DNA of 64,000 bases from Mucilaginibacter glaciei. GTDB taxonomy: Bacteria > Bacteroidota > Bacteroidia > Sphingobacteriales > Sphingobacteriaceae. Made by a program: the position numbers and the translations under genes. The stretch lies in NCBI RefSeq assembly GCF_014773245.1, contig NZ_JACWMX010000007.1, forward strand, positions 62,001 to 126,000, given 5' to 3'. Below are positions 1 through 64,000 of the stretch, piece after piece. Below the pieces are notes generated by a model. The model saw only the letters and a list, made by a program, of their open reading frames with translations. It did not search any database and was not told where the DNA came from. Positions within the stretch are counted from its first letter, which is position 1. Each line of letters begins with the position of its first letter.

Positions 1-1
1 T

Positions 2-697
2 CTATATCCAACCTATAAGAAAATTGTGCTAGCTGTTTTTATACCAGTCATATTTTTGCTATTCTTTTTATTGCCCACATATGCCACTACATTTCGGGCG
101 AATGCGTGGTCAGGTGATGCGTCTGCCGATGAGGCTAGCGAATTAGCGCTTCATGCAGTGTTAAATTCCGGTGACGAAATAGACGAAACTAATTGGGGCT
201 TTCTTGTTTATCGATTAAGTGAAATAGACATGTTTACTACTTTTGTACAGTCTACTCCGCAACAAATACCCTTTTATAAAACAATGCTAATGAGTCAATC
301 ACTCACCGCTCTTATTCCCAGAATATTCTGGCCCAAAAAACCGAATACAGAGGCTGTGATAATGGAAAGAGTGTACGATGCTGGTGTAGTCAACCGGGCA
401 TCGTCCGTGTCTGCTAAACCAGCTTTTATTGTTGATGCTTACTTGTCTTATGGCGGTTTTGGAGTATGGTTATTTCTATTTATCTACGGGGCGGTTGCAC
501 AATCTATTTCCATCAAAGCCGAGCGCTTATTCGGTGGATACTTGCTGGGCACAGCCCTTATTTTCGCCGGATTGTTTCAGGTATTTTGGCGTGGCTTAAG
601 TCTTGAATTCATTATCAACACAGTTTTTTGGAGTTATATAACTATGCTTATCGTCGCTTGGCTCTTACGTTACAAGAATATATTAAAACCTGCTTAG
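2..697 (+). CDS. O-antigen/capsule polymerase-like membrane protein, 3' part
   Basis: The reading frame is open to the left edge of the window, so the true start lies outside. What remains is very hydrophobic: a membrane segment at once, then a roughly 100-residue polar loop containing LIPRIFWPKKP, then at least three more membrane segments (WLFLFIYGAVA, LLGTALIFAGLFQVFW, WSYITMLIVAWLL). The long extracytoplasmic loop and the IPRIFWPxKP motif are typical of Wzy-type oligosaccharide repeat-unit polymerases, which join lipid-linked sugar repeats at the periplasmic face of the inner membrane. No partner glycosyltransferase is visible in the window. The family call is by motif and topology and could equally be a related O-antigen ligase-like protein. 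It lies on the island side of the integrase remnant and tRNA-Ser, which fits variable surface-polysaccharide cargo. Confidence 0.6.
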   Translation, partial: LYPTYKKIVLAVFIPVIFLLFFLLPTYATTFRANAWSGDASADEASELALHAVLNSGDEIDETNWGFLVYRLSEIDMFTTFVQSTPQQIPFYKTMLMSQSLTALIPRIFWPKKPNTEAVIMERVYDAGVVNRASSVSAKPAFIVDAYLSYGGFGVWLFLFIYGAVAQSISIKAERLFGGYLLGTALIFAGLFQVFWRGLSLEFIINTVFWSYITMLIVAWLLRYKNILKPA

Positions 698-1396
698 CTC
701 ACCCAAACAATCACAACTTCCTAGCTAAGCACTGCCTTTTTGCTAATGTTGCCCCGACTAACTTGGTCAGCTATTTACTACCAATCAAGAAGGTATTCCC
801 AACCCACTTTGAAAAATAAGACCATATGTCCCGCTTAGAAATATACTTTCACATCCAAGACTTAATAAATTATTAGATAATCAAAAGCTTGTAAAATAAC
901 AATAACAGACGAGTAACAATATTGTTACTGACCAGATCGATACCAACAGTGCTATAACCTGTTTTACGGCAGATATGACAATTAACTCATTGAGAAATTT
1001 ATATAACTGATCAATCAACAGGGAGTTTAGTTTAAAATCCAAAAAAACGAGATAAGGCAAATGATGAAAATTGTTTTTGATAATATAATTGCTAAATTAC
1101 AGATTCGGCAACAATTGAGAACTATTGTCAAAACGTCCGAAATAGCCATCGCCCGTTTGAGTTGAGTATTGCTCAACGGTAGATTAAATAGCCTATTTTT
1201 AAAATTCTCTTTATTAAAAAAAAGTCAACGGAAGAAAAAACGTTCATAATATCGACATCTTTGATTGTAGGTGTATGTTATGGAGATGTTGAACACCTGA
1301 TTCCGGGCCAAACTTACCAGGCAATTAGCTGACGCGGGGCGTGCAGCAAACGCTATAACAGCGTGTACAAAAATTGTTATTTAAAAGGTATTTTCA
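698..1396. other. AT-rich stretch without a recognisable gene
   Basis: About 700 bases between the polymerase and the IS21 remnant. It is AT-rich and full of stops in all frames. I see no promoter, RNA or intact coding sequence that I would defend. A short potential hairpin is present near 1155-1181 (CCGTTTGAG against CTCAACGG). The position between cargo and dead mobile elements suggests decayed island DNA. Confidence 0.5.
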
Positions 1397-2013
1397 TTAG
1401 TAGCTGGTTTCCGGTTCAACGTTACGTTTTCTTCTCATAGATTCTCCCTTCAGTTCGATGCGGTGCGGTGCGCATCGTGAACGATCCAGTCCGGGATCGC
1501 ATCAGCAACCGTTTTTTCACCGATCACTTCAAACCATTTGCTTACCCGGTAGCTGTGAGGTTATTATCAGCGAGGTCTTGCCATGCCGATCTTCGATCAT
1601 TTCCATCAGCGCAGCCCTGCTTTGTGCGTCAAAAGGCTGGATACCGAAGTCATCCAGTGTGAGCAGCTGTGTCCTTTCCAGTTTAGCCAGTTCTTTGCTA
1701 TAGGAGCCGTCTGCCTTAGCCATTTTTAGTATAGTGATAACTTAGGCGTGCTGGCATAAAACAATCTGTAGCCGAGCATACAGGCCTGATAGCCGATTGC
1801 AAAAGCCACATAGCTTTTACAGATACCGGTGCTGCCAGTAACCGGTATCTTTTTATTGCGATCAACAAAGGTACAGTCTGCCAGGCGCATGATCCGGTTA
1901 CGGTCAATACTCCTGTCGGCATAGTAATAAACGTCCTCTACAAAGGCTTTATAGCGGAACTTGGCATATTGTATCTGCCATTCTATACGCCCATTTTGCC
2001 GGCCGTCCCATTC
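1397..2013 (-). pseudogene. istB: IS21-family helper ATPase IstB, decayed
   Basis: Read on the minus strand, several frames together give an IstB-like protein: an N-terminal stretch ending AKFRYKAFVEDVYYYADRS, a P-loop region GSTGICKS, the Walker B-like LLTLDDFGIQPFDAQSR, the ITSQLPGK motif, and a C-terminal tail ending EPETSY before TAA at 1397-1399. At least three frameshifts separate these blocks. The P-loop has Cys where the invariant Gly of GxxGxGKS should be. The first part of IstB is missing, because the homology begins directly after the IstA remnant. IstB normally loads and activates the IstA transposase; this copy cannot work. The order of conserved blocks makes the family secure. 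Confidence 0.85.
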
Positions 2014-2250
2014 TGCAAGTTATGGATACAGTAGCTAAGCGCACGCTGGCAGGCCATCGTTAAGCGCTCGTTCCCGGCTTTCTTGGCGATGCCCAGCACT
2101 CCCAAGCAGGATTTAATAGGCCTTCTCCGGGTGTTGCTTCCGGTCAAGGATCTTAAGTATATACAGCCGCACATCCTCATGGATTGAGGCTGCCCAATCT
2201 AAGAACTTATCAGGTGTCCAGTCAGTTACAAAGCGGTGTGTAGTAGCCAT
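2014..2250 (-). pseudogene. istA: IS21-family transposase IstA, C-terminal remnant
   Basis: From the ATG at 2248-2250 one frame reads MATTHRFVTDWTPDKFLDWAA and continues to KILDRKQHPEKAY before a stop at 2113-2115. The next frame carries on with KSCLGVLGIAKKAGNERL and the ACQRALSY segment. This is the conserved C-terminal end of IstA transposases of Bacteroidota IS21 elements. An in-frame TAA also stands just upstream of the ATG, and the DDE catalytic part is absent. The homology runs straight into IstB residues around 2013, so a deletion has removed the end of istA and the start of istB. Confidence 0.8.
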
Positions 2251-2267
2251 GTGGTCTTAATCGATGG

Positions 2268-2843
2268 TATATTAGTAATATTTTTCAGGGTCGAGTTGTG
2301 ATTCAAATTCTTCACTGTACGACACCAGTGAAGCAGTTATTTGATAAACTCCAAATCAAGAGACAGAACGTTGATATCGTCTGCTTGATACTCCGACCTT
2401 AAAAATTGTACAATATGCTTGTAGGATGTATCAAATGGGATCCAGGTCCCTTTTGCCAGACCCTTACCTATCATTTCCTGTATATCATCATTGTGCTTTT
2501 TTAAAAAGCACAATCAAATTTCTTTGTCGCTGTTCTGCGCCGCTTAAAATATTGACTATCGCCATGGCTGTGATAACCCTCCACCTTTGATTAATTTTCT
2601 CCTTGCTTCATAGGCTCTATTTTGTAATACGTCCGGATATTCATTTATCGCTCTGGCATCTTCCTTGTTTCCAATCGCATGATTTGCCATGCCACTCCAG
2701 CGGCTGGGTTCCCATGACCTCTTCACTGACATTTCTTTTGGAACTCCATCTACTGTAACTCGCAGATACACGTACATAAGGCCACCCAGTGTAATTTCGA
2801 GGTTGTTTCAAAAAAACAACAGGCCTATACTTTTTTCTAACAT
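2268..2843 (-). pseudogene. Tyrosine integrase, N-terminal arm and core-binding remnant
   Basis: Three minus-strand frames together rebuild the N-terminus of a Bacteroidota tyrosine recombinase: MLEKSIGLLFF, then FLKQPRNYTG, then MYVYLRVTVDGVPKEMSVKR (arm-type DNA-binding domain). The core-binding (SAM-like) domain follows, with EQRQRNLIVLFKKHNDD, GKGLAKGTW and NHNSTLKNITNI. One shift lies in a run of seven T and one in a GGG, and a TAA interrupts the frame after LDLEFIK. The catalytic domain (R-H-R-Y) is missing; the sequence stops where the IS21 remnant begins at about 2260. The gene reads away from the tRNA-Ser next to it, the usual layout of an island integrated at a tRNA 3' end. Confidence 0.8.
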
Positions 2844-2910
2844 AGCGACACATTTAAAAGGTGAATAAATATCGAAATTCGGCTAATAAAAATCAAGACG
2901 TTTAGCGCAA

Positions 2911-2945
2911 GAACATGTTGTATGTCAATAAATTACAACATGTTC
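2911..2945. repeat. Perfect 12-bp inverted repeat beside integrase remnant
   Basis: GAACATGTTGTA at 2911-2922 is mirrored exactly by TACAACATGTTC at 2934-2945, with an 11-base AT-rich spacer. A run of T follows on the plus strand (2954-2960), so it could fold as a terminator for plus-strand transcription. It could also be a binding site for a recombination directionality factor. It lies between the integrase remnant and the tRNA-Ser. Confidence 0.6.
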
Positions 2946-3022
2946 GACTCGTCTTTTTTTCGAAAAAAACGACGCACTAAAGATTTTCGAATTCTAACAT
3001 ATTTTAACGATTCCCGGAAACG

Positions 3023-3057
3023 AAAAAAGCCTGTAATTCATTGAATTACAGGCTTTT
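3023..3057 (-). terminator. Rho-independent terminator of tRNA-Ser
   Basis: A perfect 14-bp stem (3025-3038 with 3044-3057, core GCCTGTAATT) and a 5-base loop. Read on the minus strand it is followed by a T tract from 3028 to 3023. It begins about 20 bases after the tRNA 3' end and points the same way. Confidence 0.8.
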
Positions 3058-3078
3058 GATGTGTTTTGATTATCAATC

Positions 3079-3168
3079 TGGCGGTGAGGGAGGGATTCGA
3101 ACCCTCGGTACAGTTTCCCGTACGTCAGTTTAGCAAACTGATCCTTTCGGCCTCTCAGGCACCTCACC
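3079..3168 (-). tRNA. tRNA-Ser, anticodon GCT
   Basis: The minus strand begins GGTGAGG at 3168, pairs with CCTCACC at the other end, and has discriminator G and an encoded CCA (3079-3081). The anticodon arm reads CAGTTTGCTAAACTG, giving anticodon GCU, which decodes AGC/AGU serine codons. A long variable arm of class II type follows, and the T arm contains GGTTCGAATCC. Length is about 90 nt with CCA. All paired regions look intact. The 3' end points at the integrase remnant, so this gene is the probable insertion site of the island on the left. Confidence 0.95.
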
Positions 3169-3249
3169 GTATTTTTGCTACACTTCCCTTTTTTCAGGGA
3201 TTGCAAATATAGTAATTCGCTTAAGCTGTCAAAAAAATAAATCAGATTT

Positions 3250-5316
3250 TTAATAATCAATCCGTACGTGGTAAATACTCATCAACATCCGCTTAAAGAT
3301 CTGTTTAATGGTTTCCAGATCCTTTAAAGTTATATTACTGTCTTTCAGTTGGTTTTGATCGAGCTTGTATTTAACAATGCGGTCAACCAGTACACCTATC
3401 GATTCTTCGTCGGGCTCTTTTAAGGAACGCGATGCTGCCTCAACCGAGTCGGCAAGCATCAAAACACCCGCCTCTTTTGAGAACGGAACCGGCCCCGGGT
3501 ACCTGAAAATATTCTCATCGACGAACTTTTCAGGGAAATTTTTCAAAAACGACTGGTAAAAATAATCAACCCGGGTGTTTCCATGATGTGTGCGGATAAA
3601 GTCGATAACAATTTCGGGCAGGTTAGCCTTCCGGGCCATTTCTATGCCTTTACTTACGTGGCGAATAATAATTTGAGCGCTCTCTTCATAAGGCAGTTTA
3701 TCATGCGGATTAAACCCTGAGTTTTGATTCTCGATAAAGAAAAGTGGGTTTTCCATTTTACCGATATCGTGATACAAAGCCCCTGCCCTCACCAATAATG
3801 CGTTACCTCCAATTGCAAATATGGCGTTCTCGGCCAGGTTGGCTACCTGTAATGAATGTTGAAAGGTACCGGGAGCGCTAAATGCCATATCACGCAATAA
3901 CTTCGCGTTGGTATTGGTCAGTTCTATCAGGGTGATATCTGATGTAATGGCAAACACTTTTTCAAACGCGTAAATGAGCGGGTAAGCCAGCAACGTTAAC
4001 ATTACACTTACAGCAAATGGCACAAAATCAACCCAATCGATACTGGTAAAAGATCCTTCGCGGGTTAATGAAATGCCCAGGAAGGATACAAAGTAAGTAA
4101 AGGTGATAATAAGTGCCGAGATCAGGAATTGCTCTCTGCGGATAAGATTTTTAATACTATAAATAGATACCATACCCGCTGTGATCTCGAAAAAGGCAAA
4201 CTCAAAGCTGTTTGGCACAAAAAAGCCTGCAATTAGTACTACCAGCAAATGAATGTTTAGGGCTAAACGAGTATCAAACAATATCCGGATGATGATTGGC
4301 ACAATACAGTAAGGGATGTAATATAAATTGGGCAACTGTAGCTTTAAAGCCAGCGAAAGTGTTGCCAGCATGGCCGTTATTACCAGCAGTATCAGGCTCA
4401 CCAGCCGGTTATCATCAAAAATGTCCCTACGGAAAAGGTAAAGGAACACCATTAATAAGGTAATGGCGATACCAACCAATAAAAATTGACCCAGCAATAC
4501 CAATTTACGGTTACCGTTTATTCGGGCGTTATCTTCAAAAGCCTTTTTGTACGAAGCCAGCTTTTGATAAGCTTCATCATTAATAACCGACCCCTTGCCA
4601 ATAATCGTCTCCCCCTTTTGCACCATCCCTCTTGTTATAGAAAGGTTGTCGGTCACCTCCTCTTCCAAATGAGTTGTTAATTTAGAATCATAGGTAAGGT
4701 TAGTTTGCACCCTGTCTTGCACCAGGTTAAGTAAAAAGGCCTTATCAAGGCCGGGTGTTTTACTTATTATAAAATCGCAGTAAGCTATAGCGCGCTCGCG
4801 CGTAAACAGGTCTGAAGTGTTTCTTTCTACAGCAACGTTGTGGTCAAGTATGGTTATAGGGTAATTGGGGCTTTTGACCTGGTATTTTGCATTCAGTTTT
4901 AGCACGCCTTTATCGTATACATAGGCAAGTAGCTCTACTCCCTTTCGCAGATATTCGGGTTTAAGCTTATCATTAATACCAGCATTATGCCATTTAACTT
5001 CAAGGTCGTTTTTAAAACCTTCGGTTAATTGAGCAACCATTAAGTTATCACGCTGATATATTGGGGTAATGGTGGCAAGCGCGGCGCGCTTATCAGCCTC
5101 AATTTCCTGGTTGGTTTTTAGTATGGCGAAGTTGTAGGGCGATATCAGGTCCTTTTGGCTCCAGATGCGCCCTTTCTCATACTCGTAACCAAATTTGGCC
5201 TGCTTTGGTAAAGCATATACAATTACGGATATACTCACCAGCATCATAAAATATTTAACATTAAGTGCGTATTTGCGCAGTAATGCCTTTTGCCTTGACG
5301 TTGAAAGTTTTGCCAT
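3250..5316 (-). CDS. 7TM-HD family phosphohydrolase (PgpH-like)
   Basis: A 688-residue membrane protein. It starts with a short cytoplasmic tail and a signal-anchor helix near residues 20-40. An extracytoplasmic 7TMR-HDED-type domain follows to about 280, then a block of about seven membrane helices to about 480. The C-terminal HD domain carries FQHSLQVANLAENA, HDIGKMENP (near residue 515) and the later HH of IRTHHGN. HD proteins with this layout (PgpH type) hydrolyse cyclic di-AMP; that activity is inferred from the family. The start is taken at ATG 5314-5316 (MAKLSTSRQ); an in-frame ATG at 5329-5331 would add five residues. The gene diverges from the SPFH gene. Confidence 0.88.
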   Translation of the reverse strand: MAKLSTSRQKALLRKYALNVKYFMMLVSISVIVYALPKQAKFGYEYEKGRIWSQKDLISPYNFAILKTNQEIEADKRAALATITPIYQRDNLMVAQLTEGFKNDLEVKWHNAGINDKLKPEYLRKGVELLAYVYDKGVLKLNAKYQVKSPNYPITILDHNVAVERNTSDLFTRERAIAYCDFIISKTPGLDKAFLLNLVQDRVQTNLTYDSKLTTHLEEEVTDNLSITRGMVQKGETIIGKGSVINDEAYQKLASYKKAFEDNARINGNRKLVLLGQFLLVGIAITLLMVFLYLFRRDIFDDNRLVSLILLVITAMLATLSLALKLQLPNLYYIPYCIVPIIIRILFDTRLALNIHLLVVLIAGFFVPNSFEFAFFEITAGMVSIYSIKNLIRREQFLISALIITFTYFVSFLGISLTREGSFTSIDWVDFVPFAVSVMLTLLAYPLIYAFEKVFAITSDITLIELTNTNAKLLRDMAFSAPGTFQHSLQVANLAENAIFAIGGNALLVRAGALYHDIGKMENPLFFIENQNSGFNPHDKLPYEESAQIIIRHVSKGIEMARKANLPEIVIDFIRTHHGNTRVDYFYQSFLKNFPEKFVDENIFRYPGPVPFSKEAGVLMLADSVEAASRSLKEPDEESIGVLVDRIVKYKLDQNQLKDSNITLKDLETIKQIFKRMLMSIYHVRIDY

Positions 5317-5430
5317 TGATATATATCTCAATGGTAAAAATAATATAAGTTTCGGTTATATGCGTTTTTTCTTGTTTTTATCAAATCAAAGTTGATATCT
5401 TTATGATATCATTTTAAATCAATCAAAACC

Positions 5431-6288
5431 ATGAATACCGAAAAAGTTATCACAGCACCATCGGGCTATTTAGCCTTTGTATTAGTATTAGTACTTATTG
5501 CAGGCGCAGCCCTTTGTTTCTGGGCAGAACAGCCCGCTATAGGCGCCATTATTTGTGTCATCAACTTTGTTTTTATATTACCAGGGCTGGCTATTGTCAA
5601 CCCTAATGAATCTAAGGTGCTTACCTTATTTGGTAAATACACCGGCACCGTTAAGCACGACGGCTTTTTTTGGGTAAACCCTTTCACTGTAAAGAAAAAG
5701 GTGTCACTGAGGGCGTTTAACCTGAACGGACAGCAGCTTAAAGTGAACGATAGCGTGGGCAACCCTATCGAGATTGCTGCAGTTATTGTATGGCAAATAA
5801 AAGATACGGCCAAAGCGGTATTCTCTGTAGAGAATTATTTGCAATATGTTAACATACAAAGCGAGGCAGCGGTGAGGCATTTAGCTAACTCTTTCCCTTA
5901 TGACCATATCGAGGATGAAAATGCCAGCATTACTTTGCGCGGCGGATCTGACCAAGTGGGTATCTTACTGGAAAAGGAACTGAATGAACGCCTTGACCGT
6001 GCGGGGATTGAAGTTTTAGAAGCCCGCATCTCGCACCTCGCTTACGCACCCGAGATTGCCCATGCAATGCTGCAACGCCAGCAGGCGTCGGCCATAATCG
6101 CAGCCCGCAGGTTAATTGTAGAAGGAGCTGTAGGGATGGTTGAAATGGCACTGACTAAAATGGAGGAAAAGAATATTATCGAGCTGGACGAAGAACGTAA
6201 AGCAGCCATGGTAAGCAACCTGCTGGTAGTGCTTTGTGGTGATAAAAGTGTATCACCCATTGTAAATACAGGCACTTTATACCACTAA
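5431..6288 (+). CDS. SPFH / band 7 domain protein
   Basis: A 285-residue protein with two N-terminal membrane segments (residues about 10-55), then a band 7 domain starting at [17 protein letters not shown] with [19 protein letters not shown], and a helical C-terminus ([17 protein letters not shown]). SPFH proteins oligomerise on membranes and often organise proteases or membrane microdomains. It is the first gene of a tight trio: one base separates it from the next gene. The short C-terminus, with the [15 protein letters not shown] segment, resembles the Bacteroidota subfamily that travels with an Arc-type protein. A divergent promoter shared with the HD gene is likely in the 114-base gap. 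Confidence 0.85.
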
Positions 6289-6289
6289 G

Positions 6290-6814
6290 ATGAACGAATT
6301 CAGAAATTTCGACCAGGTAAAAACCGCTGAGCTATTTGTTAAAAGGCACAAGTGGTTTTTTCCCTATTTCGAGTTAACAGACGGGCAGTTTGTTTATGGT
6401 AAATTAAGTTATAAAAACAACTATAAACGCTATGCGATAATAGAAACAGCCGATGGGTTTTGGACCATTAAGATGAAAGGCCTTTTAAAACGTAATTTAT
6501 TAATTAACAAGGGCGACGATGAAACCATTGGTACATTAATACCTGCTACCTGGAAAAGGGACATATTACTCGAAATGGAGAACGGCTTTAAAGCTACTTA
6601 TCTGTACAAAAAGTTTTTTGCCCGTTCGCTCACTTTGAGCCACGACATGTACGGTGATATCATCAATCTGAAGCAGGAATGGTGGAGTTTCAGTAAACCG
6701 TTCACGGTAACGTATGATCCTTCCGTAAAAACAAACGATATGCCACCCATCCCTTTATTAGCATTAATTGGGTTGCATTTAACACTGATACGACAAGCGC
6801 AGGCTGCAAGCTAA
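6290..6814 (+). CDS. Conserved protein of unknown function in SPFH operon
   Basis: A 174-residue protein with no signal peptide. It is rich in aromatic and basic residues (RHKWFFPYFEL, YKNNYKRYAII, YLYKKFFARS). The C-terminus ends in a proline-rich turn and one hydrophobic stretch, IPLLALIGLHLTLI, which could anchor it to the membrane. The pattern of beta-strand-like stretches resembles LURP/tubby-type folds only loosely, and I do not claim that family. Its position, one base after the SPFH gene and four before an Arc-like gene, suggests that the three products act together at the membrane. Confidence 0.7.
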   Translation: MNEFRNFDQVKTAELFVKRHKWFFPYFELTDGQFVYGKLSYKNNYKRYAIIETADGFWTIKMKGLLKRNLLINKGDDETIGTLIPATWKRDILLEMENGFKATYLYKKFFARSLTLSHDMYGDIINLKQEWWSFSKPFTVTYDPSVKTNDMPPIPLLALIGLHLTLIRQAQAAS

Positions 6815-6818
6815 AAAT

Positions 6819-6986
6819 ATGGCAGAGAAAAAGGCATTTGTATTAAGGATCAACCCCGATGTGCTCAAAGAAATTGAGGCCTGGGGTGCCGACGAGTTCA
6901 GGAGCACCAATGGGCAAATAGAATATTTGCTGCAGCAGGCACTGAATGACCGGAAGAAATCTGCCCGGAAGAAAAAACAAATTTGA
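6819..6986 (+). CDS. Small Arc-like ribbon-helix-helix protein
   Basis: A 55-residue protein, MAEKKAFVLRINPDVLKEIE... to KKKQI. It has a short beta strand (KAFVLRI), then two helices (PDVLKEIEAWGADEF and TNGQIEYLLQQALND), the Arc/MetJ ribbon-helix-helix arrangement, and ends in a strongly basic tail. Arc-type proteins bind DNA as dimers. Genes of this kind follow SPFH genes in other Bacteroidota, as far as I recall. The start ATG at 6819 lies four bases after the previous stop, so translational coupling is likely. It could autoregulate the trio or have moved to a non-DNA role. Confidence 0.8.
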   Translation: MAEKKAFVLRINPDVLKEIEAWGADEFRSTNGQIEYLLQQALNDRKKSARKKKQI

Positions 6987-7071
6987 TATGCATGCATAAT
7001 AAATTTGCCTTTTCTCGTTAAGCTTTAAACAAATAAGCTAAATTTGGCCACCAATTATTTAAGACAATTTC

Positions 7072-8250
7072 ATGAAAGAAGTACATATCGTATCAGCCAC
7101 ACGTACACCTATTGGCAGTTTTGGTGGCGGCTTGGCAGCATTATCAGCAACGCAGTTAGGCGCTGTTGTTATCAAATCGGCGGTTGAAAAGGCCGGATTG
7201 AAACCTACCGATATCCAGGAAGTGTACATGGGTAATGTGCTATCAGCTAATTTGGGCCAGGCACCCGCAACCCAGGCAGCTGTTTATGCAGGCCTTCCTT
7301 ATTTACCGGCTACTACGATTAATAAAGTGTGCGCATCAGGAATGAAGGCCATTATGCTGGCCGCCCAAAGCATTGCCAATGGCGATAACGAGATTGTTTT
7401 AGCCGGCGGTATGGAAAGCATGAGCAATGTACCCTACTATTTAGATAAGGCCCGTAACGGCTACCGCTTAGGGAACGGTCAAATTACCGACGGATTGGTT
7501 AAAGACGGGCTTTGGGATGTATATAACGATTACCACATGGGGTCTGCTGCCGAGCTCTGCGCGGTCGATTGCAATGTAACCCGTGAAGAGCAGGACGCAT
7601 TCGCCATAGAATCATACAAACGGGCACAAGCTGCACAAAGCGCGGGCAAGTTCAATAATGAGATAACACCGGTTGAGTTAAAGGATAAAAAGGGCGAGGT
7701 TACTTTATTCAGTACTGACGAAGAACCTGCGGCTGTAAAGTTTGATAAGATCCCTACATTGAAACCGGTATTTAAGAAAGATGGCAGCGTTACAGCAGCT
7801 AATGCATCAACCTTAAATGACGGTGCTTCTGCATTAGTGCTGATGAGTAAAGAAAAAGCCGAAGCTATGGGTATTAAACCCTTAGCCAGGATAGTATCAT
7901 TCGCCGATGCACAACAAGCACCCGAATATTTTACTACCGCTCCGTCTAAAGCAATCCCGCTGGCTTTAAATAAAGCAGGATTAGCTTCAGAACAAATAGA
8001 CTTTTTTGAGATCAACGAGGCATTCTCGGTAGTATCTGTAGCCAATAACAAAATATTGAAGTTAGACCCTGCAAAGGTTAACGTTAATGGTGGCGCTGTG
8101 GCTATCGGCCACCCGCTGGGGGCTTCGGGCGCGCGTATCATTGTAACCCTCATAAATGTTTTGCAGCAAAACAATGGGAAGTTTGGGGCAGCCGGCATTT
8201 GTAACGGCGGCGGCGGGGCCAGCGCAATGGTTATCGAAAACTTAGTATAA
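7072..8250 (+). CDS. Acetyl-CoA C-acetyltransferase (thiolase)
   Basis: A 392-residue thiolase, normal length for the family. It has the active-site Cys87 in NKVCASGMKAIM, the GGMESMSNVPYY block, NEAFSVVS, the GHPLGASGARI histidine motif and the C-terminal CNGGGGASAMVIE with the second Cys. It condenses two acetyl-CoA to acetoacetyl-CoA or runs in reverse. Closest by motif is the biosynthetic/AtoB type, not the long-chain FadA type. It has its own start after an 85-base gap; the sequence TAAATTTG at 7039-7046 resembles a -7 box, but I see no matching -33 element at the right distance. No other beta-oxidation gene is adjacent. Confidence 0.92.
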   Translation: MKEVHIVSATRTPIGSFGGGLAALSATQLGAVVIKSAVEKAGLKPTDIQEVYMGNVLSANLGQAPATQAAVYAGLPYLPATTINKVCASGMKAIMLAAQSIANGDNEIVLAGGMESMSNVPYYLDKARNGYRLGNGQITDGLVKDGLWDVYNDYHMGSAAELCAVDCNVTREEQDAFAIESYKRAQAAQSAGKFNNEITPVELKDKKGEVTLFSTDEEPAAVKFDKIPTLKPVFKKDGSVTAANASTLNDGASALVLMSKEKAEAMGIKPLARIVSFADAQQAPEYFTTAPSKAIPLALNKAGLASEQIDFFEINEAFSVVSVANNKILKLDPAKVNVNGGAVAIGHPLGASGARIIVTLINVLQQNNGKFGAAGICNGGGGASAMVIENLV

Positions 8251-8293
8251 TTGCATTTGCAATAAGTCGCCCTAATTATCGTAATAAATATTA

Positions 8294-9223
8294 ATGAAAA
8301 GTTTCTTTTTAGCCCTTGCCTGTTTTTTTATATGCGGTGTTTCGTTTGCTCAGAATCCGGCGGGCAATCAAAACACTAAACAGTTAAACATCTACCGCGA
8401 CAGCCTGATCTTGTTAGGTAAAAAATTTATCAATGACACGGTAGATCTGGAACGAAAAAGCGCCAACTATGCCTTTATTAAAACACTGGTTAGTGCTTTA
8501 ATGGTTCCAAATTCGTTTAATTACTCTTTCGATTCGGTAAAAAGCGTTAGTGTGATGAATGCGCCGGATAATAAGTTCCGCATATTTAGCTGGCACATTA
8601 TGAATCAGGATGGTAGCTACCGTTTTTACGGTACTATCCAAATGAATAACGGCGACAAATTGCTAATGTATCCGTTGGAAGATTACTCGCCTTTGTTAAA
8701 AAACCCGGAAGATTCTGTTACCGATAACCATAAATGGTATGGCGCGCAATATTACAAGATCACAAGCGCGGGCAATCCCGCAAAACCTTACTACGTACTG
8801 TTAGGCTGGAAAGGAAACACTGTCAAGTCTACTAAAAAGGTGATCGAAGTACTTTCATTCGGGGCCGATAACAAACCTCTTTTGGGCATGCCTGTTTTTG
8901 ATGGTAACAGCAAAACGCGTAAACGGATAATTTTTGAATACACCCGCCAGGCGTCGATGCTGTTGCGTTATATACCGGGGCAGCAGTTAATCGTTTTTGA
9001 TCACCTGTCCCCTCCCGATAAAAAGATGAAAGATCAGCCCGAAACCTTCGGCCCGGATCTGAGCTACGACGGCTACCAATTAAAAAATGGCAAATGGGCC
9101 TTTGTAGAGAACCTGGACATGCGCAACATCCCTGAAGATAGGGACGCTGAACTGGTTGACCCTAAAAAACAGGCACTTATTGACAAAAGCGAAGTACCTG
9201 TATCAAAAAGAATTAAACAGTAA
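8294..9223 (+). CDS. Secreted protein of unknown function
   Basis: A 309-residue protein with a clear Sec signal peptide (LALACFFICGVSFAQ, cleaved near residue 20). The mature part is rich in aromatic residues and beta-strand-like segments: SFNYSFDSVKSVSV, FRIFSWHIMNQDGSYRFYG, KWYGAQYYKI, PYYVLLGWKGN, FDGNSKTRKRIIFEYT. I recognise it only as a type of conserved Bacteroidota periplasmic protein without an assigned function. No catalytic motif is visible. The gene stands alone between the thiolase and the peptide transporter. Confidence 0.75.
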   Translation: MKSFFLALACFFICGVSFAQNPAGNQNTKQLNIYRDSLILLGKKFINDTVDLERKSANYAFIKTLVSALMVPNSFNYSFDSVKSVSVMNAPDNKFRIFSWHIMNQDGSYRFYGTIQMNNGDKLLMYPLEDYSPLLKNPEDSVTDNHKWYGAQYYKITSAGNPAKPYYVLLGWKGNTVKSTKKVIEVLSFGADNKPLLGMPVFDGNSKTRKRIIFEYTRQASMLLRYIPGQQLIVFDHLSPPDKKMKDQPETFGPDLSYDGYQLKNGKWAFVENLDMRNIPEDRDAELVDPKKQALIDKSEVPVSKRIKQ

Positions 9224-9331
9224 TTACGCTGCTCAAATCCAAACATTACAGCGAGGCTTGTAATAATTTCGGTATAAAATTTCGGTTTAAGTTAATTATA
9301 GTATTTTAGGCAAAAAAATAGTTTTAAAAGT

Positions 9332-10825
9332 ATGGTAGAAAACCTACAAACAACAGTCCCGGCAAAAAAAAAATCAAGATTCCCAAGTAGTGTTCCGTTT
9401 ATCATCGGTAACGAAGCGGCAGAGCGTTTTAGCTTTTACGGGATGCGTTCTGTACTCACTCTGTTTTTAGTAAAACAATTTTTCAATCCGACAGATAATC
9501 CGCTATTAACCGATCAAGCTAATGCTCACGCTAATAAGCTACACCATCTGTTCGTGATGGTGGCCTACGCCTTGCCATTTGTTGGCGGCATGGTGGCCGA
9601 CTGGTTTACCGGTAAATACAAGCTTATTCTATATGTATCTATAATATACTGCATCGGCCATTTAATGCTGGCAACTTTCGACGGCGGTCTTAGTGGCTTT
9701 GAATTAGGTTTACTTGTGGTTGCCATTGGTGCCGGCGGTATTAAATCATGCGTATCGGCTAACGTTGGCGATCAGTTTGATGCCACCAATCAGGATCTGC
9801 TTTCTAAAGTTTATGGCTGGTTCTATTTTAGTATCAACGCAGGCTCTATGATCTCGACCGTAGCTATTCCATGGACTTATGAGCATTTTGGGCCTAAGTG
9901 GGCGTTTGGTATTCCCGGACTTTTGATGGCGCTGGCTACCCTTATATTTTTCTCGGGCCGCAAAAAATATGTGAAAGTTCCGCCGCAAGGCGTTAACCGT
10001 AACAACCTGGTTTTTATAACCTGGTATGCGCTAACACATTTAAGCCAACGCAAACCGGGGCAACCCATATTGGATATTGCCAAAGGCCCCTATGACCCTG
10101 AACGCGTTGAAGGTGTAAAAGCGGTGTATCGAGTTATGACAGTATTCTTTTTCGCGCTTGCATTTTGGGCAGTTTGGGATCAATGCTTATCTGAATGGAC
10201 GCTATACGCAGAGAAGATGGATCGTGTTATTAATCTTGGTTTTACCCAATTTACCATATACCCTGGTCAGCTGTCAACTTTCAACACCATATTCCTGCTG
10301 TTGTTTATACCATTTTTTAATTATGTAGTATATCCATGGTTTGATAAACGGGGCCTAAAAACAACTCCATTACGCAGGCTTGGTGCGGGCCTTGTGCTGA
10401 CAGCTATATCATTCATAGTAATCGGCGTTATACATACCAGCCTTGATCACGGTGGTTCGCCATCTATTTGGTGGCAGGTACTGGCTTTTCTGATATTATC
10501 AGCCGCCGAAGTACTGGTGTCTATTACCGGGTTAGAATATGCTTACACGCATTCGCCAAAATCTATGAAAAGCACTATGTCTGGTATCTGGTTTCTGGTT
10601 GTGTCATTTGGAAATTTGATCACCGCCGTTGTAAACGGGCTTATTGAAGGCGGCGGCTGGTGGGCAACAAACTTAAAAGGTGCAAACTACGAGTGGTTTT
10701 TTGTAGGATTTATTTTAGTTTTCATCATCTTATTCTTGATTATTTCACCAAGACTTAAAGAGCGAAACTACATTACCGATCCTTACGTCGATAACAAAGC
10801 CGCAGCAGAAGCGAATAGCTTGTAA
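9332..10825 (+). CDS. POT/PTR family proton-coupled peptide transporter
   Basis: A 497-residue inner-membrane protein with the POT signature at its start: NEAAERFSFYGMRSVLTLFL, containing the ExxERFxYYG proton-coupling motif (Glu31, Arg32). A large helix count follows (12-14), with GGMVADWFTGKY (MFS motif A type loop) and SINAGSMIS (second PTR2 signature). It imports di- and tripeptides with protons. A cytoplasmic inserted loop near residues 210-260 is common in Bacteroidota POTs. The start follows an AT-rich leader; a strong terminator closes the gene, so it is probably monocistronic. Confidence 0.93.
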   Translation: MVENLQTTVPAKKKSRFPSSVPFIIGNEAAERFSFYGMRSVLTLFLVKQFFNPTDNPLLTDQANAHANKLHHLFVMVAYALPFVGGMVADWFTGKYKLILYVSIIYCIGHLMLATFDGGLSGFELGLLVVAIGAGGIKSCVSANVGDQFDATNQDLLSKVYGWFYFSINAGSMISTVAIPWTYEHFGPKWAFGIPGLLMALATLIFFSGRKKYVKVPPQGVNRNNLVFITWYALTHLSQRKPGQPILDIAKGPYDPERVEGVKAVYRVMTVFFFALAFWAVWDQCLSEWTLYAEKMDRVINLGFTQFTIYPGQLSTFNTIFLLLFIPFFNYVVYPWFDKRGLKTTPLRRLGAGLVLTAISFIVIGVIHTSLDHGGSPSIWWQVLAFLILSAAEVLVSITGLEYAYTHSPKSMKSTMSGIWFLVVSFGNLITAVVNGLIEGGGWWATNLKGANYEWFFVGFILVFIILFLIISPRLKERNYITDPYVDNKAAAEANSL

Positions 10826-10840
10826 ATAAAAAATACCGAT

Positions 10841-10876
10841 AAAGCAGGGAAGCAATCCACTTTCCTGCTTTTTTAT
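10841..10876 (+). terminator. Rho-independent terminator after peptide transporter
   Basis: AAAGCAGGGAAG pairs with CTTTCCTGCTTT around a 7-base loop, followed by six T then ATTTTA. It sits 16 bases after the transporter stop. Confidence 0.8.
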
Positions 10877-10948
10877 TTTAAAGCCGTACTATTTTAAATT
10901 ATTTTAGCGGCGAACGTTTTAACTGTACATCTATTAATTCTGCCTTAA

Positions 10949-11686
10949 GTGCCCGATAGCATTGTAATTATACCTACGTATAACGAAAAAGAAAATATTG
11001 AGCGGATGATTCATAAGGTATTCTCTTTACCTCATGATTTTCATTTGCTGATAGTTGACGACGGCTCTCCCGATGGCACCGGCACCATCATTAAGGCCTT
11101 ACAGCGTGATTATCCTGAGCGATTGTTTCTGGAGGAACGATCTGGTAAACTGGGATTAGGTACCGCGTACATCCACGGGTTTAAATGGGCCATCGAACGC
11201 CATTACGACTATATTTTTGAGATGGATGCCGATTTTTCGCACAACCCAGACGATTTGCTGCGGTTACGCCAGGAATGTATTGAGGGTGCAGACGCGGCTA
11301 TAGGTTCAAGGTATATTAAAGGTGTTAACGTAGTTAACTGGCCAATGAGCAGGGTGCTGATGAGTTATTTTGCATCGGTATACGTTCGGTTTATCACAGG
11401 TATCGTTATCCAGGATTCAACCGCCGGCTTTATGTGTTATCGCCGTAAGGTACTCGAAACTATCGACCTGGACAAGGTAAAATTTGTAGGTTATGCTTTC
11501 CAGATAGAGATGAAATTTACTACGATCCAACATGGCTTTAACGTGGTCGAGATACCAATCATCTTTACCGATCGTACGGTAGGCACCTCCAAAATGTCAA
11601 AAGGGATCTTCAAAGAAGCCGTCTTCGGCGTACTGCAAATGAAGATCAACAGCTGGTTTAGAAAATACCCCATACAAAAGATATAA
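10949..11686 (+). CDS. Family 2 glycosyltransferase, polyprenol-phosphate mannose synthase-like
   Basis: A 245-residue soluble GT-A enzyme beginning at GTG 10949; the preceding codon is TAA in the same frame, so this start is firm. It shows IIPTYNEKENIERM, DDGSPDGTG, the metal-binding FEMDADFSHNPDDL, GSRYIKG, STAGFMCYRR and FTDRTVGTSKMS, the series found in DPM1-type enzymes. These transfer mannose or glucose from nucleotide sugar to polyprenyl phosphate at the inner face of the membrane. No C-terminal membrane region is present, so it is the short DPM1 form. It stands ahead of ruvB with a 97-base gap and no clear terminator. Confidence 0.9.
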   Translation: MPDSIVIIPTYNEKENIERMIHKVFSLPHDFHLLIVDDGSPDGTGTIIKALQRDYPERLFLEERSGKLGLGTAYIHGFKWAIERHYDYIFEMDADFSHNPDDLLRLRQECIEGADAAIGSRYIKGVNVVNWPMSRVLMSYFASVYVRFITGIVIQDSTAGFMCYRRKVLETIDLDKVKFVGYAFQIEMKFTTIQHGFNVVEIPIIFTDRTVGTSKMSKGIFKEAVFGVLQMKINSWFRKYPIQKI

Positions 11687-11783
11687 GACTTTAAATGTGA
11701 GATCAGTCGAATTTTAAGTTTCTTGTCTCAAATCTAACACCTCATATTTCAGGTCTTCCAAATAAATACTAATTTCGTTGGCA

Positions 11784-12806
11784 ATGAATGAAAATCTTGA
11801 CCCCGACCGGGAAAACCTCTCTGCTGCCGAACGTGATATAGAAAAAGTGTTGCGCCCACAGGCATTTGAAGATTTTACCGGCCAGCATAAAATATTAGCC
11901 AACCTGCGCATATTTGTACAGGCAGCGCGCCAGCGTGGCGAGGCGCTTGATCATGTGCTGTTGCACGGCCCTCCGGGTTTAGGTAAAACTACCCTATCGC
12001 ACATCATCGCCAATGAAATGGGTGTAGGTATCAAAATCACATCCGGCCCGGTATTAGATAAACCAGGCGATCTGGCAGGCCTACTGACCAATCTGGAAAC
12101 CGGCGATATCCTTTTTATTGACGAGATACACCGTTTAAGCCCGCTGGTTGAAGAGTATCTTTATTCGGCAATGGAGGATTTTAAGATAGATATCATGCTG
12201 GAAAGTGGACCTAACGCTCGCTCTGTACAGATCTCGCTTAACCCCTTTACCCTCGTGGGTGCAACTACCCGTTCGGGTTTACTAACAGCACCGCTGCGTG
12301 CGCGCTTTGGCATCAATAGCCGCCTGGAATATTACGACGCAAAATTATTAACTACTATTGTATTACGGTCGGCAGCTATCTTGCGTACACCTATCAGCGA
12401 CGAGGGTGCTTATGAGATTGCGCGCCGCAGCCGTGGTACGCCACGTATTGCTAATGCTTTGCTACGCCGTACCCGCGATTTTGCCCAGATAAAAGGCGAT
12501 GGTAATATTGATACTGCCATCGCAAAATATGCTTTGAACGCCCTGAATGTGGATGAACACGGACTGGACGAGATGGATAATAAGATCCTCAGCACAATCA
12601 TCGATAAATTCAAGGGTGGACCTGTAGGTTTAAAAACAATTGCTACAGCAGTTGGCGAAGAAGAAGGAACGATTGAAGAAGTTTACGAACCATTTTTAAT
12701 ACAAGAAGGCTTTTTAATGCGCACGGCACGCGGCCGCGAAGCTACCGAAAGCGCGTACAGGCACTTAGGTAAGATAAAATTGGGAGGCAATCCGTCGTTA
12801 TTTTAA
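11784..12806 (+). CDS. ruvB: Holliday junction branch migration helicase RuvB
   Basis: A 340-residue AAA+ protein of standard length. Seen: [11 protein letters not shown], Walker [21 protein letters not shown], Walker [10 protein letters not shown], sensor GATTRSGLL, the PLRARFG arginine finger region, [11 protein letters not shown], and the winged-helix end with [17 protein letters not shown] and [13 protein letters not shown]. It drives branch migration with RuvA during recombination. ATG 11784 ([10 protein letters not shown]) is chosen; an in-frame TTG six bases earlier is possible but unlikely. Confidence 0.97.
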
Positions 12807-12914
12807 AAAGAATAGGCATGTTCTTAAAATGATTAATAATTGTTAAACAATTATTAATCAGCGCATTATAAACGTGTAAAAATTACACGAAACGAAAATT
12901 TATTAACATTTAGA

Positions 12915-12922
12915 TATTTTTG
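12915..12922 (+). promoter_or_regulatory. Candidate -7 box of the ECF sigma gene
   Basis: TATTTTTG matches the Bacteroidota -7 consensus TAnnTTTG exactly and lies about 52 bases before the sigma factor ATG. A convincing -33 TTTG at the usual distance is not visible, so only half of the promoter is supported. Confidence 0.35.
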
Positions 12923-12973
12923 GCTTGCAACTTCTGCATTTTTTGCTGTACTTGCATTCACCAAATACTACCT

Positions 12974-13561
12974 ATGTCTGAGTTGGTTTTACCTTGCGAA
13001 AAAGAGTTGCTTTTGCAGGTGGCCCGTGGTGATGAGCATGCTTTCAGTTTGCTTTTCAACACCTACCACCATCATTTAGGTACCCATATTTTCCGGATCA
13101 CCGATTCGTTAGAACTTGCCGAAGAAGTGGTACAGGATGCATTTTTAAAGATCTGGCTTAACCGCGAAACACTTACCTCTGTAAATAATTTTAAGGCTTA
13201 CTTATTTGTGGTTTCCAAAAATCACGCGCTAAACTGTTTACGCAAATTAGCTAAGGAGCGCATAGTTCAAAAAAGTATTGAGAATATTGAGTTAATTTCA
13301 AATACGCCCGAAGTAATTGAGAATAACGATTATTATAACTTGCTTGACGAGGCTATAGACCACCTGCCGCCGCAGCAACAAAAGGTTTACCTGTTAAGCC
13401 GTCATGACAGGTTAAAGTATGATGAGATAGCCAGCAAAATGGGCATCTCACGCGAAACCGTTAAAAAATATTTGCAGGTAGCTACACACTCTATTACCAA
13501 CTTTGTACAGGCAAACCACAATGCCGCGGTGATAATTTTGGTTGCCGGAATATTTTTTTAA
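12974..13561 (+). CDS. ECF sigma-70 factor of a SusCD regulatory system
   Basis: A 195-residue sigma factor. Region 2 carries FNTYHHHLGTHIFRITDSLELAEEVVQDAFLKIW in pieces, with the SVNNFKAYLFVVSKNHALN segment. Region 4 has the helix-turn-helix LPPQQQKVYLLSRHD to YDEIASKMGISRETVKKYL. A hydrophobic tail (AAVIILVAGIFF) ends the protein, as often in this Bacteroidota ECF group. ATG 12974 (MSELVLPCEK) is preferred to an upstream TTG. The fecR gene follows after about 100 bases, then susC with an STN domain: the classic sigma / anti-sigma / TonB-transducer arrangement. Confidence 0.92.
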   Translation: MSELVLPCEKELLLQVARGDEHAFSLLFNTYHHHLGTHIFRITDSLELAEEVVQDAFLKIWLNRETLTSVNNFKAYLFVVSKNHALNCLRKLAKERIVQKSIENIELISNTPEVIENNDYYNLLDEAIDHLPPQQQKVYLLSRHDRLKYDEIASKMGISRETVKKYLQVATHSITNFVQANHNAAVIILVAGIFF

Positions 13562-13662
13562 AAAAATCGACAAACCTATACCCCCTTTTTCATCCCCTGT
13601 TGTGTCTTATAGTTAATACGGCTCCCGGCCCTACAACTACCAATTATTGAACAACATTTAGA

Positions 13663-14868
13663 ATGGACACATCCCGATCAAGGTTATCGTACCTTTTTAA
13701 CTGCTATTACAGCAAAACGGCCACTCTGCAGGAGCGCGACGAACTTTTTGCTTTAATAGCAGCCGGGAAAAAAGATGATGCACTATCTGAACTCATCCGC
13801 ACCGCCTGGGACGACCTCCATTTAACTGCCCCGTTGTTTACCACTAACCAAACAGATCAAATTCTTCAAAATATTTTAACTGCTGCAAAACCTGTTGGTA
13901 ATATACCTAACGCAAGGCCACATCCTACCTTTCTCCTTTGGACCAAACTTGCTGCGGCGGCTATAGTTCTTTTCTTTTTAAGTTTTGGAGCTTATCTATA
14001 TCTGTATCAAACAAAAGCACCCGTCAAAACCCTTGTAGCCAAAAATAAAGTAGCACTGCATGATGCCCTGCCGGGTAGCAGTAAAGCGCTGTTAACCCTT
14101 GCCAACGGCAATACCATTATATTGGATAATGCTAAAAACGGCACACTGGCTAAACAAGGCAATACATTGGTTAACAAAACCGATGATGGCAAACTGGTTT
14201 ACAACCTATCCAATATTGGCGATAAAGACGCTGCCGTATCTATCAATACCATAACAACCCCACGTGGTGGTGAGTACCAGATTATTTTACCCGATGGTAC
14301 CAAAGTTTGGCTGAATGCTGCATCTTCATTAAAATTCCCTACCCGGTTTACAGGAAATTCCCGCGATGTTGAGATTACCGGAGAGGCATACTTCGAAGTA
14401 ACCAAGAACAAATTAATGCCCTTTAAAGTAAAAACCAACCGCGCAGAGATTGAGGTTTTGGGAACCCATTTTAACGTAATGGCTTATGACGACGAAAGCC
14501 TGATGAAAACAACCTTATTGGAGGGTGCCGTAAATATAAAAAGTGGCACATCAACCTACAAGTTAAAACCCGGCGAGCAGGCACAGGTTAACGCGACCGG
14601 CAATACCAACGTAACCAATAATATTGACGTTGACGATGAAGTTGCGTGGAAGAACGGCATATTTCAGTTTCGTGATGCGGGTATAGATGTGATATTGCGC
14701 CAGGCATCTCGCTGGTATGATATCGATATCACCTACAAAGGAAAGCTAACGACGAAGGAATTAAATGGAAGGATATCCCGCAACGTAAAAGCGTCGGCAT
14801 TATTAAGCATGCTAAACTATAGTGGCGCAAACCTGCATATTGAAGGTAAGCATATCATTGTAGAATAA
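13663..14868 (+). CDS. FecR-family anti-sigma factor
   Basis: A 401-residue protein: an N-terminal cytoplasmic sigma-binding region (residues 1-85), a single membrane helix near residues 90-112 (AAAAIVLFFLSFGAYLYLY), then a periplasmic FecR domain with TPRGGEYQIILPDGTKVWLN, SSLKFPTRF, TGEAYFEVTK, LGTHFNVMAY and a C-terminal DUF4974 secretin/TonB-like segment (FRDAGIDVILRQASRWYDID). It holds the ECF sigma factor until the STN domain of the outer-membrane SusC signals substrate. It lies directly between sigma factor and susC, so the partner assignment is strong. Confidence 0.93.
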   Translation: MDTSRSRLSYLFNCYYSKTATLQERDELFALIAAGKKDDALSELIRTAWDDLHLTAPLFTTNQTDQILQNILTAAKPVGNIPNARPHPTFLLWTKLAAAAIVLFFLSFGAYLYLYQTKAPVKTLVAKNKVALHDALPGSSKALLTLANGNTIILDNAKNGTLAKQGNTLVNKTDDGKLVYNLSNIGDKDAAVSINTITTPRGGEYQIILPDGTKVWLNAASSLKFPTRFTGNSRDVEITGEAYFEVTKNKLMPFKVKTNRAEIEVLGTHFNVMAYDDESLMKTTLLEGAVNIKSGTSTYKLKPGEQAQVNATGNTNVTNNIDVDDEVAWKNGIFQFRDAGIDVILRQASRWYDIDITYKGKLTTKELNGRISRNVKASALLSMLNYSGANLHIEGKHIIVE

Positions 14869-15017
14869 ATTAAGCCAAAAAATAACATCTATATATACCA
14901 ATTATTCACCTTAAAAAACACATTATGACGGAAGAGATACACGGAGCAAGTTAACCAATGGCGAGCCCGGTTGTGCAGTACTCAATTCATACAGGCACAT
15001 CTTTTAGATAAAAAAAA

Positions 15018-15046
15018 CCGGGAAGTGTTTCGACCCACTTTCCCGG
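15018..15046. promoter_or_regulatory. Stable hairpin in the fecR-susC leader
   Basis: CCGGGAAGTG (15018-15027) pairs with CACTTTCCCGG (15036-15046), with a single bulged A, around an 8-base loop. A run of seven A precedes it, so a T tract exists only on the minus strand. On the plus strand no T run follows, so it is not a normal terminator for fecR. It may be an RNA processing or stability element that separates fecR from the highly expressed susC. Confidence 0.45.
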
Positions 15047-15120
15047 CTATATATCTGGGTTCACCAACCATCGCAATAGACGAATTGAAACTTAATGTTT
15101 AACCCAAACTCAACAAACTT

Positions 15121-18100
15121 ATGAATTTTAATTCTAAGACCGTGCCTGTGGTATGGTCTAAACTTTCCAAAATTATTTTGGTTATGAAACTCACTGCTAT
15201 TTTAATAATTGCAGCCCTCACAAACGTTAGCGCAAAAAGCTACAGCCAGGTGGTATCTCTCAAAGAACGGAACACATCTGTTGCTAAAGTTTTACGCCTG
15301 ATAGAGAAGCAAACAGGTTACCATTTCATGTATGACAAACGTGACATGTCAAAGGCAACCGCATTTAATATCGATGTTACCAACGTACCGTTAACCGATG
15401 CTTTAGATAAAGCATTTAAGGATCAGCCACTCACCTACAAAATTTTCGACGAAACCATCGTGGTTAAAAAGAAAGATGAGACCAGCACCACGCAGTTTGC
15501 GGCCGTTGATGTAACCGGAACAGTCACAGACGCTAAAGGCCCGCTGCCGGGTGTAAATGTAAAGTTAAAAGGTACCACAACAGGTATCACTACAGATGCT
15601 AATGGTAAATACAAGCTGACTTTACCTGACGGCAACGGAACATTGGTGTTTAGCTTTATTGGCTACACCACGCAGGAATTACCTGTTAGCGGCCGTACCA
15701 CAATTGATGTGGTAATGGCCGAAGTGCCAAAAGCACTTAACGAGGTAGTTGTAGTAGGTTACGGTACCCAAAAACGGGTAGACCTTACCGGTTCTGTAGG
15801 TAGCATTAGCGCAAAAACCCTACAGGAGCGCCCCCAAACCAACCTGGAACAAGAATTGGGTGGTAAAATTGCCGGTGTAAACGTATCATCAAACTCGGGC
15901 GAACCGGGTGGCGATACCAAGATCCGCATCCGTGGTTACAGCTCTATCAATACCAATACAGATCCTTTATATGTTGTGGACGGTATAGTGTGGACTGCAG
16001 GCGGTAACGCAATTAACCCTAACGATGTTGCCAGTATCGACGTACTGAAAGATGCTTCATCAACAGCCATTTACGGTACACGTGGTGCAAACGGTGTTAT
16101 TTTGGTAACCACCAAGCGTGGTGCTAAAAACCGCCCAAGTACAGTAAGCTATGATGCTTACGTAAGCGTGGGCCGTATGGCAAAAGAAATTCCGGTGCTC
16201 AATTCAAAGCAGTTTATGGCTATTGAAGATCAGGCATATGCCAACATCCAAAAATACGACCCTGCCGGATGGGCAGCCGGTAACTATGCCAGCCGTAACC
16301 CTGTACTGCAAAGAACAGCGTTGATAGGCAAGCTGTTTGATAGTAACCTTAACCCATTATACGATGTAGACTGGCAAAAGGCAACTACCCGCACGGCTTA
16401 CAGCCAAAACCATAACCTGTCAGTAACAGGCGGATCTGAGAATACTAATTTTGGTTTGTTCCTGAATTACGCGAACGATCAGGGTATCATCCTTAATAGT
16501 TCACTGCAACGCTACAACGCTCGTTTAACACTTGATAACCAGGTAAAACCATGGTTAAAAATTGGCGCTACACTAAACTATAACACACAAGACCAACGCT
16601 TAGGCAGCTATGGTACAGGCGGTAACAATATCCCGCGTACCATGATAGAGATGCCATCATTCATCCCTGTCAGATACCCTGATGGCACATACGGTAAAAG
16701 AACCGATTACCCTAACTTAGAGGGTGGCGACAACCCGGTTGCACAGGCTTTAGAAATTCAGCGCTTGGCGCGTGTGCGTGTATTTAGCGGTAATGGTTAT
16801 GCCACTATCAATTTGTTAAAAGGGCTGGAGTTTAAAACAGTAATAGGTGTTACTAATGCCGCTAACTACTACCCAAGCTCAAGCAGTGGTTTAGTAGGCG
16901 GCCCTACTGCCGATCAATCGTACAGCAGTGCTTCTATTAGTGAGAACAACAACACCTTCTGGCAATGGCAAAACTACTTTACCTACAACACCAAGTTTGA
17001 TAAACATACTTTAAACTTTGTAGTAGGTACAGAGCGTCAAAATTTCCAGCAGTTAAGTCTGGGGGCATCTACCCGCAGTTTGTCTGATAATTTTTATCAA
17101 TATTATAATTTAGGTGCAGGCGGTATTCCTGGCCAACCATCATCAGATTACACGGCATGGCAGCAACAATCCTACTACGGCCGTGTTAACTACAATTACA
17201 ACGAAAAATACTTGCTAACTTTTACAGGCCGTACAGATGGATCATCCCGTTTTGGTCAGAATGTTAAATATGGTTTCTTCCCATCTGCTGCGTTAGCCTG
17301 GAGGGTGTCTCAGGAAGATTTCCTGAAAAACAACAAAACTATATCTGATCTTAAGGTAAGGTTGAGTTATGGTTTAACAGGTAACTCAGAAATAGGTCAG
17401 TATCGTTCTTTAGCCAACATCAATACCACTAACTATGTGTTTGGCGGAACCCAGGCAATTGGCACCAACTTAACCAGCATTGGCAACCCGGATTTGCAAT
17501 GGGAAAAGACTGAAGAGTACGATTTAGGTGTATCATTCGGTTTATTTAACAACCGGGTTACCTTAGAAGCTGATGCTTATTTGAAGAAAACAAAGGCACT
17601 TTTGCTAAATGCTCCTTTACCTGAAACAAGCGGTTTTACCAGCGTGTTTAAAAACATAGGCCAGCTTGAAAACAAAGGTTTGGAGTTGACTATTAATACG
17701 GTAAATGTTAAAAGTGATAATTTCACCTGGAACTCATCTTTTAATATTTCTTTCTTAGCCAATAAAATCTTGGCATTAGGTTCAGCAAACGACGATATTT
17801 TCCTTGACCCCACGTTCCTCTCTCAGTTTAACCTGATGCGGGTTGGGCAACCGGCCGGCTCATTCTACGGTTACAAAGTGTTAGGCACCTGGGGTACTGC
17901 AGAAGCAGCACAGGCGGCAACTTATGGCTTGCTACCAGGCGATCTGAAGATACAGGACACCAATAATGATGGTAAAGTTTCTGCTGCTGATAAAATCATC
18001 CTGGGCAGGTCTATCCCTAAAGGTTACGGTACATTCAGTAATACGTTTACCTACAAAAATATTGATTTGGGTGTTGACTTGCAATTTAACTACGGCAACC

Positions 18101-18543
18101 AGATCATGAACTTAACGCAGCACTCTGCACAGGATCGTATTGGCCAGGCAAACAGCTATGCTACCGTATTAAACGCATGGACACCAACCAACCAAAACAC
18201 AAACATTGCAGAAAGCCGTCCGGCGTATGTGCGTTACCAAACAGAGATCTACTCTACCAAGGTGGAGAGTGGCAACTTCATCAGGGGCCGTGCTGTAACT
18301 TTGGGTTACAACTTTTCAGACAACCTGGTTAAAAGAATCAAGCTGAGCCGTTTAAGGCTTTACGTACAAGCTCAGAACCTATTTGTAATTACTAAATATT
18401 CAGGTTATGACCCAGAGGTTTCTACCTACAACGGTAACGTTGCTTTTAACCAAGGGGCACCGAGCAACTTTACCCAAAACATCCAATTCTTTGATTATCC
18501 AAAGCCAAGGGTATTCTTGTTGGGATTAAACGCAAGTTTTTAA
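15121..18543 (+). CDS. SusC/RagA-type TonB-dependent outer-membrane transporter with STN domain
   Basis: A 1140-residue protein. A long signal peptide (LTAILIIAALTNVSAKSYSQ) is followed by an STN domain (about residues 45-105, VAKVLRLIEKQTGYHFMYD). A carboxypeptidase-like beta-sandwich (about 130-205, VTGTVTDAKGPLPGVNV) comes next, then the TonB box region EVVVVGYGTQKR, the plug with IRIRGYSSIN and DPLYVVDG, and a 22-strand barrel ending in RVFLLGLNASF. It imports glycans with SusD as lid. The STN domain signals to FecR, which matches the upstream sigma/anti-sigma pair. The susD gene starts 21 bases downstream. Confidence 0.96.
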   Translation: MNFNSKTVPVVWSKLSKIILVMKLTAILIIAALTNVSAKSYSQVVSLKERNTSVAKVLRLIEKQTGYHFMYDKRDMSKATAFNIDVTNVPLTDALDKAFKDQPLTYKIFDETIVVKKKDETSTTQFAAVDVTGTVTDAKGPLPGVNVKLKGTTTGITTDANGKYKLTLPDGNGTLVFSFIGYTTQELPVSGRTTIDVVMAEVPKALNEVVVVGYGTQKRVDLTGSVGSISAKTLQERPQTNLEQELGGKIAGVNVSSNSGEPGGDTKIRIRGYSSINTNTDPLYVVDGIVWTAGGNAINPNDVASIDVLKDASSTAIYGTRGANGVILVTTKRGAKNRPSTVSYDAYVSVGRMAKEIPVLNSKQFMAIEDQAYANIQKYDPAGWAAGNYASRNPVLQRTALIGKLFDSNLNPLYDVDWQKATTRTAYSQNHNLSVTGGSENTNFGLFLNYANDQGIILNSSLQRYNARLTLDNQVKPWLKIGATLNYNTQDQRLGSYGTGGNNIPRTMIEMPSFIPVRYPDGTYGKRTDYPNLEGGDNPVAQALEIQRLARVRVFSGNGYATINLLKGLEFKTVIGVTNAANYYPSSSSGLVGGPTADQSYSSASISENNNTFWQWQNYFTYNTKFDKHTLNFVVGTERQNFQQLSLGASTRSLSDNFYQYYNLGAGGIPGQPSSDYTAWQQQSYYGRVNYNYNEKYLLTFTGRTDGSSRFGQNVKYGFFPSAALAWRVSQEDFLKNNKTISDLKVRLSYGLTGNSEIGQYRSLANINTTNYVFGGTQAIGTNLTSIGNPDLQWEKTEEYDLGVSFGLFNNRVTLEADAYLKKTKALLLNAPLPETSGFTSVFKNIGQLENKGLELTINTVNVKSDNFTWNSSFNISFLANKILALGSANDDIFLDPTFLSQFNLMRVGQPAGSFYGYKVLGTWGTAEAAQAATYGLLPGDLKIQDTNNDGKVSAADKIILGRSIPKGYGTFSNTFTYKNIDLGVDLQFNYGNQIMNLTQHSAQDRIGQANSYATVLNAWTPTNQNTNIAESRPAYVRYQTEIYSTKVESGNFIRGRAVTLGYNFSDNLVKRIKLSRLRLYVQAQNLFVITKYSGYDPEVSTYNGNVAFNQGAPSNFTQNIQFFDYPKPRVFLLGLNASF

Positions 18544-18564
18544 TTAAATGTTAGCATATATATT

Positions 18565-20064
18565 ATGAAATTTAACTTAAAAAAATACGGGATCGGTTCT
18601 TTAATACTGATCCTCACGATATGCTCAAGCGGCTGTAAAAAATATCTTGACGAGAAGAACAACAGTAATTTCGTTAAAGACACCTACTTTCAGAATGCTT
18701 CGCAGGCACGGACGTTTGTCAATGGTATTTACACCTCTTTATACTTTTTTCAAAACGGCGATGCCTACGGCGAAAGCCCGTTTATCACCATTGAATTATT
18801 TGCCGGCCACGCTACCTCATTGGGTCAAAGCGTTAACAATGGCAATGTAATCAACCAGCGTACAGATGCTGTTAACCCCGGTTTTGAAACCGTTTGGCGC
18901 GGCAGCTATAACGCTATAGCCAATGCTAACCTGGCTTTAGAGCAAATACCAAATGTGGCAATGCCTGATGCGGACAAGAAAAAGCTTTTAGGCGAAGTTT
19001 ACTTTCTGCGGGCATTCTTTTACTACCACCTGGTTAGACTGTATGGCGATGTACCATTAGTTACAAAAACGGTTGGTGTATCTGATGCTGACCTTTATCC
19101 TTCACGCAGCCCGGTTGCTTCTGTTTATGACCTGATCATAGCCGATTTAACTTTAGCACAGGCCTCTGGTTTAGCAGCTACCGACCAAACCGGTAAAGTA
19201 TCATTAGGCGCTGTAAACACTTTATTAGCAAGTGTATATTTAACTACTGCTGGTTTCCCGTTGAATAAAACGGAGAACTACGCTAAGGCGGCCGCTACGG
19301 CAGAGTTGGTGTTACCATCTTATACCTTGTTTGACAATTACCTTTACCTGCATGACAATGCACATAAAAACCAGGGCGAACTAATTTTTCAGAGCCAGTA
19401 TTTGGTGGGTGTTCGTGATAACGCCATTCCTCAGCTTACGGTACCGTTTAATCTACCGGTAGGTGCTTACGGCGATCACCTTGGTGCAATGATTCCGACA
19501 AACCAGTTTTTTAATAGCTATGAAACAGGCGACTTACGCACACAGGAGCGCCAATTCTACTTCTCCAGCTATCCCCAAAATGGCGCACCAGCTAATACTA
19601 TAACATTTGGTGTACACGCGCTGTACAAATACTTTCACCTGGAAAGTGCTTTGGGTAATGGTATCAGCGATGAAAACTGGACCTTCTTAAGGCTACCCGA
19701 AGCTATGCTGATCTATGCAGAAGCAAGTAACGAGGTTGGCGGTCCTAATACAAAGGCATTAGCGCAAGTTAATGCGATCAGGACGAGGGCTAAATTATCT
19801 TCACTTACTGCCGCTTTAACTAAAGATCAGTTCCGTGAAGCAATCTGGAAAGAGCGTTACCACGAACTGGCCTACGAAGACAAAGCTTATTTCGACATAC
19901 AGCGTACCCACAAAGCATACAATGTGGTTAACAACACCTTTGGCGAGGCAACAACTACGCCTACCGAGCAGGGTGTAACCTTCAAGTCACAATATTATTT
20001 GTGGCCGGTACCGCAACGCGAGATCAACACCAACAAAAACCTCACACAAAATACAGGTTGGTAA
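18565..20064 (+). CDS. SusD/RagB-type glycan-binding outer-membrane lipoprotein
   Basis: A 499-residue lipoprotein; the signal peptide ends at Cys24 (CSSGCKKYLDEK). It has the helical TPR-like SusD core with YNAIANANLALEQI, AEVYFLRAFFYYHLVRLYGDVPL-type motif (here LGEVYFLRAFFYYHL), and the C-terminal WKERYHELAYEDKAYFDIQR and YLWPVPQREI. It covers the SusC pore and binds the glycan at the cell surface. Substrate cannot be read from sequence; the downstream GH92 gene points to alpha-mannosidic glycans. A terminator follows. Confidence 0.95.
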   Translation: MKFNLKKYGIGSLILILTICSSGCKKYLDEKNNSNFVKDTYFQNASQARTFVNGIYTSLYFFQNGDAYGESPFITIELFAGHATSLGQSVNNGNVINQRTDAVNPGFETVWRGSYNAIANANLALEQIPNVAMPDADKKKLLGEVYFLRAFFYYHLVRLYGDVPLVTKTVGVSDADLYPSRSPVASVYDLIIADLTLAQASGLAATDQTGKVSLGAVNTLLASVYLTTAGFPLNKTENYAKAAATAELVLPSYTLFDNYLYLHDNAHKNQGELIFQSQYLVGVRDNAIPQLTVPFNLPVGAYGDHLGAMIPTNQFFNSYETGDLRTQERQFYFSSYPQNGAPANTITFGVHALYKYFHLESALGNGISDENWTFLRLPEAMLIYAEASNEVGGPNTKALAQVNAIRTRAKLSSLTAALTKDQFREAIWKERYHELAYEDKAYFDIQRTHKAYNVVNNTFGEATTTPTEQGVTFKSQYYLWPVPQREINTNKNLTQNTGW

Positions 20065-20076
20065 CAAAATGATTAT

Positions 20077-20108
20077 AAAAGACTGGCAATAACCGCCAGT
20101 CTTTTATA
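20077..20108 (+). terminator. Hairpin terminator between susD and GH92 gene
   Basis: AAAAGACTGGC (20077-20087) pairs with GCCAGTCTTTT (20094-20104) around a 6-7 base loop, followed by ATATTT. It probably lowers read-through into the mannosidase gene, so susCD are made in excess. Confidence 0.75.
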
Positions 20109-20153
20109 TTTACGGTCGATTTGTATCTAAAATCAAGTTTAAGTTCCTTTTCT

Positions 20154-22436
20154 ATGAAAAAAAGTTTCCTTTTTTTATCCGCTATTCTATTTTCGGCGCA
20201 AACCTTCGCACAAAACGTAAACAAAGTAACTGATCCTGTAGAATGGATTAACCCTTTAATGGGCACTCAATCTAAATACGACCTGAGTAATGGTAACACC
20301 TACCCTGCCGTTGCCGTGCCATGGGGCATGAATATGTGGACACCCACAACCGGCAAAATGGGCGATGGATGGCAATACACCTATGATGCTTATAAAATAA
20401 ACGGCTTCAAACAAACCCACCAGCCTTCCCCCTGGATGAATGATTACGGTCAGTTTGCCATAATGCCGGTGACCGGTAAATTAAAGGTATCGCAAAACGG
20501 CCGCGCCAGCTGGTTCTCGCACAAGGCCGAGGTTGCTAAACCGTATTATTACAGCGTTTACCTGGCTGATCATGATGTAACCACTGAAATGACCGCTACC
20601 GAACGTGCGGCACAATTCAGGTTCACCTACCCAAAAGCCGATAGCTCATTTATCATTGTGGATGCTTTTGATAAAGGCTCTTATATAAAAGTTATCCCGG
20701 GCGAGCGCAAAATTGTAGGTTACTCTACCAAATACGCCCGCGGTCCGCTAAAGAATTTCAAGAATTACTTTGTGATCTATGTAGATAAACCGATCAGTAC
20801 ATCACAGGTTTATAACGATACAACCGTAGCAAATGGCCAGGAACTAAACGCCAAACATGTAATGGCTGTGATAGGTTTTAAAACCGCAAAAGGAGAAAAG
20901 GTGCATTTGCGCGTTGCCTCATCATTCATTAGCGAAGCGCAGGCCGAATTGAACCTGAAAAGGGAAGTTGGTACCGATAGCTTTGATATCACTGAACAAA
21001 AAGCAAAAACTATCTGGAACAATACCTTAAACCGCTTACAGGTTGAAGGTGGCAGTATTGATCAGATACGAACATTTTACTCCTGCCTTTACCGGATGCT
21101 TTTCTTCCCAAACAAGGTGTACGAGCTTGACGCTAAAAATCAGCCCGTACATTGGAGCGCGCAAAACGGCGAAATTATGCCGGGTTACAAATTTGCAGGA
21201 ACAGGCTTTTGGGATACCTTTCGTGCACTTTACCCTTTCCTGAATTTGGTATACCCCTCTGTCAACAAGGAAATGCAGATGGGTTTGGTTAACGACTATA
21301 AAGAAGGTGGCTGGCTGCCGGAATGGAGCAGCCCGGGTTACTCTAATGTGATGGTGGGTAATAACTCAGCTTCAGTAGTTTCTGATGCTTATTTGAAAGG
21401 TGGCCGCGGTTACGATATCAGTACCCTTTACACGGCTTTAACGCACGGCGCCAATAACGACGGCCCAAATGCAACAGGCCGCGATGGGGTAGATTATTAT
21501 AATAAATTAGGCTATGTTCCTTACGATGTAAAGATTAACGAGAACGCTGCCCGTACTTTGGAGTACGCTTATGACGATTTCACCATCTACAAATTAGGAA
21601 AAGCTTTAGGTCGCCCTGCTGCAGAAACCGACGTTTACAAAAAACGCAGCATGAACTACAAAAACCTGTTCGATCCATCAACCGGTTGGATGCGTGGAAA
21701 GAATAAGGACGGCCAGTTTCAAAGCCCGTTCAGTCCGTATAAATGGGGTGATGCCTTTACCGAAGGTAACAGTATGCATTATACCTGGAGCGTTTTCCAC
21801 GATATACAAGGTTTGATTGACCTGATGGGTGGCAAACCTAAATTTGTAGCCAAGTTGGATTCTATCTGGACGTTACCGCCAACATTTGATGATAGCTATT
21901 ACGGCGAAGTGATTCACGAGATCCGTGAGATGCAGATAGCCGGCATGGGCCAGTATGCGCACGGTAACCAGCCTATCCAACACATGACCTACCTATACAA
22001 TTATGCAGGCGAGCCATGGAAAACCCAGCTGCATGTACGCGATGTAATGAACAAATTATACAAACCGACACCTGATGGTTACTGTGGCGATGAAGATAAC
22101 GGCCAAACATCAGCCTGGTATGTTTTTTCGGCAATGGGCTTTTATCCGGTAACCCCGGCCAGCGATCAGTATGTGTTAGGTACTCCCCTGTTTAAAAAGA
22201 TCACCCTCAATTTAGAGAATGGCAAAAAGGTGGTGATCAACGCACCAAACAACAGTGCCGATAATAAATACATTAACACTTTGGATGTAAACGGCAAACC
22301 TTACAATTATACCTGGCTAAGCCACAAGGCCTTACAACAAGGCGAAGTGCTCAACTTTAATATGTCGGCAGCGCCAAATAAAACAAGAGGTGTTAAAGCG
22401 GCAGATGTACCCTATTCACTATCATTAGAGAAATAA
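20154..22436 (+). CDS. GH92 family alpha-mannosidase
   Basis: A 760-residue exported enzyme with a Sec signal peptide (FLFLSAILFSAQTFAQ). The GH92 signature is clear: WINPLMGTQSKYDLSNGNTY, PAVAVPWGMNMWTP, FKQTHQPSPWMNDYGQF, then FTEGNSMHYTW near residue 534 (conserved general-acid Glu) and GDEDNGQTSAWYVFSAMGFY near 644 (the Asp pair that activates water). GH92 enzymes are calcium-dependent inverting exo-alpha-mannosidases, mostly alpha-1,2, acting on N-glycans and fungal mannan. The start is ATG 20154, giving a proper signal peptide. The next gene begins four bases after the stop. Confidence 0.95.
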   Translation: MKKSFLFLSAILFSAQTFAQNVNKVTDPVEWINPLMGTQSKYDLSNGNTYPAVAVPWGMNMWTPTTGKMGDGWQYTYDAYKINGFKQTHQPSPWMNDYGQFAIMPVTGKLKVSQNGRASWFSHKAEVAKPYYYSVYLADHDVTTEMTATERAAQFRFTYPKADSSFIIVDAFDKGSYIKVIPGERKIVGYSTKYARGPLKNFKNYFVIYVDKPISTSQVYNDTTVANGQELNAKHVMAVIGFKTAKGEKVHLRVASSFISEAQAELNLKREVGTDSFDITEQKAKTIWNNTLNRLQVEGGSIDQIRTFYSCLYRMLFFPNKVYELDAKNQPVHWSAQNGEIMPGYKFAGTGFWDTFRALYPFLNLVYPSVNKEMQMGLVNDYKEGGWLPEWSSPGYSNVMVGNNSASVVSDAYLKGGRGYDISTLYTALTHGANNDGPNATGRDGVDYYNKLGYVPYDVKINENAARTLEYAYDDFTIYKLGKALGRPAAETDVYKKRSMNYKNLFDPSTGWMRGKNKDGQFQSPFSPYKWGDAFTEGNSMHYTWSVFHDIQGLIDLMGGKPKFVAKLDSIWTLPPTFDDSYYGEVIHEIREMQIAGMGQYAHGNQPIQHMTYLYNYAGEPWKTQLHVRDVMNKLYKPTPDGYCGDEDNGQTSAWYVFSAMGFYPVTPASDQYVLGTPLFKKITLNLENGKKVVINAPNNSADNKYINTLDVNGKPYNYTWLSHKALQQGEVLNFNMSAAPNKTRGVKAADVPYSLSLEK

Positions 22437-22440
22437 GATA

Positions 22441-23607
22441 ATGAAACTTTTAAGGTTATTATCAATCTTGCTGCTAACATCGGGTGCTCTTTCATCAGCT
22501 TCAATAGCCCAAACACATCCTGCGCTTAAAGCAGACACGGCTACGCTAACCCCTGATATGTCCAAAAAACAAGTTAAGCCGGTGATGCTGAGTAACCTTA
22601 AAATAGGAATAGCAGGCCTGTCACATGACCATGTACACAATGTACTTAACCAGTACAAGCAGGGCCTGGTAAATATTGTAGGTATTGCCGAGGCGAACAA
22701 AGAACTCCGCGCGCGTTTTCAAAAGCAATACCAGTTACCCGATTCATTATTTTATGACGACCTTAAAAAAATGGCATCCGAAAGAAAGCCCGACGCTGTG
22801 TTGGGCTTTAACCCGGTTGCAAAACATATTGATGTAGTAGAGATCTGCGCACCATTGGGGATCTCGGTTATGGTCGAAAAACCGCTCGCCGCTACCCTGA
22901 CCCAGGCCAGGCGCATGGAGTTTTTAGCACTTAAATATTATATTAAACTGCTTACCAATTACGAAACTACCTGGTACCCATCCTACCAGCATGTTTATAA
23001 CATGGCTGCTAACGATAGCTTGGGCACTATTCGTAAAATTGTAGTACATGACGGCCACCAAGGGCCAAAAGAGATTAAATGCAGTAAAGAGTTTGTAAGC
23101 TGGCTAACCGACCCTGAACTGAACGGCGGAGGCGCCCTGATTGACTTTGGCTGCTACGGTGCTGACTTGATGACCTGGTTGATGGAAGGCCAGCGACCTA
23201 TAGCTGTAACGGCTGTTGCCCGCCACTTTAAGTTGCAGGCATACCCGAAGGTTGAGGATGATGTAAGTGTAATTATTGAATATCCAACGGCAACCGGTAT
23301 AATAGAAGCCTCCTGGAACTGGCCTTTTTCTATCAAAGATCTGGAAGTTTTTGGTGATGACGGCTACATGCACGCATTAGATAACACAAACATTGTATCC
23401 CGATTAAATCAAAATGTATCTACCCTAAAAGTGGCCAATAATATTATCCCGCCAATGGATAACCCGATCAGTTACCTGCAAACCGTACTGCAAAACCGGC
23501 TGGTCGGGCTAACCGACAGATCATCGCTCAAATACAATATGATGGTAATGGTTATATTAGATGCGGCCAAAAGATCTATCGCCGAGGGTAAGCGCATCGT
23601 GCTTTAA
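22441..23607 (+). CDS. Exported Gfo/Idh/MocA-family oxidoreductase-like protein
   Basis: A 388-residue protein with a Sec signal peptide (LLSILLLTSGALSSASIAQ). After a linker of about 30 residues the Rossmann domain starts at LKIGIAGLSHDHVHNVL, where the usual GxGxxG reads GIAGLSH. VMVEKPLAATLTQA carries the catalytic-type EKP lysine, and GGGALIDFGCYGADLMTWL is the C-terminal-domain signature. Family members oxidise or epimerise sugars with tightly bound NAD(P). Export to the periplasm, where free NAD is scarce, implies a retained cofactor or a redox-neutral glycosidase-like reaction as in GH109. It is coupled to the GH92 gene (4-base gap), so its substrate is probably a product of that enzyme. 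Confidence 0.85.
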   Translation: MKLLRLLSILLLTSGALSSASIAQTHPALKADTATLTPDMSKKQVKPVMLSNLKIGIAGLSHDHVHNVLNQYKQGLVNIVGIAEANKELRARFQKQYQLPDSLFYDDLKKMASERKPDAVLGFNPVAKHIDVVEICAPLGISVMVEKPLAATLTQARRMEFLALKYYIKLLTNYETTWYPSYQHVYNMAANDSLGTIRKIVVHDGHQGPKEIKCSKEFVSWLTDPELNGGGALIDFGCYGADLMTWLMEGQRPIAVTAVARHFKLQAYPKVEDDVSVIIEYPTATGIIEASWNWPFSIKDLEVFGDDGYMHALDNTNIVSRLNQNVSTLKVANNIIPPMDNPISYLQTVLQNRLVGLTDRSSLKYNMMVMVILDAAKRSIAEGKRIVL

Positions 23608-23633
23608 TTATAAGTTCACTTTTTTATCAACGC

Positions 23634-23666
23634 TTTGACATTTGCTGCGTAATAATGGTATTTTAG
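23634..23666 (+). promoter_or_regulatory. Candidate promoter of the deacetylase gene
   Basis: TTTG (23634-23637) and TATTTTAG (23659-23666) are spaced by 21 bases, close to the Bacteroidota -33/-7 pattern (TTTG and TAnnTTTG, one mismatch). It lies about 38 bases before the deacetylase ATG. Confidence 0.45.
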
Positions 23667-23704
23667 GCCTGTAATTACATTTATAAAAATCTACCTATTC
23701 AAGT

Positions 23705-24610
23705 ATGTTAAAGCAAATTCTTGCCCTCTCTTTACTTGGCGTTGTGGGCATAACATCATGCCAAAGCAAGCCATCAGATAAAAACACATCCGCTAAAACT
23801 GATTCTTCGGCTCCGGCTTCTACCCCTGCTGTTGCACGGTTAGAGAATGTTAAAATAGATAGGGCCGCTATTTTGGCGCGTAAACAGGTGCCGATTGTTT
23901 GTTATCACCAAATCCGCGACTGGAAATCAACCGATTCAAAAGGGGCTAAAGATTACATCGTACAAATACAGGCCTTTAAGGATCATATGAAGATGCTGGC
24001 TGATAGTGGTTATCACACCATCCTGCCCGATCAGTTGTATAACTATTTAACTACCGGTGCGCCTTTACCTAAAAAACCCATCATGCTAACGTTCGATGAC
24101 ACCGACCTTGATCAGTTTACCATCGCAGCACCCGAGATGAAGAAATATGGTTTTAAAGGTGTTTTCTTTGTCATGACGGTATCTATCGGCCGCCCTCATT
24201 ACATGACTGCCGAGATGGTTAAAAAGCTATCTGACGATGGTCAAGTAATTGCCAGTCATACTTGGGATCATCATCGCGTTGATAAATATTCGCACACATC
24301 CAGCCTGAAGATCATTGGTAAAAACGGTAAAATTACCGAAAGGCCAGTTGACGATTGGGTTACCCAGATTGATAAACCAACTAAAAAACTGGAAGAGATA
24401 ACCGGTAAAAAGATAGAATATTTCGCTTATCCATTTGGGATCTGGAAAAAACCGGTATTGCCAGAGATTCAGCAACGCGGTTTTAAAATAGCTTTCCAGT
24501 TAGCTGATAAACGCGACCCGGACTATCCGCTGATGACCGTTCGCCGCATACTGGACAGCGGTTACTGGACAACCAAAACATTCGCTAATAGCATGCGGAA
24601 TAGCTTTTAA
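23705..24610 (+). CDS. Polysaccharide deacetylase (NodB fold) lipoprotein
   Basis: A 301-residue lipoprotein with lipid attachment at Cys19 (GITSCQSK) and a Ser/Thr/Pro-rich linker. The NodB domain has VPIVCYHQI, the metal-binding TFDDTD (near residue 130), SHTWDHHRVD (HxxxH-type motif, near 184), YFAYPFGIWKKP and a C-terminal RILDSGYW. Such enzymes are metal-dependent and remove N- or O-acetyl groups from glycans. It sits at the end of the mannosidase locus but has its own candidate promoter, so a role in deacetylating the same glycan is an inference. A strong terminator follows. Confidence 0.88.
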   Translation: MLKQILALSLLGVVGITSCQSKPSDKNTSAKTDSSAPASTPAVARLENVKIDRAAILARKQVPIVCYHQIRDWKSTDSKGAKDYIVQIQAFKDHMKMLADSGYHTILPDQLYNYLTTGAPLPKKPIMLTFDDTDLDQFTIAAPEMKKYGFKGVFFVMTVSIGRPHYMTAEMVKKLSDDGQVIASHTWDHHRVDKYSHTSSLKIIGKNGKITERPVDDWVTQIDKPTKKLEEITGKKIEYFAYPFGIWKKPVLPEIQQRGFKIAFQLADKRDPDYPLMTVRRILDSGYWTTKTFANSMRNSF

Positions 24611-24628
24611 GCTACTCAACTTAAATAA

Positions 24629-24667
24629 TAAAACCCTCTTTTGGCGATCAAAAGGGGGTTTGTTTTT
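24629..24667 (+). terminator. Rho-independent terminator after deacetylase
   Basis: AAACCCTCTTTTG (24631-24643) pairs with CAAAAGGGGGTTT (24649-24661) with one mismatch, followed by G and six T. It closes the polysaccharide locus. Confidence 0.85.
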
Positions 24668-24691
24668 TACACTAATTACCTATATTTAACC

Positions 24692-25165
24692 ATGACTTTC
24701 AGCAATCGATTGATCTTATTTTCGGCATTAAGCCTAACTACACTGGGCGGTTGTAATTCCGAACCGGCAGATAACAAACCTGACCCGAAAGCGGCTACTC
24801 AACAAGTGATCAATGAGCACTTTCAAATGCTTAACGCACACGATTTAAAAGGTTTATCTACACAATACGAAGTCAAGGCCCATATCACCACGCCAGATTT
24901 TTATGGTGTAGCGTTTGGGCCACAAGGCGCAGATCAAATTTTTCATGAATCGTTCTATTTATCGCCCGATGCCAAATACTTGGTTGATAATACGATTGTA
25001 AATGACTCGACCGCCGTAGTGGAATATGATGTAGTTGGGTTAAAGGAAAGCCACGATAGCCCTATCCGTTACGACTTGCGAAATTGTAGTGTCTTTAAGA
25101 TCAAAAACAACAAAATTGTAAGCGAAGCAACCTATTCAAATCCAAAGATTTACCATACCAAATAA
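24692..25165 (+). CDS. SnoaL/NTF2-like small lipoprotein
   Basis: A 157-residue lipoprotein with signal peptide ending at Cys21 (LTTLGGCNSEPAD). The mature part follows the NTF2/SnoaL pattern: a first helix ATQQVINEHFQMLNAHDLKG, then ADQIFHESFY, and beta strands AVVEYDVVGLKES and NCSVFKIKNNKIVSEATY. This cone-shaped fold serves as a pocket for small molecules or as an enzyme of varied activity; no function can be assigned. The start ATG 24692 is chosen because it gives a lipoprotein signal; earlier in-frame codons lie in the preceding terminator. It ends at a bidirectional terminator. Confidence 0.75.
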   Translation: MTFSNRLILFSALSLTTLGGCNSEPADNKPDPKAATQQVINEHFQMLNAHDLKGLSTQYEVKAHITTPDFYGVAFGPQGADQIFHESFYLSPDAKYLVDNTIVNDSTAVVEYDVVGLKESHDSPIRYDLRNCSVFKIKNNKIVSEATYSNPKIYHTK

Positions 25166-25176
25166 ATACGTTAAAA

Positions 25177-25211
25177 TAAAAGAGCCCTCTTTTTTGTAGG
25201 GGGCTCTATTA
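25177..25211. terminator. Bidirectional terminator between convergent genes
   Basis: AGAGCCC (25181-25187) pairs with GGGCTCT (25201-25207), extended by A/T pairs on both sides, giving T-rich tails in both directions. It serves the SnoaL-like gene and the acidic small gene on the other strand. Confidence 0.7.
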
Positions 25212-25213
25212 TT

Positions 25214-25504
25214 TTATAAATCTTCGCCTGCCGGGCCTTGCCCTTTATTAGAAGCGGTTTGGTCAGTCGGGTTTTCTAACTCCGGCGTATCATTTGGTGG
25301 AGTCGTATCGGCCGGTGATTCGTCACCATCTGCCGATTCTGTCTCAGGCGTTACCGTTAGAATTTCTTTAGCCAGATCTTTATTATCTGAATTATCATCC
25401 TCCCTTTTTACCATATCGTTGCCTGCGTTTTCCACGTTCCCTTTAATGTCATGATTTTTGCCCTGGCCATTGGCCCTGTCAAATCCTTCAAGTGTACTTT
25501 CCAT
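25214..25504 (-). CDS. Small acidic, probably disordered protein
   Basis: A 96-residue protein made largely of Asp, Glu, Asn, Pro, Thr and Gly (EDDNSDNKDLAKEI, ESADGDESPADTTPPNDT). There is no hydrophobic core, signal peptide or membrane segment, so it is likely disordered. I do not recognise a family. Its N-terminus, MESTLEGFDRANGQGKNHD, resembles small stress-type proteins common in Sphingobacteriaceae, but this is only an impression. It lies 21 bases after the SpoIIAA-like gene on the same strand and ends at a terminator, which supports a real gene. Confidence 0.55.
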   Translation of the reverse strand: MESTLEGFDRANGQGKNHDIKGNVENAGNDMVKREDDNSDNKDLAKEILTVTPETESADGDESPADTTPPNDTPELENPTDQTASNKGQGPAGEDL

Positions 25505-25525
25505 AGTATATATACATTTGAGTTG

Positions 25526-25927
25526 CTAATCTTGTTTTGAAACCCAGTCAATGGCTTGTCGCAGTTCTGATAATTCAAAACACTTTGTTTGACCGGGGAT
25601 GAAAAAACGAAATGCATCAGTAAACCATTCAACACTTTTTTGATCACTTACTACCGCTATCCGGTTCCACTTATCAAAATTCCTCAGGCCTATTTTTAAA
25701 TCTTCCCACCAGGCTTCGGTAGTCCAGCTCTGAATGTCAGTTTCTAACAGAAGCAGATAGTTTATCTCGTTTTGTCTGGCTGTCAGTTCCTCGATTCGGG
25801 GGTTAAGTACATTTTCAATGTCTTGTTTAGTTACTTCGCCTGTGGCATGTATTCCTATTACATGCTTAGGCAGGTCGTTAATATATTGGAGCATCTGGGG
25901 GGTATTAAATATCTTACAGCGATACAT
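25526..25927 (-). CDS. SpoIIAA-like / STAS-SEC14 fold protein
   Basis: A 133-residue cytosolic protein. The pattern is that of the SpoIIAA-like family (DUF3478): VIGIHATGEVTKQDIENVL at the start, NYLLLLETDI, a Trp-rich helix ending LKIGLRNFDKWNRIAVVSD, then WFTDAFRFFIPGQTKCF and ELRQAIDWV at the end. Members are small lipid- or protein-binding domains of unknown job. The start is uncertain: ATG 25925-25927 (MYRCKIF) is used because the upstream region is AT-rich; ATG 25892-25894 (MLQYIND) begins exactly at the fold. It is probably co-transcribed with the acidic protein downstream. Confidence 0.75.
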   Translation of the reverse strand: MYRCKIFNTPQMLQYINDLPKHVIGIHATGEVTKQDIENVLNPRIEELTARQNEINYLLLLETDIQSWTTEAWWEDLKIGLRNFDKWNRIAVVSDQKSVEWFTDAFRFFIPGQTKCFELSELRQAIDWVSKQD

Positions 25928-26042
25928 TATAGAAAACCATACCAATTTTTTAAAAGATGTGGTATTTTAACAAAATAATTTAAAAAGTATGGCTTAAAGC
26001 AAGCCGGCTAAAAGATTTTACTATTCGTATCTTTGCTTAAAA

Positions 26043-26978
26043 ATGCATCAAAACAAGTCGATATACGCACAAATGATTAAAACCGAGGCTAAAAACCTCG
26101 GATTTTTATTTTGCGGAATTTCGGAAGCCGATTTTTTAGAAAGTGAAGCGCCGCGGCTGGAACTGTGGTTAAAAAAGGGCATGCATGGTAAGATGACTTA
26201 CATGGAGAACTACTTCGATAAACGGCTCGACCCACGCTTATTGGTAGATGGTGCCCGTTCCGTGATTTCCCTTGGCCTTAATTATTATAACGATAATATC
26301 CAACTTGACCCTACTGCCCCCAAAATATCAAAATATGCCTACGGGGCCGACTATCATACCGTAATCAAAGACAAACTGAAGCAGTTGCTGCAGGTAATAA
26401 ACGACAAAATAGGCGAAGTTGGCGGCCGTGCCTTTGTAGATTCGGCACCGGTTTTAGATAAAGCCTGGGCAAAAAAAGCGGGTTTAGGCTGGGTTGGCAA
26501 GAACACCAACCTGCTTAACAAAAAGGTTGGTTCTTTTTTCTTTTTGGCCGAATTGATTGTAGATATCGAACTGGAATATGATGTAGAACCCACCGCCGAC
26601 CATTGCGGCAGCTGCACCCGTTGCATTGATGCCTGCCCTACCGAAGCTATTGTTGGCCCCTATGTGGTTGACGGCAGCCGCTGTATCTCTTACCTTACCA
26701 TTGAACTAAAAGAAGAGTTACCAAAAGAGTTTAAGGGCAAAATGGATAACTGGATGTTTGGTTGCGACATTTGCCAGGACGTATGCCCCTGGAACAAGTT
26801 TTCGGTACTGCACACCGAACCTGCTTTTCAACCGCACCCCGATTTGCAGGGTTTAAAAAAGGCCGATTGGGAGGAAATTACAACCGATGTTTTCCAAAAG
26901 GTGTTTAAAAACTCCGCCGTCAAGCGAACCAAGTTCGACGGCTTGAAAAGAAATATTGAGTTTTTGAAGCCGATGTAA
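26043..26978 (+). CDS. queG: Epoxyqueuosine reductase QueG
   Basis: A 311-residue enzyme that performs the last step of queuosine biosynthesis in tRNA, reducing epoxyqueuosine at position 34 with cobalamin and two 4Fe-4S clusters. Seen: the N-terminal DUF1730 region ([15 protein letters not shown]), [28 protein letters not shown], then two clusters [16 protein letters not shown] (near residue 190) and [11 protein letters not shown] (near 245). Length is typical of the Bacteroidota form, which lacks the C-terminal HEAT repeats. It converges with the exonuclease gene. Confidence 0.95.
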
Positions 26979-27045
26979 AAACAAAAAGCCCATCCACAAA
27001 CGGACAGGCTTCTTAAATCTCATTCCTGGTTATTGAATCTTAACT

Positions 27046-28071
27046 CTATGATTTACCAAACTTCATGGCAAGTTGTTTCAGCATATCGTCATCAACCGGT
27101 TTTGCGGGCTCTTCCTTCTTCTTATAAGGTTGGTTACCGCTTATCTGCGGGCTGCTCTTTGGGCTATTATTTTGAAAAGCTGGTTCTGCAGGCTGTGCTT
27201 CATTTGCCGGGCTTGCAGCTACTGGAGGTTGCTGTGCAGGCCTTGCCTGCTGCCGCTCGGCTACCCGTTTACCATTCCAACGCTTGTATATCTCTTCCAG
27301 TTTACGTTTGGTATAAAGCGGGAAATCGCCCTGCATCATCCAGGAGTAATAACTTGGTTCGGCATTCAGCACGTCCTCTACCCTTTTACCTTTGTGCTTA
27401 CCAAAGTTTATCAGCTCTTCACCTTCTTCGTTATAAACCATACGGCCGGCAAAATCAACCGGGCGGCTCAGGTTGGTAAATTTATGCAGGGCTTCCACGT
27501 CACCTACCACAGGGATGCTTTTATTACCTTTTTTGTCTTCCCACTCATGGCCTTCGTACTTTTCAATCTGTGCCAGCAGTACTTCCATCGTAGCACGGGT
27601 GTCTGCCTCGGCCGAGTGTGCATTTACGATCTGCTTATCGCAATAAAACTGGTAGGCAGCTTTCAGGGTACGTTGCTCCATCTGGTGGAAAATGTTTTGC
27701 ACATCCACAAAGTGGCGGTTCTCCAGATCAAACTGAACGCCTGCACGCAAAAATTCCTCCATCAGCATCGGGATATCAAACTTATTAGAGTTATAGCCGG
27801 CCAAGTCGCTATCGCCAATAAATTCTGCAATATGATCACCTAACTCTTTAAATCGTTTCTCATCTTTAATATCCTCCTCGTAAATTCCGTGCACTAATGA
27901 TGATTCCAGCGGGATAGGGATGCCGGGATGTACCCGCCAGGTGCCAACCTCGTCGGTACCGTCAGGATGTAGTTTTATCACAGATATTTCTACAATACGG
28001 TCGGTACCGATATTTGTACCTGTTGTTTCAAGGTCAAAAAATGCAAGAGGGCGTTTTAATATAAGTTTCAT
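27046..28071 (-). CDS. DnaQ-like 3'-5' exonuclease with C-terminal DUF3820 region
   Basis: A 341-residue protein. The DEDD exonuclease domain (residues 1-175) has LAFFDLETTGTN (Asp13, Glu15), the Exo II region with DLAGYNSNKFDIPMLMEEF and the Exo III HSAEADTRATMEVL. Then comes a small domain NFGKHKGKRVEDVL and YYSWMMQGDFPLYTKR (DUF3820-like, about 215-270). A Pro/Ala/Gln-rich tail ends LKQLAMKFGKS. DnaQ-type nucleases proofread or trim DNA/RNA; this stand-alone Bacteroidota form has no assigned partner. The C-terminal tail resembles a peptide docking motif, but that is a guess. Confidence 0.88.
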   Translation of the reverse strand: MKLILKRPLAFFDLETTGTNIGTDRIVEISVIKLHPDGTDEVGTWRVHPGIPIPLESSLVHGIYEEDIKDEKRFKELGDHIAEFIGDSDLAGYNSNKFDIPMLMEEFLRAGVQFDLENRHFVDVQNIFHQMEQRTLKAAYQFYCDKQIVNAHSAEADTRATMEVLLAQIEKYEGHEWEDKKGNKSIPVVGDVEALHKFTNLSRPVDFAGRMVYNEEGEELINFGKHKGKRVEDVLNAEPSYYSWMMQGDFPLYTKRKLEEIYKRWNGKRVAERQQARPAQQPPVAASPANEAQPAEPAFQNNSPKSSPQISGNQPYKKKEEPAKPVDDDMLKQLAMKFGKS

Positions 28072-28190
28072 GGTTACAGATCAGGGATGCAGTTGGCAAA
28101 GGTCTAAAAAATAATCGGAAGTATATTTTCTCATCCAAAGTATTGGTAAAATTATTAAATTCATACCCGCCTGATAACACGATAAAATCT

Positions 28191-30170
28191 ATGATAAAAC
28201 CTTTACTTGCCGCATTATTCATCTCCCTGATCACGACGGCAGCATCCGCGCAAAACTTTCCGTATGGTGAATACAGCCCGAAAGAAATAGATATGAAACG
28301 CTACGATGCAGACACGAGCGCACACGCAGTGGTGTTGAATGAATACGGAACGTCAAGCATGAATGTGGTAACCGATGACCAAATTAAAATTGTATATGAG
28401 TACCATGTTAAAATCAAAATTTTAGATAGCAAAGGCTTTGATAAAGGCAATGTGGTGATCCCCTTTTATACTGCCGGTAACGAAAACTGGGAGGATCTTG
28501 ATGAAATTAAGGGCGTTACTACCTATATAGACGACTATGGCAACCCAAAATCTGCAGATCTGGATGTGACCAAAATTGCTACCGTGCGCGAAAACAAGTA
28601 CTGGAGCTATAAAAAATTCGCCCTGCCTAACCTGCGGGCTGGCGCAATCATCGAGTATAAATACAGGCTGGCTACTCCATTTTGGGACAAATTCCAACCC
28701 TGGCATTTTCAGGATGATATACCGAAGATAAAATCGACTTATGAGGTGCATATCCCCGCTTTTTGGAGCTATAATGTTTTATTAAGGGGCCAGTTAAGGC
28801 TTACCAGAAATACCTCGGAAGTGGAGAGAGCTTGCTTTACCCGGCACGGCGCCACATGCGACTGCTCGCACATCACCTACGCAATGGATGATATCCCCGC
28901 TTTTGTGGAAGAGGATTACATGACATCGCCAAAAAACTTTCTATCGGCTATTTATTTTAACCTTTCTGAGTACACTAACCTGACCAGCGGTGCTAAAATT
29001 ATGGTAACCAAAGATTGGAAGGATATTGATTACAACCTTAAACATGCAGATTACTTTGGCTCGCAATTACGCAAAAAGGATGCGGTCAAACCTTATATCG
29101 CCGTGGCGATAGCGGGCATAACGGAAGATTTGGACAAGGCGAAGGCCGTTTATACCTACATCCAAAAAAATATTAAATGGAATGGCATTAATTCGCGCGG
29201 AAGCGACGATGGCATCCGTAAAGCGCTCGATAACCATACAGGTAATGCTGCCGATGTAAACCTGACTTTGGTAACCGCCTTAAATTCGGCCAATATAGCT
29301 ACCGAAGCGGTACTGTTGTCTACACGGTCAAACGGACTGATCAACAAACTTTACCCGGTAGAAAATGAGTTTAATTATGTAATTGCACGTGCCACCATAG
29401 GCGGCAAAGCTTATTTTTTAGATGCTACGGACCCGGAACTGTCATTTGGTATGCTCCCCTTAAAATGTATTAACGACCAGGGCCGTGTAATGAGCCTGGA
29501 TAAGCCGTCATACTGGATAGACTTGGTTGTTGATCAAAAAAAGAAAAGCAGCAGCACTTTAAACCTTACGCTGCAAAGCGACGGCAAACTAAAGGGAACT
29601 ATTATCACCTACTCCAGCGGATATCAGGCTTATGAAAAACGCAAAGCCATTAAAAAATTCAATACTATTGACGAGTACGTAGAAAATCTTGACGAACGCT
29701 TAACTAAGATCAGAATCCTTACTTCTTCTATCAATAACCTCGACAGCCTGGATATGCCGCTGAGAGAGGTTTACGAGGTAGAAATAAACGCGTTTGACAA
29801 CCTTAACCACAACCGCTTATCATTTAACCCCTTCATATTTGAAAGGCTAACCGTTAACCCGTTTAAACTGACCGATCGTAATTACCCGGTAGACTGGGGT
29901 ATGCCTGCCGATAGCCGCTTTACATTGATGGTGCACTTGCCGGCCGATTATGTCATAGAAAATTCGTTGCAACCTATAGCGATAGGCTTACCCAACAAAG
30001 GTGGTAGTTTTGTCACCGATTTCCAGGGTGAGGGCAATGAGTTTAAATTTTCTAACCTTACCCAGTTCACAAAATCGGTGTATCAGCCCGAGGAATACCC
30101 CTACCTGAAAGAATTCTATAACAAAATGATAGCGGCAGGCAAAACCGAGATTGTATTCAGAAAAAAATAA
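28191..30170 (+). CDS. DUF3857/transglutaminase-like secreted protein lacking catalytic Cys and His
   Basis: A 659-residue exported protein (signal peptide LLAALFISLITTAASAQ). DUF3857 occupies the N-terminal half (IKIVYEYHVKIKILDSKG, LPNLRAGAIIEYKYRL). A transglutaminase-like domain follows (AVYTYIQKNIKWNG, then NHTGNAADVNL). Where active members have GDC, this protein has GNA (Ala353). Where they have the NHV/DHV histidine it reads FNYVIARA. The Asp of FLDATDPE is kept. It is therefore probably a non-catalytic member. A beta-rich C-terminal domain follows (DUF2569/3858-like). ATG 28191 gives the signal peptide. The stop overlaps the next ATG (TAATG), so the two proteins are made together. 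Confidence 0.85.
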   Translation: MIKPLLAALFISLITTAASAQNFPYGEYSPKEIDMKRYDADTSAHAVVLNEYGTSSMNVVTDDQIKIVYEYHVKIKILDSKGFDKGNVVIPFYTAGNENWEDLDEIKGVTTYIDDYGNPKSADLDVTKIATVRENKYWSYKKFALPNLRAGAIIEYKYRLATPFWDKFQPWHFQDDIPKIKSTYEVHIPAFWSYNVLLRGQLRLTRNTSEVERACFTRHGATCDCSHITYAMDDIPAFVEEDYMTSPKNFLSAIYFNLSEYTNLTSGAKIMVTKDWKDIDYNLKHADYFGSQLRKKDAVKPYIAVAIAGITEDLDKAKAVYTYIQKNIKWNGINSRGSDDGIRKALDNHTGNAADVNLTLVTALNSANIATEAVLLSTRSNGLINKLYPVENEFNYVIARATIGGKAYFLDATDPELSFGMLPLKCINDQGRVMSLDKPSYWIDLVVDQKKKSSSTLNLTLQSDGKLKGTIITYSSGYQAYEKRKAIKKFNTIDEYVENLDERLTKIRILTSSINNLDSLDMPLREVYEVEINAFDNLNHNRLSFNPFIFERLTVNPFKLTDRNYPVDWGMPADSRFTLMVHLPADYVIENSLQPIAIGLPNKGGSFVTDFQGEGNEFKFSNLTQFTKSVYQPEEYPYLKEFYNKMIAAGKTEIVFRKK

Positions 30171-32083
30171 TGAGAATAATTTATACACTGTTTTTTTTAC
30201 TGTTGCTGAATACCATTGTGCTGGCGCAGGCAGATTATAAGGCAGACCGCATCTCAAAAGATTTGCTGCCGTATGCCAGTGCGGTTATCCGCAATAAAGA
30301 CGTGACCATCGAGGTTAAAGATCTTGACAATACCATTTACCACATAAAAACGGCCATCACCGTATTGAATAAAAATGGCGATGATATAGCACATATAGTG
30401 GTGTGGCACAATAAAAGCAACACCATCCGGTCCATAAAGGGAAGCATTTATAACGAATTTGGCCAACCTATCGGAAAGTTTACCGAGCGGGATTTTGCTG
30501 ACGTAAATGCAGCGAATGACAACTTAACGCTTTTTCAGGATTCACGCGTGAAGCATTACAGCCCATCTACAGGCTCCTACCCTTATACTATAGAGTACGA
30601 ATACGAGATGAGGTCAAAACAATCGCTCAATTTTAATGATTGGGAACCTAACGAAACTGTAGGCCTGGCGGTAGAGAAAAGCTCTTTTACGTTTATATGC
30701 AAACCCGATTTTAAGATCCGCCACAAAGAGATCAACATGCCAACAAGCGTAAGCATGGGTACTAATAAAGATGGCTTTAAAACTTATTACTGGCAGGTGG
30801 CTAATTTAAAAGCTATAAAAGATGAGCCTTACAGCCCCAATGCTGACAAATATCTAAGTATCGTTAAAATAGCACCGGAGAATTTTAAATACGAAGGTAT
30901 TTCCGGATCGTTCACTAACTGGCAAGAATTGGGTAAGTGGAACTATGATAAGCTACTGGCTAACCGCCAGGCCCTGCCCACCACGACTATACAACAAGTA
31001 AATAAGCTTATCGCTGGTATCACCGATAACAAGTTGAAAGCCAAAAAGATATATGAATACATGCAAAATAAAACACGCTACATAAGCGTGCAGGTAGGGA
31101 TTGGCGGCTACCAACCTTTTTTAGCAGCAGATGTTGACAACCTAAACTACGGCGACTGTAAAGGGTTGGTTAACTACACTCAGGCTTTATTGAAAGCGGC
31201 AGATATAGATTCGTGGTATTGCGTGGTAAAATCGGGCAGCCGTAAAGTGAGTATGATGGCCGATTTTGCCAGCATGAACCAGGGCGACCATGTCATACTT
31301 TGCCTGCCGCTAAAAAACGACACCACATTTCTGGAATGCACCAGCCAAAAAATGCCGTTTGGCTTTTTGAGCGATTTTACAGACGACCGCACCGTATTGG
31401 CCTGCACCCCTACCGGCGGCAAACTAATGCGCACCCCAAAGTATACGGCCAAAGTGAACACACAGGCACGCAAGGCCGGCTTTACTATCGATAACAAAGG
31501 CGAACTTACCGGCAATGTAACTACAGTTTTTAAAGGCACCCAGTTTGATAACCATGAAGCCCTTGTAGACGAGCCACTTAAGGAGCAGGTAAAGATTTTA
31601 CAAAAACGCTACAACGCCATCAGCAATCTGGACATAGAGAAATGCAGCTATGTACAAGATAAACAGCAACTACCTGTAGCGACCGAGAATATTAAATTAA
31701 ATGCACGCGATTTTGCGACTACAGAGAATGGCAAATTATACTTCTCCATCAACCCGCTTAACCGTAGCATCCGCCCTCTGCGCGACGTACGCAGCCGAAC
31801 CACCCCGTTATATATTAATAGCGGATACACCGACGAGGATGAGATAACCTTTACCATCCCGCCGGGTTATAAAAGCGATCGTACACCGTTGGATGTAGCT
31901 ATTGAAAAACCGTTTGGTACTTTTAAAGCCAGTATGGTGTTAAATGGCGATCAACTTGTTTTTAAACGCACATTGCAAATAATTGAGGGTAATTACAGCA
32001 AAGAGGCCTACCATGAATTGGTTGATTTTTACCAGGCCATAGTAGAGGCCGATAATTACAACGTTGCACTGGTGAAGAATTGA
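30170..32083 (+). CDS. DUF3857/transglutaminase-like secreted protein with catalytic Cys
   Basis: A 637-residue exported protein (signal peptide LFFLLLLNTIVLAQA). It has the same layout as the gene before it: DUF3857 (KTAITVLNKNGDDIAHIV, YPYTIEYEYEM), a transglutaminase-like domain with KIYEYMQNKTRYISVQ, GDCKGLVNY (Cys330), GDHVILCLPL and FLECTSQKMPFG, then a beta-rich tail. Cys and His are present; the third position is Glu instead of Asp. Members are thought to act on peptides or proteins in the periplasm; substrate unknown. It starts inside the stop codon of its inactive relative, so a heteromeric pair is likely. Confidence 0.85.
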   Translation: MRIIYTLFFLLLLNTIVLAQADYKADRISKDLLPYASAVIRNKDVTIEVKDLDNTIYHIKTAITVLNKNGDDIAHIVVWHNKSNTIRSIKGSIYNEFGQPIGKFTERDFADVNAANDNLTLFQDSRVKHYSPSTGSYPYTIEYEYEMRSKQSLNFNDWEPNETVGLAVEKSSFTFICKPDFKIRHKEINMPTSVSMGTNKDGFKTYYWQVANLKAIKDEPYSPNADKYLSIVKIAPENFKYEGISGSFTNWQELGKWNYDKLLANRQALPTTTIQQVNKLIAGITDNKLKAKKIYEYMQNKTRYISVQVGIGGYQPFLAADVDNLNYGDCKGLVNYTQALLKAADIDSWYCVVKSGSRKVSMMADFASMNQGDHVILCLPLKNDTTFLECTSQKMPFGFLSDFTDDRTVLACTPTGGKLMRTPKYTAKVNTQARKAGFTIDNKGELTGNVTTVFKGTQFDNHEALVDEPLKEQVKILQKRYNAISNLDIEKCSYVQDKQQLPVATENIKLNARDFATTENGKLYFSINPLNRSIRPLRDVRSRTTPLYINSGYTDEDEITFTIPPGYKSDRTPLDVAIEKPFGTFKASMVLNGDQLVFKRTLQIIEGNYSKEAYHELVDFYQAIVEADNYNVALVKN

Positions 32084-32206
32084 TCAGCTAAATATGATGA
32101 TGCCTAATATAATACCGATGATCATGATGGCATAAAGCATAATTTCTGTACCTGCGTAACGCTTGTATTTGGTCCAAAAAGAATAGTCTTCCTTTGGTTT
32201 TGACAT
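32084..32206 (-). CDS. Small single-pass membrane protein (40 aa)
   Basis: On the minus strand an ATG at 32204-32206 opens a 40-residue frame. It begins MSKPKEDYSFWTKYKRYAGT and continues to a hydrophobic helix of about 18 residues, EIMLYAIMIIGIILGIIIF. It ends in TGA right at the end of the neighbouring convergent gene. A polar basic head followed by one strong membrane helix is unlikely by chance. The N-terminus (DYSFWTKYKRYAG) resembles small conserved Bacteroidota proteins, but I cannot name a family. It lies 32 bases after the NlpC/P60 gene, so co-transcription is likely. Confidence 0.6.
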   Translation of the reverse strand: MSKPKEDYSFWTKYKRYAGTEIMLYAIMIIGIILGIIIFS

Positions 32207-32238
32207 AACACGAAATTAGCGATTTTATCAGCCAAAGC

Positions 32239-32841
32239 CTAATCGTTCTGCGCAGAGGTAGCAGGGTCGGTAACAGAGCCGCCCCGCGAGAAGAATTTAT
32301 AAATACCGTTATCATGCAAGCGGGCAATCATCACACCTTTGCGGGTACTTGCATGTACAAAATAACCGTTTTGCAGGTAAACCCCTACGTGGCTGTATTG
32401 CTTACCGTCAAAATCAAAAAACACCAGATCGCCTTCCTGCAAATCCTCTTCATATTTGCGCTTAACCACATTAACCTGCGTGGCGCAGGTACGCGGTACA
32501 GGCTGATCATACACCTGTAGCTGTAACAGAAAAACAAAGCCAGAGCAATCCACACCATCTTTACCCATGCCGCCAAAACGATACGGCGCGCCATACCATT
32601 CATCAATAAAACTGTATAAACGCCCGTTTTGAATGTCGCCGCGTTTAATGCCCATCAAGGTGGCATACTTTTCAGCGGTTTCTTTATCCGGCTTCACCAT
32701 TACATAAGGCCCGCGTTTAATCACTGTTACTTCGGTATTACCGTTGGCATCATTTCGCATAGCAACCTTACGGGAATGGCAGGAGGACAGGATGATAGAA
32801 GTGATTATAAAAAGGGCCTGAATACGGCGGGATATCGGCAT
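32239..32841 (-). CDS. NlpC/P60 (C40) peptidase lipoprotein
   Basis: A 200-residue lipoprotein: signal peptide ending at Cys21 (IILSSCHSRK), a short SH3-like linker, then the NlpC/P60 domain. The catalytic Cys99 is in DGVDCSGFVFLLQ, the His in QYSHVGVYLQNGYFVHAS, and GDLVFFDF lies between. Such enzymes cut the D-gamma-Glu to meso-DAP bond in peptidoglycan stem peptides. As a lipoprotein it acts at the outer membrane or in the periplasm. It is the normal short, single-domain form. Confidence 0.9.
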   Translation of the reverse strand: MPISRRIQALFIITSIILSSCHSRKVAMRNDANGNTEVTVIKRGPYVMVKPDKETAEKYATLMGIKRGDIQNGRLYSFIDEWYGAPYRFGGMGKDGVDCSGFVFLLQLQVYDQPVPRTCATQVNVVKRKYEEDLQEGDLVFFDFDGKQYSHVGVYLQNGYFVHASTRKGVMIARLHDNGIYKFFSRGGSVTDPATSAQND

Positions 32842-32911
32842 AAGTTAAAGTTATATGTTGACGATGAAAATTTACCACAAATGTTTTAAACATATTAACA
32901 AACCCGAAATG

Positions 32912-33051
32912 TCATTGCGAGCGATAGCGCGGCAATCTCAGAAGAAGAGCGAATATGCTAAGATTGCCACGTCACTCCTACTTTACGCAATTGAAATCGT
33001 TTTCTCGTTTTCTCATTTGCACATCCGCACATTTGCATATCAGCACATCTG
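32912..33051. repeat. Interspersed-type intergenic repeat sequences upstream of NlpC/P60 and after mutS
   Basis: GTCATTGCGAGCGATAGCG followed by GGCAATCT (32931-32938) and, 22 bases later, its exact complement AGATTGCC (32961-32968) form a hairpin of the kind often dispersed in bacterial intergenic DNA. From about 33016 to 33051 a second tract repeats the word GCACAT three times with spacing of about 10-14 (TTTGCACATC, CGCACATTTGC, CAGCACATCTG). No gene is seen here. Confidence 0.5.
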
Positions 33052-33057
33052 AAAATG

Positions 33058-35667
33058 CTACCCCTTTATCACCCTTTGGATCTCGTCCAATTTCATGAGG
33101 GCTTCAACAGGAGTTAAGGTATTGACATCGAGGTTATTGAGAGTATCGCGAATCTTCACCAGCACCGGGTCATCTATCGAGAACATCTGCATCTGCACGG
33201 CCTGTTTCTGCACCTTGCGGATGCTCTCTTTAATATGCTCCCCCCCTGTGCGCTCATGCTCCAGTTTTTTCAGTATTTCATTAGCGCGGCTTAACACCTT
33301 GGCTGGCATGCCCGCCAATTTAGCCACGTGGATCCCGAAGCTATGCTCGCTGCCGCCGGGGACCAGTTTGCGTAAAAAGATGATCTGCTGGCCAACTTCC
33401 TTTACCGATACATTGAAGTTTTTGATACGGTTAAAGCTGTTACTTAACTCGTTCAGTTCATGATAGTGCGTGGCGAAAAGTGTTTTGGCTTTAGCGATGG
33501 GGTGATTGTGGAGGTACTCGGCTATCGACCAGGCGATGGAAATTCCGTCGTAGGTTGAGGTACCCCGGCCAATCTCATCCAGCAGGATCAAACTCCTGTC
33601 GGATATATTGTTCAGGATGCTGGCCGTCTCGTTCATCTCTACCATAAAGGTTGATTCGCCTGATGATAAGTTATCTGACGCGCCAACCCGGGTAAAGATC
33701 TTATCTATCACCCCTATCGATGCTGCTTTTGCAGGCACAAAGCAACCCATTTGCCCCATTAGTACGATTAAGCCTGTTTGCCTTAACAATGCCGACTTAC
33801 CCGCCATGTTAGGCCCGGTAATAATGATGATCTGTTGCGACTCCGAATCCAGGAAAACATCATTGGTGATATACTCCTCGCCCAGCGGCAGGTTCTTTTC
33901 TATCACGGGGTGGCGGCCGCCTTTAATATCTAATACGCGGCTATCGTTTATCTCGGGTTTAACATAATAGTTTTTGATGGAGATGTGCGCGAAGTTGAGC
34001 AGCACATCCAATCTTGCTATCAGGCTGGCGTTAAGCTGAATAGGTTTAATATATTCGGCCAGGGCGTAAAGCAGATCGTTATACAGCTTGGTTTCTAACG
34101 CCAGGATCTTTTCTTCGGCACCTAATATCTGCTCCTCATACTCCTTCAGTTCGGGTGTGATATATCTTTCGGCATTCACAAGCGTTTGCTTACGGATCCA
34201 TTCGGTAGGCACCTTATCCCGGTGGCTGTGCGTAACCTCCAGGTAGTACCCAAATACATTATTGAACGATACCTTGAGCGATGGGATGCCGGTAATCTCT
34301 GCCTCGCGTTTCTGGATCTCTAACAGATACCCTTTCCCACCGAAAGCGATCTTGCGCAAGCGGTCAAGTTCCTCGTTGATCCCCTCATGCATTACCGAAC
34401 CCTTTACCATCATTACGGGCGGCTCTGGGTGCAGTTCGCGTCCTATTTTTTCGCTTACCGATACGAGCGGGTTAAGCTGCTCGCCAATGGCCTTTAAAGG
34501 TTCACTGGCCGATTCTAACGCGAGTTTCTTGATCGTTTCGATAGCAACCAGCGCCTTTTTAAGCTGGCAAACTTCGCGCGGGTTTGCTTTTTGCAAACCG
34601 ATCTTCGAGATCAGACGCTCCAGGTCGCCTATCTGGCGAATATGGTGCTGAAAATCTTCGCGCAGTTCTTCCTGGGCTATCAGGTATTCTACAACGCCCA
34701 GCCTGTCTTGTATCGGTTTGATTTCTTTCAATGGCATTACTATCCATCGGCGCAACATACGCGCACCCATGGGAGAGCAGGTATGGTCAAGCACATCAAC
34801 CAGGGTAAGGGCGTTCTCGTTAGCCGAGCCTACCAGCTCCAGGTTACGGATGCTGAACCTGTCGAGCCACAGGTATCTGTCCTCTTCTATCCGGCCAATA
34901 GCCGAGATATGTTGCAGGTTGCGATGCTCCGTCTCATTCAGATAATGCAGCGCAACACCGGCAGCAATAATGCCTAAATTCAATTTATCAATACCGAAGC
35001 CCTTTAACGATTTTACACCGAAATGCTTCAGCAGCGTTTCCTGCGCGTAATCGCCGCTGTAAGGCCACTCGTCAAGCGTATAGGTATAAAAGCGGTCGCC
35101 GTAGGTATCTTTAAAGTCGTGCTGACGGCTCTTGGGGAAGATTACCTCGCTTGGCCCGTAGCTTTGCAAAAGTTTATCTATGTAACCCGTATTTCCCTGT
35201 GCAGTCAAAAACTCACCGGTCGAAATATCAAGCAGGGCTATCCCTACACTGTTTTTTTCAAAATAGAGTGATGCCAGGTAGTTATTGCTCTTTTGCTGAA
35301 GGATGTTGTCGCTGGTAGCAACGCCTGGTGTAACCAATTCGGTAACGCCGCGCTTAACAATGGTTTTGGTGGTTTTGGGGTCTTCGAGCTGATCGCAGAT
35401 GGCCACACGCTGGCCGGCACGCACCAATTTAGACAAGTAAGTATCCAGCGAATGATGCGGGAAACCCGCCAGCTCGATATGCGTGGCGGCGCCATTGGCC
35501 CGGCGGGTAAGGGTGATCCCCAAAATACCTGCTGCCTTGATAGCGTCAGAGCCGAAGGTTTCGTAAAAATCACCAACGCGAAACAGCAGCAAAGCACCGG
35601 GGTACTTGGCTTTTATAGCATTATACTGCTGCATTAAAGGGGTTTCTTTCGTCTCGCTTTTAGCCAA
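33058..35667 (-). CDS. mutS: DNA mismatch repair protein MutS
   Basis: An 869-residue MutS of full length. The mismatch-binding Phe-x-Glu motif is in [13 protein letters not shown] near the N-terminus. The clamp and lever regions follow, and the ATPase has [41 protein letters not shown] and [10 protein letters not shown]. The C-terminal tail ends in [14 protein letters not shown]. It recognises base mismatches and recruits MutL. Nothing suggests damage. The start ATG 35665-35667 ([15 protein letters not shown]) agrees with the family. Confidence 0.97.
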
Positions 35668-35844
35668 TTTTAAGGATGTTATTAATCAGGTAAAGTTAAC
35701 CTATTGGCAATAGTTTACGGGATTTGTTGAAAAGTTAAAAAATGTGGATTGTTGTGCAAACCGGAAGTAACTAACCGGTCATCGGGCGACAAGATAAAGC
35801 ATAACCCTTAAGCTATATTTCAGCGAAAATTTAAATTATAAAAA

Positions 35845-36669
35845 ATGAAGAAATTAGATTGCTATTTTGGTGATCTAAATCCTAACCTTCTGAAAACATT
35901 TATCCGCCATCTCGCAATTTTCACCACCCAACAGGCATTATCCTGCATTTTCCCTGTACTGGTATTTAGCATGCTGGCACTTTCCCACCTATTTTCGGGG
36001 TTTATTCCGCGGTACGACTTTATGCTTATTGCCTGTATTGCAATCCAAGCTGCAATGTTTTTTGGCGGTTTAGAGACAAAAGATGAAGTTGTGGTAATAT
36101 GTGTTTTTCATCTGTTGGGATTAATGATGGAATTGTTCAAAGTGCATATCGGTTCGTGGTCGTATCCTGAAGCGGCATATAGTAAATTTGCCGGTGTACC
36201 CTTATATAGCGGGTTTATGTACGCCAGCGTTGCCAGTTATATGTGCCAGGCATGGCGACGGTTTGACCTTGAGATAATAGACTGGCCCGGCCATTGGCCT
36301 GCACGCGTCTGCGGTGCCTTAATCTACCTTAACTTCTTTACCAATCATTTTATAATTGATGTGCGTTACTACATCGGGTTACTTATTCTTTACTTTTTTC
36401 GGCGGTCGGTGGTCAAATTCAATATTCAGGGCAGCATATACAAAATGCCGGTCATCTTATCATTTGTCCTGATTGGCTTTTTCATTTGGCTGGCAGAAAA
36501 TGTTGCCACAAAATTAGGGGCCTGGAAATATGCCTATCAGCATAAAACCTGGGCAATGGTCAATTACCAAAAGATCAGTTCGTGGGGCTTTCTGGTGATC
36601 GTGAGCTTTATCATCATTGCAGAATTAAAGATGCTGAAGAAAAACACTGAAGGACAAATAACGGAGTGA
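35845..36669 (+). CDS. DUF817 family integral membrane protein
   Basis: A 274-residue protein with about eight membrane helices. The DUF817 hallmarks are present: GLMMELFKVHIGSWSYPE, KFAGVPLYSGFMYASVASY, the LNFFTNHFIIDVRYY segment and a C-terminal WLAENVATKLGAWKY with SSWGFLVIVSFI. The repeated 'GSW.YPE' and 'GAW.Y' motifs recall carotenoid cyclase or lycopene-cyclase-like membrane enzymes, but the function of the family is not known to me. It stands alone between mutS (divergent) and the hydrolase. Confidence 0.85.
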   Translation: MKKLDCYFGDLNPNLLKTFIRHLAIFTTQQALSCIFPVLVFSMLALSHLFSGFIPRYDFMLIACIAIQAAMFFGGLETKDEVVVICVFHLLGLMMELFKVHIGSWSYPEAAYSKFAGVPLYSGFMYASVASYMCQAWRRFDLEIIDWPGHWPARVCGALIYLNFFTNHFIIDVRYYIGLLILYFFRRSVVKFNIQGSIYKMPVILSFVLIGFFIWLAENVATKLGAWKYAYQHKTWAMVNYQKISSWGFLVIVSFIIIAELKMLKKNTEGQITE

Positions 36670-36828
36670 TCTACACTACCGTCCATTTGCCGGTATACAT
36701 TTAAATTTAGTTAACCTGGCAGCAAGCAAACCATTTGGGGGTATTACCCATATTTGCAAATATAAATTTTGATGTAGCGGTAACACATGCATTTTAATCT
36801 TTATCTTTCCGTAACCAATCCACTGTCC

Positions 36829-37884
36829 ATGAAAAAGATAGCCTTAATCATTATCGCTCTATCAACCTGCCTTTTCGCGTGCAAACAGGCCGATAAAACA
36901 TCTGCATCGCCCGAAATTGCTTTAAGTACTTTTTTTAAGGACTCCGTTGCCGGAGTAAAAACAGGGGGCATCCAAATGGTACAGATCAGCACCCCAAAAG
37001 GTAAATTTAACGTGTGGACAAAAAAGATAGGCAATAACCCGAAAATAAAATTGTTATTGCTTAATGGAGGCCCGGGTGCCACCCATGAATATTTTGAATG
37101 TATGGAAAGCTTTTTACCGGCCGAAGGTATCGAACTTATCTACTACGATCAGTTAGGATGCGGCAATTCTGACAACCCAAAAGATACCGCTATGTGGAGC
37201 TTGCCACGCTATGTGGAGGAAGTTGAACAGGTACGCCAGGCCTTAAAGTTAGACAGCAGCAACTTTTACCTGTTAGGCCATTCATGGGGCGGGATACTGG
37301 CTGCAGAATATGCCTTTAAATATCAAAAAAACTTAAAGGGCTTGGTAATATCTAACATGATGATGAGCTGCCCGGATTACGGCAAATATGCAAATGAAGT
37401 ACTGGCCAAACAATTCGACCCAAAGGTATTGGCACGTATCAGGGCTATTGAAGCCAAAGGCGACTTTACGAATCCCGAATACATGGGCTTATTAATGCCT
37501 AACTTTTATGGCAAGCACATTTGCAGGATCCCGCTGGATAAATGGCCGGAGCCGTTGAACCGCTCTTTCGGCAAGATCAATCAGTCGTTGTACGTAACTA
37601 TGCAGGGGCCAAGTGAATTTGGTATTGCAGGTAAATTATTAAAGTGGGACAGGGTCGCCGATCTGCCTAAACTATCCGTCCCGACCTTAAGTATAGGCGG
37701 CGAATTTGACACCATGGATCCTAAACATATGCAAATGGTTGCAGGCAAGGTACAAAACGGAAGTTACCTTTACTGCCCCAAAGGGAGCCATATGAGCATG
37801 TACGACGACCAGGAAACTTACATGACAGGGCTTATCAAATTTATAAAAGGTGTAAACGTCGGGGAAAAGAAAGTCGCTTTGTAG
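36829..37884 (+). CDS. Proline iminopeptidase-family alpha/beta hydrolase lipoprotein
   Basis: A 351-residue protein with a lipoprotein signal ending at Cys18 (LSTCLFACKQ). The alpha/beta hydrolase fold is clear: LLLNGGPGATHEYFE (oxyanion HGGPG-type motif), YYDQLGCGNSDNP (family S33), nucleophile in LLGHSWGGILAAEYA near residue 152, the Asp of GGEFDTMDPKHM and the His of GSHMSMYDD. S33 enzymes remove N-terminal proline from peptides; some act on other amides. Lipid anchoring places it in the envelope. ATG 36829 is chosen because it opens the signal peptide. Confidence 0.88.
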   Translation: MKKIALIIIALSTCLFACKQADKTSASPEIALSTFFKDSVAGVKTGGIQMVQISTPKGKFNVWTKKIGNNPKIKLLLLNGGPGATHEYFECMESFLPAEGIELIYYDQLGCGNSDNPKDTAMWSLPRYVEEVEQVRQALKLDSSNFYLLGHSWGGILAAEYAFKYQKNLKGLVISNMMMSCPDYGKYANEVLAKQFDPKVLARIRAIEAKGDFTNPEYMGLLMPNFYGKHICRIPLDKWPEPLNRSFGKINQSLYVTMQGPSEFGIAGKLLKWDRVADLPKLSVPTLSIGGEFDTMDPKHMQMVAGKVQNGSYLYCPKGSHMSMYDDQETYMTGLIKFIKGVNVGEKKVAL

Positions 37885-37920
37885 CGCATTGAACTTATCC
37901 CCTCAAACCTTTATAAAACC

Positions 37921-37959
37921 AAAAAGCGACAGGTTACCGCCTGTCGCTTTCTTAATTTT
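37921..37959. terminator. Bidirectional terminator between hydrolase and ccmF
   Basis: AAAGCGACAGG (37923-37933) pairs perfectly with CCTGTCGCTTT (37940-37950), loop TTACCG. A-rich sequence before and T-rich sequence after give U tracts in both directions. It lies between the convergent hydrolase and ccmF genes. Confidence 0.85.
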
Positions 37960-37976
37960 TACTTTTTAATTTTGAC

Positions 37977-40442
37977 TTATACTGTCTTTAACTCTTTGTT
38001 TCTCCGGAAGATAGACAGTAGAAAACCTACTACCATAATGATGGTACCTGCCCAAAAGAAGTTGATGTAAGGGAATTTGATCGCCTTCATCACGATGTAT
38101 TTTTTCTGGCTTTCCGGTTGCTGATAAACGGTGATCTCTACCTTATTCTTATCCGGTAATATTTTAGAGAAACGTAGTTTTAAACCTGCATCCTCAACTT
38201 TTTTAGCAAAATCAAAAACGCCTTTACCTTTGATCATATAAACAGGCTCTGCAGTATAGGTTTTGCCGTGCGCCACTATCTCCAATTCGGCGCCAACAGA
38301 AATATCAGTCGGGTTTAGCGGAATATTTTTAACCTTCACGCCTTTGTTAAGCTTCTTTACAACGATGTAACCTTCACGGTAAGGTATCGTATCGCCTACG
38401 GCCACTTCGTGCGCTATAGGTGCGTCATAAGCTTTGGAATCATCCTCCGTTTTATGCTCATCAGCTTCGGTACCTGCATCTTCGGTCATACTGATAGAGT
38501 TAGTCATGGTGATGTGTGTATAAAGGTCATGAAACAGGTAATGCTTTGTATCCGGCGATGCCGCTAAGGCACCTTTATTTACCTGCGCCTTGGGGTATAA
38601 GGTAAAATCGTCCTTTACCTTACCGGCAGCATCCATTTCCTTGTAATTCACTTTATAAAAATGATCGGGCGCGGAAAGAGAATCGCCCAAATACGTTACC
38701 ATATAATCGCCCATTTTCAGGGGCTGGTTACGGTAAACCAAAATATTTTCGCGCGGGTTTTGTTCTTTCGCAAACTCTGCCGAAAAAGCCTCGCCTGTGT
38801 TATTGACAGAGATCACACTGCTGGTGCCGGCAGATATCAGCGCTCCAACCATCAACAAACCAAAACCGATATGCCCTACTGCCGAACCAGCCAATTTAAA
38901 CTGACCTTTAAGTGCATCAGCCAGTATTTTGCCATTGGCAATTACCGAGTAAACCGAACCCCACATTACCAGTACAAACACAAAATTCAATTTGTAGAGG
39001 CCCGTAGCGTAAACAATTAAGGCGGTAATAAAGGCCGCAAAAACAAGGTAAGCCGCAGTGGTGATAAAAAAGCGGGTTACATCGGTCTTTTTATATTTTA
39101 AGAACTGGGTAAACGCGGTAAGAATGGTTATCACAAACACAAATGACGACTGGATCACATTATAATGCCGCATCCGGGCAGCGTCTGCGGGCGGCGCTAT
39201 ATTGGTATGGAAAATAGCGTTCCATACCGGGATAGAAGTTACCACGATCAGGTGGAAACAAGATAAACCTAAAAAGATTGCACCAACAAACATCCAAAAC
39301 TCACGTGAGTAGGTCTCTTCGTCCTTTTTGGTGATCGGCATTTGTTTCCAGCGGCTTACCAGCAACCAAACCGTTATAGCCAAAAATATCAGGATGCCGA
39401 TAACCAGCTGCCAAAACATCCCCAGATCGGTAAACGAGTGTACCGAAGTATCGCCCAAAATACCGCTCCTGTTCAGGAACGACGAATACCAGGTCAATAC
39501 AAAGCTGATCATGACTAAAAACGTGGCAGTAAAATATGAGTGTCCTGTATTTTTAAATACGATAAGCACGTGCAACGCCGCAACCATGGTGATCCAGGCA
39601 AAGATTGAGGCATTCTCTACCGGGTCCCAGGCCCAAAAGCCGCCAAAGTTTAACGACTCATACGCCCAAAAGGAACCCATTACCACACCGGTGCCCAATA
39701 TCATACAGGCAAACAGTGCGTAAGAAATAGCAGGTTGTACCCATTCTGTTAAACGCTTTTGCCAAAGGCCGGCAGTTGCATAGGCAAAAGGCACCACCAT
39801 TGCAGCAAAGCCTAAAAATAGGGTTGGCGGATGGATGATCATCCAATAATTTTGTAACGAAGGCACCATACCCTGCCCGTCTTTTATAAACGACAAGTAG
39901 TTAGGGTTAGAAAAAATAGGCCCCTCCATATCGTTTCTTAATAATAAGAAAGGCGAACTGCCCAAACGGACATGGAATATCTCGACACCTAAAACCATGG
40001 TAGCCAATACCACCTGCGACAGGGCGACAACCGTCATCACCGGGCGCTCCCAGCTACCAGCTTTGTTGATCAGAAAAATACCTAAAACACCCTGCCAAAA
40101 CAGCCATAAAATAAAGCCACCCTCCTGGCCGTTCCAAAATGCTGAAATAATATAACGCGCAGGCAACGAGCGTGATGTGTACGCCCAAACGTAGTGATAC
40201 TCGAAATAATGATTGCGGATAATGTAAAACAAACAAACCCCGATACCTAACAGGGCAACAAAGTTTAGGTAGTAGCCAACGCGACCGATCTTTTGCCAGC
40301 TGGCTGCGGTTGTGCTCACTTTATCTGTTGTAGCGAAATAGTAACTTAAAAAAGATATTAATGATGCGCCGAAAGAAAGTACGAGAAAAAACTGGCCAAT
40401 TTGCCCGGGTAAAAGGTGCTCCCCTTTAAAATCTATATCCAT
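37977..40442 (-). CDS. ccmF: Cytochrome c heme lyase subunit CcmF
   Basis: An 821-residue inner-membrane protein with about 14 helices. The heme-handling WWD domain is intact: FGGFWAWDPVENASIFAWI, with the conserved His pairs around it (IIHPPTLFLGFAAM and the VTSIP region). A large soluble periplasmic domain follows (about residues 545-790), then a C-terminal helix and basic end FRRNKELKTV. CcmF joins heme delivered by CcmE to apocytochrome c. It is transcribed just after ccmE, whose stop is 10 bases upstream. Confidence 0.95.
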   Translation of the reverse strand: MDIDFKGEHLLPGQIGQFFLVLSFGASLISFLSYYFATTDKVSTTAASWQKIGRVGYYLNFVALLGIGVCLFYIIRNHYFEYHYVWAYTSRSLPARYIISAFWNGQEGGFILWLFWQGVLGIFLINKAGSWERPVMTVVALSQVVLATMVLGVEIFHVRLGSSPFLLLRNDMEGPIFSNPNYLSFIKDGQGMVPSLQNYWMIIHPPTLFLGFAAMVVPFAYATAGLWQKRLTEWVQPAISYALFACMILGTGVVMGSFWAYESLNFGGFWAWDPVENASIFAWITMVAALHVLIVFKNTGHSYFTATFLVMISFVLTWYSSFLNRSGILGDTSVHSFTDLGMFWQLVIGILIFLAITVWLLVSRWKQMPITKKDEETYSREFWMFVGAIFLGLSCFHLIVVTSIPVWNAIFHTNIAPPADAARMRHYNVIQSSFVFVITILTAFTQFLKYKKTDVTRFFITTAAYLVFAAFITALIVYATGLYKLNFVFVLVMWGSVYSVIANGKILADALKGQFKLAGSAVGHIGFGLLMVGALISAGTSSVISVNNTGEAFSAEFAKEQNPRENILVYRNQPLKMGDYMVTYLGDSLSAPDHFYKVNYKEMDAAGKVKDDFTLYPKAQVNKGALAASPDTKHYLFHDLYTHITMTNSISMTEDAGTEADEHKTEDDSKAYDAPIAHEVAVGDTIPYREGYIVVKKLNKGVKVKNIPLNPTDISVGAELEIVAHGKTYTAEPVYMIKGKGVFDFAKKVEDAGLKLRFSKILPDKNKVEITVYQQPESQKKYIVMKAIKFPYINFFWAGTIIMVVGFLLSIFRRNKELKTV

Positions 40443-40452
40443 TAAAAAATTG

Positions 40453-40863
40453 TTATATACTGGCCTGTGTGGCTTTGTATTCTTTGGTTTCTAACTTATC
40501 CTGAGTGTATTTAGAGGGGCATTTCATCAGGATGCTTGATGCGTGAAACTCATTCCCTACCATTTTGCCGGTAAGTACAATTTGCTCCGACCGTTCAAAG
40601 TCTTCGGGTTTGGTGCCGGTGTAAACCACCTTGCAGTCCGAACCCTTATTATCCTTCATGTAAAAAGAAAAGTAGTTGGCATCTTTGGTAGGCTCGTAAA
40701 ACAGTTCTTTCTGTTTGTTAAGCTTACCTACAACGTGCAGTTCGCTCCTGGTTTCTTTTGCTTCGTTAAAAGATCCGTAAGTGCTTGTGCTTGAATAAGT
40801 GCTGATGATAACCGCTATGGCAATAGCTATAACGACAATCCCTAATATTGAGCTTTTTTTCAT
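40453..40863 (-). CDS. ccmE: Heme chaperone CcmE, CX3Y variant
   Basis: A 136-residue membrane-anchored protein: one N-terminal helix (SILGIVVIAIAIAVIISTY), then the OB-fold with LHVVGKLNKQKELFY and EQIVLTGKMVGNEFHASSIL. Where classical CcmE has the heme-binding HxxxY, this protein has KCPSKY, i.e. Cys in place of the histidine (CX3Y). Such variants occur in System I* of Desulfovibrio and archaea, where the Cys holds heme. It is the first gene of a ccmE-ccmF pair and has a long repeat-bearing spacer upstream. Confidence 0.93.
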   Translation of the reverse strand: MKKSSILGIVVIAIAIAVIISTYSSTSTYGSFNEAKETRSELHVVGKLNKQKELFYEPTKDANYFSFYMKDNKGSDCKVVYTGTKPEDFERSEQIVLTGKMVGNEFHASSILMKCPSKYTQDKLETKEYKATQASI

Positions 40864-40970
40864 TAATTGGTTTAATCCTGTTATATCAGATTACAAAAAT
40901 ACAAAACGCACAGCTAAATAACTTTATTACAAGGGATATATGTTATTTAGAATTATTATTGATTAGATTG

Positions 40971-41033
40971 GTGAGTAGTGAGTAGTGAGTAGTGAGTAGT
41001 GAGTAGTGAGTAGTGAGTAGTGAGTAGTGAGTA
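40971..41033. repeat. Nine perfect tandem copies of a 7-bp unit
   Basis: GTGAGTA is repeated nine times without error from 40971 to 41033. A 7-bp unit outside coding sequence can slip during replication. It lies about 108 bases upstream of ccmE, inside a 620-base spacer, so changes in number could alter promoter spacing; that effect is inferred. Confidence 0.95.
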
Positions 41034-41063
41034 GAATGCTACTAAGACTGGATTGTTTTGGCT

Positions 41064-41335
41064 TTTAAACTAATTACTATCCTATATTTAACTAATCACA
41101 ATTCTCTAATCACGATGCGGGCGTTGCCTGCGGCCCGGGCTATCCGTTCATACGCCTGCAGGCCTTACGCACAGGGCCGGTATCCACTCCTATCCCTAAC
41201 GCAAAACTCCACTTTGCGACTTAGCGCCGTTGCGTTAAAAAAATCCTATAACATAAAACACACCTTTGCGACTTAGCGCGTTTGCGTGAAAAAAAACTAC
41301 CATAACACATCGCTTTGCGGCTTAGAAAATAATTC
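41064..41335. repeat. Repeat-rich spacer, three copies of a CTTTGCGACTTAGCG element
   Basis: CTTTGCGACTTAGCG occurs at 41212 and 41264 and a shorter form CTTTGCGGCTTAG at 41313. The first two are followed by a TTGCGT-type word and a run of A, and the starts are about 50 bases apart. Before them, GGGCTATCCGTTCATACGCC to CACTCCTATCCCTAACGC (41136-41200) looks like another dispersed intergenic element, and 41064-41117 repeats CTAATCAC-like words. Apart from these and the 7-bp array I see no gene between 40864 and 41482. Confidence 0.65.
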
Positions 41336-41482
41336 TCCTATCTTAGTGCTATTAAAATCTCTCTATAAATATTAAAAAATCTACAAAAGCCCTCCACAGG
41401 GCCAATGTATCGCTTATGCACTTAACCCAGGTTGCATGAGGCTTAAATCAACGTTTTTATAATTTATCAATCAAGAGATTCA

Positions 41483-42130
41483 ATGAACCCACAAATTAAG
41501 GTTGCCGTTATTGGCGGCACCGGCAAAGCCGGTAAATACCTGGTTAAACAACTACTCCTTCAAAACTTCCCGGTCAAACTCCTGCACCGTAAACCGGAAT
41601 TATTGCAATTATACAACCCACTCATAGAAATTACTAAAGGTGATGCGCGCGATTTAAAAGCCATCCTTTCTCTTATAACAGGTTGCGATGTAGTATTAAG
41701 CTGTTTAAGTCAGCCCATAGGCGAGCCTACCATTTTTAGCGACGCTACGCGCAATATTCTTACGGCCATGCAATCGCACCGCATCCCCCGCTACATTACA
41801 ACAGCCGGCCTGAATGTAGACACCCCTACTGATAACAAAGGCCCGCAGGCGCAATTCGGCACCAAATGGATGTATGAAAATTTCCCGCAGACCACCGCCG
41901 ACCGGCAGGTAGAATATCAGTTATTGGCAGACGGGGATATTAACTGGACGATGGTGCGGCTACCGCTGATAGACCAAACAGATGAGGTTGTTGAAATAAC
42001 CACAAGCCTACAGGATTGCCCCGGCAGTAACATCAGTGCTACCAGCCTGGCGCTGTTTATGATAGCGCAGATAAAAAGCGCGGAATTTGTGAAACAGTCA
42101 CCATTTATCGCCAATAAACAAAATCCATAA
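41483..42130 (+). CDS. NAD(P)-binding atypical SDR protein
   Basis: A 215-residue protein with an N-terminal Rossmann fold: VAVIGGTGKAGKYLVKQLL (GxxGxxG), then DARDLKAILSLITGCDVVLSC and YITTAGLNVDTP. It belongs to the NmrA/SDR a5-like group. Members act as NADPH-dependent reductases or redox sensors. The active-site YxxxK of classical SDRs is not seen. It interrupts the cytochrome maturation genes and is oriented against them. A strong terminator follows. Confidence 0.82.
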   Translation: MNPQIKVAVIGGTGKAGKYLVKQLLLQNFPVKLLHRKPELLQLYNPLIEITKGDARDLKAILSLITGCDVVLSCLSQPIGEPTIFSDATRNILTAMQSHRIPRYITTAGLNVDTPTDNKGPQAQFGTKWMYENFPQTTADRQVEYQLLADGDINWTMVRLPLIDQTDEVVEITTSLQDCPGSNISATSLALFMIAQIKSAEFVKQSPFIANKQNP

Positions 42131-42230
42131 AAAGTCAATTATCTGATAATAAAGCGTTCACGTTTGTTCACGGCGTTCATAGTTTTCATGAACACGAGCA
42201 TGAACATTTTAACACATTTGGTTATTAAAT

Positions 42231-42268
42231 AAAAAAGGTTGGAACATAACGTTCCAACCTTTTTTTAT
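42231..42268. terminator. Strong bidirectional terminator
   Basis: AAAAAAAGGTTGGAAC and GTTCCAACCTTTTTTT form a perfect stem of about 16 bp with loop ATAAC. It serves both the NAD(P)-binding protein gene and the glutamate dehydrogenase gene on the opposite strand. Confidence 0.92.
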
Positions 42269-42287
42269 AAATTTTGAAACCAATTGA

Positions 42288-43724
42288 TCACGGCCAAACA
42301 CCAAGGTTCATGTACGATACGGCTATTTTGTTGATAGCGCCCACCATAGCTGCGTTACGCAGGGTCTCTACCTTTGGATTGTTCTTGTAGATCTCGCGAA
42401 TCTCATGATAAGAGCGGATCATAGTATCTTCCAAACCTGAATTTACTAACTCTAACTCCGATGCGCCTTTAATGATGGTTGAGCGTTGCAGCGGCGTTAA
42501 GGCCGTGCCGGTAATACCTTCTACCATGTTAACCAAATTTAGGTTTGAGTTTTCTTCAAATCTGCGGTTAATACGGCCGAATGCTACGTGGCTCAGATTT
42601 TTCAACCACTCGAAGTACGATACCGTAACACCACCGGCGTTAGCATACATATCCGGGATGATCATACCACCTGCTTTGTAAAAAGCCGCTTCTGCTTCCG
42701 GCGAAGTCGGGCCGTTAGCACCTTCGGCAATAATTTTTGCTTTTATACTACCAATATTCTGGATAGTGATCTGGTTCTCTAATGCTGCGGGCACCAAAAT
42801 ATCACATGGCTGCTCCAGACCGTCCATCGTATTTTTGAATTCAGTTTTAGCACCGGCATAACCCAAGATAGATCCGGTTGCCTTGCGGTGTTGAAACACT
42901 GCTTCGACATCTAAACCGTCTTCATTGTAAATTGCGCCCTCAAACTCGCAAAGACCAACTATTAACGCGCCAAATTCTGATAAAAACTTAGCCGAGTAGT
43001 AACCCACGTTACCTAAGCCCTGTACAATTACCTTCTTGCCAGATAAACCTGTTGTTAAGCCTATCTTCTGCATATCCTCGCCAACGCCTACACACTCGCG
43101 GATGGCAATTGCCACACCACGGCCGGTAGCCTCGCGGCGGCCTGCAATGCCGTGTAATGCAATAGGCTTGCCTGTAACAGCACCTAAAGCATCCAGCTGG
43201 CCAGGGTTCATGGTAGCATAGGTATCAGCGATCCAGCTCATTTCGCGCTCGCCCGATCCATAATCCGGCGCGGGTACGTCAATGCTGGGGCCAATGAAGT
43301 TTTTCTTTATTAACTCAACCGTGTAGCGGCGGGTGATATTTTCCAGTTCGCCAACAGTATAATTTTTTGGGTTGATTTTGATACCGCCTTTTGCACCACC
43401 AAATGGTACGTTTACGATGGCACATTTGTAAGTCATCAGGGCGGCCAAAGCCATCACCTCATCCTCGTTAACCATTTCGCTATAACGGATACCGCCTTTG
43501 GTTGGCGACTGGTGATGTGAATGCTCTACGCGCCATGCATCTATGACTTCAAAACCATTGCCTTTGCGTATTGGGAAACGGAAACGGTAAACGCTATTAC
43601 ATGATTTGATCTGATCTAACAAACCGGCATCATGTTGGGTGAATTGCGCTGCATGATCAAAGTTTTTACATACATCACCAAAAAAGTGAGTATCTTGATT
43701 TGCAGTCGGATTATTGATATTCAT
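42288..43724 (-). CDS. Glu/Leu/Phe/Val dehydrogenase family protein, probably glutamate dehydrogenase
   Basis: A 478-residue protein. It has the family signature [17 protein letters not shown] with the catalytic-type Lys, the preceding KGGIRYSE substrate-binding motif, [15 protein letters not shown], and a Rossmann [13 protein letters not shown] for NAD(P). The end [15 protein letters not shown] and [13 protein letters not shown] are standard. The enzyme interconverts glutamate and 2-oxoglutarate plus ammonia. Family members also act on Leu/Val/Phe; KGG context and length fit glutamate. It has its own promoter candidate and terminator, so it is monocistronic. Confidence 0.92.
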
Positions 43725-43765
43725 AATTTAAATTGGATAAAAAATTAATCTCTTAAAAAAGTGCA

Positions 43766-43798
43766 CAAATTTGGTATATTTTTTATCAATAATGCAAA
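43766..43798 (-). promoter_or_regulatory. Candidate promoter of the glutamate dehydrogenase gene
   Basis: On the minus strand TTTG (43795-43798) is followed 21 bases later by CAAATTTG (43766-43773), one mismatch from the Bacteroidota -7 box TAnnTTTG. It lies about 40 bases before the ATG at 43722-43724. Confidence 0.45.
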
Positions 43799-43835
43799 TT
43801 TAAAATTATAGAACTTAAATTACTTTTGAATAGGC

Positions 43836-44066
43836 TTAAAGCAGGTGCTTGGTTTCATTATTTTCTTTCTCGATCTTTTTCAAACGCCTGTCCATACTAA
43901 AAAGATAAATGGCTAAACCTGCAAAAACAATCACCATAGTAACTACAACCACATAAATTTTACCTTCGCTGCGCATTACATCACCCATTGTAACATCCTG
44001 CCCGTTTTGGGCATTGGCTGCCAAAAAGCAAAATAGTATGGCAGCTAACAGAATCAGTTTTTTCAT
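43836..44066 (-). CDS. ccmD: CcmD-family small membrane protein
   Basis: A 76-residue protein with a cleavable signal peptide (LILLAAILFCFLAANAQ), one membrane helix (IYVVVVTMVIVFAGLAIYLF) and a charged C-terminal tail starting SMDRRLKKIEKENNE. This is the Bacteroidota CcmD type. CcmD helps release holo-CcmE from the CcmABC complex. It follows ccmC by a single base. The gene is at the end of its transcript. Confidence 0.85.
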   Translation of the reverse strand: MKKLILLAAILFCFLAANAQNGQDVTMGDVMRSEGKIYVVVVTMVIVFAGLAIYLFSMDRRLKKIEKENNETKHLL

Positions 44067-44067
44067 A

Positions 44068-44742
44068 TTAATTTATTGCGTTCTTTTTAAATTCAATTAA
44101 ACGGATGCGGTAGCGTAAGGTAGCTATCCAAACACCCATTAAAGCCCAGGCAATAAATGCCGGATAGAGCACCACACGCATGCGGTTATCCATATCTAAT
44201 TTTCCAAAGGCAGGGTTGCCACCGTTACCAGGGTGTAGCGAGTCGGTCAAGCGTGGTAAAACCATTATGAGTACTACCATCACCGGGAAAGCGAAAATGT
44301 TATATATGGCCGAGATCTTGCCGCGTTTTTGCTCCTCGTCTATCGAGTTACGCAGCACGCCATAAGCACAGTAAAGCAAAAAGGCAATAGCCGCACTGTT
44401 TTGTTTAGGGTCGTTACTCCAATACTCGCCCCAGGTATATTTTGCCCAAAGCATGCCTGTTATTAAGCCTACCACAAAAAAGAACATCCCTGTGTTTACA
44501 CATTCTACCGATATCAGGTCATACTCCTCCTTACCTGTTTGCAGGTATTTGATACTGTAGATAACAGAGATTGTAAACACCGTGAACATGGCTATCCACA
44601 TGGGTACGTGAAAGTAGGTATTCCGGATAGTTTCGTGCAATATCTCTAACCTTGGTACGCCAAGCAGTAAACCGGCAATCAGGGTGTAAAATATCATTAC
44701 AACGGCTAATACCTTCCACCATGTTTGATAAATGAATTTCAT
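44068..44742 (-). CDS. ccmC: Heme export/attachment protein CcmC (CcsA family)
   Basis: A 224-residue inner-membrane protein with six helices. The tryptophan-rich heme-binding region is the variant KYTWGEYWSNDPKQNSA, and conserved histidines are visible in TYFHVPMWIAMF and DSLHPGNGG. CcmC attaches heme to CcmE at the periplasmic side. ATG 44740-44742 (MKFIYQTWWK) is chosen, as an earlier in-frame Met adds six residues that do not fit. ccmD follows with one base between. Confidence 0.93.
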   Translation of the reverse strand: MKFIYQTWWKVLAVVMIFYTLIAGLLLGVPRLEILHETIRNTYFHVPMWIAMFTVFTISVIYSIKYLQTGKEEYDLISVECVNTGMFFFVVGLITGMLWAKYTWGEYWSNDPKQNSAAIAFLLYCAYGVLRNSIDEEQKRGKISAIYNIFAFPVMVVLIMVLPRLTDSLHPGNGGNPAFGKLDMDNRMRVVLYPAFIAWALMGVWIATLRYRIRLIEFKKNAIN

Positions 44743-44988
44743 ATATAAATTATGCGGCAAAGGTAATAATTTACTTAAGCATTATCGCTAACAGGCGTCT
44801 ATGATTTGTGTCTTTTCGGCCTTAATTACCAATGTTTTATTTATGTGTTTGTTGTATTATTATTTTGCTTATTAAACTCGCTGATGGCTAATAATTTAAT
44901 GGTTTAGTGCTAAAAGTTATTTGATTGATGACGAAGGGAAGACAAAAGAGGAGGCAAAAATGGGAGATATAAGGATTAGTACGGGAAC

Positions 44989-46179
44989 CTAATCTCCCGG
45001 TTCATAATCAACCGGAAGCATATTGGCCAGCTTGGCTTTTGACCATGTACCTTCGTAAAGCGGGGCGTTGCCTAAAACCGATCCATTCCTGTCAAAAAGT
45101 ATATAGGGCTGTTGCAGCAAAGTGATCACACTGGTTTCGTAATTCTCCATATCCAGCGGCCTGTATATATCCCTAAAATAAGTTTCTTCTCTCTTTTTAG
45201 TATAAATTACGTATAGCAAATATGGAAAGGTAACTACATACAAACCTTCCTGCTCGGTACTGCGTAAAACGCGGTTAGCAGCCAGTGGTGGTTTCATCAG
45301 GTTTTCCTGCGCCCATTTGGGTACATCGTTTTGACGTTGCCAAAACACGGCCGAGTCGCGGTTAATATCCTTAAACTGTTTAAACTTTTTCTGAATAAAT
45401 TCTTCCGGGAAACGATCTTGATTAAGTACTCTGCTAAAGTTGTAGATTACAAAGCCATCTTCCGTCAGTGTGTTTTTGTACAATGACCGGTAAAATTGCT
45501 GTGCAGAACCATAATAGGTATCCTCGCGCCTTTGTTTCCACTTTTTCTTTTGCGATTCGCTACCGGGGAGTTCTTCAAATAATATTTTACCTGAATACTC
45601 TATCATTCTCGAGATATTATTACTGCTAAAATTGTTAAGCAAGTATTTTACCCGGTAGCCCAGCGCGTAATTCTCCATGATCAGGAACTCATCGGCAGAC
45701 GCCTGCAATTCCTGTTTTTTACGGTAATAGATCAAATCCAATACCCTCGGGTTGATCACCTTACACTCTTTAGCATTATCTGTTGTGCCGATAAAATCCT
45801 TTTTGAATTGCTCGTAGTTCTTTTTCCAATCGGCGTTGCTGATGATGGTAACGCTTTTCATCATCATGATCTTTGGCGTCAGCTCGATATTCAGGGTGAT
45901 AGCTTGTGCACCTACCAGTATTTTCTTAGAATACTCTTCAAAACCTAAGGTAGTTACAACCAGATCGTACTGGCCGGGTTTTACGCCACGCAGGCTAAAG
46001 TTACCTTCGTCATCGGTGGCAGTGCCGAACGTAGCATTGCTCAAAAAAACGCTGGCTTTGGGCACCGGAGCCTTAGATGCGGCACTAATTATCTTTCCGG
46101 TAATTGTACCACCCTGCGCCAATACGATGACCGGCAAAAACAAACAAGTTAGAATAGACAACCAGCGGCGCATTATCAA
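44989..46179 (-). CDS. Exported protein with carboxypeptidase-like regulatory domain
   Basis: A 396-residue protein with a Sec signal peptide (LTCLFLPVIVLAQ). An N-terminal carboxypeptidase-D-regulatory-like beta-sandwich follows (GTITGKIISAASKAPVPKAS, GTATDDEGNFSLRGVKPGQYDL; about residues 22-110). The remaining 280 residues are specific to Bacteroidota and have no catalytic motif I recognise; they are rich in Lys/Arg and aromatic residues. It lies between ccmC and ccmB on the same strand, but gaps of about 250 and 70 bases leave open whether it belongs with them. Confidence 0.8.
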   Translation of the reverse strand: MIMRRWLSILTCLFLPVIVLAQGGTITGKIISAASKAPVPKASVFLSNATFGTATDDEGNFSLRGVKPGQYDLVVTTLGFEEYSKKILVGAQAITLNIELTPKIMMMKSVTIISNADWKKNYEQFKKDFIGTTDNAKECKVINPRVLDLIYYRKKQELQASADEFLIMENYALGYRVKYLLNNFSSNNISRMIEYSGKILFEELPGSESQKKKWKQRREDTYYGSAQQFYRSLYKNTLTEDGFVIYNFSRVLNQDRFPEEFIQKKFKQFKDINRDSAVFWQRQNDVPKWAQENLMKPPLAANRVLRSTEQEGLYVVTFPYLLYVIYTKKREETYFRDIYRPLDMENYETSVITLLQQPYILFDRNGSVLGNAPLYEGTWSKAKLANMLPVDYEPGD

Positions 46180-46249
46180 ATTAGAGGATTTTACAGAATG
46201 CTAATAAAACACAAATTTATGAAGTGCAAATGAAAATTTGTGTCACAAT

Positions 46250-46933
46250 TTAATCGCGCCATAAAAATGGGAACAGTATTAATGAAGATGCGATAACGAT
46301 AACATTGATGGCCAGTAATACGCCGATGTTACCCAAGCTTAGCCCCCTGTCAATTCCATCCATTGCAGCTTTGCTCACTTTTATCAGCAGCAAGATCACC
46401 GGGATGATCACCGGAAAGCTCAAAATCGCCATCAGCGTGCCATTATTACCCGCCTTTGATGCAATAGCCGATATCATCGTAAATACGGTTGAGAAACTGG
46501 TACTGCCCAACAGTACGATAACAAAGTAAAACAACAGATCATTAACCGAATTGGTAAAAAACAGCGAGTAAACAATAAAAGCCAATATGCTCAAAAGCCC
46601 CATCAGCAAAGTGTTGTAAATGGTTTTTGAAAGTATGATTGCCTGCGGATGTGCTATGCAATAATAGTAGAGTAAACGGCTTTTACTCTCCTGCAAAAAA
46701 CTCTTGGCAATTGCATTAACCGATGCAAAAAGCATAATAATCCAGAACAGGATGTTCCAAACGATGGGATAACCCTGGCTACCCTTGAAACCCGGGTTTA
46801 GGTTAAAAGAAATGTAGCATACAAATACTGTAGATACGATGTAAAGCAGGATGCCGTTAAAAGCGTATTTGGAGCGCCACTCCAGCACTATTTCTTTCTT
46901 TAACAATTCAAAGGTTTGCCCCATGAGTTTCAT
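46250..46933 (-). CDS. ccmB: Heme exporter membrane subunit CcmB
   Basis: A 227-residue protein with six membrane helices. The N-terminus LLKKEIVLEWRSKYAFNG is typical of CcmB, as are FWIIMLFASVNAIAKSFLQE and the LLYYYCIAHPQAIILSK segment. CcmB pairs with the ATPase CcmA to release holo-CcmE from CcmC. ccmA is not in this window. The start is ATG 46931-46933 (MKLMGQTFELL); ATG 46922-46924 (MGQTFELL) is equally possible. Confidence 0.92.
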   Translation of the reverse strand: MKLMGQTFELLKKEIVLEWRSKYAFNGILLYIVSTVFVCYISFNLNPGFKGSQGYPIVWNILFWIIMLFASVNAIAKSFLQESKSRLLYYYCIAHPQAIILSKTIYNTLLMGLLSILAFIVYSLFFTNSVNDLLFYFVIVLLGSTSFSTVFTMISAIASKAGNNGTLMAILSFPVIIPVILLLIKVSKAAMDGIDRGLSLGNIGVLLAINVIVIASSLILFPFLWRD

Positions 46934-47040
46934 CTTGCAAAGAAAGTCAAAAGTCCGGTAATCAGAAAGATAGAAGTTAACCAAAAACTCACATTACTAA
47001 AAAACCCTCTTCTTATGACTGATCAGTATTTCCTATTATC

Positions 47041-47077
47041 TTTTCGGACTTCCCGACTTTTCGACTTCCGGTCTAAA
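47041..47077. repeat. Degenerate tandem CGACTT word repeat
   Basis: TTCGGACTT, CCCGACTT, TTCGACTT and a decayed CCGGTC follow each other, a 7-9 bp degenerate tandem array just upstream of the SDR start. Its style matches the other short-word tracts in this window. Confidence 0.5.
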
Positions 47078-47093
47078 AATATAACTTAGCAGC

Positions 47094-47903
47094 ATGAAAC
47101 AATTGCAGTTAAACGGTAAGTGGGTATTGGTTACGGGGGCATCATCTGGCCTTGGGCAGGAAATGGCCCGCCAGCTGGCGCATAACTTTAAGGCCAACCT
47201 CATTATCGCTGCACGCCGCGCCGATAAACTCGATCAGCTTAAAACCGAACTGGAAACATCAGCCGGGATCAAGGTAAAGGTGATCACTGCTGATCTATCC
47301 ATCCCTGAAGAAGCCGACCGTGTTATTGCCGAATGTATTGCCGGCGGTGACTTATCGGGTGCCCTTTTAAATGCGGGAGTTACCTATTTTGGCAGGCATA
47401 CCCAACTACCATGGGACAGTTTTGAAAGCATTCTTAAAACCAACGTTATAGGTGTAGTGCGCATGACCAACAGCCTGGTGACATATTTTGAACAGCCCGG
47501 TAAAGAAGGCAGCCTGATGCTGGTATCAAGTATGGCCGGTTATTTCCCGGTGCCTTACCAGGCCGCATACTCTGCTACCAAGGCATTTATTACGGCCTTT
47601 GGCAGTGCGCTGCATTATGAATTAACCAATCCTAACTTTTCAATAACCGTGTTTGCGCCGGGCGGTATTGCTACCGAAATGACCGACGGTAATAAATTCA
47701 ATGAGCTCAAGAGTTGGCTAATGCCGGTAAGCCAGGCTGCTAAAGAGGGCATCCATGCTTTTGTAAGCCGTAAGTATAATTATGTGCCGGGCTTTTTAAA
47801 CAGGGTTGGCAGCGTAATGATGAACTTTTTGCCAAAACGCTTCCTTACCGGGAATATGAGCAAGGTTTACTTAAAATCGTTGGTAAAGGCCGAAACTGAA
47901 TAG
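47094..47903 (+). CDS. Classical short-chain dehydrogenase/reductase
   Basis: A 269-residue cytosolic SDR. It shows the cofactor motif VTGASSGLGQEMARQLA, the NAG motif ALLNAGVTYFG, the catalytic Ser in LVSSMAGYF, and YSATKAFITAF with the catalytic Tyr/Lys pair. It belongs to the DltE/YqjQ-like group acting on alcohols or ketones; the substrate is unknown. The alkyltransferase remnant begins six bases after its stop, so the two were once an operon. Confidence 0.9.
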   Translation: MKQLQLNGKWVLVTGASSGLGQEMARQLAHNFKANLIIAARRADKLDQLKTELETSAGIKVKVITADLSIPEEADRVIAECIAGGDLSGALLNAGVTYFGRHTQLPWDSFESILKTNVIGVVRMTNSLVTYFEQPGKEGSLMLVSSMAGYFPVPYQAAYSATKAFITAFGSALHYELTNPNFSITVFAPGGIATEMTDGNKFNELKSWLMPVSQAAKEGIHAFVSRKYNYVPGFLNRVGSVMMNFLPKRFLTGNMSKVYLKSLVKAETE

Positions 47904-47909
47904 CCTGAT

Positions 47910-48398
47910 ATGGAGCAGGTTTACTATCGTACACCCTTAGGTACTGCCCTGCTGGTTGCAGACAACGGCTATTTATGTACAGTTTCAGTAAGGGATGAGG
48001 ACGGTTTGGAAGAGACCGATACCAACGTACCCGTACTCTTATAAACCATCAAACAGCTGAAAGAATACTTTGAAGGTGAGCGCAAGGAATTTAACCTGCC
48101 GTTAAAACAAAGAGGTACAGATTTCCAGCAATTGGTATGGCAAGAGTTGTTGACTATACCCTATGGCAACACCATTACTTACAGCAGGCAATCACATCAA
48201 ATGAAAAATCCGCTGGCTATCCGCGCGATTGCGGCAGCCAACGGAAAAAATAACTTGTGGGTAATTGTACCCTGCCACCGGGTTATTGGCAGCAACGGCA
48301 GCCTTACCGGCTACGCAGGTGGCTTATGGCGCAAAAAATGGTTATTGGATCACGAGGCCCGTTTGACGGGAGTAGGCCAAACTACACTACCTTTTTAA
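47910..48398 (+). pseudogene. ogt: Methylated-DNA-protein-cysteine methyltransferase broken by one TAA
   Basis: ATG 47910 opens a frame MEQVYYRTPLGTALLVADNG to TNVPVLL, then TAA at 48042-48044 (codon 45), and continues in the same frame as TIKQLKEYFEGERKEF, QQLVWQELLTIPYGNTITYS, NPLAIRAIAAANGKNN, VPCHRVIGSNGSLTGYAGG and WLLDHEA. The acceptor Cys (codon 122) and all family motifs are present. Apart from the stop nothing is damaged. The enzyme repairs O6-alkylguanine in DNA. The last 17 bases overlap the convergent hybrid kinase gene. Re-initiation at ATG 48132 would leave the active-site domain without its N-terminus. Confidence 0.85.
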
Positions 48399-50328
48399 AC
48401 CGGCGTCCGCCATTTAGCAATTTTACCATTTTTGCGTGCAGTTCATGCGGTTCAAATGGTTTCGGCAAAACATCATTCATTCCGGCAGACAATGCTTCCT
48501 GATGCTCGTGCTCATAAGCGGCTGCAGATAAGGAAATGATAGGTACGCTACGTTTAGGCTCGTCAAAATCCATGCGGATTATCCTGGCCGCCTGGTAACC
48601 ATTAAGGCCGGGCATGTGGGTATCCATCAACACCATGTCGTAATCATTCTCTTTCAAACGTTCTATGGCACTGGTACCATTGTCGGCCACATCAACGGTA
48701 ACATTCCAGTCTTTCAGCATCTTAGAAAGCATAAACTGATTGATCAGGTTATCCTCCGCCACCAACACATGGATATTTACAAACGGCGCCAGTAACTTGC
48801 CTTTTTTAGGCTCTAATTTCACATCGGGGCTATCGGCCACGTTAAACCAGTTTGTAAAACTAAATTCACTACCCTGGCCTTCTTCACTGATAACAGATAG
48901 TTCGCCGCCTTTCAATTCAACCAGTTTTTTAACAATGGCCAATCCCAATCCTGTACCGCCATATTTGCTGGCAGTATCATCTTCGGCCTGTTCAAAAGAT
49001 TCAAAGATCTTTGATAATCTATCGGCCGGGATGCCTATACCACTATCTTCAACACTAAACTTTAGCTTTGCTTTATGATCAAATTGCTGTATAACCGCAA
49101 CCTTCAATTTCACAAAGCCATGCGATGTAAATTTGATGGAGTTGCTTAAAAGGTTCATCAGAATCTGGTTAAGCCGCAATGAATCTACCATCAAGGTCTC
49201 AGGCACATCCTTGTCTATCTGTAAAGTAAAATCAATGTCCTTTTCATCGGCGTTGAATTTAAGCAGACCGTGCACCATTGTCACAATTTCGCGCAGGTTG
49301 CTTGGCGTGCGGACGATATTAAATTTACCCGCTTCTATTTTAGAGATATCGAGCACGTCGTTAATCACGCCTAATAAAGATCGCGAAGAAGTTTCCATCA
49401 TCTCCAGCAAATTGGCCTGCTGTTCGGTAACACCGCTTTTGCGCAGCATATTTGTTAACCCAATGATGCCGTTAACAGGTGTGCGCAGCTCATGGCTCAT
49501 GTTAGCCAAAAAGGTTTCCTTTACTTTTTTACCATATTCGGCAGCCTCTTTTGATTTGATCAATTGCTGCTGGTAGCTTTTTTGCGGCGAATTGTCGCTG
49601 ATATTTAAAAAGATCATCCGGTTACGGTATGATGCCCGGCAATTTGTCCATATGCTCCGCTTATCGAATGTGTTGAATTGCGATTCAAATGAGGCGAACG
49701 ACAGATTATCTTTGATAATACCGCCCAACGTTTTCCGCAAGGTATCGTGTTCGGCATCGATAGCCAGGTCAATTATGCTCTTGCCGATCAGTTCGGTAGG
49801 CTTGTAACCCAGTATTTGTTCAACGGCCGGATTTATGGTGGTTATACGCAGGTTACCTGCATCAACAGAACAGATTATATCAGCACTGTTTTTTACCACG
49901 ATAGCGTAGGCTTGTAATTCTTCGTTTTTTTCTAAGATCTCGGCCTGCTGGCGTGCAAGCGTAATAAACGAATCGACCTTTGCGGAGGTAATATAAGGGT
50001 CAAGCGGTTTGTATAAATAATCAACAGCGCCTGCGCCAAGGCCCTTAACCGCATACTTACTTTCTTTTGATATAGCGGTAACAAAAATTACCATAATATC
50101 TTTTGTGCGCGGGTTTGATTTCAGCATCTCTACCAATTCAAAGCCATCCATTTCGGGCATCTGAACGTCTACCAAAGCTATAGAGATCTGATTTTCCCAG
50201 GCAATTTTGAGGGCGTCATTAGGTGAGGTAGTAGTAAACAACCTGATATCTGGCCGCTTTAAAAGGGCTTCGAGCGCTATTATGTTTTCCTCTCTGTCAT
50301 CAACAATGAGGATATTTATTGGGGTCAT
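48382..50328 (-). CDS. Hybrid histidine kinase REC-PAS-HisKA-HATPase-REC
   Basis: A 648-residue cytosolic kinase. It starts with a receiver (INILIVDDREENI, VDVQMPEMDGFELVEML, Asp near residue 54). A PAS domain follows (about 140-260, ADIICSVDAGNLRITTINPAVEQIL). HisKA has His near 278 (NMSHELRTPVNGIIGL). The catalytic ATPase shows NLLSNSIKFT, DSGIGIPADRL and GGTGLGLAIVKKLVEL. The C-terminal receiver has LVAEDNLINQFML and LMDTHMPGLNGYQA (Asp near 566). No membrane segment is present. It is the last gene of the HK-CheR-CheB-HK run, 29 bases after cheB. Confidence 0.93.
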   Translation of the reverse strand: MTPINILIVDDREENIIALEALLKRPDIRLFTTTSPNDALKIAWENQISIALVDVQMPEMDGFELVEMLKSNPRTKDIMVIFVTAISKESKYAVKGLGAGAVDYLYKPLDPYITSAKVDSFITLARQQAEILEKNEELQAYAIVVKNSADIICSVDAGNLRITTINPAVEQILGYKPTELIGKSIIDLAIDAEHDTLRKTLGGIIKDNLSFASFESQFNTFDKRSIWTNCRASYRNRMIFLNISDNSPQKSYQQQLIKSKEAAEYGKKVKETFLANMSHELRTPVNGIIGLTNMLRKSGVTEQQANLLEMMETSSRSLLGVINDVLDISKIEAGKFNIVRTPSNLREIVTMVHGLLKFNADEKDIDFTLQIDKDVPETLMVDSLRLNQILMNLLSNSIKFTSHGFVKLKVAVIQQFDHKAKLKFSVEDSGIGIPADRLSKIFESFEQAEDDTASKYGGTGLGLAIVKKLVELKGGELSVISEEGQGSEFSFTNWFNVADSPDVKLEPKKGKLLAPFVNIHVLVAEDNLINQFMLSKMLKDWNVTVDVADNGTSAIERLKENDYDMVLMDTHMPGLNGYQAARIIRMDFDEPKRSVPIISLSAAAYEHEHQEALSAGMNDVLPKPFEPHELHAKMVKLLNGGRRFKKVV

Positions 50329-50357
50329 TTTATTTGTCTCTAAGGTATGGGGCCAAT

Positions 50358-50954
50358 TCAGGATATACTACTTTGTATCAACTCAAAAATTTCATTATTA
50401 CTTAAAACGTATCCTGCAGCCTCTCTATCAATAGCCGACTGTGGCATCTCGGCCATTTCTGCGTCAACGGGGCTTTGTGCTATAGTCAATGCGCCGCAAT
50501 TTCTTAATTTTAATAAACCCTCCGCACCATCCTGGTTTGCCCCCGAAAACAATATTGCCGTGCAACTTTGCTTGTATACTTCGGCAGCGCTTTCAAAGGT
50601 TACATCAATAGATGGCTTTGAATACCAAACAGCTTCAGAAACGTCAAGGCTAAAAAGTCCGTCACTTTCTATTAGGGTGTGGTAGTTAGCGGGGGCAATA
50701 TAAATTGCATTACCTTCTATTTTTTCCTTGTCGCTAACTTCACGCAGCAACATACGACTATTTTCGGCGAATAGTTTTTCTATCTCACTAAAAAAGTTCT
50801 TCTTACGGTGCATTACTATCACTACCGTTTTATTCAGATCGTGAGGAAACGATTTAACCATCCGAAAAATCAGTTTGAATGACCCCGCGGAGCCACCTAT
50901 CAGCAAAATTTTTGAGTTTTGCCACCGCGTGATGAGTTCAATATTAAGCGCCAA
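50358..50954 (-). CDS. cheB: CheB-type protein-glutamate methylesterase, catalytic domain only
   Basis: A 198-residue protein corresponding only to the CheB methylesterase domain; the usual N-terminal receiver is missing. The triad is visible: Ser22 in LLIGGSAGSF, His49 in VIVMHRKKN, and Asp142 in SGANQDGAEGL. YIAPANYHTLIE matches the substrate-side motif. CheB removes methyl groups placed by CheR on chemoreceptors. It overlaps the end of cheR by 11 bases. With no receptor gene near, its substrate is open; the neighbouring kinases are candidates. Confidence 0.9.
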   Translation of the reverse strand: MALNIELITRWQNSKILLIGGSAGSFKLIFRMVKSFPHDLNKTVVIVMHRKKNFFSEIEKLFAENSRMLLREVSDKEKIEGNAIYIAPANYHTLIESDGLFSLDVSEAVWYSKPSIDVTFESAAEVYKQSCTAILFSGANQDGAEGLLKLRNCGALTIAQSPVDAEMAEMPQSAIDREAAGYVLSNNEIFELIQSSIS

Positions 50955-51780
50955 TTTTTTGGTATATATTTTCTTTCTGGTTGATCACCTTAAACTTTTT
51001 GCGGAAAGAGTCTGAACGGATGGTTTCTTTGTTACCCAAGCACAGATAGCCCAGTGGGCAAAGGCTGCGGTAAAAAAGGTCGAGGATCCGCTCCTGCAGG
51101 TCGGTTTCAAAGTAAATAAAAACATTACGGCAAGTTATCATTTGAAACTCGTTAAAAACGGTATCAGATATCAGGTTATGTACAGAGAAAAGAGTGTTTT
51201 GCTTTAGCTCACTGTGCACGGCGGCGGCATCGTACATTACGGTAAAATGATCGGTTATTGAACCCGGCAGGCCGGTAAATAAGTAGTTTTCGGCGTAGCT
51301 TTTTATTTTGCGCAGGCTGTAGATACCTTTACGTGCTTCATTTAAAACCTCGGTATTAACATCGGTACCATAAATGAAGGATTTTTTCGACAGTTTATTT
51401 TCGTTGAGCAATATGGCTAATGAGTAGGCTTCCTCGCCTGAGGAGCACCCTGCGCACCAAACTTTGATATGCTGATAAGTTGACAAGTATGGAAAAACCT
51501 GGCTGTGCAAGGCTTTGTAAAAAGTAGGATCACGAAACATCTCGGTAACGTTTACCGTGATTTCTTCCAAAAATTCCTGGAAAAAAGCCGGGTCGTTTAC
51601 TAATACATGTTTAAGATCATAGAAGCTTAATTTTTTAAGCATTACAATCCTGTCCATGCGCCGTTTTAATGAGGCCTTTGTATACTCACTAAAATCAAAC
51701 CCATGAATTTTTTTTACCAGATCTATTATCTCGCTAATTTGCGGTTGTGTTAAAGTAAAATTGCTACTTGCAGTATCCAT
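50944..51780 (-). CDS. cheR: CheR-type protein-glutamate methyltransferase
   Basis: A 278-residue protein with the N-terminal CheR helical domain (IIDLVKKIHGFDFSEYTKAS, LKRRMDRIV) and the SAM-binding domain (IKVWCAGCSSGEEAYSLAIL, FIYGTDVNTEVLNEAR, MITCRNVFIYF). It uses S-adenosylmethionine to methylate glutamates of chemoreceptor-like proteins. It begins one base after the stop of the large hybrid kinase, so coupling is tight. It is a standalone CheR without TPR or other fusions. Confidence 0.93.
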   Translation of the reverse strand: MDTASSNFTLTQPQISEIIDLVKKIHGFDFSEYTKASLKRRMDRIVMLKKLSFYDLKHVLVNDPAFFQEFLEEITVNVTEMFRDPTFYKALHSQVFPYLSTYQHIKVWCAGCSSGEEAYSLAILLNENKLSKKSFIYGTDVNTEVLNEARKGIYSLRKIKSYAENYLFTGLPGSITDHFTVMYDAAAVHSELKQNTLFSVHNLISDTVFNEFQMITCRNVFIYFETDLQERILDLFYRSLCPLGYLCLGNKETIRSDSFRKKFKVINQKENIYQKIGA

Positions 51781-51781
51781 A

Positions 51782-54700
51782 TTATTTATCCAACCACATC
51801 TGCATCAAAGCTATCAGCCGGTCCATATCAACAGGTTTGGTTATATAATCGTTAGCACCTGCTGCTATACATTTTTCGCGGTCATCCTTCATGGCTTTTG
51901 CGGTTAATGCAATAACAGGCAGTTTTGCCCATTTGTTTTGCTTACGAATATGCCTTGTAGCCTCGTAACCATCCATTTTGGGCATCATAATATCCATCAG
52001 CACAATATCAATATCGGCAATTTCTTCTAACCGGGTAATGGCCTCTTCCCCATCGTTGGCAATAACTACATTCAGGTCGTAACTTTCTAAAGCGCTGCTA
52101 AGGGCAAATATATTACGCATATCATCATCAACAATCAACACCTTTTTACCTTTAATGGCATCTTTACCTTTGGTAATAGCCTTTGTTTTGCCGGTATTAC
52201 TTGTACCGGTTGCCTGAATGCCTGTTTCGCTGATCTTATTCAGGAATAGGTTCACCTCATCTATTAACCTGTCAGACGATTTGCTTGTTTTTACAACCAT
52301 GGCGTTTGCGTAGGTCATCAACCGGTTAACAGACGTTTTATCAAGCTCCATTGCGGTGTTAATAATTACCGGAAGTGATGCGAAACGATCTACTTCTTTT
52401 ATCTTATCCAGCAGGTCTAACCCCGAAATGTCGGGCAAATTGAGATCGAGTATCACACATTGATATTCGTTTTGATAAAGCATATTAAATGCCGACTCGC
52501 CATCAAACGCCTGGTCTACCGTTATCCCCTGGCTCTGCATCAGATCTTTAAGGGCCTGGCTTTGCGCCTTATGATCTTCTATTAATAAAATCTGGGTAAA
52601 CTTTGTACCGCTATTGGCCATGATATCACCAAACAGCTTATCAAGCGTTTCTGTATTCACCGGCTTTTTCAGGAAGCTGATAGCCCCCTCTTTACGCACA
52701 CGGTTGGCCGCAGCCTCGCCGGCCGACATTAAGTGAACAGGGATATGTACGGTTTCGCTATCTTCCTTTAACTCTTTTAATATCTGCCAGCCATCTTTGT
52801 CCGGCAGCATAATATCTAAAATCACGGCATCTGGTTGCTTTTCTTTAATAATTTGCACAGCGTTGGTACCTTCATTAACCATTACAGACGTGTAGCCATG
52901 GTCACGGGCGTAATCTTCCAGTATGTTTGCAAAGTTTTTATCATCCTCAACAATCACCACTAACGGATCGCGATCTGGTGTGCTTGGCTTTTTGATACCA
53001 CCCAAAAAGTTTGATGTGGTTGGCGTAAAGCTTTCTACAGTTTGTACATCGGCCACGGCTACCTCAACGGCTTCAAAAGGCAGCGTAAGCGTGAATTCAC
53101 TACCGACGCCCGGTTCACTTTTTAAAGAAATGCTACCACCAAGAAGGCCTGCCAATTCGCGGCTGATAGATAGCCCTAAACCCGTACCACCGTACTGCCT
53201 GCTGGTGGAGCCATCGGCTTGCTGGAAGGCGTCAAAGATGATCTTCTGCTTGTCGGCAGGGATGCCAATACCACTATCTTTAATTTTAAAGCTAACCGTA
53301 TTGTCACGGTGGCCCGGCGATGCTGTAATAGTGATGGAACCATGCTCGGGCGTAAATTTAAACGCGTTTGATAACAGGTTCTTGATCACCTGCTCCACCC
53401 TTACCTTGTCGGTAAAAATGGTTTGAGGTACATCGATAGCACTGGTTTTGTAATTGATCTTTTTGTTAATCGCAAACTCAGCAAATAACGATTGCATATC
53501 TCCAAGGATGTCAGAAATCTTCACTACCTCGTTCTGCATTTCCAGCTTACCGGATTCGATTTTAGAAAGGTCGAGAATATCGTTGATCAGCGTTAACAAG
53601 TCGTTACCCGCATTAAAGATCACGCTGGCATATTTGATCTGGTCTTCTGATAAGTTGGCAGGCTTGTTATCTTTCAGGATGCGCGCCAGAACCAATATGC
53701 TGTTAAGCGGGGTACGCAGCTCGTGGCTCATATTGGCCAAAAACTCTGATTTATACTTGCCGGTAGTTTCCAATTCATCTGCCTTGGCTGTGATGGATTG
53801 GCGGGCCTCTTCAATCGCCTGGTTCTTTTCTTCTAACAAACTGGCTTTCTCTTCCAGTTCGGCATTAGTGGTACGTAACTCTTCCTGCTGCACTCGTAAC
53901 TCCTCTTCTGATGCCTGTAACATTTCTGTTTTGTTCATCAGTTCCTCATTAGTCACACGCATTTCTTCCTGCTGCGCTTCCAGTTCTTCGGCTTGCTGCT
54001 GGGTTTCTTCAAAAAGGTCGTGCATAATGGTACGGGCCTGTGCGGTGTTTACCGCAATACCAATATCATTTGCCACCAATAAAATATAGTCTTTTACAGC
54101 GGGGTGCACTTCATTCAGATAACCTATCTCAACCACCCCCTTTAACTTTTTATCAAAAAAGAAAGGCACGATAAAGGTTTCTAAAAGGTCGCTCTCTAAC
54201 ATTGATGAGCCCACAACCAGTTTATCGTTCAGTTTGCCCTTAACCACTGCCGCACGTTCGTCTTTTGCGGCCTGGCCTATCCACCCTTCAGATAAGTTGA
54301 TATGCTGTTTTAAGGCAGCCGGGTTACTAAAGGCATAAGAAGCATGCAAATCGAGGCGATCAAGGTTTTCATCGTACAAATAAAACGTACCGGTAAGGGC
54401 CTGGGTATATTTGCTAATTTCTGCCAATATATTTTCGGCCAGTTCTTTTTCGCTCTGCTGGCCCTGCATTTTTTCGTTTAGCACGCCTGTACCTGTAAGC
54501 AACCAGTTTTTCGCGCGATTTTCTTCCAATACCTTTTCCAGCTCAAGGTTGGCCACGCGTACCTCTTCTTCGATCTTCTTTTGGCGGTTAAAGGTTCCCT
54601 GGATATAAAAGAACATGATAATGATGATCCCCAAGAATATTAAAGAACCAATTACAATCACCAATATCGCTTCCCTTGAAGCTTTTTCTGAATTTATCTT

Positions 54701-55216
54701 ACGCTGAACGAGCAGGTTATTCTCATTTTCTATTACCCGTTTATTAATATCACGGATACTATCCATATTGCCCTTCCCCGCCAAAAACATGTGGCGTTGC
54801 ACCATGTAATCCAACCCGAATTTCTCGCGGGTGTCTATGTTTAACTTAAGGATTGCCATTTGACGGGCAACTAACAACTTTAGCGAATCTATACGCTTAA
54901 CCTGCTCGGGGTTGTCTTGTATAAGATTACCTAACTCAGTTAAAGTTTCACCTATACGCGGTATAGCAACGTTATATGGATCTAAAAACTGCTTGTTGGC
55001 AGTGGCCCCATAGCCACGCATCCCGGTTTCGCCGTCAATAAGCGATTGCAGTAAACTGTTGGTGGTTTTTATTACCTTTTGGGTATGATCAACCCAAACG
55101 GTATCGTCTTCTAATTGGTTGATGCTTTTGTAAGAAAGTATCCCAACCAATAAAACAAGGACAATCGACACGCCGAAGCCTGCCAACACCTGATTACGAA
55201 AAGAAAGTTTAATCAT
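51782..55216 (-). CDS. Large hybrid histidine kinase: CHASE3, GAF-like, HisKA/HATPase, three receivers
   Basis: A 1144-residue membrane kinase. A TM helix near 10-28 and another near 180-205 flank a periplasmic CHASE3 domain (SLIDGETGMRGYGATANKQF). A GAF-like domain lies about 240-390. A coiled coil of Glu/Gln repeats spans 400-480. HisKA has His near 498 (NMSHELRTPLNSILVL), and the HATPase shows GGTGLGLSISREL. Three receivers follow, Asp near 800 (LDIMLPDKDGW), 925 (LDLNLPDISGL) and 1075 (LMDIMMPKMDGYEA). Similar multi-receiver kinases respond to stress in Bacteroidota. It heads the HK-CheR-CheB-HK block. Confidence 0.93.
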   Translation of the reverse strand: MIKLSFRNQVLAGFGVSIVLVLLVGILSYKSINQLEDDTVWVDHTQKVIKTTNSLLQSLIDGETGMRGYGATANKQFLDPYNVAIPRIGETLTELGNLIQDNPEQVKRIDSLKLLVARQMAILKLNIDTREKFGLDYMVQRHMFLAGKGNMDSIRDINKRVIENENNLLVQRKINSEKASREAILVIVIGSLIFLGIIIIMFFYIQGTFNRQKKIEEEVRVANLELEKVLEENRAKNWLLTGTGVLNEKMQGQQSEKELAENILAEISKYTQALTGTFYLYDENLDRLDLHASYAFSNPAALKQHINLSEGWIGQAAKDERAAVVKGKLNDKLVVGSSMLESDLLETFIVPFFFDKKLKGVVEIGYLNEVHPAVKDYILLVANDIGIAVNTAQARTIMHDLFEETQQQAEELEAQQEEMRVTNEELMNKTEMLQASEEELRVQQEELRTTNAELEEKASLLEEKNQAIEEARQSITAKADELETTGKYKSEFLANMSHELRTPLNSILVLARILKDNKPANLSEDQIKYASVIFNAGNDLLTLINDILDLSKIESGKLEMQNEVVKISDILGDMQSLFAEFAINKKINYKTSAIDVPQTIFTDKVRVEQVIKNLLSNAFKFTPEHGSITITASPGHRDNTVSFKIKDSGIGIPADKQKIIFDAFQQADGSTSRQYGGTGLGLSISRELAGLLGGSISLKSEPGVGSEFTLTLPFEAVEVAVADVQTVESFTPTTSNFLGGIKKPSTPDRDPLVVIVEDDKNFANILEDYARDHGYTSVMVNEGTNAVQIIKEKQPDAVILDIMLPDKDGWQILKELKEDSETVHIPVHLMSAGEAAANRVRKEGAISFLKKPVNTETLDKLFGDIMANSGTKFTQILLIEDHKAQSQALKDLMQSQGITVDQAFDGESAFNMLYQNEYQCVILDLNLPDISGLDLLDKIKEVDRFASLPVIINTAMELDKTSVNRLMTYANAMVVKTSKSSDRLIDEVNLFLNKISETGIQATGTSNTGKTKAITKGKDAIKGKKVLIVDDDMRNIFALSSALESYDLNVVIANDGEEAITRLEEIADIDIVLMDIMMPKMDGYEATRHIRKQNKWAKLPVIALTAKAMKDDREKCIAAGANDYITKPVDMDRLIALMQMWLDK

Positions 55217-55319
55217 AAAAAATGGTAAGGTTTATGTAGTACAAATATGTTTAAAAAAACTTATTGCTGTACTCCCATGTACGTAATAAACAGATAAGTA
55301 GTATAGATTTTTATTAGGC

Positions 55320-55727
55320 TTATTTAAAACTATTCCTTCTGGCCAAAACCGACCCGGAAACTGCCATAATAGCACCTGCAAAAAGCACCAACCAGCCCCA
55401 CTTAAAGTTAATTTGCCGGGTTAAAAACCCATTCAATACTTTAAAGGGAATAAAGCTAAACGTAGTTTTTACCTTAAGTACGGCGGCAATATAAAGCAAC
55501 GCTACTAAAATAAGGGAGCACCATGCAGCTATGCGCGTAACCTTAGCCTGGTTTAATGCTGTGCATACAATGCCAATTACCCCTACCAGCATTAACAGCA
55601 TGCCGTAAGGCTGGTTAAGCTTGTAAACATTCCAGGTAACAATATGAAACACTCGCAGCAATGGGCAAAACGTTGCAGCTATCAGCAAAAAAAAGCCTGT
55701 AGTGGCTAAAAGTGATGAGGGACGCAT
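55320..55727 (-). CDS. Four-helix membrane protein of unknown function
   Basis: A 135-residue protein with four membrane helices: TTGFFLLIAATFCPLL, YGMLLMLVGVIGIVCTA, IAAWCSLILVALLYIAAVL and WGWLVLFAGAIMAVSGSVL. The end is a basic tail, ARRNSFK. ATG 55725-55727 (MRPSSLLATT) is chosen because it lies eight bases after gldC and opens directly into the first helix. No family is recognised. It is probably co-transcribed with gldC. Confidence 0.7.
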   Translation of the reverse strand: MRPSSLLATTGFFLLIAATFCPLLRVFHIVTWNVYKLNQPYGMLLMLVGVIGIVCTALNQAKVTRIAAWCSLILVALLYIAAVLKVKTTFSFIPFKVLNGFLTRQINFKWGWLVLFAGAIMAVSGSVLARRNSFK

Positions 55728-55734
55728 TGGGTAA

Positions 55735-56064
55735 TTATTGTTTGATATCCATTTTATCGGCAAAGTGGGCGCAGTAATCGCGCAGGTCTTCAACGATGTT
55801 GGTTTCGCCGGTGGCGCGTAAAAAGGTATCGCCCATGGTTTGCAGGGTTTCATAAAAGAAACGTTTCATTTCATCAACCGGCATATCCTTTGTCCAAAGG
55901 TCAATCTTCAAAGTATTTTTATAGCTTTGATCCCATAACGATAGCATAAAGGCCTGCACTGGCAGGGCTTCATCGTTTTTGGAATCGGTAGATTCCCACA
56001 ATATGTTTTCAGGGATGTTATTATCGTCGAGTTGTACGGTCAGCTTTATTTCAGCGGTCTTCAT
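55735..56064 (-). CDS. gldC: Gliding motility protein GldC
   Basis: A 109-residue soluble protein, full length for GldC. Motifs: EIKLTVQLDDNNIPENILW, KNDEALPVQAFMLSLWD and the C-terminal YCAHFADKM. GldC is conserved in Bacteroidota, where it is linked with GldB and gliding or type IX secretion, although it is not essential for motility in all. The adjacent gene is a small membrane protein, not gldB, so the usual partner is not here. Confidence 0.93.
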   Translation of the reverse strand: MKTAEIKLTVQLDDNNIPENILWESTDSKNDEALPVQAFMLSLWDQSYKNTLKIDLWTKDMPVDEMKRFFYETLQTMGDTFLRATGETNIVEDLRDYCAHFADKMDIKQ

Positions 56065-56076
56065 CTAAAAGAAAAA

Positions 56077-56388
56077 TTATTTAACAAGTAAAAATATAAT
56101 TGCCACCAAAGTTATAAAGCTTAGCTCTATAAGCCATAGTTTTTTAGTTTCGGCAAAGAAATTACGGAAAATTATATCCAGCAATGACACAACTACTCCA
56201 AACAGCACAAATATCAAGCTGATGGTGCCGCTCCAATGCTCATAAGGGCTGCCGGTAATTTTGGCTCCGTTTAAAAATATGTAGCCTGCCAGGATAAAAA
56301 AGCCCGCACTGGCAAAATTTAAAGGACTAATCCTGAATTTTCTTGTGGGTTGATCAACGCTTTCTGCCAGATCGTTTCTGTCCGCCAT
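56077..56388 (-). CDS. Small three-helix membrane protein
   Basis: A 103-residue protein with a polar N-terminus of about 20 residues (DLAESVDQPTRKFRI) and three membrane helices: LNFASAGFFILAGYIFL, ISLIFVLFGVVVSLLDIIF and LIELSFITLVAIIFLLV. No family is recognised. Its start overlaps the 3' end of the RNA helicase gene by 35 bases, and gldC begins 12 bases after its stop, so it is translated within one operon with these genes. Confidence 0.7.
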   Translation of the reverse strand: MADRNDLAESVDQPTRKFRISPLNFASAGFFILAGYIFLNGAKITGSPYEHWSGTISLIFVLFGVVVSLLDIIFRNFFAETKKLWLIELSFITLVAIIFLLVK

Positions 56389-57712
56389 GTTTTACGGGTT
56401 TCTTGTTGGTTGGGTGATTAGGATTTTTACGGGCTTTATTAGCCTCGAATTTTTTGATCTGCGCAAGTGATTTCTTCTCGTGGAACGCCCCTTTAAAGTC
56501 GGGGTCTTCTTTCCGCTTTTGCAAATCTATTTCTTTAGCCTGCTCCTGGCGCTCATCATATCCGGTCTCTTCTATAAAAACAGTATCAGGGATGTTATAA
56601 ACCGGGATGGTTTGGCGGATAAGTTTCTGTATCTTGTTAACGTAATACTCTTCAGAAGGTACAGCAAAGGTAATGGCCACCCCCGAGTTATACGCCCTGC
56701 CGGTACGGCCAATACGGTGTACATAATCTTCGATTACCACGGGCACATCAAAGTTAATTACATGGCTTACATCACTCACATCAATCCCGCGCGAGGCTAC
56801 ATCGGTAGCTACCAGTATCTTCACCTCGTCGTTTTTGAACGAGTTGATAGAATTGATACGGGTATTTTGCCCCTTGTTGGCGTGCAGCACCTTTACTTCC
56901 TTTTCGCCAAACTTACGGGTAAGAAATTTGAAAACATCTTCGGCAGCTACGCGGGTCTTACAAAAGATCATCAGCTTTTTAATGTCGCCTTCTTTATCTA
57001 AAAGCGTTTTAAGCAGGTTGATCTTTGTTTTTACATTAGGCACATGGTATAGCTGCTGGCTCACGGTTTCGGCAGTGGTAGCCTGCGGGGTAACCTCAAT
57101 AACGGTAGGGAATTCCAGGAAGTTATGCGATAGCTCCTGGATCTTGTCAGACATAGTAGCCGAGAACAGCAGGTTTTGACGTTTAACAGGTACTACCTCT
57201 AAAATGCGGTTTATCTGCGGCATAAAACCCATATCCATCATCTTATCAGCCTCATCCAATACCAACACCTGTAAAGTTTTGGTAACGATGTGCCCTGCTA
57301 TGTAAATATCAAGGAAACGGCCGGGGGTAGCCACTATGATATCAACACCTTTGTTGATGTTCTCTATCTGGGTTTTAGGGCCTAAGCCACCAAAAAGTAC
57401 CACCACCCTTAAATCGGTATTGGCAGCAAATGCACGAATATTCTCCTCTATCTGCATGGACAGTTCGCGCGTTGGCGATACGATTAACGCCCGCGGACTG
57501 CTACCCTGCGCATATTTCAGCTTCATTAAAATAGGCAAGACATAGGCGGCAGTTTTTCCAGTGCCAGTTTGTGCAATGCCCATCACATCCTGCCCGTTCA
57601 TTATCGGCGGAATGGCTTTTTGTTGTATCGGCGTAGCTTCGGTATAACCGGCATCAGCAATGGCGTTCAGGATCTGCCGGTTAAAATTAAAATCTTCAAA
57701 AGTTACAGCCAT
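56354..57712 (-). CDS. DEAD-box RNA helicase, RhlE-like
   Basis: A 452-residue helicase. It has the Q-motif region GYTEATPIQQKAIP, motif I AQTGTGKTAAYVLP, PTRELSMQIEE, TPGRFLD, motif II VLDEADKMMDMG, motif III SAT, ATDVASRGIDV and HRIGRTGRAY. A Lys/Arg-rich tail of about 60 residues ends KHGGQKRSGRKR and probably binds RNA. RhlE-type helicases remodel rRNA or mRNA, often at low temperature. It heads a run that continues with the small membrane protein and gldC. Confidence 0.95.
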   Translation of the reverse strand: MAVTFEDFNFNRQILNAIADAGYTEATPIQQKAIPPIMNGQDVMGIAQTGTGKTAAYVLPILMKLKYAQGSSPRALIVSPTRELSMQIEENIRAFAANTDLRVVVLFGGLGPKTQIENINKGVDIIVATPGRFLDIYIAGHIVTKTLQVLVLDEADKMMDMGFMPQINRILEVVPVKRQNLLFSATMSDKIQELSHNFLEFPTVIEVTPQATTAETVSQQLYHVPNVKTKINLLKTLLDKEGDIKKLMIFCKTRVAAEDVFKFLTRKFGEKEVKVLHANKGQNTRINSINSFKNDEVKILVATDVASRGIDVSDVSHVINFDVPVVIEDYVHRIGRTGRAYNSGVAITFAVPSEEYYVNKIQKLIRQTIPVYNIPDTVFIEETGYDERQEQAKEIDLQKRKEDPDFKGAFHEKKSLAQIKKFEANKARKNPNHPTNKKPVKHGGQKRSGRKR

Positions 57713-57828
57713 AGCCGCAAAGATAAGGTTTTTGTTGAGGACAATGGATTAAGGATGGAAAGATGAAAGAGTAATAGATAAAAACCGGCAGGTTTTACTA
57801 TTCGTTTAATAATGAATATATTTGTGTT

Positions 57829-58059
57829 ATGATACGCACCATACTTAAATCGGATCAAAATAACTTGACAATTTCCTTACCGGACGACCTTGTGGGTAAG
57901 CTTATAGAGGTTATTGCTTTTGAGATTGAAGACGTGAAGAATGGTGATCTTGTAAGTAAACCTAAACCATCGCAGCTACGCGGATTTTTATCTGAAAAAA
58001 GTTCGAAATTGATGCATGATCATGTTAACCAAAGCAGAGCCGAATGGGATACATTGTAG
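57829..58059 (+). CDS. Antitoxin of a VapBC-like pair
   Basis: A 76-residue protein. The N-terminal half, ILKSDQNNLTISLPDDLVGK followed by EVIAFEIED, fits the beta-rich DNA-binding part of small antitoxins found before PIN toxins in Bacteroidota. The C-terminal half (SQLRGFLSEKSSKLMHDHV, SRAEWDTL) would wrap the toxin. The stop overlaps the toxin start ATG by 16 bases. The frame is intact. Confidence 0.78.
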   Translation: MIRTILKSDQNNLTISLPDDLVGKLIEVIAFEIEDVKNGDLVSKPKPSQLRGFLSEKSSKLMHDHVNQSRAEWDTL

Positions 58060-58463
58060 ATAGCAATGTTTTAATCGATTATTTGGCAGAACATTTCGAA
58101 AACGCACAACTTAAAGTTCTCGACACGATATTTTATTAGGCTTTAATTTTTTCGGTAGTTACCAAAATCGAAGTTTTGGGATATAACGGAGAACCTGAAA
58201 AAGAAAAGAAAATGGGACAATTCGTTTATTACTCGCAAATCATTAATCTTGATGAAGCCATTGTGGATAAGACAATCGAGATTACAAAATTAATGAAAAT
58301 AAAAATGCCCGATGCCATAATAGCATCTACAGCATTGGTTTATGATCATACATTAATTACCCGAGATACTGCAGATTTTAAACGCGTTGCTGGTCTTAGA
58401 TTATTCAACCCGTACGACGCACAACAATTAACCGCTAATTCTACCCCAAGAATAAAACCTTGA
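58044..58463 (+). pseudogene. PIN-domain toxin broken by a single TAG
   Basis: ATG 58044 overlaps the antitoxin end and opens MGYIVDSNVLIDYLAEHFEN to LDTIFY, then TAG at 58137-58139 (codon 32), then in the same frame ALIFSVVTKIEVLGYNGEPE, LMKIKMPDAIIASTALVYD, HTLITRDTADFKRVAGLRLF. All four acidic PIN residues are present (Asp of VDSN, Glu of KIEVLGY, Asp of PDAIIAS, Asp of RDTADF). PIN toxins cut tRNA or mRNA. A fragment from ATG 58212 or a non-ATG start would lack the first acidic residue. The intact antitoxin has probably lost its partner. Confidence 0.82.
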
Positions 58464-58466
58464 TCT

Positions 58467-59801
58467 ATGCCTACCATCCTCATCAAAGCCGCTACAGTTG
58501 TAAACGAAAACAAACAATTTATTGCCGATGTATTGGTAACGGATGGTTTGATCGATCGGATCGAGCGCTCTATAGATTTAAAGGCTGATAAAGAGATCAA
58601 TGCAGAAGGACTTCACCTATTCCCGGGTTGTATAGACGATCAGGTACATTTCCGTGAGCCTGGATTAACGCACAAGGGTAACATCCATTCCGAAAGCCGC
58701 GCGGCTGTAGCGGGTGGGATAACTTCCTTTATGGAGATGCCCAATACGATGCCTAATGCGCTAACACAAGAGTTACTTCAGGATAAATATGACATTGCCG
58801 CCCGTAACTCGCTGGCTAATTACTCCTTTTTTATGGGGGCGTCCAACGATAACCTGAGCGAGGTGTTACGTACGGACATCAGGAACGTTTGCGGTATCAA
58901 GGTATTCATGGGATCATCAACCGGGAATATGCTGGTAGATAATCCCACCACGCTGGAACACCTTTTTGCCAATTCCCCCATGCTGATCGCGACCCATTGC
59001 GAGGATGAGGCCACGATACAAAGCAACCTTAGCCATTACAAACAACTGCTGGGAGATAATATCCCGGTGAGGTTGCATCCAAAGATCCGAAGTGCCGAGG
59101 CGTGCTATCTGTCGTCATCTATGGCGGTAGAACTGGCTAAAAAGCATAACACCCGCCTGCATATTTTGCACATTTCGACAGAACGCGAAACGCATTTATT
59201 CAGCAATAATATCTCATTGGCTGACAAGCGAATAACTGCCGAGGCCTGCATCCATCATTTATGGTTTAGTGATGAGGATTACGCTGAAAAAGGTAACCTG
59301 ATCAAATGGAACCCGGCTATTAAAACTGCAGCAGACCGCAACGGCATTTTAGCCGCCGTACTGGATGGACGCATAGATGTGATAGCAACAGACCATGCCC
59401 CACATACTATTGCCGAAAAATCATTACCCTACCTGCAAGCACCAAGCGGTGGCCCCTTAGTACAGCACGCGTTAACCGCTATGCTGGAACTTTATCACCA
59501 CGGTAAAATAACATTAGAACAAATTGCCGAGAAGATGGCGCACAACGTAGCCACCATTTTCCAGATAGAAAAGCGTGGCTTTATCCGTGAGGGATATTAT
59601 GCTGACCTCGTGCTGGTTAACCTAAACAAACCATGGCATGTAGAGAAAAGCAATATCCTGTATAGTTGCGGCTGGTCGCCGTTTGAGGGGAGTACCTTTA
59701 AATCAAAGGTGGTAAGCACCATCGTATCCGGCAACCTGGCTTATGAGAATGGTGCTTTAGCAAACGACAAAAGCGGGCAAAGGATAACCTTTGCCCGCTA
59801 A
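58467..59801 (+). CDS. pyrC: Dihydroorotase
   Basis: A 444-residue metal-dependent amidohydrolase. It has the HxH-type metal site in DDQVHFREPGLTHKG, GGITSFMEMPNTMP, GIKVFMGSSTGNM, the His in LHILHISTERETH and the catalytic Asp in VIATDHAPHT. Dihydroorotase closes carbamoyl-aspartate to dihydroorotate in pyrimidine synthesis. Length and motifs fit the class I type. The stop of the disrupted toxin is three bases upstream, but the pairing is probably accidental. Confidence 0.92.
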   Translation: MPTILIKAATVVNENKQFIADVLVTDGLIDRIERSIDLKADKEINAEGLHLFPGCIDDQVHFREPGLTHKGNIHSESRAAVAGGITSFMEMPNTMPNALTQELLQDKYDIAARNSLANYSFFMGASNDNLSEVLRTDIRNVCGIKVFMGSSTGNMLVDNPTTLEHLFANSPMLIATHCEDEATIQSNLSHYKQLLGDNIPVRLHPKIRSAEACYLSSSMAVELAKKHNTRLHILHISTERETHLFSNNISLADKRITAEACIHHLWFSDEDYAEKGNLIKWNPAIKTAADRNGILAAVLDGRIDVIATDHAPHTIAEKSLPYLQAPSGGPLVQHALTAMLELYHHGKITLEQIAEKMAHNVATIFQIEKRGFIREGYYADLVLVNLNKPWHVEKSNILYSCGWSPFEGSTFKSKVVSTIVSGNLAYENGALANDKSGQRITFAR

Positions 59802-59824
59802 TCATTATTTTAAAAGTTAGCTGA

Positions 59825-60283
59825 TTAATCTACCGCCACATAGATCTTAAACTCGGTATCCTCAAATTTCTCTTTTAACTGATAAACATCAAAATCGGCG
59901 GTATAGGTGCGGTTTAAATTGCTTTGCCAAATATGCTGCCACGTAGCGCCAATATTTGCAGGGAACTCTCCATCAGCTGTGAATACTTCGTATTTACTTG
60001 CCGGGATGGCTTTACCTATAAAGCCCTCGGGCAAGTACGCTATCGAGCTTACTTTGTAGCCCAAAATGGCGGTATAGTAATCGGTATGGTCAGATTCGTA
60101 ATCTGTGTAAACACAATACACCTCGTTACCCTCCTTCTTGTGTAGTTTATCGGCAATAGCGGGTTGCATCAGTTTTTGCCAAAGCTGGCCAATATCTTTT
60201 CCGGCCTGCCCATCTTTATTTAGGGTACGCACCGCTAACCCGGCCACAAAAAACATAGGCAGATATTCTGTTTCGTTTTGCAT
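59825..60283 (-). CDS. GyrI-like / AraC effector-binding domain protein
   Basis: A 152-residue single-domain protein of the GyrI/Rob effector-binding fold. Motifs: FFVAGLAVRTLNKDG, DIGQLWQKLMQPAIADKL, VYCVYTDYESDHTDYYTAIL and the C-terminal QLKEKFEDTEFKIYVAVD. Such domains bind small hydrophobic molecules and, alone, act as sequestering proteins or have hydrolase side activity. It follows the SRPBCC gene by nine bases and thus the WYL regulator on the same strand. Confidence 0.82.
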   Translation of the reverse strand: MQNETEYLPMFFVAGLAVRTLNKDGQAGKDIGQLWQKLMQPAIADKLHKKEGNEVYCVYTDYESDHTDYYTAILGYKVSSIAYLPEGFIGKAIPASKYEVFTADGEFPANIGATWQHIWQSNLNRTYTADFDVYQLKEKFEDTEFKIYVAVD

Positions 60284-60292
60284 GGTGTGGGT

Positions 60293-60724
60293 TTAGCTTG
60301 GTAGTTCTAATAACTTTTTCAATTCGCCCATCAGCATCTGCCAGTTATTTTCGGAGTGCTCTTTTGCATTTTCGTCCTTAATATTATCCTGAGTGATGGT
60401 GAGGATGGTAACGCTGTCTGCCTCGTTAAGCGCGTAGCTCACGTTCGCGTAGTTTTCCGGCTTATCTTCTGTGCCGCTCATGCTGCTCCAGTAGGTATAC
60501 TTTAAATACTCTTCCGGGATCACCTCTAAGATAATTCCCCTATCCTCATATTTGTTACCGTCCCATTCGCCGCTAAAGGTAATAGGGCTGTCTTTTTTAA
60601 AGTCGGATCTGAGCTCGGTGCCAAAGAAATAGGTTTTCACCATCTCGTAATTAGTGAGGCCTTTCCAAACCTGGGCTGCGGTAGCGTTGAAAGTTACCTC
60701 GGTTGATAAAGTTAATTTTTCCAT
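60293..60724 (-). CDS. SRPBCC / AHSA1-like domain protein
   Basis: A 143-residue protein of the AHSA1/CalC subfamily: TLSTEVTFNATAAQVWKGL at the start, EWDGNKYEDRGIILEVIPEE in the middle, and a C-terminal helix WQMLMGELKKLLEL. The helix-grip fold binds lipophilic ligands or proteins. ATG 60722-60724 (MEKLTLSTEV) is chosen since it begins at the fold. It lies between the WYL regulator and the GyrI-like gene. Confidence 0.82.
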   Translation of the reverse strand: MEKLTLSTEVTFNATAAQVWKGLTNYEMVKTYFFGTELRSDFKKDSPITFSGEWDGNKYEDRGIILEVIPEEYLKYTYWSSMSGTEDKPENYANVSYALNEADSVTILTITQDNIKDENAKEHSENNWQMLMGELKKLLELPS

Positions 60725-60786
60725 TGTGAATGTTGTTTGCTGCAAAAAAACAAAGCTTAATGACAACAGTATGTCAGCAGGAAATT

Positions 60787-61743
60787 TTAAAGGGAAATAT
60801 TGGTTGTTTTATCGAGGATGCCTTGGGCAATTATCCTTACCCGCTCCTTAAGCTCCGGCGGACTAACAATTTCCCCCTCATCGCCAAACATAATGAACCA
60901 GCGTGCAAAGCCCTCGATAGACGTGGTCAGGAAGGTCATCTCTACCTGATCTCTGATCTTCTTTTCGGACACGAAACCGTGATAATAACGCTGTTCGGCT
61001 ATGTAAGGCAGTACTCTGTTGTTAACTTTCATTACTACCGTTTCCAGCTTTTTCTCGTGCGCAGTTTGGGCAATGTAGGCCTTTAAAGTTGGATGCTTAC
61101 CTTCAAACTTTTTATCTAATTCGGTAAGAGAGCTGATCCTGTCCGTCCGGAAGTCACGGTAATCGGCACGCATGCGGCAGTAGGCTATCAGGTGCCAAAA
61201 GCTATCCAGGTAAAAAATGCCAACCGGTTCTATCTCGCGCTTGGTTTGCTGCTGAGTGTAGCCGGCCAGGTAGTCGATACAAATCACAGTTTTGTGCGAG
61301 ATACAGTTTAGGATGGCTTGGATATGGTCGTTATTATTGATTGCGCTTTGCGGGCGGCTCTTCAGCACCTGGATGTTATGATCCATACTTTCCAGCATAT
61401 CCTTTTCTGCGGTTTTCAATATCGCCCTAATTTTGTACATGGCTGATTTATGCTGCGCCGCTGTAGATTCGTCGGTTAATTTCTCTACAAACTTCTCGGC
61501 AGTTAAAAAAGCGGTGGCTTCCTCGCGGGTAAACATTATGGGCGGCAAACGGTAACCATCCATAATAGAATAGCCCACCCCGGCTTCCCCTATTATGGGG
61601 ATGCCTGCCTCTTCCAGCGTTTTAACATCGCGATAAACCGTGCGCAGGCTAATATCAAACCGCGCGGCGATATCACTTGCCTTAACCACCCTGCGCGATT
61701 GCAGCTGGATCAATATGGCAGAGATGCGGTCGATGCGGTTCAT
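60787..61743 (-). CDS. YafY-type HTH/WYL transcriptional regulator
   Basis: A 318-residue regulator. The N-terminal HTH-11 domain reads ILIQLQSRRVVKASDIAARF, DISLRTVYRDVKTLEEAGIP. A linker with helix YRLPPIMFTREEATAF follows, then the WYL-type ligand domain with VEPVGIFYLDSFWHLIAYC-like sequence (REIEPVGIFYLDSFWHLIAY; WHL in place of WYL) and FRTDRISSL. Such proteins sense nucleotides or DNA damage. It lies upstream of the SRPBCC and GyrI-like genes and may control them. Confidence 0.9.
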   Translation of the reverse strand: MNRIDRISAILIQLQSRRVVKASDIAARFDISLRTVYRDVKTLEEAGIPIIGEAGVGYSIMDGYRLPPIMFTREEATAFLTAEKFVEKLTDESTAAQHKSAMYKIRAILKTAEKDMLESMDHNIQVLKSRPQSAINNNDHIQAILNCISHKTVICIDYLAGYTQQQTKREIEPVGIFYLDSFWHLIAYCRMRADYRDFRTDRISSLTELDKKFEGKHPTLKAYIAQTAHEKKLETVVMKVNNRVLPYIAEQRYYHGFVSEKKIRDQVEMTFLTTSIEGFARWFIMFGDEGEIVSPPELKERVRIIAQGILDKTTNISL

Positions 61744-61799
61744 GCCTCAAATTAAATAAAAAACCTTTTACCTTCGTATATCTTTTGAATATAAAACCC

Positions 61800-62234
61800 A
61801 TGGCAACAGAACCACAGGACAAGATAATCACCTACGCCAGCTACTACGACCCAATGCTGGCCCAAACTATCCGCAGCAAACTGGAGGATAACGATATCCC
61901 CTGCTTTATAGCCGACGAAAACTTTTTGAGCGCCAACCCCATTTACAACCAGGCAGCAGGTGGCATTAAGCTTAAGATATTTGAGCGCGACCTGGAGCGT
62001 TGCCGCGAGATACTGGAAGAAGATGATGCGCTGATAGCAGAATCGCACGAGGAAGATACCAGCGATAGCCCGGTTATTTGCCCTTATTGCGGCTCTACAG
62101 ATGTACGTTACGGCTCTGCTACCGAAAAGAAAGTACATTGGGTTAATGCCATTTTTATATTGTTGTTATCAGTTTGGCCATTTTATACTAACAAAGCCTG
62201 GCACTGCTTTAATTGCGGTAAGGATTTTGAATAG
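61800..62234 (+). CDS. DUF2007 signalling-type protein with C-terminal zinc ribbon
   Basis: A 144-residue protein. Residues 1-75 follow the DUF2007 pattern (ITYASYYDPMLAQTIRSKLE, IPCFIADENFL, GGIKLKIFERDLERCREIL). An acidic linker leads to two cysteine pairs, CPYCGSTDVRYG and CFNCGKDF, probably one zinc ribbon split by a hydrophobic helix (VNAIFILLLSVWPFY). DUF2007 has been linked to small signal-transducing proteins related to PII. ATG 61800 (MATEPQDK) is chosen. Confidence 0.8.
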   Translation: MATEPQDKIITYASYYDPMLAQTIRSKLEDNDIPCFIADENFLSANPIYNQAAGGIKLKIFERDLERCREILEEDDALIAESHEEDTSDSPVICPYCGSTDVRYGSATEKKVHWVNAIFILLLSVWPFYTNKAWHCFNCGKDFE

Positions 62235-62245
62235 AGAGCGCTACC

Positions 62246-62304
62246 TAAACCCTCCCCGAGCGCTTTTAAAAGAAATCTCCTCTTACGGGGGAGATTAGAG
62301 GGGA
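62246..62304. repeat. Palindromic intergenic repeat
   Basis: AATCTCC (62274-62280) pairs with GGAGATT (62290-62296), and flanking CCCTCCCC and GAGGGG blocks extend the symmetry. Such CCTCCCC-type elements are common dispersed repeats in Bacteroidota; it may also act as a terminator between the DUF2007 gene and the asparaginase. Confidence 0.5.
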
Positions 62305-62378
62305 TTGGCTGTTGCCCATTTTTGTATCAAAGCTGATACATTAAAACTTGTATATTGCCACACCTTTATATTAGCCCC

Positions 62379-63401
62379 ATGTTTAATCGCCGTAAATTTC
62401 TTAAACTTTCAGCTGTAACCGCCTCGGTCACTGCTCTGTCTAAATACAACACAGTAAAAGCTGCCGATCTGGTTGCTGCACCCAACCTGCCCATCGTGAT
62501 ATCCACCTGGGATTTTGGCATCCAGGCCAATAAAGAAGCCTGGAAAACACTGTCAAAAGGCGGCCGCGCTTTAGACGCAGTTGAAGCCGGGGTAAAGATC
62601 CCAGAGGCCGATATGAAAAATCATACCGTAGGCCGTGCAGGCTATCCTGACCGCGATGGGCGTGTAACCTTAGATGCCTGCATTATGGACGAGTTTGGTA
62701 ATTGCGGATCGGTAGCGGCAATGGAAGATATAGCCCACCCGATAACCGTTGCCCGTTTGGTGATGGAAAAAACACCGCATGTAATGCTGGTGGGCGACGG
62801 CGCATCGCAGTTTGCGGTGGAGCAGGGTATTAAACGTGAAAAATTACTCACCCCCGAATCTGAAAAAGAGTGGAAAAAATGGCTGTTAAAGGCAGAGTAT
62901 TCGCCTAAAATGAATATAGAGAATGCACAACACCGCCCGGGTGGTAAGTATAACCATGACACCATCGGGATGTTGGCGATTGATGCGAAAGGTAACATCA
63001 GCGGGGCTTGTACTACCAGCGGCATGGCCTTTAAACTGCATGGCCGTGTGGGCGATAGCCCAATCATTGGTGCAGGTTTATATGTAGACAACGAAGTAGG
63101 CGGCGCAACATCAACCGGTGTGGGAGAAGAGGTTATCCGTAATGTAGGCAGCTTTTTGGTGGTGGAACTGATGCGCCAAGGCTACTCGCCCGAGGATGCC
63201 TGTAAAGAGGCCGTTAACCGCATCATTAAAAAGAAACCGACTACTGCGAAAGAGATCCAGGTAGGCTTTTTAGCTATTAACAAAAAAGGTGAATACGGCG
63301 CTTATGCCATACAGGAAGGTTTCAGTTTTGCCGTTTGCGATTCAAAAAGCCAGGACACGCTGATTCCCGGCAAAAGCTTTTACAAAGACGAAAAGAAATA
63401 A
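62379..63401 (+). CDS. N4-(beta-N-acetylglucosaminyl)-L-asparaginase (Ntn hydrolase)
   Basis: A 340-residue exported enzyme. The start MFNRRKFLKLSA is a twin-arginine-type signal (RRKFLK). The Ntn-hydrolase features are ALDAVEAGVKIPEADMKN, GYPDRDGRVTLDACIMD, NCGSVAAMEDI, and the autocleavage site YNHDTIGMLAID with nucleophile Thr (near residue 193), then GACTTSGMAFKLHGRVGDSPI and GGATSTGVGEEVIR. The enzyme splits the GlcNAc-Asn bond of N-glycopeptides (aspartylglucosaminidase). The length and motifs match this group better than plant-type asparaginases. Confidence 0.9.
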   Translation: MFNRRKFLKLSAVTASVTALSKYNTVKAADLVAAPNLPIVISTWDFGIQANKEAWKTLSKGGRALDAVEAGVKIPEADMKNHTVGRAGYPDRDGRVTLDACIMDEFGNCGSVAAMEDIAHPITVARLVMEKTPHVMLVGDGASQFAVEQGIKREKLLTPESEKEWKKWLLKAEYSPKMNIENAQHRPGGKYNHDTIGMLAIDAKGNISGACTTSGMAFKLHGRVGDSPIIGAGLYVDNEVGGATSTGVGEEVIRNVGSFLVVELMRQGYSPEDACKEAVNRIIKKKPTTAKEIQVGFLAINKKGEYGAYAIQEGFSFAVCDSKSQDTLIPGKSFYKDEKK

Positions 63402-63502
63402 CACTGCAGTTAACCTTCAATAGCTTTCAGTTTAAAACAATAGCTGCGCTAAACATATTACTCAAATTGTAGTTTCATTGCTGCAAGAACACGATTTCAT
63501 CT

Positions 63503-64000
63503 ATGAACAATGAACAAAAAGCGGCTGTACAGCTCGAGGTTTGCGCCAATTCGGTAACATCGGCCATAGCAGCGCAAGATGGGGGCGCCATACGCGTAGA
63601 ACTGTGCGAAAACCTGGCCGAGGGCGGCACTACCCCATCACACGGCCAATTGGTGCTGGCGCGTAAAAATCTGCACATTAAACTGTTTGCACTGATCCGC
63701 CCGCGGCGGGGCGACTTTTTATATACCGGCCTGGAGTTTGAGATCATGAAGGCCGACATCAAAAACTGTATCGATGCAGGTTGCGATGGCGTAGTAATAG
63801 GTATGCTTAACGCAGATGGAACAATTGACAAGCCCCGCTGCGCGGAGTTATTGAGCATTGCCAAACGGGGCGGGTTAAGCGTTACGTTTCACCGGGCGTT
63901 TGATATGTGTGCTAATCAATATACGGCCCTTGAAGACGTTATTGAACTGGGTTGCGACCGCATACTTACCTCGGGCGGCAAAAGCACTGCTATGGAAGGG
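63503..64000 (+). CDS. cutC: CutC family protein, 5' part
   Basis: The frame opens at ATG 63503 (MNNEQKAAVQLEVCANSVTS) and runs off the right edge after 166 codons. The CutC TIM-barrel motifs are visible: LEVCANS, RVELCENLAEGGTTPSHG, FALIRPRRGDFLY, DGVVIGMLNADGTID, VTFHRAFDM and GCDRILTSGG. CutC was named for copper homeostasis in E. coli; its true role is unsettled. Complete CutC proteins have about 240-250 residues, so about a third is missing. Confidence 0.93.
   Translation, partial: MNNEQKAAVQLEVCANSVTSAIAAQDGGAIRVELCENLAEGGTTPSHGQLVLARKNLHIKLFALIRPRRGDFLYTGLEFEIMKADIKNCIDAGCDGVVIGMLNADGTIDKPRCAELLSIAKRGGLSVTFHRAFDMCANQYTALEDVIELGCDRILTSGGKSTAMEG

Follow-up and report, generated by a model that had tools for sequence, protein, structure and literature searches.

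An exported Gfo/Idh/MocA subfamily of Bacteroidota with an altered dinucleotide loop: a putative periplasmic sugar oxidoreductase

The window analyzed in this study (the whole 64,000-nucleotide stretch of the Mucilaginibacter glaciei contig NZ_JACWMX010000007.1, positions 62,001 to 126,000) carries a run of same-strand genes around an open reading frame for an exported protein of the Gfo/Idh/MocA type (the subject protein; its gene is referred to below as gfo):

11778..12806, forward strand: RuvB, an ancestral-looking upstream neighbour of gfo and not part of its function
12920..13561, forward strand: ECF sigma factor
13663..14868, forward strand: FecR-type anti-sigma factor
15121..18543, forward strand: SusC-like TonB-dependent receptor with an STN domain (Pfam)
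18565..20064, forward strand: SusD-like protein (Pfam)
20121..22436, forward strand: GH92 protein, judged by eye to be exported; likelier start an ATG at 20154 (leader MKKSFLFLSAILFSAQTFAQ)
22441..23607, forward strand: exported Gfo/Idh/MocA oxidoreductase, 388 aa with an ATG start (ORF list, Pfam, predicted model)
23705..24610, forward strand: polysaccharide deacetylase, with a lipobox by eye; nearest to the PgaB/IcaB models, below their cut-offs

A SnoaL-like protein is also encoded downstream of gfo. The SusC/SusD pair, a CAZyme and a regulator together place this locus among the polysaccharide utilisation loci. The GH92 protein matches 2wzs/2wvx (putative alpha-1,2-mannosidase; an entry that we take to be BT3990) with 1102 bits over residues 39-770 of 771. 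Its stop codon ends at 22436 and gfo begins at 22441, so that the four-base gap reported in an earlier sequence-only reading of this DNA is accurate. Further along the window (28143-32083) lie two tandem genes for large proteins (675 and 637 aa) with leader-like N-termini and a one-base overlap.

The subject protein is a member of the Gfo/Idh/MocA superfamily, with Pfam matches to PF01408 (51.2 bits, cut-off 24), PF22725 (72.3, cut-off 27) and PF02894 (36.9, cut-off 22.9), all above the curated cut-offs. It consists of a Sec-type leader (approximately residues 1-23, the cleavage site near residue 23 being placed by eye), a linker (approximately 24-50), a Rossmann domain (approximately 53-170) and a C-terminal alpha/beta domain extending to residue 388. 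The leader, MKLLRLLSILLLTSGALSSASIAQ, contains no Cys lipobox by eye. The predicted model has a mean pLDDT of 91.9 and a pTM of 0.85, with residues 29-37 falling below pLDDT 50. The window is part of a 4.6 Mb genome (G000) with close named relatives in Mucilaginibacter (loci L031-L034, 71-73% protein identity); the loci from named Mucilaginibacter are not copies of the unnamed ones, the best stretches reaching approximately 81% DNA identity.

A protein search of the taxonomic family detected the subfamily in 83 out of 201 genomes (counted by hand; best E-value 4.5e-46 or lower), matches elsewhere being at 5e-19 or weaker except for fragments in G150, itself one of the 83. By hand count, 23 out of 35 sampled genomes of the genus carry the gene, including that of the window. 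A profile search across the phylum (395 genomes, threshold 1e-60) returned 55 genomes from 31 of 170 genera, with a single match in 54 of them and two matches in G540. Reading 93 stretches with wide flanks yielded 90 family ORFs (no intact ORF in L137, L042 and L151), and 88 of these were aligned, L124 and L080 being excluded as partial; pairwise identity in this alignment ranges from 37 to 94%. One locus (L150) contains a tandem pair of family genes, of 413 and 368 aa as called. A literature text search, which leaves most subscription journals beyond its reach, returned no description of the subfamily, and it is apparently unstudied though widespread in Bacteroidota.

The alignment defines a set of signature positions, given here with their coordinates in the window:

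22615..22635, forward strand: altered dinucleotide loop, residues 59-65 (GLSHDHV); positions 62 and 64 are His in 88/88 and position 61 is Gly in 0/88
22690..22692, forward strand: E84, just past the second beta strand (78-83), aligned with Ser64 (mature numbering) of glucose-fructose oxidoreductase (GFOR) from Zymomonas mobilis
22876..22884, forward strand: catalytic lysine motif E146-K147-P148, 88/88
23053..23067, forward strand: loop G205-H206-x-G208-P209, fixed in the subfamily, 88/88
23143..23160, forward strand: catalytic Asp/Tyr motif D235-F-G-C238-Y239-G, 88/88

The classical GxGxxG dinucleotide motif, which is typical rather than required (GFOR departs from it too), is absent, its second glycine being found in none of the 88 rows and replaced at position 61 by T, S, N, V, A or H. 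The changed cofactor motif of the sequence-only reading (GIAGLSH) is therefore real: it forms part of GIAGLSHDH, the core of which is fixed across the subfamily, just as the EKP lysine singled out in that reading corresponds to the invariant K147. Invariant residues include, among others, H62, H64, H129, E146-K147-P148, E175, W178, Y179, G205-H206, G208-P209, D235-F236-G237-C238-Y239-G240-A241, D273, W292, W294 and K299. Of these, H206 is a possible acid/base candidate, and the GFOR (1h6a) residues aligned with K147, D235 and Y239 are K181, D265 and Y269. Since this Lys-Asp-Tyr set and many other residues stay invariant over 37-94% pairwise identity, a catalytic function can be argued.

An acidic residue past the second strand is the usual choice of NAD-binding Rossmann folds, and the S64D substitution in GFOR favours NAD. 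This variant (PDB 1evj) carries Asp at the position aligned with E84. In the subfamily all 88 rows have an acidic residue at position 84 (86 with Glu, 2 with Asp), which argues for a preference for NAD(H), the cofactor predicted here for its members.

The profile, Foldseek and VIA lists are all headed by GFOR and by the aldose-aldose oxidoreductase (AAOR) of Caulobacter crescentus. The VIA fold matches include 5a03 (AAOR; Z 36.0, rmsd 2.6, 323 aligned), 1h6d (GFOR; Z 35.3, rmsd 4.6, 342 aligned) and 8qc2 (a GH188 NAD-dependent sulfoquinovosidase; Z 34.3, rmsd 2.4, 323 aligned), and levoglucosan dehydrogenase, GenD2 and the NAD-dependent sulfoquinovosidases are within 2 Z units of the top match. 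As the 50 fold matches listed all lie between Z 31.7 and 36.0, a fold search does not separate the rival functions considered below; the absence of a GH109 chain among these 50 excludes nothing. In a single-sequence search GenD2 (6nor) came first at 2e-12, ahead of AAOR. The best NCBIfam match (D-xylose 1-dehydrogenase Gfo6, 66.8 bits) is far under its cut-off of 350, and the second (UDP-GlcNAc 3-dehydrogenase, 64.0 bits), also far under its cut-off, is equal to it in quality. The position of the catalytic Tyr (Y239) is occupied by His in GenD2 (by alignment) as well as in 8tdf/8tdh (by a shared D-x-x-x-H motif), structures that presumably represent BT2158 of Bacteroides thetaiotaomicron. That Tyr-type members oxidize C1 and His-type members ring carbons is a generalisation from few cases.

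Export appears to be a general feature of the subfamily. Using a hydropathy rule of our own rather than SignalP, leaders could be placed for 87 of the 90 family ORFs; all 87 have a hydrophobic segment, 77 have K/R close ahead of it and 5 show a lipobox-like pattern. This agrees with the clear Sec signal claimed from the sequence of the subject protein. A Tat screen, likewise based on our own pattern and not on a trained predictor, covered 88 leaders (the 90 less L123 and L080, a set slightly different from the 88 alignment rows) and gave a Tat-like pattern in 2 and any RR pair in 7, none of them in the subject protein. In L043 the Tat-like pattern with its RR lies ahead of a likelier start, and the L139 leader, with an RR outside our pattern, may be Tat-like. 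Nine loci contain another, Tat-type Gfo gene (the Tat pattern was detected in 7 of these 9 proteins and recognized by eye in the other two); 8 of the 9 retain a stretch resembling GxGxxG when a loose pattern is applied. For the one in L139, no solved relative was found at 1e-15.

The Tat route lets a folded, cofactor-loaded protein cross the membrane, and NAD is not normally free outside the cytoplasm. With Sec-type leaders, a member of the subfamily would cross unfolded and then either find NAD outside or be without it. Of all the findings, apparent Sec-type export in combination with a fixed HxH loop interests us most; it is also a puzzle, as the loading of a cofactor before export is left unexplained. 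One answer, improbable in our estimation, would be a Sec-exported Rossmann family that takes up NAD outside the cytoplasm and locks it in, its invariant GLxHxH-type loop standing in for GxGxxG, and that performs closed-cycle sugar redox chemistry (or, with H206 and without GGHGG, a new NAD-dependent way of cleaving or epimerising glycosides) in the periplasm of many Bacteroidota.

The sequence-only reading had coupled the subject protein to the mannosidase, suggesting that it acts on GH92 products. Within five genes of gfo, a GH92 gene occurs in 12 of the 90 wide-flank loci, in fact always directly upstream: in 11 loci of the window's clade and in L140 of another taxonomic family. Hence GH92 adjacency is not a property of the subfamily. 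Among the 23 genomes of the genus that carry gfo, 15 have GH92 upstream (a count that draws on the 30 best places in the taxonomic-family search, read with short flanks), 7 have ruvB directly upstream without GH92, and one (L015) has neither; ruvB is also directly upstream in L028/L056, both from a single genome (G100) of another genus. The search for the window-type GH92 and RuvB covered 60 short loci and could have overlooked a GH92 that is strongly diverged. In L043, L044, L051 and L055 GH92 alone stands between ruvB and gfo, and the window has GH92 there together with the sigma, anti-sigma and Sus genes; in the former four loci and in L034, GH92 and gfo occur together with no adjacent SusC/SusD pair. 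Since the ruvB slot lacks GH92 in some genomes and holds it in others, the ruvB-gfo order looks older and GH92 a newcomer, with loss of GH92 in some genomes also possible. The deacetylase cluster is found near the family gene in 13 of the 90 loci, including two (L047 and L052) that lack GH92, and may be an older partner than GH92.

A reading that we hold somewhat less likely than not is that GH92 came to lie beside gfo merely through local insertion, without any substrate common to the two proteins. This is a question separate from that of the enzyme's chemistry. The empty ruvB slots (7 of 23 genomes, and L028/L056), the four loci with GH92 lying between ruvB and gfo, and the many loci with unrelated or opposite-strand neighbours speak for it. 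Against it, the pair is tight in the 11 wide-flank loci of the clade, ranging from an overlap (start codons being uncertain) to 21 bases, and a second pair exists in L140, where gfo lies 11 bases behind GH92, again after SusC and SusD. The L140 GH92 is only 35% identical to that of the window, and its gfo is far off on the tree, on a long end branch that makes its exact place unsure. On a quick-method tree of the 88 rows the GH92 label needs 4 changes, 3 of them forced by starred branches. Roughly estimated, chance alone would put a GH92 gene beside a given family gene in a few tenths of a percent of cases; over some 30 contexts this adds up to 5-10%, a suggestive figure rather than proof (calculated from 12 GH92 matches in an assumed 4,300 genes of G540 and from 31 synteny groups; these were built by single linkage, which merged some unrelated loci and makes the number of independent contexts rough). 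Overall, the mannosidase coupling is a real gene order in part of one genus and weak as functional evidence: of the proposed action on GH92 products, the local addition of GH92 in one genus takes away much, and the second, unrelated GH92-gfo pair gives something back.

Other neighbourhoods broaden the range of sugars. A GH43 gene is the immediate partner of the family gene in L126 (12-base gap), as is a GH28 gene in L050 (141 bases). These are the two glycoside hydrolases among ten neighbours covered in one Pfam scan, the other eight being of Nramp, aminotransferase, histidine kinase, RsmB, ADP-ribosylglycohydrolase, FG-GAP/UnbV and TonB-receptor types, and one without a family. Opposite-strand neighbours are common. 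Pfam was used to assign families to selected neighbours, covering 11 of 23 immediate same-strand partners, so that other glycan partners may be missed. The link to glycan breakdown thus recurs, loosely, across different sugars. GH43 and GH28 beside other members make a mannose-only role unlikely for the subfamily; in view of these, and because many loci have no glycan neighbours, such a role was dropped.

A different set of neighbours is associated with 3-keto sugars. In L122 a PF06439 (3-keto-disaccharide hydrolase) gene is followed by a Tat-type Gfo gene related to 8tdf (1.9e-45) and then by the family member; as called, these two gfo ORFs overlap. In L143, L144, L146, L147, L149 and L152 (one genome family; Pfam on L143 only) three Tat-type AP_endonuc_2-cluster genes and a Tat-type Gfo gene are upstream of the Sec-type member, and in the L035 or Aquirufa group (6 loci; Pfam on L035 only) an AP_endonuc_2-cluster gene with a leader follows 1-9 bases downstream. 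In the latter group (L035:32-12651 and the like loci L036-L039 and L041; Pfam again on L035 only) the family gene is itself part of a long one-strand cluster: TatD-like, UbiA prenyltransferase, DHQ-synthase-like and phosphodiesterase genes accompany it, and AP_endonuc_2, beta-helix and sulfatase genes come next. This cluster resembles what we take to be the ebo cluster; an ebo-like operon link was set aside because it was seen in one lineage only.

Taken together, the subfamily likely comprises exported, catalytic, sugar-directed proteins of the NAD type. The mechanism that we favour, as a putative assignment with a probability somewhat short of even, is that of a periplasmic, redox-neutral, GFOR/AAOR-like sugar oxidoreductase with a resident nicotinamide cofactor. 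One such cofactor, most likely NAD(H), would stay in the enzyme; one sugar, probably oxidized to a lactone at its anomeric carbon, would reduce it and another sugar would re-oxidize it, so that a soluble NAD pool would not be needed. Lys147, Asp235 and Tyr239 would constitute the catalytic set. The activity would be family-wide with broad or variable sugar use, free mannose being a presumable natural substrate where the GH92 gene has joined, in part of the window's genus. The Pfam, model, fold-match, alignment and conservation data agree with the resident-cofactor or redox-neutral reaction postulated from the sequence alone. In favour of the GFOR/AAOR-like mechanism are the first places of AAOR and GFOR in the profile and fold searches, the aligned triad with Tyr where GenD2 and 8tdf/8tdh have His, the behaviour of AAOR in yeast described below, the acidic residue at position 84, the Gfo6 match and the differing sugar types of the gene neighbours (GH92 in two unrelated pairs, GH43, GH28). 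On the other hand, identity to GFOR and AAOR is only about 20%, GenD2 leads the single-sequence search, other Gfo enzymes including the NAD-dependent sulfoquinovosidases score almost as high in the fold search, the second NCBIfam match equals the first, and the Tat export of GFOR and AAOR versus the Sec-type leaders here leaves cofactor loading unaccounted for.

The 3-keto-sugar neighbours point rather to C3 chemistry. In such a periplasmic 3-keto-glycoside route, which we consider unlikely though by no means negligible, the protein would oxidize glycosides at C3, or reduce a released 3-keto sugar, its partner being a PF06439 hydrolase or an eliminase of the AP_endonuc_2 type. The breakdown of glycans via 3-keto intermediates is reportedly the subject of a 2024 Nature paper. 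The gene orders of L122 and of the L143 and L035 groups fit this route, as do the matches in G000, 8 to PF06439 (with each tandem domain as a separate match) and 5 that are BT2158-like, all 5 short of the cut-off; PMC11300592 describes BT2158 as a periplasmic glycoside 3-dehydrogenase. The AP_endonuc_2 neighbours, however, need only 2 changes on the tree and the Tat-Gfo neighbours 4, some such neighbours are expected by chance given the many Gfo genes per genome, the catalytic residue is Tyr and not His, and the subject protein scores 21 bits against the 750 set for the BT2158 family.

An NAD-dependent glycosidase or epimerase in the style of GH109/GH188, acting by transient C3 oxidation with a new acid/base set such as H206, strikes us as doubtful. 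It would fit the GH188-like fold (8qc2) and the invariance of H206 (88/88), located past the first strand of the C-terminal domain in the region of Tyr226 or Glu163 in GH109/SqgA, a positional correspondence drawn from PMC10755693. The GGHGG loop, however, is present in 0 of the 88 rows, and past residue 206 no column has His in at least half of them; on these grounds membership in GH109 was dropped. The pocket of the GH188 enzyme SqgA comprises K107, H193, H321 and Y136; the Lys is present here, and His193 appears, from match coordinates only, to correspond to Y239, the Tyr shared with GFOR and AAOR. The GH109-type activity raised in the sequence-only reading is weakened accordingly. Least probable of all is a cofactor-free binding or sensing protein with a retained fold. 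The loss of the second GxGxxG glycine in all 88 rows and Sec-type export to a compartment where NAD is scarce would suit it, against which stand the invariant Lys, Asp and Tyr and the loss of the last glycine in GFOR too.

The significance of the subfamily lies in its presence in about one seventh of the Bacteroidota sample (55 out of 395 genomes), in its strict conservation and in its export-type leader. It renders testable the question of how a Rossmann enzyme sent out unfolded gains and keeps NAD, and it may add a new sugar-oxidizing step to glycan breakdown, beside GH92, GH43 and GH28 enzymes. The novelty is that of a variant, since periplasmic Gfo dehydrogenases are already represented by BT2158 (PMC11300592).

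Among known systems, GenD2 (6nor) is alike in its rank in the single-sequence search and in its fold score (Z 34.3); it differs in the His at the Tyr239 position and is not described as exported in the material examined. The GH188 sulfoquinovosidase (8qc2, 8qc3) and GH109 share the fold and the active-site lysine, whereas the subfamily lacks the GGHGG loop and has Tyr at the apparent catalytic His position. In AmGH109, according to PMC10755693, His404 is the base/acid for C3 and His259 the acid/base for the glycosidic bond; the corresponding residues of SqgA are His321 and His193. For the GGHGG loop as carrier of the GH109 acid/base we follow the title of Teze 2020, a reference in both PMC10628242 and PMC10755693. 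BT2158 is likewise a periplasmic Gfo/Idh/MocA sugar dehydrogenase from Bacteroidota (PMC11300592); it is distinguished by His versus Tyr in the catalytic motif (8tdf/8tdh) and by separate homologues in the source genome, and its family NF058561 was dropped as an assignment on the bit score given above.

Membership in GFOR/AAOR proper was also dropped, as the triad is present but Ser after the second strand and a Tat-type signal are not. The N-terminal arm of GFOR is ordered, whereas the linker of the subject protein is of low confidence in the model. GFOR (1h6d, 1ofg) further differs by 19-20% identity, by Ser64 in place of Glu/Asp and by Tat export; it resembles the subfamily in its aligned triad, in lacking the last glycine of the dinucleotide motif and, as stated in PMC4628093, in being periplasmic and needing no added cofactor. 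The same source assigns Tat export signals to both AAOR and GFOR (the GFOR leader having 52 aa) and reports that AAOR in yeast extracts formed xylitol from xylose without added cofactor, and that AAOR-making yeast gave xylonate and xylitol. AAOR (5a02/5a03) is set apart by approximately 20% identity, Ser at the E84 position, Gly at loop position 61 and its Tat signal; it is at the same time the best profile and structural match, and it has in common with the subfamily both the Lys-Asp-Tyr triad and an export signal.
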